From the IMG/VR virus record IMGVR_UViG_3300025781_000078, positions 1 through 23,383 of that record: DNA of 23,383 bases. One strand, written 5' to 3'. Numbering within the stretch: position 1 is the first letter of the stretch; every line of letters begins with the position of its first letter. Under the pieces are notes generated by a model. It was not told where the DNA came from. It searched no databases and saw nothing but the letters and a program-made list of their open reading frames with translations. Shown piece by piece: positions 1 to 23,383 of the stretch. Source of the DNA: a virus. The translations under genes and the position numbers were made by a program.

Positions 1-120
1 CTGCCGAGTGTGCAGCGTGCGCAGCCATGCACGAGTCTTGGCCACGGATTCCAGTTTCTCCAGAGTGGTCTCACCCCTGAGCAGCTCTTCAAATGACTGT
101 TCTCGTCTGGGTTGTGTCAT
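1..120 (-). CDS. Unknown protein, N-terminal 40 residues, runs off the window
   Basis: An open frame begins with ATG at 120 and continues to the left edge, so only 40 residues are visible (MTQPRREQSFEELLRG and on). The piece is hydrophilic, charged and probably helical, with no recognisable domain. Its ATG overlaps the stop of the gene before it in an ATGA junction, the same coupling used throughout this operon; that overlap and the open frame are the reasons for calling it. It is the fifth gene of the RNA-ligase operon. No function can be assigned. Confidence 0.6.
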   Translation of the reverse strand, partial: MTQPRREQSFEELLRGETTLEKLESVAKTRAWLRTLHTRQ

Positions 121-269
121 CTACAGATCTTGGCAATGTCTTCGGCACTGCGTCCAGCCTTGCCAAGCTCAAGCTGGCAGTTGCTCTTGCTGTATTCAGC
201 TACACCTGCACCTACCATGATGGCCGTCATGACCACTTCTACCATTATCATGTACCACTTGACTTCCAT
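117..269 (-). CDS. Small single-pass membrane protein, 50 aa
   Basis: Fifty codons from ATG at 269 to TGA at 117-119. The first 24 residues after MEVKW are almost entirely hydrophobic (YMIMVEVVMTAIMVGAGVA), then a polar tail with two cysteines follows, so a single inner-membrane helix with a short soluble tail is predicted. AAAGGAG lies nine bases before the ATG, a strong ribosome binding site. The stop overlaps the next start (ATGA). Small membrane proteins inside early operons are typical of large phages, but this one matches no family I recognise. The antisense strand is open too; the binding site and coupling favour this reading. Confidence 0.65.
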   Translation of the reverse strand: MEVKWYMIMVEVVMTAIMVGAGVAEYSKSNCQLELGKAGRSAEDIAKICR

Positions 270-282
270 CTCACATCTCCTT

Positions 283-633
283 TCAGCTAATCACCACTCT
301 GGCTTCTTGGGTACGCTGGCTCAGCAAGCGTGTGCCGCGTGAGCGTATGAGATCAGCTGCACCCTGCGGATTGACCTCGAACCAATCACCGATGTCATCG
401 CCAGTGATGGCCTCATCCACGTTGATGGCATAGATCTCACAGCACCTGTGGCTGTTGAACCGCGCTCGAAACCTCAAGCGCATCAAAACACTGTCAACCT
501 TGTCCACCGTCTGGCCGTTGTCGCTGAGTATGTTCCAGATGTTGTCCTGGTCCAGCTGGGTAGCATCAACCACGCTGTCCAAGCCTTCTCGGTCCCACAT
601 CACGATCAGCACACGGCCATCCTGATCTTCCAT
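283..633 (-). CDS. Unknown soluble protein, 116 aa
   Basis: The frame is open from 675, but the ATG at 633 overlaps the stop of the upstream gene (TGATG) and is preceded by AGGGAAG, so I start there (MEDQDGRVLIVMWDREG). The protein is acidic in its first two thirds and more basic at the end (RSRGTRLLSQRTQEAR). It contains a strand-like RVLIVMW segment and a CCEIYAINVDE segment, and shows no signal peptide or membrane span. I do not recognise the family. It is the third gene of the RNA-ligase operon. Confidence 0.72.
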   Translation of the reverse strand: MEDQDGRVLIVMWDREGLDSVVDATQLDQDNIWNILSDNGQTVDKVDSVLMRLRFRARFNSHRCCEIYAINVDEAITGDDIGDWFEVNPQGAADLIRSRGTRLLSQRTQEARVVIS

Positions 634-872
634 CACTCTGCTTCCCTGATCTTCAGCCCGCATCTGGGACAACACACGCCATGTTCCTTGTAGCTGCCAT
701 AGTCACTGTGATCACAGGTCGTGGGAACCAGTCGCTGGCTGCGCTCTAACATGTTCACGATACCCTTGGCTGTGCGCAGGCTATGGTGGCTGGGGCCTCC
801 CATGTACACGCTGGGATGATCCAGCATCCCAGCGATCTGTTGCACGATCAAGTCACGTTCTTCTGCCAGCAT
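633..872 (-). CDS. Small protein with a possible zinc knuckle, 79 aa
   Basis: Start ATG at 872 overlaps the RNA-ligase stop (TGATG) and has GGAG seven bases upstream; a GTG at 875 in the same frame is the alternative. The N-terminal half is helical (LAEERDLIVQQIAGML). The C-terminal part holds CDHSDYG, then HGVCCPRCGLK, an arrangement of cysteines and histidines compatible with a small zinc ribbon. Its position directly behind the RNA ligase suggests a shared role or shared early expression, but nothing in the sequence proves that. No named family recognised. Confidence 0.75.
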   Translation of the reverse strand: MLAEERDLIVQQIAGMLDHPSVYMGGPSHHSLRTAKGIVNMLERSQRLVPTTCDHSDYGSYKEHGVCCPRCGLKIREAE

Positions 873-2131
873 CACGCATCTCCATCAAAGTGGTAGCTCC
901 ACCGTGCGCCTTCCCAAAGGTTGCGCACGCTGTCGATCTTGGTCTGGCTACCCGTGTGGCGCTTGATCATGTCCAACAGCATGGTGCGAGTGTCCTTGCC
1001 GTCAAACTTGCCAAACACCAGCTGAGGAGCGAACGGATCCTGGTCCTTGATGGTAGGCATCCAGTTCAGCGCATAGCCCTTGCGATCCAAGCCAGCGTTC
1101 TGCACCATGAGCCAGTACTTGTCATACTTGTCCACAGAGCTGGCCACGCCCGCCCAGAACAGAGTCTCGAACTCTTCCACGCGCCGGCGGTCGTCCTCCA
1201 GCATGAACGCCTTGACGTCGTCCAGCTTTTCCGTGACCAGCATGTCAACCACGTTCTTCTCATGGGTCAGCATGTCCTTGGCCTTGTGGATGCGCACGTA
1301 CCAGTCACCCTTGACCTTGACCATGTGACCATCGTCAAAGCGGATGATCCAACCCTCGATGCCTTCAGCAGCGCGAGTCTCGGCAATCAAGTGCTCCATG
1401 CTTTCAGCAGTACCAGGATATGCACGAACCACGTCCAGGGCATTGCCTTCGGCTTCTGCACGCATGTCTGCGTAGCTCATGTAGGTACCTTCTACTGTGC
1501 GGCGCACAGCGATCAGCACCAAGCGATCGATCACGTAGTCAACCACGATGCGCTGCTTGCGGCTGCACCATTCAAAGATTGGCGTCCAACCCTGTGCCAG
1601 CTTGCGCTCGGCCCAACGTGCGATGTCAGGGCGCGTGGCGATGAACTCTTCGGCCTGCATGCTGACTTCGGTGATGCCCATCTTGGTGCCCCAGCGTAGG
1701 CCAGCCTCGGTCACCACAGGCGTGATCATGCTGCCGTCTAGCTTTTCAAGGATCACGTGAGGCTGATCAAGATCCACCAAGTGATGCTGCGTCTCGTCGC
1801 GCTCGTTCACGTTGAAGAACTTGTGCAGGCGCCGTGCCATGATGGTGCCATCTGGATTGAACAGCAAGCCGCGGCACTCACGGCGCACAGCAGCCAAGTT
1901 GACCATTGGAGGGCAACGCTGAGATCCACAACCCGCAGCCTGAGACTGCGGCAGCTTGCAGCCCGGGCACCACCATTGATCGTCAGTGACTTCAGGGAAC
2001 GTGTCGTTCATGCTGACCATATAGTTGACCACATAGCCCCAATCGCGCTCAGCGATGATGAACTCGTCGCGGCCCTCAATGGCTGCGCGAACGTCGTCCA
2101 AGTGCCGTATCTCAGGAAATTCGTACTGCAT
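872..2131 (-). CDS. rnlA: T4 Rnl1-type RNA ligase
   Basis: ATP-dependent RNA ligase that joins 5'-phosphate and 3'-hydroxyl RNA ends; in T4 the homologue reseals tRNA cut in the anticodon loop by host nucleases. The nucleotidyltransferase motifs are visible in order: ECRGLLF (85-91), motif I EKLDGSM with the adenylated lysine at K130, motif III FEWCSRKQRIVV (186-197), motif IV EGWIIRF (259-265) and motif V MVKVKGDWY (270-278). At 419 residues it is longer than T4 Rnl1 (374). The extra length includes a cysteine cluster at C55, C58, C68 and C73 ahead of motif I, which looks like a zinc knuckle. CAGGAG sits eight bases before the ATG and a sigma70-like promoter lies just upstream. The conserved motifs make the family assignment secure. 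Confidence 0.95.
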   Translation of the reverse strand: MQYEFPEIRHLDDVRAAIEGRDEFIIAERDWGYVVNYMVSMNDTFPEVTDDQWWCPGCKLPQSQAAGCGSQRCPPMVNLAAVRRECRGLLFNPDGTIMARRLHKFFNVNERDETQHHLVDLDQPHVILEKLDGSMITPVVTEAGLRWGTKMGITEVSMQAEEFIATRPDIARWAERKLAQGWTPIFEWCSRKQRIVVDYVIDRLVLIAVRRTVEGTYMSYADMRAEAEGNALDVVRAYPGTAESMEHLIAETRAAEGIEGWIIRFDDGHMVKVKGDWYVRIHKAKDMLTHEKNVVDMLVTEKLDDVKAFMLEDDRRRVEEFETLFWAGVASSVDKYDKYWLMVQNAGLDRKGYALNWMPTIKDQDPFAPQLVFGKFDGKDTRTMLLDMIKRHTGSQTKIDSVRNLWEGARWSYHFDGDA

Positions 2132-2152
2132 GTTCTGCTCCTGTTATGGCTT

Positions 2153-2180
2153 ATACTAGCATGGATGCGCAGGCTGTCAA
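2153..2180 (-). promoter_or_regulatory. Sigma70-like promoter of the RNA-ligase operon
   Basis: On the minus strand, GGTTGACA has its -35 hexamer at 2175-2180 and TAGTAT its -10 at 2153-2158. The 16-base spacer ends in TGC, an extended -10. The ATG follows at 2131 with CAGGAG between. It belongs to the promoter family shared by eight units in this window. Confidence 0.82.
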
Positions 2181-2196
2181 CCGATTTTTGGACTTG

Positions 2197-2466
2197 CTAC
2201 TGCGCGAGAATCTTGAGCACAGCAGGGTGGACTTGTGCTACAACGTGCAAGGCGTTGCTTTGATTTTGCAGCTGATTGATGACTTTGTGCAGCTGGGACA
2301 GCGGAGCATTGGTGCTGATCTCGCGCATGTAGGCTGCGTTAGCTGCGGTGATGGGTTGATGGAAAGCAGCAAGCACGCGCACAGCAACTGGTTGATTGAG
2401 AGTGGGCGTTTTGCGGACGAAGGCTTTGACATACAGAGTGGAGATGCGGGGTGCGTTGTGGCGCAT
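2197..2466 (-). CDS. Unknown small protein, 89 aa
   Basis: ATG at 2466 is preceded by AAGGAG at good distance and by a strong promoter, which is the main reason to trust this frame over the overlapping antisense and shifted frames. The protein is basic and rich in Ala, Asn and Gln (LQNQSNALHVVAQVHPAVLKI near the end is helical). It contains no cysteine, signal peptide or membrane span. It appears to be a single-gene unit: the ligase promoter begins right after its stop. Function unknown. Confidence 0.72.
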   Translation of the reverse strand: MRHNAPRISTLYVKAFVRKTPTLNQPVAVRVLAAFHQPITAANAAYMREISTNAPLSQLHKVINQLQNQSNALHVVAQVHPAVLKILAQ

Positions 2467-2496
2467 ATGCTGGCTCCTTGCTGGCTGTTAAACCGT

Positions 2497-2524
2497 ACAA
2501 TAGCACATCTGTCCAGCTTGTCAA
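2497..2524 (-). promoter_or_regulatory. Sigma70-like promoter of the 89-aa gene
   Basis: Minus strand: TTGACA at 2519-2524, 16-base spacer ending TGC, TATTGT at 2497-2502. The TGA stop of the upstream gene (2521-2523) lies inside the -35 hexamer. Confidence 0.85.
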
Positions 2525-3189
2525 CCGTTATTATATGCCTGAGCAAGCTCTGCTAAGTTACTGATATTGCTGTCTCTTTGGCACAGATTTAGGTAGGTTT
2601 TGCGGTCTGTGCTCCATTCGCTGCCCGTCCACCACTCAAAACCAGGCAGATGCGCCTTGTAAGAACTGCTCTGCTCGTAGCCGCTGCCTATGTAGAGATG
2701 GCTCAATCCCACGGTCTTGGCCAGCGCGATCTCATGATCTATCATGATCCTGCCTAGGTTCACGGGCTGGTCTTTGTAGGCGTTGTATTGGGATTCCAAT
2801 CCGCCTGTGTAAGCATGCATTTTGGTGAACCCAACTGGAGATCCAGTGTGGTCTTTGGCTACCAACCATATGGCATCTAGGTCAGCTGCGCCAGGATCAT
2901 AGAGCGGATCAAACCCCTTGCGTTCTAGGTAATCGCGCCAGATGGCCTTAAGCTCTGTGCTATAATCTGTCTCGATGTCAAAGGAATATCCCTGTGTGCT
3001 TGCTGGCCAATCATGATGATCACACGCAAGTCTCGTGCTGCGGCTCTGATACCATCTACCGTCATGCAGCAGCCAGCCCTGTGCCAGTGCCTGCGCATGC
3101 TCATGCGGCTCGCATGACAGATCAGCTCGGTAACAGCATAGGTCATGGCGTTCCTGGGCACCATAGTAATGAGTGTAAGTAACCTGCAT
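2521..3189 (-). CDS. GNAT-fold acyltransferase resembling arginyl-tRNA-protein transferase
   Basis: I place the start at ATG 3189 (MQVTYTHYYG), giving 222 residues; the frame is open further upstream but would run into the divergent gene. Segment ALAQGWLLHDGRWYQSR (34-50) resembles the GWRRSGxYxY part of bacterial Bpt/ATE enzymes. The C-terminal half (VGFTKMHAYTGG, then LSHLYIGSGYEQSSSYKAHL) resembles their transferase domain, in which a GYY-C-MxYK stretch binds aminoacyl-tRNA. ATE enzymes move Arg or Leu from tRNA to protein N-termini, marking them for degradation. The match is from pattern memory and partial; a generic GNAT is possible. Upstream spacing to the divergent gene is only 12 bases and no clear ribosome binding site is seen. 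Confidence 0.6.
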   Translation of the reverse strand: MQVTYTHYYGAQERHDLCCYRADLSCEPHEHAQALAQGWLLHDGRWYQSRSTRLACDHHDWPASTQGYSFDIETDYSTELKAIWRDYLERKGFDPLYDPGAADLDAIWLVAKDHTGSPVGFTKMHAYTGGLESQYNAYKDQPVNLGRIMIDHEIALAKTVGLSHLYIGSGYEQSSSYKAHLPGFEWWTGSEWSTDRKTYLNLCQRDSNISNLAELAQAYNNG

Positions 3190-3201
3190 GAGAACAGCAT
3201 A

Positions 3202-3702
3202 ATGATAGACCTCGAACAAGCCAAGAAAGACATCAGCAGTTGGATCAGCACGGTGCTGAGCGAACCACAGCCCCAGTTGAATGGCATGGGCAGGTGTCCT
3301 TTTGCTGCTACAGCTCTGCAGAATGACAAGGTAGCTTGGATGTTGGGAAGCCGCGATGTGCAACAAGACATCAGCGCAGCCATAGCTGCTTGGCAGGAAG
3401 GTCAAGAGATAGCTGTGCTTATCTATGACACCAGCTGGAATCCGCAGTCTTTTGCTGACACGGTAGAAGCTGCCAACCACGAGGTTTGCAAACCGCAAGG
3501 GTTCATCTCATTGGAAGATCATCCTGCTGCTGTAGAAAACATAGCAGGGTTGGAGATGAACCAAGGTCAGCATGCACTGGTACTGCTGACTCCAGCTGCC
3601 AAGCTGCACAAGGCCAGCCAGATGCTGCGTGCACGCGGCTACTACAAAAATTGGACATCAGAGGATCTGGACACGGTGGTAAATTGGAGATGGTCATGCT
3701 GA
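3202..3702 (+). CDS. Conserved-looking protein of unknown function, partner of the amidinotransferase
   Basis: Starts at ATG 3202 (MIDLEQAKKDISSWI), 166 residues; upstream in-frame ATGs would overlap the divergent gene. The N-terminal stretch LNGMGRCPFAATAL (29-42 approximately) has a Cys-Pro-Phe-Ala motif that I associate with an unnamed family in environmental phages and bacteria. The rest is mixed alpha/beta with hydrophobic strands (EIAVLIYDT, HALVLLTPAA), suggesting a soluble cytoplasmic protein. Its stop overlaps the start of the amidinotransferase by seven bases, so the two are co-translated and probably act together. The ribosome binding site is weak (GAGAAC). Confidence 0.68.
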   Translation: MIDLEQAKKDISSWISTVLSEPQPQLNGMGRCPFAATALQNDKVAWMLGSRDVQQDISAAIAAWQEGQEIAVLIYDTSWNPQSFADTVEAANHEVCKPQGFISLEDHPAAVENIAGLEMNQGQHALVLLTPAAKLHKASQMLRARGYYKNWTSEDLDTVVNWRWSC

Positions 3703-4832
3703 GCTCACATCAACACTGGGACACTCTGCGGGCCTGTGCAGTTGGCATCAGCTATCCGCCAGAATGGTACAGCTACATCACCAACAGCAAGGTGCGCAAC
3801 GTCATGGAGCGCATAGCCACAGAGACCGAGGAAGACTATCAGAAGCTCATAGCCAAGCTGCGAGAATTCAACGTTGACGTGGTGCGGCCTGTGCTGCCCA
3901 ACAGCATGGAAGAGCGCCTCTTGCCCAGCGGCCGTTATGCTATACCTCCCATGGTGCCACGAGACCACATGGCCATGGTTGGAGATCGCTTCTTCGCTGG
4001 CCGCCAGCAGCAGACCAAGAAGTTCGTGGGTGCTCCTTGCGATTACATGGCCATAGTTGACTATGTGCAAGACAAGGGCAACACCGTAGTCTGGGACAAT
4101 AGGATCAATGATGCCATGCTGACTCGCGTGGGCAAGGATCTCTACTTTGGCACTACCAACAGACAGAACTTCCAGCATACCTTCTGGGAGACCTGGGAGC
4201 TTGACCGCGAACCAAACTGGCCAAAGAAAGCTCCGTGGGAATGGGAAACGCTAACGCTGACCCAGCAGGACAAGTTCATACGCAACTATACTCGCCGCAT
4301 CACCAACCTATTTCCCGATTATCGCTGCCATATAGTGGAAACAGATGGACATCTGGATGGATGGTTTTGTCCGGTATGTCCCGGGCTGATAATCAGCCTC
4401 TGCGACTGCCAGACATACGAGCGCACATTCCCTGGTTGGGAAGTCATATATCTGCCAGATCAAAGCTGGCACAGCGTGCGTCCATTCATGGACCTCAAGC
4501 GCAAGAACAAGGGCAAGTGGTGGGTGCCAGGCGAGGAATTAAACGACGATTTCACCGATTATGTGGAGCACTGGCTGGGACACTGGGTAGGATACGTTGA
4601 GGAGACCGTGTTTGACGTGAACATGCTGGTAATAGATCGCAAGAACGTGCTGTGCAACAACTACAATAAGGAAGTGTTTGATGCGCTGGATCGCTATGGT
4701 ATCACGCCTCACATCGTCAACTTTAGGCATCGCTACTTCTGGGATGGCGGATTGCATTGCATAACCTGCGACCTCGATCGCGACGGTGAACGGCACGATT
4801 GGTTTCCCGAACGATCACAGGATGCCGTCTAA
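3696..4832 (+). CDS. Amidinotransferase-family enzyme (glycine amidinotransferase-like)
   Basis: The 378 residues carry the hallmarks of the guanidino-group-modifying family, which moves an amidino group from arginine to an amine or hydrolyses it. The catalytic triad is visible: D148 in RVGKDLYFG, H219 in TDGHLDGWF, and nucleophile C355 in DGGLHCITCDL, the last two close to GATM's MHIDAT and GGFHCWTCD. VGDRFF (95-100) is also typical. GGAG lies six bases before ATG 3696; an ATG at 3690 is possible. The real substrate cannot be read from sequence. Isoleucine is encoded by ATA ten times out of 17. The gene ends 18 bases inside the convergent glycosyltransferase gene. Confidence 0.85.
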   Translation: MLSSHQHWDTLRACAVGISYPPEWYSYITNSKVRNVMERIATETEEDYQKLIAKLREFNVDVVRPVLPNSMEERLLPSGRYAIPPMVPRDHMAMVGDRFFAGRQQQTKKFVGAPCDYMAIVDYVQDKGNTVVWDNRINDAMLTRVGKDLYFGTTNRQNFQHTFWETWELDREPNWPKKAPWEWETLTLTQQDKFIRNYTRRITNLFPDYRCHIVETDGHLDGWFCPVCPGLIISLCDCQTYERTFPGWEVIYLPDQSWHSVRPFMDLKRKNKGKWWVPGEELNDDFTDYVEHWLGHWVGYVEETVFDVNMLVIDRKNVLCNNYNKEVFDALDRYGITPHIVNFRHRYFWDGGLHCITCDLDRDGERHDWFPERSQDAV

Positions 4833-5834
4833 CAGGCTCTGCTCGTCCTCATGGTCAACTAGATTACCGCGGAACTGTCGCCACGCTGCTGGCCAATTGT
4901 AACGAGCCTTTGCAGCGTCGGCGCAGGCATCGCGATCCAAGCACAGTGCAGCTTCAATTGCTGTGTTGATGTCATCATGCATCACACCAGTCTGGGGTAG
5001 CAACACGTCTACAGGTCCCTGCACAGGATATGCTGCTACAGGTGTGCCCAGCACTTGGCTCTCGATCATCACCAGGCCAAACGTGTCTGACCTGCTGGTG
5101 AATACCATGCAGTCTGCTTTGATATACTCGTTGGCTAGGTCGGCACCCCGCAGCATGCCCAGATACTGTACCCAGGGATACTGTCGCATCAGCGTCTGCA
5201 GGTAAGGCCCGTCGCCTACCATCACCAGATCATACTGGTCCCTGTCCAGCTGACAGAACACATCCAGATTCTTTTCCTTGCTGACTCTGCCCACGCTTAG
5301 CAATCTGGGTTTGGCATTGGTCGTGTGGGTGATGTAGGGCCTGAGATTATCTAGATCCACACCTCTGCCAAACAGAACAACTTCGGCTCCTATGCCTTGA
5401 TCGATCAGTTCTTGCTGTATGCTAGGTGTAGGCACCATGACCTTGCCGTGCTGGTGGAACCATCTCACGAATCTCCAGGTCCAAGCCTCTGGTATCTTCC
5501 AGAAGTGCTTGAAGTATTTGGGCCACTGAGTTTGATAAGCCGTGGTGTAGCTCCAGCGGCGAAAGCTGATGCGTGCCATCAGTCCCAGAGGACCTTCCGT
5601 TGATATGTGCAGATGATCGGGGTTGAAACTGCGCACCATTCCTCGCACACCCCAGGGCCAACTGAGTCGCACTTCTGGATAACCCGGTGCCGGACGATTG
5701 GGAAACAGTCCAGGGTGTATGACCATGACTTCCCAGCCATCGGATTCAGCTTCCCTGACCAAGTTGGTCAGCGTGGTGACCACGCCATTGACCTGATCCC
5801 ATGCATCAGTTACGATGCAGAGCTTGGTTGCCAT
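4815..5834 (-). CDS. GT4-family glycosyltransferase, Agt/SqdX-like
   Basis: A 339-residue retaining glycosyltransferase of GT-B fold. The N-terminal domain opens with LCIVTDAWDQVNGVVTTL and has LHISTEGPLGLMAR near 95. The C-terminal donor domain has LLSVGRVSKEKN, VMVGDGPYL and the E-x7-E region in SDTFGLVMIESQVLGTPVA. This pattern matches the bacterial lipid glycosyltransferases (Agt, SqdX-like) that add sugar to diacylglycerol and usually sit beside a PlcP-like phosphoesterase, exactly as here. The start at 5834 overlaps the upstream gene by 25 bases and has GGGAG upstream. Activity on diacylglycerol is inference from family and neighbour; another phage role such as LPS or DNA glycosylation is the alternative. 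Confidence 0.88.
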   Translation of the reverse strand: MATKLCIVTDAWDQVNGVVTTLTNLVREAESDGWEVMVIHPGLFPNRPAPGYPEVRLSWPWGVRGMVRSFNPDHLHISTEGPLGLMARISFRRWSYTTAYQTQWPKYFKHFWKIPEAWTWRFVRWFHQHGKVMVPTPSIQQELIDQGIGAEVVLFGRGVDLDNLRPYITHTTNAKPRLLSVGRVSKEKNLDVFCQLDRDQYDLVMVGDGPYLQTLMRQYPWVQYLGMLRGADLANEYIKADCMVFTSRSDTFGLVMIESQVLGTPVAAYPVQGPVDVLLPQTGVMHDDINTAIEAALCLDRDACADAAKARYNWPAAWRQFRGNLVDHEDEQSLLDGIL

Positions 5835-6553
5835 CGTATGATCTCCCAGCGGCCATCTTCATGTTCAACCAATGCTGTGCAGCTCTCTACCCAGTCGCCA
5901 CAGTTCATGTAGGTTATGCCATCCACATCTCTGATGTTGGCATGATGTATGTGTCCGCAGATGATGCCGTCGCAACCGTGCGTGCGAGCATATCTGCTGA
6001 GATTTTCCTCGTAGTCGCCTATGAAGTTCACTGCCTGTTTGACCTTGTACTTGGCCCAAGCTGACAGGCTCCAAGGGCGAAGGTTCAGCAGTCTCCTAGC
6101 GCCGCTGACCACCACGTTCAGACCTATCAACATGTCGTAGGCCCAGCTGCCAAGATGTGCCAGCCATTTGGCATGTTTGATCACCACGTCAAACTGATCA
6201 CCATGCATGACCTTGTAGCGGCGACCATCAGCACCTCTGTAAACGCAGGTGTTGATCAGCTTGATGTTGCCAAAGTCGTGATCGCCAAAGCTGCGCAGAA
6301 ACTCGTCATGGTTGCCTGGCAAATACGTCACGTTAGTGCCCTTGCGGGCCTGCCTCAGTATCTTCTGTATCACGTCATTGTGCACCTGTGGCCACAGGAA
6401 GCTCTTGCTCATGGCCCAGCCGTCTATGATATCTCCAACCAGGAACAGGTTCTTGGTCTCGAAGGTTTTGAAGAACTCTAACAGCGCATCTGCGTTGCTC
6501 ATCTTGGTACCCAGATGAACGTCACTGATCCAAACGCTGCGATATTCCATCAT
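5810..6553 (-). CDS. Calcineurin-like metallophosphoesterase, PlcP/LpxH-like
   Basis: The 247 residues carry every metal-binding motif of the family: SDVHLG (D11, H13), GDIIDGW (D41), GNHDE (N81, H82), HGDQFD (H117) and CGHIHHA (H201, H203). Proteins with the ending NCGDWVESCTALVEH are usually annotated UDP-2,3-diacylglucosamine diphosphatase. The alphaproteobacterial members beside a GT4 gene include PlcP, a phospholipase C that turns phospholipid into diacylglycerol during phosphate starvation. The start ATG overlaps the stop of the nucleotidyltransferase gene (ATGA) and the end overlaps the glycosyltransferase, so the pair is co-translated. LpxH activity on lipid A precursor is the alternative. 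Confidence 0.88.
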   Translation of the reverse strand: MMEYRSVWISDVHLGTKMSNADALLEFFKTFETKNLFLVGDIIDGWAMSKSFLWPQVHNDVIQKILRQARKGTNVTYLPGNHDEFLRSFGDHDFGNIKLINTCVYRGADGRRYKVMHGDQFDVVIKHAKWLAHLGSWAYDMLIGLNVVVSGARRLLNLRPWSLSAWAKYKVKQAVNFIGDYEENLSRYARTHGCDGIICGHIHHANIRDVDGITYMNCGDWVESCTALVEHEDGRWEIIRWQPSSAS

Positions 6554-7578
6554 AGGGCAAACAGTCCTTTTACCATCTCTAGTCCAGTTAGAACCTTCTG
6601 GCGGTCAGCTTCTGCTCGTGCCTTGGCTTCAGGAGTCTCTGCCTTGGCACGCTTGGCGCTGTTGACGTCGCCCTGGGCCTTGCCCTCGTACCGCTGCATG
6701 AACTTGTCCAAGAAGTCGTTGGCATCAACAAAGCCAGCTAGGTCTTTCTTGCCATACATGCCGTTGAGCTCAAAGCTGCGTGCCAAGCCCTTGATGGCAT
6801 TGACCATCTTTGCGATCTTCACGTCATCCGGATCGTTGCCGCGGAAGCTCTTGAGCAGAGGATCCAGCTTGGCTGTGCTGGCATCGCGACCAGTTATCTG
6901 TTCATATTCATTTGCGAAGATGTCGTAGATGAAATTGCGAGGATCTGTGCTGATGGTCTTTATCACAGTTCCCTTCTGCTTGCTGAAAGGCACATGCTCA
7001 CCGTCGATGGTCTTGAGCTGCACACCTGCATGTTGGATGCTCATGTCCAACAGTTCGCCTAGCACGCTGTAGAGATTGCCAGCTAACAGGCCCTTGATGC
7101 CCCGTTCAGGCGTGGCTCGTGCAGCGCCCCAGGCACGCAGGTGCGGGGGATGCCACATGAAGTCTACCTGCACGTACTGATCAGGCCCAATCTGGAATAT
7201 GGGATGTCCTGGCTTGCTCTCGCCAGGATGTATGTAATCTGGATGCGTGCTCTTGATGAACTCGTCGGCCAGACGGTTCCAGTGCATGGTGTATTGATAA
7301 TAGCTGGCTCCTGGCACGTCCGGCGCTATCATCTGTAGGTCAATGTCACCGTAGATCTTACCAGGATCTTCCTTGCTGTCAATCTCGTGATAGGTGCCAG
7401 ATCCAGTTGGTCTGCCCAGCTCTACTGGACCCTGGTTGGTACCACTAAGCCAACGATTGAAATCGTTCACGAACTGCTGTACCTTGGACAGCGTGATCTT
7501 GACCGTGGCAGGTTTTATGACCGTGCCCTGCGTCACTGTGGTGTCCCAGCCACCTTCGAGGAGTTCTTGAATGCGCAT
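6550..7578 (-). CDS. Polymerase-beta-fold nucleotidyltransferase-like protein
   Basis: A 342-residue cytoplasmic protein. The nucleotidyltransferase signature appears as TGSGTY (58-63) followed by YGDIDLQM with D78 and D80, and a third acidic position D139 in YVQVDFMW. These are the GS, DxD and D of the polymerase-beta superfamily, which transfers NMP to protein, RNA or small molecules. The C-terminal third (LLKSFRGNDPDDVKIAKMV on) is helical and ends in an Ala/Lys/Glu-rich stretch. No ribosome binding site is obvious before ATG 7578; a strong hairpin lies 24-51 bases upstream. It heads the operon containing the phosphoesterase and glycosyltransferase. Target unknown. Confidence 0.75.
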   Translation of the reverse strand: MRIQELLEGGWDTTVTQGTVIKPATVKITLSKVQQFVNDFNRWLSGTNQGPVELGRPTGSGTYHEIDSKEDPGKIYGDIDLQMIAPDVPGASYYQYTMHWNRLADEFIKSTHPDYIHPGESKPGHPIFQIGPDQYVQVDFMWHPPHLRAWGAARATPERGIKGLLAGNLYSVLGELLDMSIQHAGVQLKTIDGEHVPFSKQKGTVIKTISTDPRNFIYDIFANEYEQITGRDASTAKLDPLLKSFRGNDPDDVKIAKMVNAIKGLARSFELNGMYGKKDLAGFVDANDFLDKFMQRYEGKAQGDVNSAKRAKAETPEAKARAEADRQKVLTGLEMVKGLFAL

Positions 7579-7601
7579 GAGCTATTTACGCGCTGCTCAA
7601 G

Positions 7602-7629
7602 GTGATGCGCGGACTTTGCCGCGCATCAC
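7602..7629. other. Perfect 11-bp hairpin between two genes
   Basis: GTGATGCGCGG at 7602-7612 pairs perfectly with 7619-7629 around a six-base loop. Neither strand has a run of U after the stem, so it is not a textbook intrinsic terminator. It lies 18 bases after the SPFH gene and 24 bases before the nucleotidyltransferase start. Possible roles are an mRNA end-protecting or processing stem, or a weak terminator. Confidence 0.6.
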
Positions 7630-7646
7630 TGTTCATCTTGTGAGGT

Positions 7647-8855
7647 TTATTTTACAGCGGGTGCTGCCACAGCCATGGTCGGAGCCAAGCGCATCAGAGC
7701 TTCGATCATGCCGGGAGTTACTACTAGTGGTAATCCATGCGTCTCCATGCCCTTGCCCATGCCCTCTTGGACCTTGATGGTTGCAACCTGCTGGAGGATC
7801 GGGATGGCCTGCGCCAGCTTGTCAGCTTCATACTTGCGATTGACCGCAGCTTGGATCTCTGGATCAAAAGCAAAGGTGTCAGCCCAACCAATGAAGTTCA
7901 GGGTGATGCCCACGCTGGCAAAGTATTCCTTGGTGCCCTTTTCAATGGCTTCCATCTCCTTGACCATGTCTGCGTTGGCTTCGTCAAAGGTGCGCTTGCC
8001 AATCTCGTTACACACCAAGGTCTGCACCTTCTTGCGGCCCACGTCATCCATGACCTCACTGAGGCTGCGACCGTAATACACAGATGTGAAGATCACCTGC
8101 GGATCGCTGGGATTGCCCTTGGGCGGGATCACGCCAAAGTTGTAGAGGAACTTGGCAGCGTTGTCCTCGCTCACGCTGGTGCCTATGCTGACGCCAGCAC
8201 GGATGTTGAGACCTTCCTTGCTCTGGCACGGGAAGCTCTCGTCTTTGCTGCTGGTACCACGGTTTGATTGCGCTACCCATTCTCGGCTGTACGGTGTGCG
8301 ATCCACAATGTATAGCCGCCCTGTGGGCACGTAGAAGTCCCAGCCCATGAAGCCACCAGATCCGCCCAATTTGGCATGCGGCACCACGAAACGCTTGCTG
8401 GCAATCTTGCGCTCGTTATAATATGTCTCACTCTCGAACTGCGCCTGAGTGTCCTTGTTGGCACCAGTGTCTGGTACCCAGAAGGCGCTTTGGTTTGGCA
8501 AGATGGTGTAGGCTTCCGTCTTGTCGTTGCCGTCAGCATAGGCCCATGCTCGATCAGTGGTTACTGTAGACAGTGCCAAGATGACTGCGCCCACTGCACC
8601 CAGGCTCTTGATCAAGCTCTTGATAGGCACGAACCAGATAGCCACCAATGCCAATAGCAACAGCCCTGACAACAGATAGCTGAGCCCGCCCATTGCGCCA
8701 AACAGCAAGCTGGTGGTCACCGCTGCTGTGTCGCTGTTGAGAAACTGCTGACCAGCTGCTTCTCCCTGTACCAAGGTGCTCACGGGATTGAACACCTGTC
8801 TACTCATGCCATACGCAACAAATGCTAGTACTGATAGGATGATCCTGGTGATCAT
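7647..8855 (-). CDS. SPFH/band-7 (prohibitin-like) membrane protein
   Basis: 402 residues with three hydrophobic segments at roughly 4-17, 47-77 and 82-99, then a soluble domain of about 300 residues. That domain looks like an SPFH/prohibitin domain: VPTGRLYIVDRTPYSREW, a beta-strand region GLNIRAGVSIGTSV, then the helical part ending AAVNRKYEADKLAQAIPIL. Band-7 proteins form large membrane-anchored rings that organise membrane proteases or lipid domains, and related proteins occur in T4-like phages of aquatic hosts. GAGGAG lies before ATG 8855. It is preceded by a terminator, so it may have its own promoter in the 71-base gap. The phage role is unknown. Confidence 0.8.
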   Translation of the reverse strand: MITRIILSVLAFVAYGMSRQVFNPVSTLVQGEAAGQQFLNSDTAAVTTSLLFGAMGGLSYLLSGLLLLALVAIWFVPIKSLIKSLGAVGAVILALSTVTTDRAWAYADGNDKTEAYTILPNQSAFWVPDTGANKDTQAQFESETYYNERKIASKRFVVPHAKLGGSGGFMGWDFYVPTGRLYIVDRTPYSREWVAQSNRGTSSKDESFPCQSKEGLNIRAGVSIGTSVSEDNAAKFLYNFGVIPPKGNPSDPQVIFTSVYYGRSLSEVMDDVGRKKVQTLVCNEIGKRTFDEANADMVKEMEAIEKGTKEYFASVGITLNFIGWADTFAFDPEIQAAVNRKYEADKLAQAIPILQQVATIKVQEGMGKGMETHGLPLVVTPGMIEALMRLAPTMAVAAPAVK

Positions 8856-8876
8856 GTTGAGCTCCTCTGTGGTAGA

Positions 8877-8911
8877 TAAGAAGACAAGGCAGCAGCCAAA
8901 TGGCTGCTGCC
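8877..8911 (-). terminator. Intrinsic terminator after the 103-aa gene
   Basis: Minus strand: stem GGCAGCAGCCA (8901-8911) pairs perfectly with 8888-8898 around a two-base gap (effectively a TTT-type loop after fraying), followed by TTGTCTTCTT. The 11-bp stem and U-rich tail right after the stop at 8927 fit an intrinsic terminator. Confidence 0.75.
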
Positions 8912-8926
8912 CACATTATCTCGGTC

Positions 8927-9235
8927 TTAGACCGCTTCGCGCATGCCTGCACGCTCTTCCATCTTTTCCAGCTTAGCAGCTGTCTTAGCGATGGTATCGA
9001 GGTTCTTAGCGCGGATGTCCTTGATGTCCTTTACTTCTGCAGTAGCAGGAGCAGCCTTGCCTTCGAGGAACGCAAGTGCCTCGTCTTTGGTCATTGCTTT
9101 TGGCAATTCCTGCAGCTTGATGTCTGTGTGCCCGTTGCGAGCGAGGACCTTAACACGGTCCATTGAAGTAGCGAAACGAGCCTTTGTTTCACCCTTGAGC
9201 GTGCTGTAACCAGCGACTGTAAAAAGCTTTTCCAT
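8927..9235 (-). CDS. Conserved small phage protein, 102 aa
   Basis: Begins MEKLFTVAGYSTLKG. This opening, with RVKVLARNGHTDIKL and ELPKAMTKDEALAFLEG, matches a small family common in T4-like phages of aquatic bacteria whose function I do not know. The C-terminal half is a charged Ala/Lys-rich helix. I choose ATG 9235, which has CAGGA upstream and a leader of about 50 bases behind the promoter. An in-frame ATG at 9283 would sit only nine bases after the -10 box and is less likely. It is a single-gene unit bounded by promoter and terminator. Confidence 0.85.
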   Translation of the reverse strand: MEKLFTVAGYSTLKGETKARFATSMDRVKVLARNGHTDIKLQELPKAMTKDEALAFLEGKAAPATAEVKDIKDIRAKNLDTIAKTAAKLEKMEERAGMREAV

Positions 9236-9292
9236 AGCAAAATCCTGTCTGTGTGTGCTGCTGAGCAACACCTCGTTGCTCATTACTCCAAC

Positions 9293-9320
9293 ACAATAGC
9301 ACCACTATAGCGGACGTCAA
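9293..9320 (-). promoter_or_regulatory. Sigma70-like promoter of the 102-aa conserved gene
   Basis: Minus strand: GGTTGACG with its -35 hexamer at 9315-9320, 16-base spacer ending TGC, TATTGT at 9293-9298. This is the only member with TTGACG rather than TTGACA. Confidence 0.82.
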
Positions 9321-9406
9321 CCACTTTTTTTCCAGTTTTTTCCGTTAATTTTTTCAATGACTTAGCAGGATAATTCCACATAAAAATGCTGTAAAATAGC
9401 CCAATT

Positions 9407-10006
9407 TCAAGCTCGGAACAGGGCAAATTGCCCATATTTCCTGTAGCTGCGGGCCAGCAGTGCGCGATTGAGATCCGGGTCAATCTCAATGTGGGCGTAC
9501 AGCACGGCCCTACCCGGGTCGTCATCTACGCCGTGCAGCGTATCTGTCTGGCGCAGCACATATACATCAGTGTCATCGGGCATGTTTGGATATATCTTTT
9601 GGCCGTCCCTGATGATGTACAGCTTGTCGCGCTGGCCCTTGATCAGCACCCTGTAACCACAGGGTTCGTTCTGCAGATTATTATCAAAGAGTTCTCGGTC
9701 TGCTTCTGGATTGCTGAAGTCCCTGTGCGGTCGCACTGGTTCCTGCTGGAAGTTGATCTTTACATATCTCAGGCTGCTATAGGGCAGATGCCTCAACCAG
9801 CCGCCCAGCAGTGGGAAGCGTTCGTCCAGATCCTTGTTGAGCTCAGTTGGCGCATAACGCTGAGCTGTTTTGTTAGTGAGCCTATCAAACTTCCACGAAT
9901 GCGGATGATCGTAGGTTGGATTGAATAGATCAGCCGAGTAGGGGAACCGCGGTATGTCTATGGGCATCCAATCTATCTCGTGTATGAGGTCGTCCAGAGT
10001 TGGCAT
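9407..10006 (-). CDS. 2OG-Fe(II) oxygenase-like / aspartyl hydroxylase-like protein
   Basis: The 199-residue protein has the iron-binding HxD at H94-D96 (VRPHRDFS), a distal histidine at H158 (TDTLHGVDDD) and an arginine at R166 (PGRAVLYAHIEID) placed as the 2-oxoglutarate-binding residue. This is the facial-triad layout of the cupin-fold 2OG oxygenases, closest in look to aspartyl/asparaginyl beta-hydroxylases. Such enzymes hydroxylate protein side chains, nucleobases or small molecules; the substrate here is unknown. AGGAAA precedes ATG 10006. It follows the GNAT gene by eight bases and is probably transcribed from that gene's promoter. About 120 bases separate its stop from the next gene, without a clear terminator. 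Confidence 0.78.
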   Translation of the reverse strand: MPTLDDLIHEIDWMPIDIPRFPYSADLFNPTYDHPHSWKFDRLTNKTAQRYAPTELNKDLDERFPLLGGWLRHLPYSSLRYVKINFQQEPVRPHRDFSNPEADRELFDNNLQNEPCGYRVLIKGQRDKLYIIRDGQKIYPNMPDDTDVYVLRQTDTLHGVDDDPGRAVLYAHIEIDPDLNRALLARSYRKYGQFALFRA

Positions 10007-10014
10007 GATGTTTC

Positions 10015-10572
10015 CTAAATGCTGGCAGAGAACCAGTGGGCATCACTGGGTTGATCTTCACACAGCGCAGCAGCAGCCGTGCTCACGTGATCATCAAAGT
10101 ATTTTATGGCATAGCAGTTTGGCACGCCGTTCTCGCCATCTGGCAGCCACTTGCTGACCCGCTTGAGTCCAAATCTAGTGTATGAAGGTATGATGCTGGG
10201 CCTGGGATATCCCCATATGGCCTTGCAGCCTTCTGACTTGGCTTGCTCCTCCAAACGCTGCAGCAGTGCCTGTGCCAACCTACCTCTGCGATAGGGCGGA
10301 TCTATCCAGAAGCTGCGATGGCGATACAGCTCATCCGTGGTCCTATGGCCGCCTATCACGGAGACCACGTATCCATCTGGCAGCTTGGTCCCAAAGAAGC
10401 ACACGGGATATCGCTGTATTGTGCTGTCAGTACCACCAAGGAACACCATGGTGCTGTGAGGCTTGATTGGACTGGTACGGTTTGGCCAGCAGCGATCGCG
10501 CCAAACTGGGTAGGTTTCTTCCCAGGTCAGCGGCACTATGTCAAAGTCATGAGATGTCTGGCTGCTGGACAT
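10015..10572 (-). CDS. GNAT-family N-acetyltransferase-like protein
   Basis: 185 residues. The acetyl-CoA-binding motif A is visible as FWIDPPYRRGRLAQALLQRLEEQ (the R-x-x-G-x-A of the pyrophosphate loop is RRGRLA), preceded by the beta-strand region YVVSVIGGHRTTDELYR and followed by motif B around YPRPSIIPSYTRFGLKRV. It probably acetylates a small molecule or protein, but the acceptor cannot be read. There is no ribosome binding site before ATG 10572, and the candidate -10 box ends seven bases upstream, so the mRNA may be leaderless. It is the first gene of a pair with the oxygenase. Confidence 0.78.
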   Translation of the reverse strand: MSSSQTSHDFDIVPLTWEETYPVWRDRCWPNRTSPIKPHSTMVFLGGTDSTIQRYPVCFFGTKLPDGYVVSVIGGHRTTDELYRHRSFWIDPPYRRGRLAQALLQRLEEQAKSEGCKAIWGYPRPSIIPSYTRFGLKRVSKWLPDGENGVPNCYAIKYFDDHVSTAAAALCEDQPSDAHWFSASI

Positions 10573-10579
10573 ATAACGT

Positions 10580-10607
10580 ATATATGAGCACAGCAGAAGC
10601 CTGTCAA
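10580..10607 (-). promoter_or_regulatory. Divergent member of the promoter family, before the GNAT gene
   Basis: Minus strand: TTGACA at 10602-10607, 16 bases, then ATATAT at 10580-10585. It lacks the GG before the -35 and the adjacent TGC, so it is weaker evidence than the others. The -10 ends only seven bases before the ATG. Confidence 0.5.
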
Positions 10608-10608
10608 A

Positions 10609-10812
10609 TCACAAGTTGTGGTACATGTCTACGATCTTCTTGATGTCAGGTGTAGTCCTGTCATAGCACTCTCGGTCATGTATGGCTGCGACGACCACAG
10701 CCACTGCTGTTTCCTGCATGTGTTGGCGCAGGATGCTCTTGAACAGATCATACCTGTTTTCGTAGACATGAGATCTCAGCGAATGCAGCTTTAGCGGTAC
10801 TACCTCACTCAT
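10609..10812 (-). CDS. Unknown small protein, 67 aa
   Basis: ATG 10812 (MSEVVPLKLHSLRSH) overlaps the kinase stop by eight bases and has CAGGAG upstream; the frame is open 14 codons further, but that part lies inside the kinase gene. It is a soluble, mostly helical protein (YDLFKSILRQHMQETAVAVVVAAI) with no recognisable motif. It is the last gene of the kinase operon and is followed directly by the GNAT promoter region. Function unknown. Confidence 0.75.
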   Translation of the reverse strand: MSEVVPLKLHSLRSHVYENRYDLFKSILRQHMQETAVAVVVAAIHDRECYDRTTPDIKKIVDMYHNL

Positions 10813-11290
10813 GCGGGGTCTCCTGTTGTGCAGGAGCATGATATATCTCATCAAACCCCTCGGCAGGCGTGGGCGGTTCTATGCTGGCGATCATGCTGGC
10901 CATGACATGCGCAGGGATGGTCTTGCCAGGGCGAGATCCAAGGCGGCGTTCAAGCTCAGCACCATCAGGTGTTGGAAAATACAGAGCGATGCGCTCATAG
11001 CTCTTGGGCACCTGTCCCAGCTTGCCTCGGCGGCTCTTTATCGTGAGGTTGGTCTGGTCCCAGATGATGTCGCGCCGGTCCTTGACGGCCTGCTTGACGT
11101 CCTCGCGCATAGCTGCGTTAGCAGCCTTGATCTCGGCATCAAACACGTCGTTATAGGTCAGGCCCTGCGCAGCTGCCGCAGCTTCGATCTTGTCATCAGT
11201 GCTGGCAACAACCGCATCATGGTTGCGCGACCGGATCCAGGTGCTCTTGCCTGATCCGGGCACACCAATTAGCATGAAAAGCGTGGGCAT
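10805..11290 (-). CDS. Polynucleotide 5'-kinase domain protein (T4 Pnkp N-terminal type)
   Basis: 161 residues forming a single P-loop kinase. Walker A is GVPGSGKS (9-16), followed by ASTDDKIEAA (29-38) where T4 Pnkp has its catalytic aspartate, IIWDQTNLTIKSR around 75-87 and an arginine-rich lid (ERRLGSRPGKT). This is the AAA_33/Pnkp kinase layout that phosphorylates 5'-hydroxyl RNA or DNA ends. T4 Pnkp fuses this to a 3'-phosphatase; here that phosphatase is a separate gene 2.5 kb away (13794-14234). GAGGA precedes ATG 11290, one base after the stop of the small membrane protein. Other small-molecule kinases share the fold, so the ligase and phosphatase genes are what favour end repair. Confidence 0.85.
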   Translation of the reverse strand: MPTLFMLIGVPGSGKSTWIRSRNHDAVVASTDDKIEAAAAAQGLTYNDVFDAEIKAANAAMREDVKQAVKDRRDIIWDQTNLTIKSRRGKLGQVPKSYERIALYFPTPDGAELERRLGSRPGKTIPAHVMASMIASIEPPTPAEGFDEIYHAPAQQETPHE

Positions 11291-11291
11291 A

Positions 11292-11420
11292 TCAATCCTC
11301 GTTGCGCTGGGTGTGATTGCACCACATGGCCTGTGGGATGCCCAGGCGCAATGCCCAGAGCAGATCCATCACGATCGCACCAATTACCGCACCCACGAAC
11401 ATAGCTGCTAGAGTGTACAT
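11292..11420 (-). CDS. Small membrane protein, 42 aa
   Basis: ATG 11420 has AAGGAG nine bases upstream, and the promoter lies directly before it, so the frame is well supported despite its length. Residues 3-26 (TLAAMFVGAVIGAIVMDLL and on) form one transmembrane helix with a glycine zipper-like spacing; a short polar tail follows (MWCNHTQRNED). Its stop is separated from the kinase ATG by one base, so it is the first gene of the kinase operon. It may be an anchor or an unrelated host-takeover peptide; no family recognised. Confidence 0.78.
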   Translation of the reverse strand: MYTLAAMFVGAVIGAIVMDLLWALRLGIPQAMWCNHTQRNED

Positions 11421-11447
11421 GTCCAACTCCTTGTTTGCTTATATCGT

Positions 11448-11475
11448 ATAATAGCACGGAACCATGGCGTGTCAA
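11448..11475 (-). promoter_or_regulatory. Sigma70-like promoter of the polynucleotide-kinase operon
   Basis: Minus strand: GGTTGACA with -35 at 11470-11475, 16-base spacer ending TGC, TATTAT at 11448-11453. It is one of the strongest members by consensus match. Confidence 0.88.
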
Positions 11476-11504
11476 CCAATATTTTTGTCAGTGATCACAG
11501 CAGT

Positions 11505-11726
11505 TTAGCTCCAGCGCAACAGCCAAAGCGTGCGAGTTTCGGCGTTGGGAAACCACAGCACCATGCCCCGTCGCTCACCGCCCAGATCTTGGAGATCAGC
11601 TTCCAGTTCTGCTTGATTCTCGATCCAGTAGCCAATATCACCAATTATCATGGTGCTACCACTCAGAGGTATCACGTTGTTCTGGGTGACCTCAGGTCCC
11701 AGCACCCAACGCTGAGAGCCTGGCAT
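11505..11726 (-). CDS. Unknown protein, 73 aa
   Basis: ATG 11726 overlaps the stop of the preceding membrane-protein gene (TGATG), which fixes the start. The sequence (MPGSQRWVLGPEVTQNN, then IIGDIGYWIENQAELEADLQDLG) is soluble, mixed alpha/beta, and ends WFPNAETRTLWLLRWS. No cysteines or known motif. The preceding gene also ends in a stretch about electrophysically similar strands (SLIIPSEQDRIMWMLTW), so the two could be a duplicated or split small domain, but that is speculation. Confidence 0.7.
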   Translation of the reverse strand: MPGSQRWVLGPEVTQNNVIPLSGSTMIIGDIGYWIENQAELEADLQDLGGERRGMVLWFPNAETRTLWLLRWS

Positions 11727-12349
11727 CAGATTGCGTCCAGCTCTTCTGGAGTGGGCAATCTGTCATTCCACGTCAGCATCCACATGATGCGATCCTGTTC
11801 ACTGGGTATGATCAAACTCACAGTAATGTTATCTGACCACAGATAGAACCCATGGCTGAGATTGTGTTCACACCAGGCTTCCAATGGAGCGAAATATCCA
11901 AAGAACATGGCTTCGGTGATGGCTTTGTTGTTCTTGCCCGTAGCTCCGATCCTGAGACTGCGGTCAGGCCATTCGTCAAAGAGTTCCTGCCAAGTCTTGG
12001 TCATGGGACGGAATGCCTGTCCGCCACTACCGCATAGGTTGCCCGGATTATCTAGTTCGCCCACTGGACCATGCACATGACCACGCTGCATGGTGTATCC
12101 CATCAGCTCTCTGGCCAGCCAACGGCGCAGCTTGCGCTTGAGGCTGCGCTGCCACCATTGCCAGCCAACTGAGCCTGCGATCACACCAAGCTGTATGCCA
12201 TACATAACTGCCAGGCCCCAGTCGCTGTTCACGATGAACAACGGTATCACGATCAGCAATGCTATGCCGAACGCAGTCACGGGCCAGGTCCAAAATGGAC
12301 CATCATCTCCGTACCATTTGCTCAACCATGCTCGCATCGTGCTAACCAT
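11726..12349 (-). CDS. Membrane protein of unknown function, two predicted helices
   Basis: 207 residues. After an amphipathic start (MVSTMRAWLSKWYGDDGPF), two hydrophobic segments lie at about 20-40 (WPVTAFGIALLIVIPLFIV) and 46-62 (LAVMYGIQLGVIAGSVGW), followed by a strongly basic stretch (QRSLKRKLRRW), as in an inner-membrane protein with a cytoplasmic C-terminal domain of about 135 residues. That domain has AFRPMTKTWQELFDEWPDRSL and FYLWSDNITVSLIIPSEQDR and matches nothing I know. The start is uncertain: neither ATG 12349 nor the in-frame ATG 12337 has a clear ribosome binding site. Confidence 0.72.
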   Translation of the reverse strand: MVSTMRAWLSKWYGDDGPFWTWPVTAFGIALLIVIPLFIVNSDWGLAVMYGIQLGVIAGSVGWQWWQRSLKRKLRRWLARELMGYTMQRGHVHGPVGELDNPGNLCGSGGQAFRPMTKTWQELFDEWPDRSLRIGATGKNNKAITEAMFFGYFAPLEAWCEHNLSHGFYLWSDNITVSLIIPSEQDRIMWMLTWNDRLPTPEELDAI

Positions 12350-12360
12350 TAAATAATGCC

Positions 12361-12471
12361 ATGGAAACCTGGGAAGATTGGGAGAGGGCCATTGGCGGAA
12401 CCATCCTGGCCCTCTCCATCACTATAGCAGTCACCGTAGACGTGGTGCGCAGCATTTTCTTCCACAAGTAG
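12361..12471 (+). CDS. Possible tiny membrane protein, 36 aa
   Basis: A plus-strand frame reading METWEDWERAIGG, then a clean hydrophobic run TILALSITIAVTVDVV, then RSIFFHK. The acidic head, helix and basic tail look like a genuine single-pass membrane peptide with the positive end inside. Against it: there is no ribosome binding site or promoter, and an antisense frame of 37 codons with GGAAGAAA before its ATG occupies the same DNA. A long hairpin also lies in the frame. Real gene or structured spacer are both possible. Confidence 0.4.
   Translation: METWEDWERAIGGTILALSITIAVTVDVVRSIFFHK
12381..12417. other. Perfect 11-bp hairpin with 15-base loop
   Basis: GGAGAGGGCCA at 12381-12391 pairs exactly with 12407-12417. 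There is no U run on either side. It lies in the 126-base gap between the AAA+ ATPase and the downstream membrane-protein gene, where it could slow RNA polymerase or protect an mRNA end. Confidence 0.55.
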
Positions 12472-12475
12472 CCTA

Positions 12476-13540
12476 TCAAAAGTCCATGAAGTAGTTGGTC
12501 TTGGCTTTCTGCACGCGAGTCAGCACCAGCGTGCCGTCCTCGTTGGTGAACTGGAACTTGCCTTCTCTAGGATCAACCTTGCTGAGGTCGCGCCCGTTCC
12601 AGCTGTAGGTGATCCAACCATCCTGTTCACCTGCATCATCGTAGTCGCGCACTTCCACTTCAATCTCTCCGCCCAGAGGATTACCTGTCCACTTGCAGTT
12701 GTTCTCCACGTCCTTGGCTTCAACTGGAGCATTGTCCACGATCAGCTGCACCATGTACTCATCGTTGTTGGCAAACTCAGGCTTGGTGTTGAGCAGGCGC
12801 ATGGCCTCTTGCGCGGTCTCGCCATAGCGGTTCATCTCTTCGATCAGCGCTTTCAGCATGTCAAAGTTGAATGCGCTGAACAGGCTGGCGATCTTGCACA
12901 CGCTGTCCTTGTGCTGCGGGCTCTTGAGGTTGTCGTCGCAGTATTCCTCGATGAAGTCAATGGTCAGACCTGCGTAGTCCAAGCTGTAGTAGATGCGGCC
13001 TGGGCGGTTGCGCATGTGCTGATCAATGCGCCACTTGTCGTTACAGGTAAGCACGAACAGCGTCTTGCTAGGAAACACACCGTCCAAAAGGGTCAGCATC
13101 TGTTCCTGAGAATCGCGGTCGTAGACCTTTTCAAACTCGTCAAACAGCACCATGCAGGGCTGCTGGATGTCCTGGATCAGCTTGTTGAAAGCATCACCCT
13201 TCCACGGCTGGTTGATCACGATGGTTGGGATGCCCTGCTCGGCGCCCTTGATGCTCAGCATCTTGCTCAACAGCGTCTTGCCGCTACCCTTCTCACCTGT
13301 GAGCAGCACGCCTGTGGCAGCTGGTCGATCCATGAACGTATAGAGGATGCGATCAGCTGTCTTTAGCGTGTCACCATAGATCTTCTTTGGTGCTGTAAAC
13401 CCATCAATCTCTTCAAGGAAGAGGTTACCAAACTGGTCAGCCTTGATGATGTAGTTGCCAGCAGGTAGCTCGCTGTGTAGGTCCATGGCTGCGTTGGCAG
13501 CGATGCGCCAGGTATTACCGTTCTTTAGAAAGTGTGTCAC
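12476..13540 (-). CDS. AAA+ ATPase
   Basis: 354 residues. Walker A is GEKGSGKT (82-89), Walker B VLFDEFEK (131-138), sensor 1 LTCND (165-168) and the arginine-finger region MRNRPGRI (176-183). This is a single-ring AAA+ core of the BCS1/clamp-loader-like type, with a lid domain up to about 265 and a separate beta-rich C-terminal piece of about 90 residues (GEIEVEVRDYDDAGEQDGW on). Single-AAA proteins of this kind are common in large phages with unknown remodelling targets. The start codon is GTG at 13540 with GGAGAGACAG before it. It lies downstream of the 3'-phosphatase, apparently in the same operon. Confidence 0.87.
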   Translation of the reverse strand: MTHFLKNGNTWRIAANAAMDLHSELPAGNYIIKADQFGNLFLEEIDGFTAPKKIYGDTLKTADRILYTFMDRPAATGVLLTGEKGSGKTLLSKMLSIKGAEQGIPTIVINQPWKGDAFNKLIQDIQQPCMVLFDEFEKVYDRDSQEQMLTLLDGVFPSKTLFVLTCNDKWRIDQHMRNRPGRIYYSLDYAGLTIDFIEEYCDDNLKSPQHKDSVCKIASLFSAFNFDMLKALIEEMNRYGETAQEAMRLLNTKPEFANNDEYMVQLIVDNAPVEAKDVENNCKWTGNPLGGEIEVEVRDYDDAGEQDGWITYSWNGRDLSKVDPREGKFQFTNEDGTLVLTRVQKAKTNYFMDF

Positions 13541-13552
13541 CTGTCTCTCCGT

Positions 13553-13648
13553 TTAGATGAACTTGCTGAGTTTTGGCTGTTGGGGGATCCATATCCCCCA
13601 ACCATGTTGATCATAGGCAAATGGTATGGTTTGGAAAACCGTGTTCAC
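13553..13648 (-). CDS. Possible 31-aa peptide, GTG start
   Basis: A GTG at 13648 overlaps the stop of the 49-aa membrane gene (GTGA) and opens 31 codons (MNTVFQTIPFAYDQHG and on) to TAA at 13553, just 12 bases before the AAA+ start. The coupling is the only support. The frame also contains a perfect 9-bp hairpin (13580-13601), so this stretch could instead be a structured linker. Confidence 0.45.
   Translation of the reverse strand: MNTVFQTIPFAYDQHGWGIWIPQQPKLSKFI
13580..13601. other. Perfect 9-bp hairpin, four-base loop
   Basis: TTGGGGGAT (13580-13588) pairs exactly with 13593-13601 around CCAT. There is no U tract, and it lies about 40 bases before the GTG start of the AAA+ gene. It could regulate coupling between the two genes. 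Confidence 0.55.
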
Positions 13649-13794
13649 GTTTCCAGATACCGGCTGACGAGCAGGTGTATCACGTCCGTGCTCATCAGCA
13701 CGAACACTGCGTCCATGAAGCTGAACTGAAACACGGCGCTGGCTGCAGTAATTAACACAGTCTTTCCTATCGCTTGCCATAAGTGGTACCCCAT
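13645..13794 (-). CDS. Small membrane protein, 49 aa
   Basis: ATG 13794 overlaps the phosphatase stop (TGATG). The 49 residues are MGYHLWQAIGKTVLITAAS, then a hydrophobic region through FSFMDAVFVLMSTDVIHLLV and a short polar end. One or two membrane helices are predicted. The longer shifted frame over the same DNA (75 codons, starting inside the phosphatase end) is Arg/Gln-rich and less protein-like, so I prefer this reading. No family recognised. Confidence 0.65.
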   Translation of the reverse strand: MGYHLWQAIGKTVLITAASAVFQFSFMDAVFVLMSTDVIHLLVSRYLET

Positions 13795-14234
13795 CAAAAG
13801 TCTCCCGGTGCTACCTGTAACACTCGCACACCCTGTGCACGGATGGCATCAACTACCTGCTTGCGATCGTCAAACCACAAGTAAGGTTCACCAAAGTGTG
13901 CCCTGATGACCTCCAAGAGCTCAACCTTGACGACGCTGTCCTGCCTGTAGTCGCGTGCGCTCCTCATATATAAAGCAGACCACGCGACCCCATTGGCTCG
14001 CAACCAACTCTCGGTGACAGCGCGGTTTTCCTCACCGCGTCCACTGCAGAAGATGATGGTATTGCCAGCAGCTGCAAACGTATCGTAGACGAACTTGATG
14101 TCCTCGTAGACGGTGTCCTGCGCCATGCCGGCATTAAACGCACCCCAGTTCTTGGGTTTAGTAGCTACCCAATGCCTGCGGTGTGTGATATTTGCAACAG
14201 TGCCATCGATGTCAAAAACGATAACTTTGGTCAT
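13794..14234 (-). CDS. HAD-type polynucleotide 3'-phosphatase (T4 Pnkp C-terminal type)
   Basis: 146 residues that match the phosphatase half of phage polynucleotide kinases almost end to end: DIDGT with nucleophile D8 and acid D10, the RRHW segment (19-22), CSGRGEENR (63-71), LYMRSARDYRQDSVVK (88-103), WFDDRKQVVD (120-129) and the typical ending LQVAPGDF. It removes 3'-phosphates or 2',3'-cyclic phosphates from RNA ends before ligation. The kinase half is a separate gene at 10805-11290. ATG 14234 has AAGGAG nine bases upstream; the in-frame GTG at 14252 is less likely. It leads the operon with the AAA+ ATPase. Confidence 0.88.
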   Translation of the reverse strand: MTKVIVFDIDGTVANITHRRHWVATKPKNWGAFNAGMAQDTVYEDIKFVYDTFAAAGNTIIFCSGRGEENRAVTESWLRANGVAWSALYMRSARDYRQDSVVKVELLEVIRAHFGEPYLWFDDRKQVVDAIRAQGVRVLQVAPGDF

Positions 14235-14252
14235 GATCTGCTCCTTGATCAC

Positions 14253-14280
14253 ACATTAGCACACATATATCTGCTGTCAA
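14253..14280 (-). promoter_or_regulatory. Sigma70-like promoter of the 3'-phosphatase operon
   Basis: Minus strand: GGTTGACA with -35 at 14275-14280, 16-base spacer ending TGC, TAATGT at 14253-14258. Confidence 0.85.
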
Positions 14281-14446
14281 CCAGAGATTTTGTAACAATC
14301 TGCTACACTATTTGTATCTATTTGCACCGCACAATCTTGCTCTTTTGGTCGTTAACTATTAAATATAGCTAGCCAGTCATGGCAAAATGGTTAACCAAGC
14401 CAGTCCGAGGATCCAAAAGGGCAGGCTACAACATGAAGGAAATACT
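14281..14446 (+). promoter_or_regulatory. AT-rich upstream region of the outer-membrane protein gene
   Basis: This gap separates the divergent phosphatase and barrel genes. It has no convincing ORF or RNA gene. TTAAATA at 14359-14365 loosely resembles the T4 late promoter box TATAAATA, and would give a leader of about 75 bases. TTGCTC about 17 bases before TAAATA is another weak possibility. The ribosome binding site AAGGAAATACT lies directly before ATG 14447. Confidence 0.35.
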
Positions 14447-15094
14447 ATGAAGATCATCACAACAGCAATGGTTGCCTTGTTGGCAACTGCTTCGGTCGCA
14501 TTGGCTACCGATCTACCAAACAAGAAGGCAACACCAGCTGCTCCTGCCGCTGCAGTTGCAGATACCGCTGCAGCTAGCTCAGACAGCATTTCTGCCAGCT
14601 ATGGCCAGGAATTTGATCCTGCTGGATACAGCAGCAAGCAGCACGACACCTATGGCGTGACCTACACCCACACGATGGGCCAGTTCACCATCGGTGGCGC
14701 AGCTGGTACGACCCAGTACAGCGACAACACCCTCAAGCAGACCATCGAAGCACAGGCTGGCTACAAGCTGCCTAGCATGTACGGCGTGACTGTGAGCGGT
14801 AAGGTTGGTCTCGGTGAGCGCTTCCAGAGCGCTGGTAACTTTGCTTACTATGCACTCTATGGCAATGCTGACTATGCCATCAACGACACCATCACTTGGA
14901 ATGCAGTTCAGTATCGCTATCGCAATGCGTTTGACACTTCAAACAACTTTGAAACTCATCGCATCGGCACTGGCGTGACCTTCAACGTCACCAAGAACGT
15001 TGCACTGAACGCAGCTGTGTATCGCGATTACGGCAGCGGCTTCACCACTGCTAGCGACAACGGCGTGCAGGTTGGTGCTACCGTTAAGTTCTGA
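14447..15094 (+). CDS. Outer-membrane beta-barrel protein with signal peptide
   Basis: ATG 14447 with AAGGA upstream opens MKIITTAMVALLATASVALA, a clear Sec signal peptide with cleavage after ALA. An Ala/Pro-rich linker of about 30 residues follows. After that the protein alternates polar and hydrophobic residues with many aromatic girdle positions (DTYGVTYTHTMGQFTIGGA and on) and ends GVQVGATVKF. A terminal phenylalanine is the BAM-recognition signal of outer-membrane barrels. The mature length of about 195 suggests 8 strands. It is plus-strand, isolated, and has its own terminator. Possible roles are receptor masking, superinfection exclusion or envelope change; none is proven. Confidence 0.82.
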   Translation: MKIITTAMVALLATASVALATDLPNKKATPAAPAAAVADTAAASSDSISASYGQEFDPAGYSSKQHDTYGVTYTHTMGQFTIGGAAGTTQYSDNTLKQTIEAQAGYKLPSMYGVTVSGKVGLGERFQSAGNFAYYALYGNADYAINDTITWNAVQYRYRNAFDTSNNFETHRIGTGVTFNVTKNVALNAAVYRDYGSGFTTASDNGVQVGATVKF

Positions 15095-15118
15095 TCCGCT
15101 CTACCGGCAGAGACTGAG

Positions 15119-15147
15119 AACCCAGGAGCAATCCTGGGTTTTCTTTT
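15119..15147 (+). terminator. Intrinsic terminator of the outer-membrane protein gene
   Basis: AACCCAGGA (15119-15127) pairs perfectly with 15132-15140 around a GCAA tetraloop and is followed by TTCTTTT. It lies 24 bases after the barrel stop and 7 before the convergent minus-strand operon ends. Confidence 0.93.
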
Positions 15148-15153
15148 GACTGA

Positions 15154-15408
15154 TTAACCTAATGTGAGCTTGAATTCTATCTGCTGTTCGTGCGTGAGAT
15201 CTGCCCAGAACGTGGTAACTATCCAGTACCCGTCTGCATCCTTGTGCCGCACGTTCTCCATGTTGAGATGCAGCCCGTGATCGTTCAACCATGACTCTAT
15301 CTCAAAGAGGTTATACAACCATATCCTATGATCGCGATAGAACTTGGTGTTGATGTCTTTCCAGGCTATCTGTGGGCGATACTTGTCTCTGTGGATGATC
15401 ACTCTCAC
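15154..15408 (-). CDS. Unknown protein, 84 aa
   Basis: GTG 15408 overlaps the Nudix stop (GTGA), and GAGGAA lies upstream. The protein is soluble with many aromatic and histidine residues (RVIIHRDKYRPQIAW, WLNDHGLHLNMENVRH, GYWIVTTFWADLTHEQQ). The alternating pattern suggests a small alpha/beta fold. It is the last gene of the six-gene operon and ends seven bases from the terminator. No family recognised. Confidence 0.75.
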   Translation of the reverse strand: MRVIIHRDKYRPQIAWKDINTKFYRDHRIWLYNLFEIESWLNDHGLHLNMENVRHKDADGYWIVTTFWADLTHEQQIEFKLTLG

Positions 15409-15833
15409 CAGACGTGTTTCCTCGAATCTGTCAAGATCCTAGCCAGATCTGGATTCATCCTTGCTATGGCTTCGTCCCAGTCAACCAATGCCCAATCGTC
15501 CATCTCAGGAATCTGCTGCCCATGGTGATCAAACGTGCTCTCACATACACAGGCTCGAGGATCGGGCAGATCGTCGGTAGTATACACGAACAGCGCTAGA
15601 TCCTTGGAAGACTTGTATTCCCAGATGCCAATGTAGCGTATGGCGCTGCTGCTGAGCACTATGCCAGTCTCTTCTCGCAGTTCGCGCACTGCTGCGTCTC
15701 CCAACAGTTCGCCGTTTTCCTTGCGACCTTTGGGAATGTCCCAGTACCTGCCGTTGGTAGGATGACAGATCAACAGCTGTTCCCTGTTGGTTATGAGGAT
15801 TCCGCAGGTGATTAGGGTCTTCTTGTTTGACAT
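15405..15833 (-). CDS. Nudix hydrolase
   Basis: 142 residues from ATG 15833 (MSNKKTLITCGILI); the frame continues 54 codons upstream but that part reads as low-complexity Arg/Gly and overlaps the previous gene. The Nudix box G-x5-E-x7-REU-x-EE-x-GU is complete: GRKENGE (36-42), then RELREETGI (50-58). WDIPKG before it and the general size fit nucleoside-diphosphate-linked hydrolases such as Ap4A or NTP pyrophosphohydrolases. T4-like phages encode NudE-type enzymes. The exact substrate cannot be read. The ribosome binding site is weak. Confidence 0.9.
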   Translation of the reverse strand: MSNKKTLITCGILITNREQLLICHPTNGRYWDIPKGRKENGELLGDAAVRELREETGIVLSSSAIRYIGIWEYKSSKDLALFVYTTDDLPDPRACVCESTFDHHGQQIPEMDDWALVDWDEAIARMNPDLARILTDSRKHVW

Positions 15834-15844
15834 CTCGTACTTAT

Positions 15845-16111
15845 CTATGCCCAACTTAGCCAGCAGGTCATGGCAGCAACATCGTCTGGTAGTAGCACGT
15901 CCAGCACCACCATGCCGTGGTCCACCTGCATGGGCTTGACTATGAACACGCCACCTTGGTATCCAGCAAATCCCACGTTGTGAGTGCCTGGCCAATGATA
16001 GTGACCGCCATGCTGTTCATGCAGCCATTTGATGATCTCAAATATGCTTTTACTGTCCATGGGACCCAGCCGCACGGCCTTGCCCCCGTGCCATGTGGCA
16101 AAATCAGGCAC
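15845..16111 (-). CDS. Unknown protein, 88 aa
   Basis: GTG 16111 overlaps the stop of the membrane-protein gene by eight bases; an in-frame ATG at 16060 is the alternative start. The sequence is rich in His and Gly (EQHGGHYHWPGTHNVGFAG) and continues with strand-like VFIVKPMQVDHGMVVLDVLLP. The His cluster could bind metal. No signal peptide or membrane helix. It sits between the small membrane proteins and the Nudix gene in one operon. Function unknown. Confidence 0.68.
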   Translation of the reverse strand: MPDFATWHGGKAVRLGPMDSKSIFEIIKWLHEQHGGHYHWPGTHNVGFAGYQGGVFIVKPMQVDHGMVVLDVLLPDDVAAMTCWLSWA

Positions 16112-16319
16112 GCTTGCTGATCCGCCCTATGCGACCAATGATCATGATGTTGATCCATTCCATCGCTAACCACGTCCAAAAATTCATGGGAATGTTCAGC
16201 TGCGGAAACAGAGTGTTGAGGCTCCATATGGTCATGAATGGTGCAAATATCGCCGCAAGTATGAATATCACCACGATCAACAACATGGTGTCCGCGCCAA
16301 CTTTGACCTGCGTGCTCAT
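16104..16319 (-). CDS. Two-helix membrane protein, 71 aa
   Basis: ATG 16319 overlaps the stop of the 58-aa gene (ATGA); an ATG two codons earlier (16325) is the alternative. Two hydrophobic segments, about 12-29 (TMLLIVVIFILAAIFAPF) and 45-60 (MNFWTWLAMEWINIMII), and a basic end (GRIGRISKRA) predict an N-in, C-in hairpin membrane protein. The size and topology would fit a class II holin, but no family similarity is seen and the lysis peptidase is in another unit. Confidence 0.72.
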   Translation of the reverse strand: MSTQVKVGADTMLLIVVIFILAAIFAPFMTIWSLNTLFPQLNIPMNFWTWLAMEWINIMIIGRIGRISKRA

Positions 16320-16492
16320 ACCCATTCCTCCACTATGCCAACCAGTTCAGCAATCAACAGCAGGCCAGCTGTCAATCTCGCATCTGTCAAGGTCAAGACT
16401 AGACCTCCAAATGCCAGTATGCGTATCCCACTCTTCACATATGACATGTAGGTATGCCATGTGCGGTACTTGGCCTCAAATTGGTCGTCCAT
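16316..16492 (-). CDS. Small membrane protein, 58 aa
   Basis: ATG 16492 overlaps the preceding gene by 17 bases and the stop forms ATGA with the next gene. After a polar head (MDDQFEAKYRTWHTYMSY) come two moderately hydrophobic segments, IRILAFGGLVLTLTDA and LTAGLLLIAELVGIVEEW, which may form one re-entrant or two short helices. No family recognised. It belongs to the operon starting at 16631. Confidence 0.65.
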   Translation of the reverse strand: MDDQFEAKYRTWHTYMSYVKSGIRILAFGGLVLTLTDARLTAGLLLIAELVGIVEEWV

Positions 16493-16631
16493 GATTCTCT
16501 CCCAAAATCTCAGCTATGCGTGCTTCCAGCACTGCGATAGCAGTGTGTATGTGTCCAGTATCGTGTGGTTGAAGGCGCGTTTTGAGTATGGCTATCTCCA
16601 GCTCAAGTGCCTTGACGTGATCGTGATCCAT
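16476..16631 (-). CDS. Unknown small protein, 51 aa, first gene of its operon
   Basis: ATG 16631 has GGGAG nine bases upstream, and a family promoter directly before it, giving good support to a short frame. The sequence (MDHDHVKALELEIAILKTRL, then HTAIAVLEARIAEILGE) shows two heptad-like helical stretches, so a short coiled coil is likely. Antisense frames over the same DNA lack signals. It leads the six-gene operon that includes the Nudix hydrolase. Confidence 0.72.
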   Translation of the reverse strand: MDHDHVKALELEIAILKTRLQPHDTGHIHTAIAVLEARIAEILGENHGRPI

Positions 16632-16649
16632 GCCGTGTCTCCCATGCTA

Positions 16650-16677
16650 AAGATAGCATGCGAACCGCAGTTGTCAA
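16650..16677 (-). promoter_or_regulatory. Sigma70-like promoter of the six-gene Nudix operon
   Basis: Minus strand: GGTTGACA with -35 at 16672-16677, 16-base spacer ending TGC, TATCTT at 16650-16655. The upstream peptidase gene ends GGT TGA, so its stop codon lies within the -35 box. Confidence 0.83.
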
Positions 16678-17333
16678 CCAACTCTGCGTATGGCTATCAC
16701 GCTGCTGGCAGGAAACATGCTGACCTGGACCCTGTTGCTCTGATTGCCGCCCAGCACATAGTAGAACAAGCGCCCGTTGACCTTGGCTGTGCCTACTAGG
16801 AAGCCAACATGCGTGGGACTGCGCCTTCCGCCGTGCAGCACCACTATGTCACCTCTGGCAGCAGTCTTGACAGGCTTACCATAGCGTGCAAAGCTGGTCG
16901 ATTCCAGGCTACCGCTGTAGTCATATCCCATCTTGACCAAGATGGCATTGGCAAACGCAGCGCACCAAGCTGTCCTGCGAGGATTGATGTTCATGTCCAG
17001 CTGATCGCCAAACAGCTGGCTCAACGCTTTGGTATCACGCCGTTCGTCTAAACCTTGGTACTGTTCAGCTGCATCTGCTACCTTGCTCATCGGTCCATCG
17101 GGTAGATCTTCTTCGTCAGTGATAATCCAATGGCCGTGGTGACCTATTGCATGCTTGACATGCCTCTTGTCCTTGCAGGAGCGATGTGCCTTGGTATGGC
17201 AAGATTTATTGTGATGATGGTGGTGCAACGCGGCGGTTGGTCTTGGGTGCTCTGTAGCATGGGCCCCGTGGATGATCGCCGTAGCTGCCCACATCAGCAC
17301 CGCAAGCGGCGCCAAAATAGGCCGAAAAGCCAT
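16674..17333 (-). CDS. Secreted C40/CHAP-type peptidase, likely endolysin
   Basis: 219 residues. An N-terminal signal peptide (MAFRPILAPLAVLMWAATA, cut near AHA-27) is followed by a striking His-rich linker (LHHHHHNKSCHTKAH, then HVKHAIGHHGHW). The catalytic domain matches the TIGR02594-type NlpC/P60 family: nucleophile C124 in TAWCAAF, H175 in PTHVGFLVG and N197 in VLGGNQSNRV. Such enzymes cleave peptide bonds of peptidoglycan; a signal peptide lets the enzyme reach the periplasm without a holin pore. GAGGAG lies before ATG 17333, preceded by a palindrome. The His-rich segment could bind zinc or keep the enzyme inactive; that is speculation. Confidence 0.85.
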   Translation of the reverse strand: MAFRPILAPLAVLMWAATAIIHGAHATEHPRPTAALHHHHHNKSCHTKAHRSCKDKRHVKHAIGHHGHWIITDEEDLPDGPMSKVADAAEQYQGLDERRDTKALSQLFGDQLDMNINPRRTAWCAAFANAILVKMGYDYSGSLESTSFARYGKPVKTAARGDIVVLHGGRRSPTHVGFLVGTAKVNGRLFYYVLGGNQSNRVQVSMFPASSVIAIRRVG

Positions 17334-17350
17334 CTATTCTCCTCGTTGTG

Positions 17351-17366
17351 GTGCAGACGTCTGCAC
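17351..17366. promoter_or_regulatory. 16-bp perfect palindrome upstream of the peptidase gene
   Basis: GTGCAGACGTCTGCAC reads the same on both strands and lies 18-33 bases before ATG 17333, inside the expected leader or promoter. It could be an operator for a dimeric repressor, or a stem. No regulator is identified here. Confidence 0.45.
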
Positions 17367-17442
17367 GCATGTTTTGAGCACTCCTTCCGAGTCGCTATAG
17401 TAATTTATCAATATAGGCTTGGTTAGGTGTACTTTAGCACAG

Positions 17443-18375
17443 CTACACTAGTATAACTCGATGCCCATGCTTTTGCAGCCTGAAATTGCCGATTCGCATC
17501 TCATTGCGGCTGTCGCTGTTTGCATTCAGCAGTCCTCGAGCAAAATCTTCAATGTGATCAGTGCTGTAGGAGTTGATGTTGTTTTCTTCTAACACATGCA
17601 TCAGCAGGTTTTTTAACCTGGTGTGGCTCAGACAACACATCTTGGGCCAATCCAAGCTGCCATCATCTCGCGCAACGTTAGCTAGATCTATCCTTGCTAG
17701 ATCACGTAATAGCTCCAAGCTCTCGTTGACAATGCCAGCACTTCTGACGATGTTTTCTAGAGCTAGGGGGTTCCTGCGCTTGATGTCCGGCATGAGATCA
17801 TTGCGGATCCAGTTGCGATCATACTTGATATCTCTGTTGCTGGGATCTTCCACATATGGGATCTCGCAGATCTTGGCATAGGTGACGATCTCACGCTTGC
17901 TGAGCTCTAGCATGGGGCGGCACAGCAACACCTTGGGATCGTGCCAGCAGGGTGCATATTTCTCCATGCCCTTTAGGCCTCTGATACCGCTGCCGCGGAA
18001 CAGCTTCATCAGCACGGTCTCTGCTTGATCGTCTGCATGATGTGCCAGCACGATGGCTTCTGGGTCCATGCTGGCAAATGCGCTGTAGCGTGCTTCCCTG
18101 GCAGCATTCTCTAGGTTACCGTTGGGATTCACATTGACAGTGAAGGTGTAACCAGGGATGCCCATCTGCATGCATTGCTTGGCAGCAAATTCAGCCCAAG
18201 CGTCACTGTTAGCATTTATGTTGTGGTTGACTGTTACAACACTGAGATTACAACGAAATTTATTGAGATTCTGGCTGATTATATACAGCAATACCATGCT
18301 GTCTACACCGCCGCTGACACCGATCACGGTCTTGCGGGTGCCCAGACGTGCTGCTAGCTCATCTACATCAAACAT
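17443..18375 (-). CDS. tilS: tRNA(Ile)-lysidine synthetase
   Basis: TilS attaches lysine to C34 of the tRNA-Ile that carries a CAU anticodon, so it reads AUA instead of AUG. The PP-loop ATPase motif is VIGVSGGVDSM (SGGVDS at 21-26), and the family signature LAHHADDQAETVLMKLFRGSGIRGLKGM follows near 112-139. EDPSNRDIKYDRNWIRNDLMP is also typical. At 310 residues it lacks most of the C-terminal domain of E. coli TilS (432). The -10 box of its promoter ends six bases before the ATG and there is no ribosome binding site, so the mRNA should be leaderless. AUA is heavily used in neighbouring genes. TilS in a phage is uncommon. Confidence 0.93.
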   Translation of the reverse strand: MFDVDELAARLGTRKTVIGVSGGVDSMVLLYIISQNLNKFRCNLSVVTVNHNINANSDAWAEFAAKQCMQMGIPGYTFTVNVNPNGNLENAAREARYSAFASMDPEAIVLAHHADDQAETVLMKLFRGSGIRGLKGMEKYAPCWHDPKVLLCRPMLELSKREIVTYAKICEIPYVEDPSNRDIKYDRNWIRNDLMPDIKRRNPLALENIVRSAGIVNESLELLRDLARIDLANVARDDGSLDWPKMCCLSHTRLKNLLMHVLEENNINSYSTDHIEDFARGLLNANSDSRNEMRIGNFRLQKHGHRVILV

Positions 18376-18381
18376 GAGCTT

Positions 18382-18409
18382 ACGTTAACACAATCTAAGC
18401 TGCTGTCAA
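18382..18409 (-). promoter_or_regulatory. Sigma70-like promoter of tilS
   Basis: Minus strand: GGTTGACA with -35 at 18404-18409, 16-base spacer ending TGT, TAACGT at 18382-18387. The upstream Nudix gene ends GGT TGA within the -35. The -10 lies six bases from the ATG. Confidence 0.8.
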
Positions 18410-18855
18410 CCTGCTTTACGATGCTTGTTTATGAAGCCCTTGAGGCGCTCTGCTGCATGATCATTGCTCATCAGCATGTCCACGCTGAACGTGGTTGGCT
18501 GAGGCATCTGGTCCAAAGGTTTCCATTGCCATTCAACATGTTCCCAGTTCAGCACTGGCTCAAACTCCTTGGGAACGCAGATAGCATAATTGCGCATGAC
18601 AAAGCGAGGTTCTTCTGTGACGGTTTCGCTGAGCAGTATGCTGGGTTCTTCCTGGAGATCAGCACCAATCTCTTCAACAATCTCGCGATACAGTGCTTGC
18701 CTGTGGTTCTCGCCCGGATCAACATGCCCACCGGGTAGGTCCCACTGCAGAGGATGCTTGCTGAGATCACTGCGAAATATGAACAGGTAGGTGTCGTCCA
18801 ACCTGCTCCATATCAGGGCCTTGCTGGCACCTTGGCTGAGTTCATCTATCTTCAT
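18406..18855 (-). CDS. Nudix hydrolase
   Basis: 149 residues from ATG 18855, eight bases after the preceding stop; no Shine-Dalgarno is visible, so translation may depend on coupling. The Nudix box is complete: GHVDPGE (43-49), seven residues, then REIVEEIGA (57-65). WDLPGG just before it is typical. The short N-terminal part (MKIDELSQGASKALIW) fits a standard Nudix strand arrangement. The enzyme hydrolyses a nucleoside diphosphate linked to another moiety; which one cannot be told. It is the last gene of the operon that includes the DNA glycosylase. Confidence 0.9.
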   Translation of the reverse strand: MKIDELSQGASKALIWSRLDDTYLFIFRSDLSKHPLQWDLPGGHVDPGENHRQALYREIVEEIGADLQEEPSILLSETVTEEPRFVMRNYAICVPKEFEPVLNWEHVEWQWKPLDQMPQPTTFSVDMLMSNDHAAERLKGFINKHRKAG

Positions 18856-18863
18856 GCTATAAT

Positions 18864-19265
18864 TTATGCCAGCTGTGGGTAACCAAGATAGCGACGCAGC
18901 TCTTTATCCTGTGGTTCAAAGCGTTCACCTAGGAAGAATATCCTGTAACTTTCTGAGCCATACTGACCAATGCCATAGAGTTCAGTGGCATCCACACCAT
19001 CCCAGGCAAGGAAATCCTGGCTCATGCGGCGGAAGGTGTTTTCTCTGCGATTGTAGAATCCCAGAGGACGTATCACTGCCTTTACCTCATCTGGATCGCT
19101 GGCAAGATATGCTTCGGGTGTAGGCCAACGCTCAAGGAACTCTGGCAGCACGGTCTTCACAGGTTTGCGGCCCGTTTGATTGAGCATCACAACACCTATC
19201 ATATGTTGCCATGGGCCGTTGATCTGCTGTTGGACCATGAGATCATCACGCAGTGGCTGTGCCAT
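18864..19265 (-). CDS. HhH-GPD DNA glycosylase, MBD4-like
   Basis: 133 residues. The protein follows the catalytic domain of eukaryotic MBD4 closely: MIGVVMLNQTGRKPV (22-36) corresponds to the LIATIFLNRTSG region, the helix-hairpin-helix is ELYGIGQYGSES (95-106), YRIFFLGE follows, and the acidic residue D120 in PQDKELRRY sits where MBD4 has its catalytic aspartate (PEDHKLNKY). MBD4-type enzymes remove thymine or uracil from G:T and G:U mismatches made by deamination. It is shorter than EndoIII or MutY and has no iron-sulphur cysteines. GGGAG precedes ATG 19265. An EndoIII-like enzyme with another preference remains possible. Confidence 0.85.
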   Translation of the reverse strand: MAQPLRDDLMVQQQINGPWQHMIGVVMLNQTGRKPVKTVLPEFLERWPTPEAYLASDPDEVKAVIRPLGFYNRRENTFRRMSQDFLAWDGVDATELYGIGQYGSESYRIFFLGERFEPQDKELRRYLGYPQLA

Positions 19266-19827
19266 TATTATCTCCCGCAATCATCTTCTTGGCTATGGTG
19301 ATCATGTGTCCAGACAGGCCTCCTTTATGACCGCGTTTTTCCAACCATCTGCCTATTGTGGCAGCTTTGGTGGCTTTGAGATCATTAGGTGTTGGCCATT
19401 GTTGTGCGATTGCTAATATCAAATCTTCCAAGGGTATGCCTTGGTTCTGCGATTTGAAAACAAAGCTTAATTCAATGAACCACGGATTCGTCAGCAGCTG
19501 ACGATATGCAGCTCGTTTTACTATAGCTTCATTTTCTTGTTTTATCTGTTCTTGCTGCGCGAGCATCTCTAGCTCTTGTGTTTGCTTGATAAGTTCTTGT
19601 TCAGCACGCATATGCTCATCACGCAGTTTCCATTGCTCTTGTATCTTCTTGCGTGCTGTATTCAGTTTTGATTCATGTTGGCGTTGTTTATCTACCTTGC
19701 GCCATAGAGCCTTCTCGATAGCGCGATCCCGCGGGTCTTCATATAAACCTAGATTCCTATCCTTGTTCCTGCCAGGACCTTTGTAGAACTTGCGCTCACC
19801 ACTCTTGGGATCAATAAGCTTAGGCAT
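19246..19827 (-). CDS. Coiled-coil protein of unknown function
   Basis: 193 residues. The first 30 are basic (LIDPKSGERKFYKGPGRNK). A long charged helix runs from about 35 to 105 (KALWRKVDKQRQHESKL, then RAEQELIKQTQELEMLAQQEQ), almost certainly a coiled coil. A globular tail follows (WFIELSFVFKSQNQGIPLEDL, WPTPNDLKATKAATIGRWLEK). The start overlaps the S4 gene by eight bases and the stop overlaps the glycosylase gene by 20. The basic ends suggest nucleic-acid contact, but no family is recognised. Confidence 0.78.
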   Translation of the reverse strand: MPKLIDPKSGERKFYKGPGRNKDRNLGLYEDPRDRAIEKALWRKVDKQRQHESKLNTARKKIQEQWKLRDEHMRAEQELIKQTQELEMLAQQEQIKQENEAIVKRAAYRQLLTNPWFIELSFVFKSQNQGIPLEDLILAIAQQWPTPNDLKATKAATIGRWLEKRGHKGGLSGHMITIAKKMIAGDNNGTATA

Positions 19828-20047
19828 GCACCTTGCTCCCGTCTATGCCCAGCAGATAGAATTGCTTGCGGTCTGGTGTGACGAACACGTATGTGTTGGG
19901 ATCAGTTACTTTCTCATCGTTGATGCGTATGCCACCTTGGGCTATCAGCCTGCGACCTTCGCCCTTGCTCTTGGTCCAACCTAGGTCAACCATGAGGTCA
20001 ACCAGTTCATGCGCTGTACACTGTTCAATGACTTCCTCAACGGTCAT
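19820..20047 (-). CDS. Stand-alone S4 RNA-binding domain protein
   Basis: 75 residues from ATG 20047, which overlaps the preceding 33-aa ORF's stop (TGATG). The segment LVDLMVDLGWTKSKGEGRRL then IAQGGIRINDEKVTDPNTYV is the S4 fold as found at the end of tyrosyl-tRNA synthetase, where it binds the tRNA long arm. No catalytic domain is attached. A free S4 module could bind tRNA, rRNA or mRNA. It lies in the operon with the coiled-coil protein and DNA glycosylase. The target is unknown. Confidence 0.85.
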   Translation of the reverse strand: MTVEEVIEQCTAHELVDLMVDLGWTKSKGEGRRLIAQGGIRINDEKVTDPNTYVFVTPDRKQFYLLGIDGSKVHA

Positions 20048-20148
20048 CACGCCACCAGATTCTCTCGCAGCCATTCCACTCGTTCCATGGCTTCCCAATC
20101 ATCGAGGCGGCCCCAGTCTAAGACCCAGATCTGCTCAGATTCAGGCAT
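20047..20148 (-). CDS. Tiny peptide gene, 33 aa
   Basis: ATG 20148 has the best Shine-Dalgarno in the region (AGGAGG, five bases before it), and its stop overlaps the S4 start (TGATG). The sequence MPESEQIWVLDWGRLDDW then EAMERVEWLRENLVA is acidic and helical with four tryptophans. The strong signals make it more than a chance frame; it may act as a peptide or only couple translation of the S4 gene. Confidence 0.65.
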   Translation of the reverse strand: MPESEQIWVLDWGRLDDWEAMERVEWLRENLVA

Positions 20149-20347
20149 GTTGCCTCCTCAGCATTTCCCTTCCCCAATCAACCCAAGCTTCATAGGCCTG
20201 GGTCTGTATGTGATTGAACTCATCGGAGGTTGGTTCCCAGATCTTTGTGATAAGGTCAAGCAAACCGGGCTGCAGCGTGTCTGGGTCGAGGCAGAGGTGC
20301 AGTTTGCCTTCGCACTTCAACCTATGCTGTTCAACGGCATCAATCAT
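20141..20347 (-). CDS. Unknown protein, 68 aa
   Basis: ATG 20347 forms an ATGA overlap with the preceding gene and its stop overlaps the 33-aa ORF by eight bases. The protein is soluble and helical (DLITKIWEPTSDEFNHIQ, AYEAWVDWGREMLRRQHA). Two cysteines near the start (LKCEGKLHLC) are too few for a known metal site. No family recognised. Confidence 0.75.
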   Translation of the reverse strand: MIDAVEQHRLKCEGKLHLCLDPDTLQPGLLDLITKIWEPTSDEFNHIQTQAYEAWVDWGREMLRRQHA

Positions 20348-20565
20348 CGCTTGACCTTCTTGGCACGATCATACCAATGCTTGCTGGCTGTGCGCAGAGC
20401 ATGGTTGCTGTCTCGCACATGCTCCAGCAGAGATTTGGCCAGCGCTGCTTGGTTCACTCGCCATTGTAGGTCATCTTGGTTGGCGATCTTGTCCAAGAGT
20501 TCAATGGTCATGTCGATATAGGGGCAAGTATCTTCGGGGATAACTGGTTTGCGTTCTGCGCTCAT
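20344..20565 (-). CDS. Unknown helical protein, 73 aa, first gene of its operon
   Basis: ATG 20565 follows the promoter and AAGGAAAGG. The protein opens MSAERKPVIPEDTCPYID and continues as helices (ELLDKIANQDDLQWRVNQAAL, EHVRDSNHALRTASKHWYD). It is soluble. It leads the seven-gene operon that runs to the second Nudix gene. No function can be given. Confidence 0.78.
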   Translation of the reverse strand: MSAERKPVIPEDTCPYIDMTIELLDKIANQDDLQWRVNQAALAKSLLEHVRDSNHALRTASKHWYDRAKKVKR

Positions 20566-20592
20566 GCTGGGAGCCTTTCCTTGATCACAGCT

Positions 20593-20620
20593 AACATAGC
20601 ACAGGCTAGAGCAATGTCAA
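20593..20620 (-). promoter_or_regulatory. Sigma70-like promoter of the S4/glycosylase/Nudix operon
   Basis: Minus strand: GGTTGACA with -35 at 20615-20620, 16-base spacer ending TGC, TATGTT at 20593-20598. Confidence 0.85.
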
Positions 20621-20635
20621 CCATAACACCATCCA

Positions 20636-20857
20636 CTAAGTATCCTTGCTGTCTGGATACAGAGATTGGCGTGCCAGCTTGATGAAATAGTCGCGCTGTT
20701 GGCGTATCTTGTCGTGGCTGAGCTCATAACCATCATGCGCAATGATGCCCAGATTGTAGCGATGTCGTGCCAGCTCTGCCTCAGCAGCTGCCAGCTTGGT
20801 ACAAGCGTCTTCTAGCTTGGCCTGTGTCTCTGTTGCTGTTACTAACCAATCAGTCAT
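20636..20857 (-). CDS. Unknown coiled-coil protein, 73 aa
   Basis: ATG 20857 overlaps the previous gene's stop (ATGA). The N-terminal 30 residues form a heptad-rich helix (QAKLEDACTKLAAAEAELA), followed by YNLGIIAHDGYELSHDKIRQ and a basic tail. The pattern is that of small phage coiled-coil proteins of unknown role. It is the last gene before the neighbouring operon's promoter. Confidence 0.75.
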   Translation of the reverse strand: MTDWLVTATETQAKLEDACTKLAAAEAELARHRYNLGIIAHDGYELSHDKIRQQRDYFIKLARQSLYPDSKDT

Positions 20858-21054
20858 TGTTTCAACTCACCCTTGCGACGCAGAAGGTATTCTTTCACTG
20901 TGTTGAGGCGCTGCAGTTCATCAGTTTGTGCCTCGTTGAGCTCATCTACATCTTGTAATCTAGCGATATCTATGTCTAGCCTGTTGCGTATCTCGTAATC
21001 AAATGCAGTATTAAGATAGAAGCTTATGCTTGGATTGACAGCCAGATCTTCCAT
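20854..21054 (-). CDS. Unknown protein, 66 aa
   Basis: ATG 21054 has AGGGG upstream and lies 15 bases after the topoisomerase stop. The protein has FYLNTAFDYEIRNRLDID and a charged helix at the end (LNEAQTDELQRLNTVKEYL). It is soluble, with no recognised motif, and is coupled to the 73-aa coiled-coil gene. It is probably read through from the topoisomerase gene. Confidence 0.72.
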   Translation of the reverse strand: MEDLAVNPSISFYLNTAFDYEIRNRLDIDIARLQDVDELNEAQTDELQRLNTVKEYLLRRKGELKQ

Positions 21055-21069
21055 ATAACGCCCCTGTGA

Positions 21070-22437
21070 TCATCGGTCCACTTTTGGCAGCTTTTTCAAC
21101 GCCTGGACCTCACGTTTATATATTTCTCTTTGCTTCACAGGGTCAGCCAAAGTTGCTTGATGATCAGCGATTGTTGTGGATAGATCAGCTATCTTTGCTA
21201 CCACTTCAGCATAGGTGTCTTTGGCCCAACGATAGCTGGGCAAGCTGGCAATGCGATCTATCTGATCATCGTCTAAGGTGATAGCTGCACACAGCGCCTT
21301 GACCTTGGCAACGATAGCAGCCTTGTCATCGGCGGTGGGCAAGAACTGAGGTAGCTTGCCGTCGATACAGGCCTTGATCGCTAGATTCCAGTTCAATTGG
21401 TAGGTGAGATCAGCTATCATCTTCTCATAGCGCGTCTTGTACCAACCCAAGCGCCATTCAACGAACTCAGCAACCACTTGCTCAGCAGTCTCGAACTGGC
21501 GAACGCTGTTGCCATTCCAATCTAGCACCACGATGCGTTCGGTGGCCTTGCTGCGCAGCTTGAAGTAGTCGATGGCCGTGTCTTCAGTCCAGTCCTTGAT
21601 GGCACCGCGCTTGAAGCGGATCTCGATCTTGATCTCCTTGGTGCTGCGATCAATGTAGGTTTGTATCTTGTCCTCTTCCTCCATGGTGTTCAAGCGTGCC
21701 TTGAACTTTTCGAGGCTGAGATCGGGAGGCAGTTCTTCTACCCACACAGTGCTGCCGTCCAGCCGGCAGCGTCCAGTGAACTCCCAGGTGTTGCCAGCTA
21801 TGTTGCGCACACCGCAGTTTAGATAATCGTATCTTGGTACCAGCTGCTTGATCTTCTTGCCGTCAATGGCACCGATGGTAGCGTCAATGATGTCATCCAG
21901 CGTGCGCGGAAGTATGTCTGTGCTCCAACCCACTGCGATACCACTGATGCCGTTCAGCAGCACCATGGGAACCAGAGGTAGGTAGTTCTTGGGTTCCAGC
22001 ACCGATCCGTCATAGTTTTCTTTAAGCGGCACGATGTCATAGTCTGTAAACACCAGCGCATCTGTCTGCGCATTGCGCTTGAGGTAGGTATAACGTGCTG
22101 CGCCCCAGTCAGTGGGACCAACCTTGGTACCAAAAGCACCAATGCCCTGCAGCAGAGGCACGTTGTTGCAGTAGGGAGCAGCCATCAGGCTCAGCGTTTC
22201 AGCAGCACTAGCATCGCCATGTAGGTATCTATTAGAACTTATCATGAGACCTGCTAGAGATATGGTCTTGATCTTGTCTCCAAGCGGTTTGATTACATCT
22301 AGTCCTTTTCGCTGTGCATCTTTGAGTCCGTCGCACACACTTGGTATTCCGCGAGTTTGGCACACATAAATGGAGTAATCTCGTGATATTTTTTTAATCC
22401 ATTGGCTGGTATCTGATTGATCCTCGTCATCTGTCAT
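21070..22437 (-). CDS. Type II DNA topoisomerase, medium (gp52-like) subunit
   Basis: This is the DNA-cleaving subunit, equivalent to GyrA/ParC and T4 gp52, which breaks and rejoins DNA while the ATPase subunit supplies energy. The start at ATG 22437 (ATGA overlap with the endonuclease) gives 455 residues; T4 gp52 has 442. Visible signatures are SRDYSIYVCQTRGIPSVCDG, the QGIGAFGT loop, the catalytic tyrosine in AARYTYLK (Y116 by this start), the NGISGIAVGWSTDILPR segment and the coiled-coil with hinge (LNTMEEEDKIQTYIDRSTK). The frame is open 11 codons further upstream, inside the endonuclease gene. A GyrB-like partner is not in the window. Confidence 0.93.
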   Translation of the reverse strand: MTDDEDQSDTSQWIKKISRDYSIYVCQTRGIPSVCDGLKDAQRKGLDVIKPLGDKIKTISLAGLMISSNRYLHGDASAAETLSLMAAPYCNNVPLLQGIGAFGTKVGPTDWGAARYTYLKRNAQTDALVFTDYDIVPLKENYDGSVLEPKNYLPLVPMVLLNGISGIAVGWSTDILPRTLDDIIDATIGAIDGKKIKQLVPRYDYLNCGVRNIAGNTWEFTGRCRLDGSTVWVEELPPDLSLEKFKARLNTMEEEDKIQTYIDRSTKEIKIEIRFKRGAIKDWTEDTAIDYFKLRSKATERIVVLDWNGNSVRQFETAEQVVAEFVEWRLGWYKTRYEKMIADLTYQLNWNLAIKACIDGKLPQFLPTADDKAAIVAKVKALCAAITLDDDQIDRIASLPSYRWAKDTYAEVVAKIADLSTTIADHQATLADPVKQREIYKREVQALKKLPKVDR

Positions 22438-23309
22438 ATCTTGACTTGCTTGCAGTTCAATCCGTGCCATCTTCGATAATTTCCTTTGTTCATAGATAAC
22501 CCACAGTGTTCGCAGGATACCATACTGTTCATAATGTTAAGACCATTCTTAGTTCTAGCCAACCGGTCTTCAGCTGACCAATCAGACCATTCTTTGGCAA
22601 CTATTTCTGATCTACGTCCAAAAGTTGCCAATTCGGCATCTGTGTATTCACCCCTGGACATGCGGTTTCGATAAGTTTCACGACCTTTCTGCCACCAATC
22701 TGTGTGATGCACATGCTTCCATAATTTACTACGACGTTCTTTTTCGACCAATTCTTTATCAGTCCATCCCCCGTTACGTTGTCGCTCAAGATTTATTTGT
22801 TCCTGTCTTATTCTTTGACATGCAGTTGGTTTATAATTGACATGTTTTACCAACCCAGATGTTACATCAGCATGATCTATAGGTAATTTTGCAGTTTCAC
22901 CAGTTGGATATCTGTAGATAGCTTTACCTGGTTGACCAGTAGATTTATGTTTGCCTAAAGCCCTATTTTGACTGCGAGTGATACCAGCTTTGGTGTTAGT
23001 TTCTTGGTTTCTTATAATGTAATTGCCAATATTACCATTGTAACCATTTGGATATAACGTGCGATGTTCCTGAATAAGGTCAATCTCTCTGTCGGCTATG
23101 TATCTCACATCATCATGTTCTTCTAACAGTTCTACCTTAAAGTCTGATTCGGTTGCTGTCTTATCATCTAACTCGCGTTTAATCCAAACACTACCTTCTC
23201 CAGACAAATGTTCAGCGAAACGAATGAGGTAATCTTTATTAGATGCTACAACTATACCTATATAGGCTCTGTTATTTTTTACATTCGTTATTTTATAGAG
23301 TTGTGCCAT
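22434..23309 (-). CDS. GIY-YIG homing endonuclease with C-terminal zinc finger
   Basis: 291 residues. The nuclease domain opens AQLYKITNVKNNRAYIG, which contains the GIY-like YKI and the YIG strand, with the catalytic arginine/glutamate region around REIDLIQEHRTLYPNGYN. The middle repeats a DNA-binding layout (WTDKELVEKERRSKLW, YTDAELATFGRRSEIV). The C-terminus has CEHCGLSMNKGNYRRWHG..C, a zinc finger frequent in free-standing phage homing endonucleases. The gene is visibly AT-richer than its neighbours, a sign of recent transfer. GGAG precedes ATG 23309. It is placed directly ahead of the topoisomerase gene, the usual position of a mobile gene next to a conserved target. Confidence 0.92.
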   Translation of the reverse strand: MAQLYKITNVKNNRAYIGIVVASNKDYLIRFAEHLSGEGSVWIKRELDDKTATESDFKVELLEEHDDVRYIADREIDLIQEHRTLYPNGYNGNIGNYIIRNQETNTKAGITRSQNRALGKHKSTGQPGKAIYRYPTGETAKLPIDHADVTSGLVKHVNYKPTACQRIRQEQINLERQRNGGWTDKELVEKERRSKLWKHVHHTDWWQKGRETYRNRMSRGEYTDAELATFGRRSEIVAKEWSDWSAEDRLARTKNGLNIMNSMVSCEHCGLSMNKGNYRRWHGLNCKQVKI

Positions 23310-23326
23310 AATTTATCTCCGTGATA

Positions 23327-23383
23327 TTATTTAGCATATATCTGCATGGCGATATCATCTATAATTCTGCGATCTTGTAAATA
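23327..23383 (-). CDS. C-terminal end of an upstream gene
   Basis: Only one minus-strand frame stays open to the right edge, ending YLQDRRIIDDIAMQIYAK at TAA 23327. The other two frames are closed. The 18 residues are too few to identify the gene. A topoisomerase partner subunit would be a natural neighbour but cannot be shown. Confidence 0.45.
   Translation of the reverse strand, partial: YLQDRRIIDDIAMQIYAK

What the first reader, a model, noticed from the sequence alone, without database searches (positions are those of the whole stretch)
4815..6553. Phage-borne plcP-agt-like pair that could rebuild the host membrane from phospholipid to glycolipid
The metallophosphoesterase (5810-6553) and GT4 glycosyltransferase (4815-5834) overlap by 25 bases and keep the order of the alphaproteobacterial plcP-agt pair. 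There PlcP turns phospholipid into diacylglycerol and Agt adds a sugar during phosphate starvation. The protein motifs match those families (SDVHLG, GDWVESCTALVEH; VTDAWDQVNGVV, TEGPLGLMAR). In a phage the pair could release phosphate for DNA synthesis or change the envelope. That a phage carries both is the striking part.
Basis: partly seen in the sequence, partly recalled or inferred. Interest (0 to 1): 0.85.

Follow-up and report, generated by a model that had tools for sequence, protein, structure and literature searches.

The report
Phage-carried PlcP–Agt membrane lipid remodelling pair
This phage, like many other phages from public viral metagenomes, carries the two adjacent genes that bacteria use to strip phosphate from membrane lipids and replace it with sugar, so infection itself may rebuild the host membrane and free phosphate; in this particular phage the sugar-adding enzyme has lost a normally invariant catalytic residue.

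Summary
In detail: two overlapping minus-strand genes, a metallophosphoesterase (5810-6553) and a GT4 glycosyltransferase (4815-5834). By tree, HMM and a diagnostic residue, the phosphoesterase belongs to the PlcP family, not LpxH: GNHD in all 245 phage and bacterial PlcP-type proteins compared, GNRD in all 11 LpxH. It is 55% identical to Sinorhizobium PlcP and 50% to Pseudomonas PlcP, which are 48% identical to each other. The glycosyltransferase belongs to the Agt family (42% identical to P. aeruginosa Agt1). The pair is no one-off: in IMG/VR, 77 of 80 Agt-type phage genes lie downstream of a PlcP-type gene on the same strand; the other three sit at contig ends. Phage Agts form one clade and phage PlcPs two, nested among bacterial ones. 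Another phage group puts PlcP behind an unrelated GT2 glycosyltransferase, and PstS clusters near these genes. Caveat: in this window the Agt catalytic His (GTcp H104) is Gln, as in 0 of 123 other phage copies, so the second step may be lost or altered here, although the gene is under purifying selection. Function is inferred; no enzyme was assayed. No held paper reports plcP as a phage gene.

The parts
5810..6553 (-). PlcP-family metallophosphoesterase (247 aa)
   Evidence: Pfam Metallophos; in the PlcP family, not LpxH; all metal-site residues D11 H13 D41 N81 H82 H117 H201 H203 kept
4815..5834 (-). Agt-family GT4 glycosyltransferase (339 aa), with Gln101 in place of the catalytic His
   Evidence: Pfam GT4/GT1; groups with P. 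aeruginosa Agt1; GT-B fold model pLDDT 92; residue survey
5532..5534 (-). codon 101 (CAA, Gln) of the glycosyltransferase, at the place of GTcp His104
5810..5834 (-). 25-bp overlap of the two genes, suggesting translational coupling
   Evidence: relatives in viral contigs show overlaps or gaps of -134 to 225 bp in 70 of 77
6550..7578 (-). upstream gene of unknown function (342 aa), 4-bp overlap with the phosphoesterase; same position in L002 and L003
   Evidence: no Pfam or PHROG match

Best explanation
The two genes are a phage-carried plcP-agt lipid-remodelling module. In the family as a whole, the PlcP-type phosphoesterase cuts the head group of host glycerophospholipids to give diacylglycerol and a phosphorylated head group. 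The Agt-type GT4 enzyme then adds a sugar from a UDP-sugar to the diacylglycerol, so membrane area is kept while phosphorus is released. The most likely benefit is phosphorus for phage DNA when the host is P-limited, without diacylglycerol build-up damaging the membrane. Shown here: family membership by descent, intact metal site, intact sugar-donor motifs, conserved pairing and order, purifying selection. Inferred: substrates, products, timing and benefit. In the window phage itself the first step is predicted to be active, while the second is uncertain because the catalytic His is Gln.
For: PlcP family: 54.9% and 50.0% identity to S. meliloti and P. aeruginosa PlcP, which share 48.1%; tree split from LpxH with 100% support; GNHD versus GNRD perfect separation; in genomes that carry both genes the LpxH model gives 180-268 bits to LpxH and 40-58 to the PlcP-type gene; the window scores 34. 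Agt family: tree with Agt1; 12 of 13 residues surveyed from those shown essential in SAR11 GTcp are kept (PMC8231724). Pairing: 77 of 80 phage Agt genes have PlcP upstream on the same strand, 3 are at contig ends. Expression of a SAR11 Agt makes MGDG/GADG in E. coli, and SAR11 plcP restores a plcP mutant (PMC4796936). Separate pairing with a GT2 enzyme in another phage group. PstS within 3.5 kb in 5 of 7 large PstS-bearing contigs, chance about 1e-5 if contigs were independent. A PstS-family gene also next to plcP in the isolate Pelagibacter phage Mosig.
Against: Window GT lacks the catalytic His whose Ala mutant was inactive in GTcp (PMC8231724). No PstS in the window or in the 216-kb relative. 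No Pho box could be shown, but the scan also missed the P. aeruginosa locus for which a Pho box is reported, so it has no power. Cyanophage S-SRM01 carries a distant relative without the GT, so the phosphoesterase may have other uses. No biochemical data on any phage copy.
Confidence: 0.7

Rival explanations
1. Envelope change rather than phosphate supply. The pair (or the GT alone) makes glycolipids that alter receptors, block superinfecting phages or protect the infected cell, and phosphate release is a side effect.
For: Glycolipids made by PlcP-Agt protect P. aeruginosa from polymyxin (PMC8528852), and membrane lipid make-up alters phage attachment in Ruegeria (PMC9938194). The window also codes for a porin-like protein (by eye) and an SPFH/Band 7 protein. 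The window phage lacks PstS.
Against: PstS, ribonucleotide reductase and Thy1 genes lie close by in relatives, which fits nucleotide and phosphorus supply.
Confidence: 0.25
2. In this phage only the first step works. The GT has lost or changed activity through His to Gln, so PlcP makes diacylglycerol that host enzymes reuse.
For: Gln101 is unique: 123 of 123 other phage GTs and all Agt-type bacterial GTs have His, the only other exception being Arg in a distant bacterial copy. Many phages carry the PlcP gene with no Agt in the locus, including near-identical gene orders with and without it (L012-L014 versus L015-L020).
Against: The GT has dN/dS about 0.12-0.13, a tree branch no longer than its sisters', and all other catalytic residues. 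The change is one base and could be a recent mutation or an assembly error.
Confidence: 0.35
3. LpxH-like and LPS glycosyltransferase: the genes alter lipid A or LPS.
For: Public annotation calls these proteins UDP-2,3-diacylglucosamine diphosphatase, and the nearest solved folds are LpxH.
Against: Scores far below the LpxH cut-offs, GNHD not GNRD, separate clade. No PlcP structure is among the listed PDB matches, so LpxH is only the nearest solved relative.
Confidence: 0.04
4. Bacterial DNA mis-binned as virus.
For: IMG/VR can hold host stretches; several relatives lie on short contigs.
Against: T4-type RNA ligase and topoisomerase in the window; terminase matches of about 150 bits or more on at least 13 pair-bearing contigs; phage GTs form one clade apart from bacteria; a PlcP-type gene in an isolated pelagiphage.
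Confidence: 0.02

Closest known systems
Bacterial PlcP-Agt phospholipid-to-glycolipid remodelling (Agrobacterium, SAR11, Erythrobacter, P. aeruginosa PA3219-PA3218)
   Same: Both protein families, gene order plcP then agt on one strand with overlap or short gap, metal site, donor motifs, DAG-binding Arg and Trp
   Different: Carried by phages; phage Agts form their own clade and phage PlcPs two; no Pho box shown; the window copy has Gln for the catalytic His; some phages use a GT2 instead or no GT
Phage phosphorus-acquisition auxiliary metabolic genes (pstS, phoD, ugpQ, ppa and others; PMC10987575)
   Same: Bacterial phosphorus genes on phage genomes; pstS sits near the pair in some contigs; purifying selection
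   Different: Those take up or mineralise phosphate; this pair would draw it from the host's own membrane. No word beginning with phospholip, lipid or plc occurs in that paper's main text
lpxH listed as a viral auxiliary gene in two surveys (PMC10653327, PMC9611531)
   Same: May overlap with these genes, since PlcP proteins are annotated with the LpxH product name
   Different: Read there as LPS biosynthesis; sequence evidence here puts such proteins in the PlcP family (the survey sequences themselves were not tested)
LpxH (UDP-2,3-diacylglucosamine diphosphatase)
   Same: Metallophosphoesterase fold with a helical lid, acts on a membrane lipid
   Different: GNRD motif, separate clade, far higher scores to LpxH models

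Membership tests
PlcP (window 5810-6553) | Calcineurin-like metal-site motifs | tested here: met
   D11, H13, D41, N81, H82, D83, H117, H201, H203 all kept
PlcP (window 5810-6553) | Groups with characterised PlcPs, apart from LpxH | tested here: met
   Tree of 146 proteins with 11 LpxH as outgroup; 55% and 50% identity to S. meliloti and P. aeruginosa PlcP
PlcP (window 5810-6553) | GNHD rather than the GNRD of LpxH | tested here: met
   188 phage, 57 bacterial and 2 reference PlcPs His; 11 LpxH Arg
PlcP (window 5810-6553) | Next to a non-phosphorus lipid synthesis gene | tested here: met
   Agt-family gene directly downstream
PlcP (window 5810-6553) | Pho-box control | tested here: inconclusive
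   No site, but the P. aeruginosa control locus also failed
PlcP (window 5810-6553) | Phospholipase C activity giving diacylglycerol | not testable with these tools
   Needs an assay
Agt (window 4815-5834) | GT4 family, GT-B fold | tested here: met
   Pfam; model pLDDT 92, nearest folds BshA, MshA, PimB', PimA
Agt (window 4815-5834) | Falls in the Agt clade with Agt1 | tested here: met
   Support 95, away from other GT4s
Agt (window 4815-5834) | Catalytic dyad: His104 (GTcp numbering) | tested here: not met
   Gln101 in the window; His in all 123 other phage copies. The window protein is therefore called Agt-family by descent, not filed as a proven Agt enzyme
Agt (window 4815-5834) | Catalytic dyad: Asp256 (GTcp numbering) | tested here: met
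   D250
Agt (window 4815-5834) | UDP-sugar motifs and DAG-contact Arg163, Trp320 | tested here: met
   GRVSKEKN, FTSRSDTFG, R157, W314
Agt (window 4815-5834) | Makes glycosyl-diacylglycerol | not testable with these tools
   Needs expression and lipid analysis
LpxH | Reaches the LpxH model cut-off | tested here: not met
   34.1 bits against 190; 42.7 against 134
Phage auxiliary metabolic gene | Host-derived metabolic gene on a true phage genome | tested here: met
   Phage clades nested among bacteria; phage genes around

The most novel reading that the evidence does not exclude
Phages have long kept their own lineages of the whole phospholipid-to-glycolipid pathway, so that infection itself turns host membrane phospholipid into glycolipid whatever the host's own Pho state, making the host membrane a phosphorus store for phage DNA.
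Probability: 0.5. Interest if true: 0.82.

Novelty: new variant of a known kind. Interest (0 to 1): 0.68.

Why it matters
Membrane lipid remodelling is a major way in which bacteria save phosphorus in poor waters. If phages widely bring their own enzymes for it, infected cells would have a different membrane, phosphorus budget and nutritional value from uninfected ones, and lipid biomarkers of phosphorus stress could partly report infection. It also suggests that viral genes listed as lpxH in surveys may often be PlcP, which would move them from LPS synthesis to phosphorus economy. The claim is directly testable: expression in E. coli plus lipid mass spectrometry, and a cultured pelagiphage with a PlcP-type gene exists.

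Tried and rejected
LpxH plus LPS glycosyltransferase: rejected on tree, cut-offs and GNHD/GNRD. Chance adjacency: rejected, 77 of 80 relatives keep the order. Bacterial contamination: rejected. Pho-box scan with the E. coli consensus: 11 of 14 matches occur at random places and the P. aeruginosa control failed, so it says nothing. Search for sister contigs around codon 101 in viral contigs: no exact match, so I could not tell a fixed change from a lone mutation or an assembly error. tRNAs in the window: none, so no host clue there. The structure model of the phosphoesterase is weak in the helical lid (pLDDT about 50), so no claim is made about a lipid groove. phrog_2 (terminase) also rings in 11 of 14 control bacterial genomes, so only strong matches on long contigs were counted. 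Host not determined.

Full report
1. The observation. Pfam gives Metallophos for 5810-6553 and GT4/GT1 for 4815-5834. The phosphoesterase start overlaps the end of a 342-aa gene of unknown function (6550-7578) by 4 bp; that gene holds the same place in two related phage contigs, L002 and L003. The window is a virus record with a T4-type RNA ligase 1, a topoisomerase subunit and a GIY-YIG endonuclease.

2. Phosphoesterase: PlcP, not LpxH. In curated models it reaches 34 and 43 bits for LpxH where 190 and 134 are needed. As a control I scanned 12 bacterial genomes that carry a relative: LpxH scored 180-268 bits, the PlcP-type gene 40-58. A tree of 146 proteins puts LpxH on its own side of a fully supported long branch; the window lies with phage proteins inside the family that holds S. 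meliloti and P. aeruginosa PlcP. The S. meliloti reference (L095) lies beside an acyl-homoserine-lactone synthase and a LuxR regulator, which from my own knowledge is the sinI-sinR-SMc00171 region. The P. aeruginosa reference (L096) is followed by a glycosyltransferase, as PA3219-PA3218 is (PMC8528852). Window identities to them are 54.9% and 50.0%; they share 48.1%. The third motif reads GNHD in every one of 188 phage, 57 bacterial and 2 reference PlcPs compared (window included in neither count) and GNRD in all 11 LpxH. The model (pLDDT 82) matches LpxH best among solved folds.

3. Glycosyltransferase: Agt family. The tree of 113 proteins places it with P. aeruginosa Agt1 in a clade with support 95, apart from the other GT4 enzymes found near plcP; all 78 phage proteins form one group with support 94. 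Model pLDDT is 92 with a GT-B fold. Wei et al. (PMC8231724) showed by mutation which residues SAR11 GTcp needs. The window keeps Gly16, Gly82, Gly85, Arg163, Arg190, Lys195, Asp256, Thr257, Phe258, Gly259, Glu264 and Trp320 at the matching places, but has Gln for His104 (position match by motif alignment). All 123 other phage copies have His there, as do all Agt-type bacterial ones. The codon is CAA, one base from a His codon. The gene is otherwise under purifying selection, dN/dS about 0.12-0.13, and its branch is not long. The Gln may be an altered enzyme, a recent loss or an error; an exact-match search found no sister contig.

4. How common the pair is. Of the best 80 GT loci, 77 have a PlcP-type gene upstream on the same strand: 69 at 150 bp or less, one at 225 bp, seven with about 1 kb between. 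The other three begin at the contig end. Starting from PlcP instead, of 54 distinct types 23 have the GT4 and 10 more a GT2 glycosyltransferase. So phage Agt nearly always comes with PlcP, while phage PlcP often comes alone. At least 13 pair-bearing contigs also have a terminase match of about 150 bits or more.

5. Context. In one phage group plcP overlaps an upstream GT2 gene, behind ribonucleotide reductase and, in several, a PstS phosphate-binding protein over the curated cut-off. In L012-L020 plcP follows the T4-type clamp loader and regA genes, and agt is present in some and absent in others of otherwise matching order. PstS occurs in 7 of 28 large contigs tested, within 3.5 kb of these genes in 5 of the 7; the chance is about 1e-5 if contigs were independent, which related phages are not. 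Isolated Pelagibacter phage Mosig has a PlcP-type gene divergent from a PstS-family gene. The window and its 216-kb relative have no PstS.

6. Mechanism. In bacteria PlcP turns phospholipid to diacylglycerol and Agt adds glucose or glucuronate (PMC4796936, PMC8231724, PMC8528852). The same two-step route is the best-supported reading for the phage family. The repeated pairing with a glycosyltransferase, once GT4 and once GT2, argues that diacylglycerol is meant to be rebuilt into membrane lipid and not only that phosphate is cut off; the GT2's own acceptor is unknown. The benefit is inferred: phosphorus for DNA is favoured by the PstS, ribonucleotide reductase and Thy1 neighbours; envelope change is the main rival.

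7. Novelty. No held paper contains both PlcP and auxiliary metabolic gene. A broad survey of phage phosphorus genes does not mention phospholipids. Two surveys list lpxH as a viral gene, possibly the same genes under the LpxH name. Preprints and subscription papers were not searchable, so priority is not proven. I class it as a new variant of a known kind: a known bacterial pathway in a virus-specific form.

Noticed in passing
L022-L032, L219-L236 (e.g. L029:390-3897): A different phage group has ribonucleotide reductase, PstS, a GT2 glycosyltransferase and plcP in a tight run; the GT2 overlaps plcP by 4 bp. Possibly a second, independent phage lipid-remodelling module.
   Followed up: partly
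L012-L020: plcP sits after clamp loader (gp44, gp62) and regA genes; agt is present or absent in otherwise matching gene order, a natural insertion/deletion comparison.
   Followed up: partly
L006:6746-9696 and 17 of about 151 loci: CHASE2-domain proteins (one with a guanylate cyclase domain) and RimK-like ATP-grasp proteins lie beside the pair in several viral contigs; RimK sits between plcP and agt in some.
   Followed up: partly
window 7647-8855 (-): SPFH/Band 7-like membrane protein (just below Pfam's cut-off) two genes upstream of the pair.
   Followed up: no
window 14387-15094 (+): 235-aa protein with a signal-peptide-like start and beta-barrel-like sequence, porin-like by eye, no Pfam match; one of few plus-strand genes.
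   Followed up: no
window 3705-4832 (+): 375-aa protein, weak PHROG match of unknown function, relative in L002; its end recalls amidinotransferases (from memory, untested). It overlaps the 3' end of the GT gene convergently.
   Followed up: no
window 17443-18375 (-): TilS-like PP-loop protein (tRNA-Ile lysidine synthetase family) in a phage.
   Followed up: no
L098 (MT647606.1) 4903-6738: Cultured Pelagibacter phage Mosig has a PlcP-type gene (annotated as UDP-2,3-diacylglucosamine hydrolase) divergent from a PstS-family gene and without agt beside it: a ready test system.
   Followed up: partly
literature: PMC10653327, PMC9611531: Viral lpxH in gene surveys may be PlcP; the GNHD/GNRD residue would sort them.
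   Followed up: partly
L095 (CP090106.1): S. meliloti record labelled plasmid pSymB is 3.7 Mb and carries what looks like the chromosomal sin region, probably a labelling error.
   Followed up: no

Follow-up and report, generated by a model that had tools for sequence, protein, structure and literature searches.

A TilS gene in a jumbo phage fragment and CAU-anticodon tRNA genes beside tilS in related loci

Background

Why should a phage carry tilS, the gene for an enzyme that is essential in most bacteria? To our knowledge, the CAU anticodon is the sole case in which the amino acid of a tRNA gene cannot be read from its anticodon. tRNA-Ile2 is transcribed with this anticodon and is Met-like until TilS attaches lysine to C34, and a study of 2025 reported that the efficiency of bacterial TilS and the frequency of AUA do not readily correspond (PMC12514573).

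The first published phage TilS, reported in 2019, is that of Pseudomonas phage MIJ3; three CAU tRNAs of MIJ3 were listed as tRNA-Met, and TilS was not tied to a tRNA, a role in host viability being proposed instead (PMC6892783). The Ralstonia jumbo phage RsoM2USA, reported in 2021, has a TilS (ORF84) and 44 tRNAs, which cover every amino acid except Ile (PMC8504454). For the TilS of chloroviruses, which are algal viruses and not phages, the accessible text of a report of 2020 proposes an aid to the translation of AUA, 12-13-fold commoner than in the host, and describes no pair of enzyme and tRNA genes (PMC7589089). Both phage TilS and the idea of a link between a viral TilS and AUA are already published, and the gene studied here adds an example of phage TilS.

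The window, that is, the whole stretch of DNA analysed, is the complete IMG/VR record IMGVR_UViG_3300025781_000078 (23,383 b), and our codon counts for it cover this fragment only. A preliminary description, based on the letters of the sequence, recognised tilS in it, noted frequent AUA codons, and proposed that the enzyme supports the phage's own AUA-rich translation.

Results

The window and its relatives

The window covers a fragment of a jumbo phage genome, and the relatives of this phage include Agrobacterium phage Atu_ph07 and Sinorhizobium phage Phosso. Its topoisomerase subunit (Table 1) is 57% identical to that of Phosso (469 kb) and 54% to that of Atu_ph07 (490 kb) in tblastn, and related IMG/VR contigs reach 519 kb (G007), 453 kb (G013), 216 kb (G005) and 170 kb (G012). 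Since relatives (L181, L186, L192, L193, L286, L303, G005 and G007) have a permuted tmRNA of the alphaproteobacterial kind (Rfam RF04321, RF01849), an alphaproteobacterial host of the window phage is plausible. The tmRNA tags in these relatives include AANDNAAFENELLAA. tRNAs with a CUA anticodon (amber suppressor-like, named tRNA-Pyl by ARAGORN) occur in the sets of G007, G013, G056 and Phosso.

The window also has a split tRNA-repair set, in which the Rnl1-type ligase, the AAA_33 kinase and the PNKP-type phosphatase are separate genes. Its GIY-YIG homing endonuclease recurs in the related locus L005, with 100% identity in the best segment.

Table 1. Features of the window referred to in the text
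Feature	Position	Strand	Remarks
T4 Rnl1-type RNA ligase	872-2131	-	
Protein resembling, by eye, arginyl/leucyl-tRNA-protein transferase	2521-3141	-	no Pfam match
AAA_33 polynucleotide kinase	10805-11290	-	
PNKP-type phosphatase	13794-14252	-	
CHAP-like gene	16674-17333	-	downstream of tilS
Gap downstream of tilS	17334-17442	-	no tRNA (ARAGORN and reading of the sequence); place of the CAU tRNA in short-TilS phages
tilS, long form	17443-18375	-	catalytic N-terminal domain, residues ~14-205; CTD1-like domain, ~206-310
Motif H112-H113-x-x-D116-x-x-E119 through R191	17803-18042	-	aligns with A. aeolicus TilS D137 and R205
PP-loop SGGVDS (ATP pyrophosphatase motif)	18298-18315	-	residues 21-26
NUDIX hydrolase	18406-18855	-	next gene upstream of tilS, spacing 30 nt; PF00293, 4e-15
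S4-domain small protein	19820-20098	-	like the C-terminal domain of tyrosyl-tRNA synthetase
Topoisomerase II medium subunit	21070-22470	-	PHROG 551, 2e-121; jumbo-phage clade marker
GIY-YIG-type homing endonuclease	22434-23309	-	immediately upstream of the topoisomerase subunit gene

The window encodes a TilS that looks catalytically intact

The identification of the gene as tilS held: its product (310 aa) matches the TilS model TIGR02432 with an E-value of 8e-54 (182.4 bits, cut-off 93.6) and Pfam ATP_bind_3 with an E-value of 2e-52. E. coli TilS (1ni5) aligns with residues 11-304 (phmmer, 4e-38). This alignment reaches into the CTD1 region, and the domain is present in the structure model; the match to PF09179, the TilS substrate-binding domain, is weak (0.02) and under the cut-off.

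The PP-loop residues S21, G22, G23, D25 and S26 are invariant among 14 long phage TilS and throughout an alignment of 38 phage TilS. Residues H112, D116, E119, D177, N180, N188 and R191 are invariant or nearly so across phage and bacterial TilS, and the motif positions are kept over the 38 phage proteins with few exceptions, found among the short forms. By alignment, residues of this region correspond to D137 and R205 in the A. aeolicus enzyme, which we take to be catalytic or lysine-site residues. In the AlphaFold model (pLDDT 88), the six best PDB matches are all TilS (including 1ni5, 2e21 and 1wy5; TM 0.73-0.78), while the other PP-loop enzymes TtuA and NcsA trail at about 0.5. Because the motifs are kept and the fold is closest to solved TilS structures, the broken active site that had been named as an argument against a role of this gene was not found, and the enzyme looks catalytically intact as judged from its sequence.

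The bacterial enzymes of known structure, from E. coli (1ni5), Aquifex aeolicus (1wy5, 2e21, 2e89) and Geobacillus kaustophilus (3a2k), share the fold, the PP-loop and the catalytic motifs with the window TilS, although identity to bacterial TilS is only 22-31%. In its two-domain build the phage protein resembles the Aquifex enzyme (310 versus 317 aa), and it is without the CTD2 of the E. coli and Geobacillus enzymes.

Isoleucine codon use

The counts previously given for two genes were exact (AUA/AUU/AUC: amidinotransferase 10/0/7, phosphoesterase 8/0/9); both genes are among those richer in AUA. Over the 36 genes of the window, AUA makes up 134 of 420 Ile codons (32%), with 59 AUU and 227 AUC. 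Against the expectation from four-fold sites, the excess of AUA is modest (134 versus 111.8, P 0.009) and the AUA:AUU ratio of 134:59 is far off (P 2e-10). The stronger anomaly of the window is the scarcity of AUU, and AUA lies just slightly over the prediction from base composition. The share of AUA is heterogeneous between genes (chi-square test, P 4e-6), from 0-5% in those for the ATPase, PNKP phosphatase, barrel, SPFH and RNA ligase proteins to 60-70% in those for GNAT, p84 and NUDIX2.

Bacterial tilS loci of 51-55% GC (13 loci) average 12% AUA, with a maximum of 18%; thus the use of AUA in the window is high for its GC, as had been supposed. AUA is 4-7% in Phosso (50% GC) and 9% in the outgroup L067, both without TilS, and in TilS-bearing relatives of at least 46% GC it mostly equals or exceeds what composition predicts.

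The order topoisomerase, NUDIX, tilS is conserved among the relatives. In G005 and G006, exactly tilS is missing, so that NUDIX is followed directly by CHAP, both conserved, with 218 b between them. The absence spans positions 16197-16416 of the G005 locus (L019) and likewise lies in that of G006 (L020); G005 is the relative with the strongest preference for AUA over AUU. No TilS was found in all 216 kb of the G005 contig. Nevertheless, AUA is 38% in G005 and G006, the top share among the larger sets and above that of the window, with an AUA:AUU ratio of 3.1 in G005. This ratio is 3.15 in the codon frame and 1.29 and 0.78 in the other frames; because it is raised in the codon frame only, we rejected avoidance of ATT at the DNA level as the cause of the scarce AUU. 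In L322 (75 AUA, 5 AUU), L065/G019 and G005, AUU is strongly avoided and AUA used instead.

Phages with a short TilS and an adjoining tRNA, described below, often avoid AUA (13-23% versus 31-45% expected, or 0.34-0.9 of expectation). As G005 and G006 reach 38% AUA without tilS at the locus, AUA richness is not strictly tied to the gene, and among the relatives compared these two and the short-TilS phages counter a strict rule that tilS causes AUA richness. On the face of it, a phage can be rich in AUA without tilS, although G005 is a fragment and tilS may lie elsewhere in its genome; TilS and AUA use are only loosely associated. The proposal that the enzyme supports the phage's own AUA-rich translation is accordingly sustained in part. 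It agrees with the intact enzyme, with AUA far above that of bacteria of like GC and of TilS-less Phosso and L067, and with the Ile2-type CAU tRNAs of relatives, but not with the AUA-richest G005 and G006, the often AUA-poor short-TilS phages and the small excess in the window.

CAU-anticodon tRNA genes beside tilS

It had been suggested to look for a phage tRNA-Ile(CAU). ARAGORN found no tRNA gene in the 23,383 b of the window, and none was found on the locus stretches searched of the nearest relatives (L002-L009). In other relatives Ile2-type CAU tRNAs were present, several of them beside tilS.

In G007, G009 and G022, a short TilS (~200 aa), which exceeds the cut-off of the TilS model with 128 bits, replaces the long tilS after topoisomerase and NUDIX, and a CAU-anticodon tRNA gene lies directly downstream. 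Searching with the short TilS of the G007 kind yielded further phages with a CAU tRNA beside tilS (L282-L288 and L291, L326-L328). We excluded records that are host DNA: AFYI01000001 and CAKLQH020000014, for example, were rejected as phage TilS because ordinary bacterial genes lie alongside. The tRNA is 8-19 nt downstream of the short tilS on the same strand in G007, G009/G022, L282-L284, L285, L286/L287, L288 and L291, and in L282, L285, L287, L288 and L291 it is the sole tRNA on the stretch examined. The order is reversed in L326 and L328, where the CAU tRNA lies 18 nt upstream of tilS in a tRNA-rich region; L327 resembles them, and the called start codon of its tilS falls inside the tRNA.

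Other loci are looser. The CAU tRNA is 4-6 kb from tilS in L289 and L290, 7-10 kb before it in MIJ3 and much more distant in LR756502. Among the long forms, L318 has one ~530 nt upstream, and G013 (453 kb), with 44 tRNA-type genes, has an Ile2-type CAU tRNA ~280 kb from tilS. In bacterial tilS loci, a CAU tRNA occurred within 3 kb in 0 of 80. On uniform placement the chance of each adjacency would be 0.001 to 0.013, and because the loci share ancestry these chances are not independent. The window does not belong to the paired loci, as no tRNA lies within ~50 nt of its tilS, nor in the loci of L002-L009.

tRNA-Ile(UAU), which would decode AUA without lysidine, was observed in LR756502 (L404:17300-17375), LR745206 (L417) and Phosso (L418:13591-13683); the last one (93 nt, with a long variable arm) is doubtful.

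In a tree of the catalytic domain, the long phage TilS are placed close to those of proteobacteria. A single well-supported phage clade unites the short forms of G007/G022, L285-L291, MIJ3, LR756502 and LR745206, and L326-L328 stand apart as a long-branched group. This topology suggests that phage TilS belong to more than one lineage.

Identity of the CAU tRNAs

To assign these tRNAs to Ile2 or Met, we used nearest-neighbour identity and two covariance models (Ile2 and elongator Met), with references taken from bacterial genomes and E. coli tRNA-Ile2 as the annotated anchor. The nearest-neighbour method classified 43 of 43 references correctly on leave-one-out, and placed the tilS-adjoining phage tRNAs 1 to 6.5 identity points closer to Ile2, except that of L327 (-1.3). 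The covariance scores (bits, Ile2/elongator Met) were 91.6/74.8 for L291, 89.2/75.4 for L288, 82.4/69.7 for L326, 78.5/67.0 for L328, 72.6/66.2 for L285, 71.3/65.6 for L327, 79.0/74.4 for L195, 81.0/76.5 for L133 (5236-5312) of G007 and 81.5/76.4 for L163 of G013, with a tie for L286 (80.4/80.9). On reading, the core of the L291 tRNA (positions 8 to ~49) is identical to Mangrovitalea Ile2. As controls, a separate CAU tRNA of G007 (L125_3890) prefers Met (79.9/87.1), and so do initiator tRNAs (e.g. 45.1/67.1).

The margins of Ile2 over Met are narrow, at 3-6 identity points and, for most CAU tRNAs, 4-17 bits; they are modest in half of the cases, and unrelated tRNAs differ comparably (tRNA-Lys of L327, 79.8/67.1, i.e. 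+13 bits). Thus, most of the tRNAs adjoining tilS are likely to be tRNA-Ile2, although this falls short of proof. Two other approaches were abandoned. A log-odds score of Ile2 versus elongator Met made no errors on the references, but 191 non-CAU phage tRNAs averaged +8.7 (SD 19.6), and it was dropped as uninformative in this control. Isotype labels from Blast to annotated phages were not usable either, the best 'tRNA-Ile' match (PBES 02) having a GAU anticodon. The MIJ3 tRNA at 175311 (L403:1312-1388), published as tRNA-Met, scored 91.3 bits for Ile2 and 85.0 for Met.

Discussion

We consider it likely, from sequence and structure comparison, that the jumbo-phage TilS encoded in the window is functional and lysidinylates tRNA-Ile2(CAU), the likeliest substrate being a phage-encoded tRNA, with host tRNA-Ile2 as an additional one. 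During infection, TilS would convert C34 of new tRNA-Ile2(CAU) to lysidine, and the modified tRNA would be charged by IleRS rather than MetRS and would read AUA. Each tRNA receives lysidine just once, so that an extra enzyme would be useful mainly during the synthesis of new tRNA-Ile2; a phage-encoded tRNA would therefore be the likeliest substrate. Surplus phage tRNA-Ile2 would presumably flood the host TilS and be lost to MetRS, which a TilS of the phage's own would prevent. In the window phage, the tRNA-Ile2 served by the long TilS would then be a phage tRNA encoded outside the fragment, as in G013. The enzyme with its intact motifs, its conserved position in the clade and the CAU tRNA genes beside tilS in other jumbo phages can be read from the sequences; from these we infer the activity of the enzyme, a tRNA-Ile2 of the window phage and a benefit for the translation of AUA.

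One alternative, which we regard as unlikely, is that the phage TilS mainly acts on host tRNA-Ile2, keeping up or raising lysidinylation after host shutdown so that AUA-rich genes are translated with no tRNA-Ile2 of the phage. The window and the searched loci of its nearest relatives are free of tRNA genes, bacterial loci of similar GC seldom use AUA, and the idea published for chloroviruses connects their TilS in this way with an excess of AUA over the host (PMC7589089). However, lysidine is stable, so that existing host tRNA needs no new enzyme; furthermore, short-TilS phages have a CAU tRNA adjoining or elsewhere, and the window, being a fragment, may miss a tRNA cluster.

The preliminary description also raised the restoration of a site targeted by host nucleases, and we found nothing that speaks for or against it. 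In a related reading, TilS would counter host anticodon nucleases, together with the tRNA-repair enzymes of the window, by replacing cleaved tRNA-Ile2 or restoring its modification. T4 mends cut tRNA with a ligase and kinase/phosphatase set of the kind found here, but repair by Rnl1 and Pnkp is independent of TilS, the repair genes lie unlinked 3-17 kb from tilS, and we know of no nuclease that targets tRNA-Ile2; this role is very improbable. Equally improbable is a bacterial passenger gene with no lasting role, since, although G005 and G006 have no tilS at the locus, the active-site residues are invariant across relatives down to 42% identity, synteny is conserved, and further jumbo-phage lineages likewise carry tilS.

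Returning to a phage-encoded substrate, we lean, with some reserve, towards a further proposal: several jumbo-phage lineages carry a two-gene cassette of a catalytic-domain-only TilS and its own substrate tRNA-Ile2(CAU), co-transcribed and probably forming a self-contained AUA-decoding unit independent of host TilS. In G007 and its relatives this cassette would have replaced the long tilS in the same neighbourhood, and in the window phage the long TilS would act on a phage tRNA-Ile2 encoded elsewhere in the genome. In the open-access literature searched, we came across no account of tilS and a tRNA-Ile2 gene as a pair in phages.

The TilS of MIJ3 and PA5oct are, like that of the window, from jumbo phages (PMC6892783), but that of MIJ3 is the short catalytic-domain-only form (203 aa) of the short-TilS clade, unlike the long one of the window. 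In RsoM2USA, likewise a jumbo phage, TilS is of the long form (349 aa), and homologs of Atu_ph07 proteins are reported (PMC8504454). The gap at Ile in its tRNA set possibly reflects a tRNA-Ile2(CAU) counted as Met.

Conclusions

Taken alone, the window is of modest interest: a phage TilS that appears intact in sequence, in an AUA-rich genome. The more interesting lead comes from related loci, where the gene pair predicts which annotated phage 'tRNA-Met' genes are tRNA-Ile2, for example in MIJ3 and perhaps in RsoM2USA. A TilS consisting of the catalytic domain only (~200 aa), together with one defined tRNA, is a minimal system for the discrimination of tRNA-Ile2 from tRNA-Met, and tilS with its adjoining tRNA is a natural test of why large phages bear translation genes.
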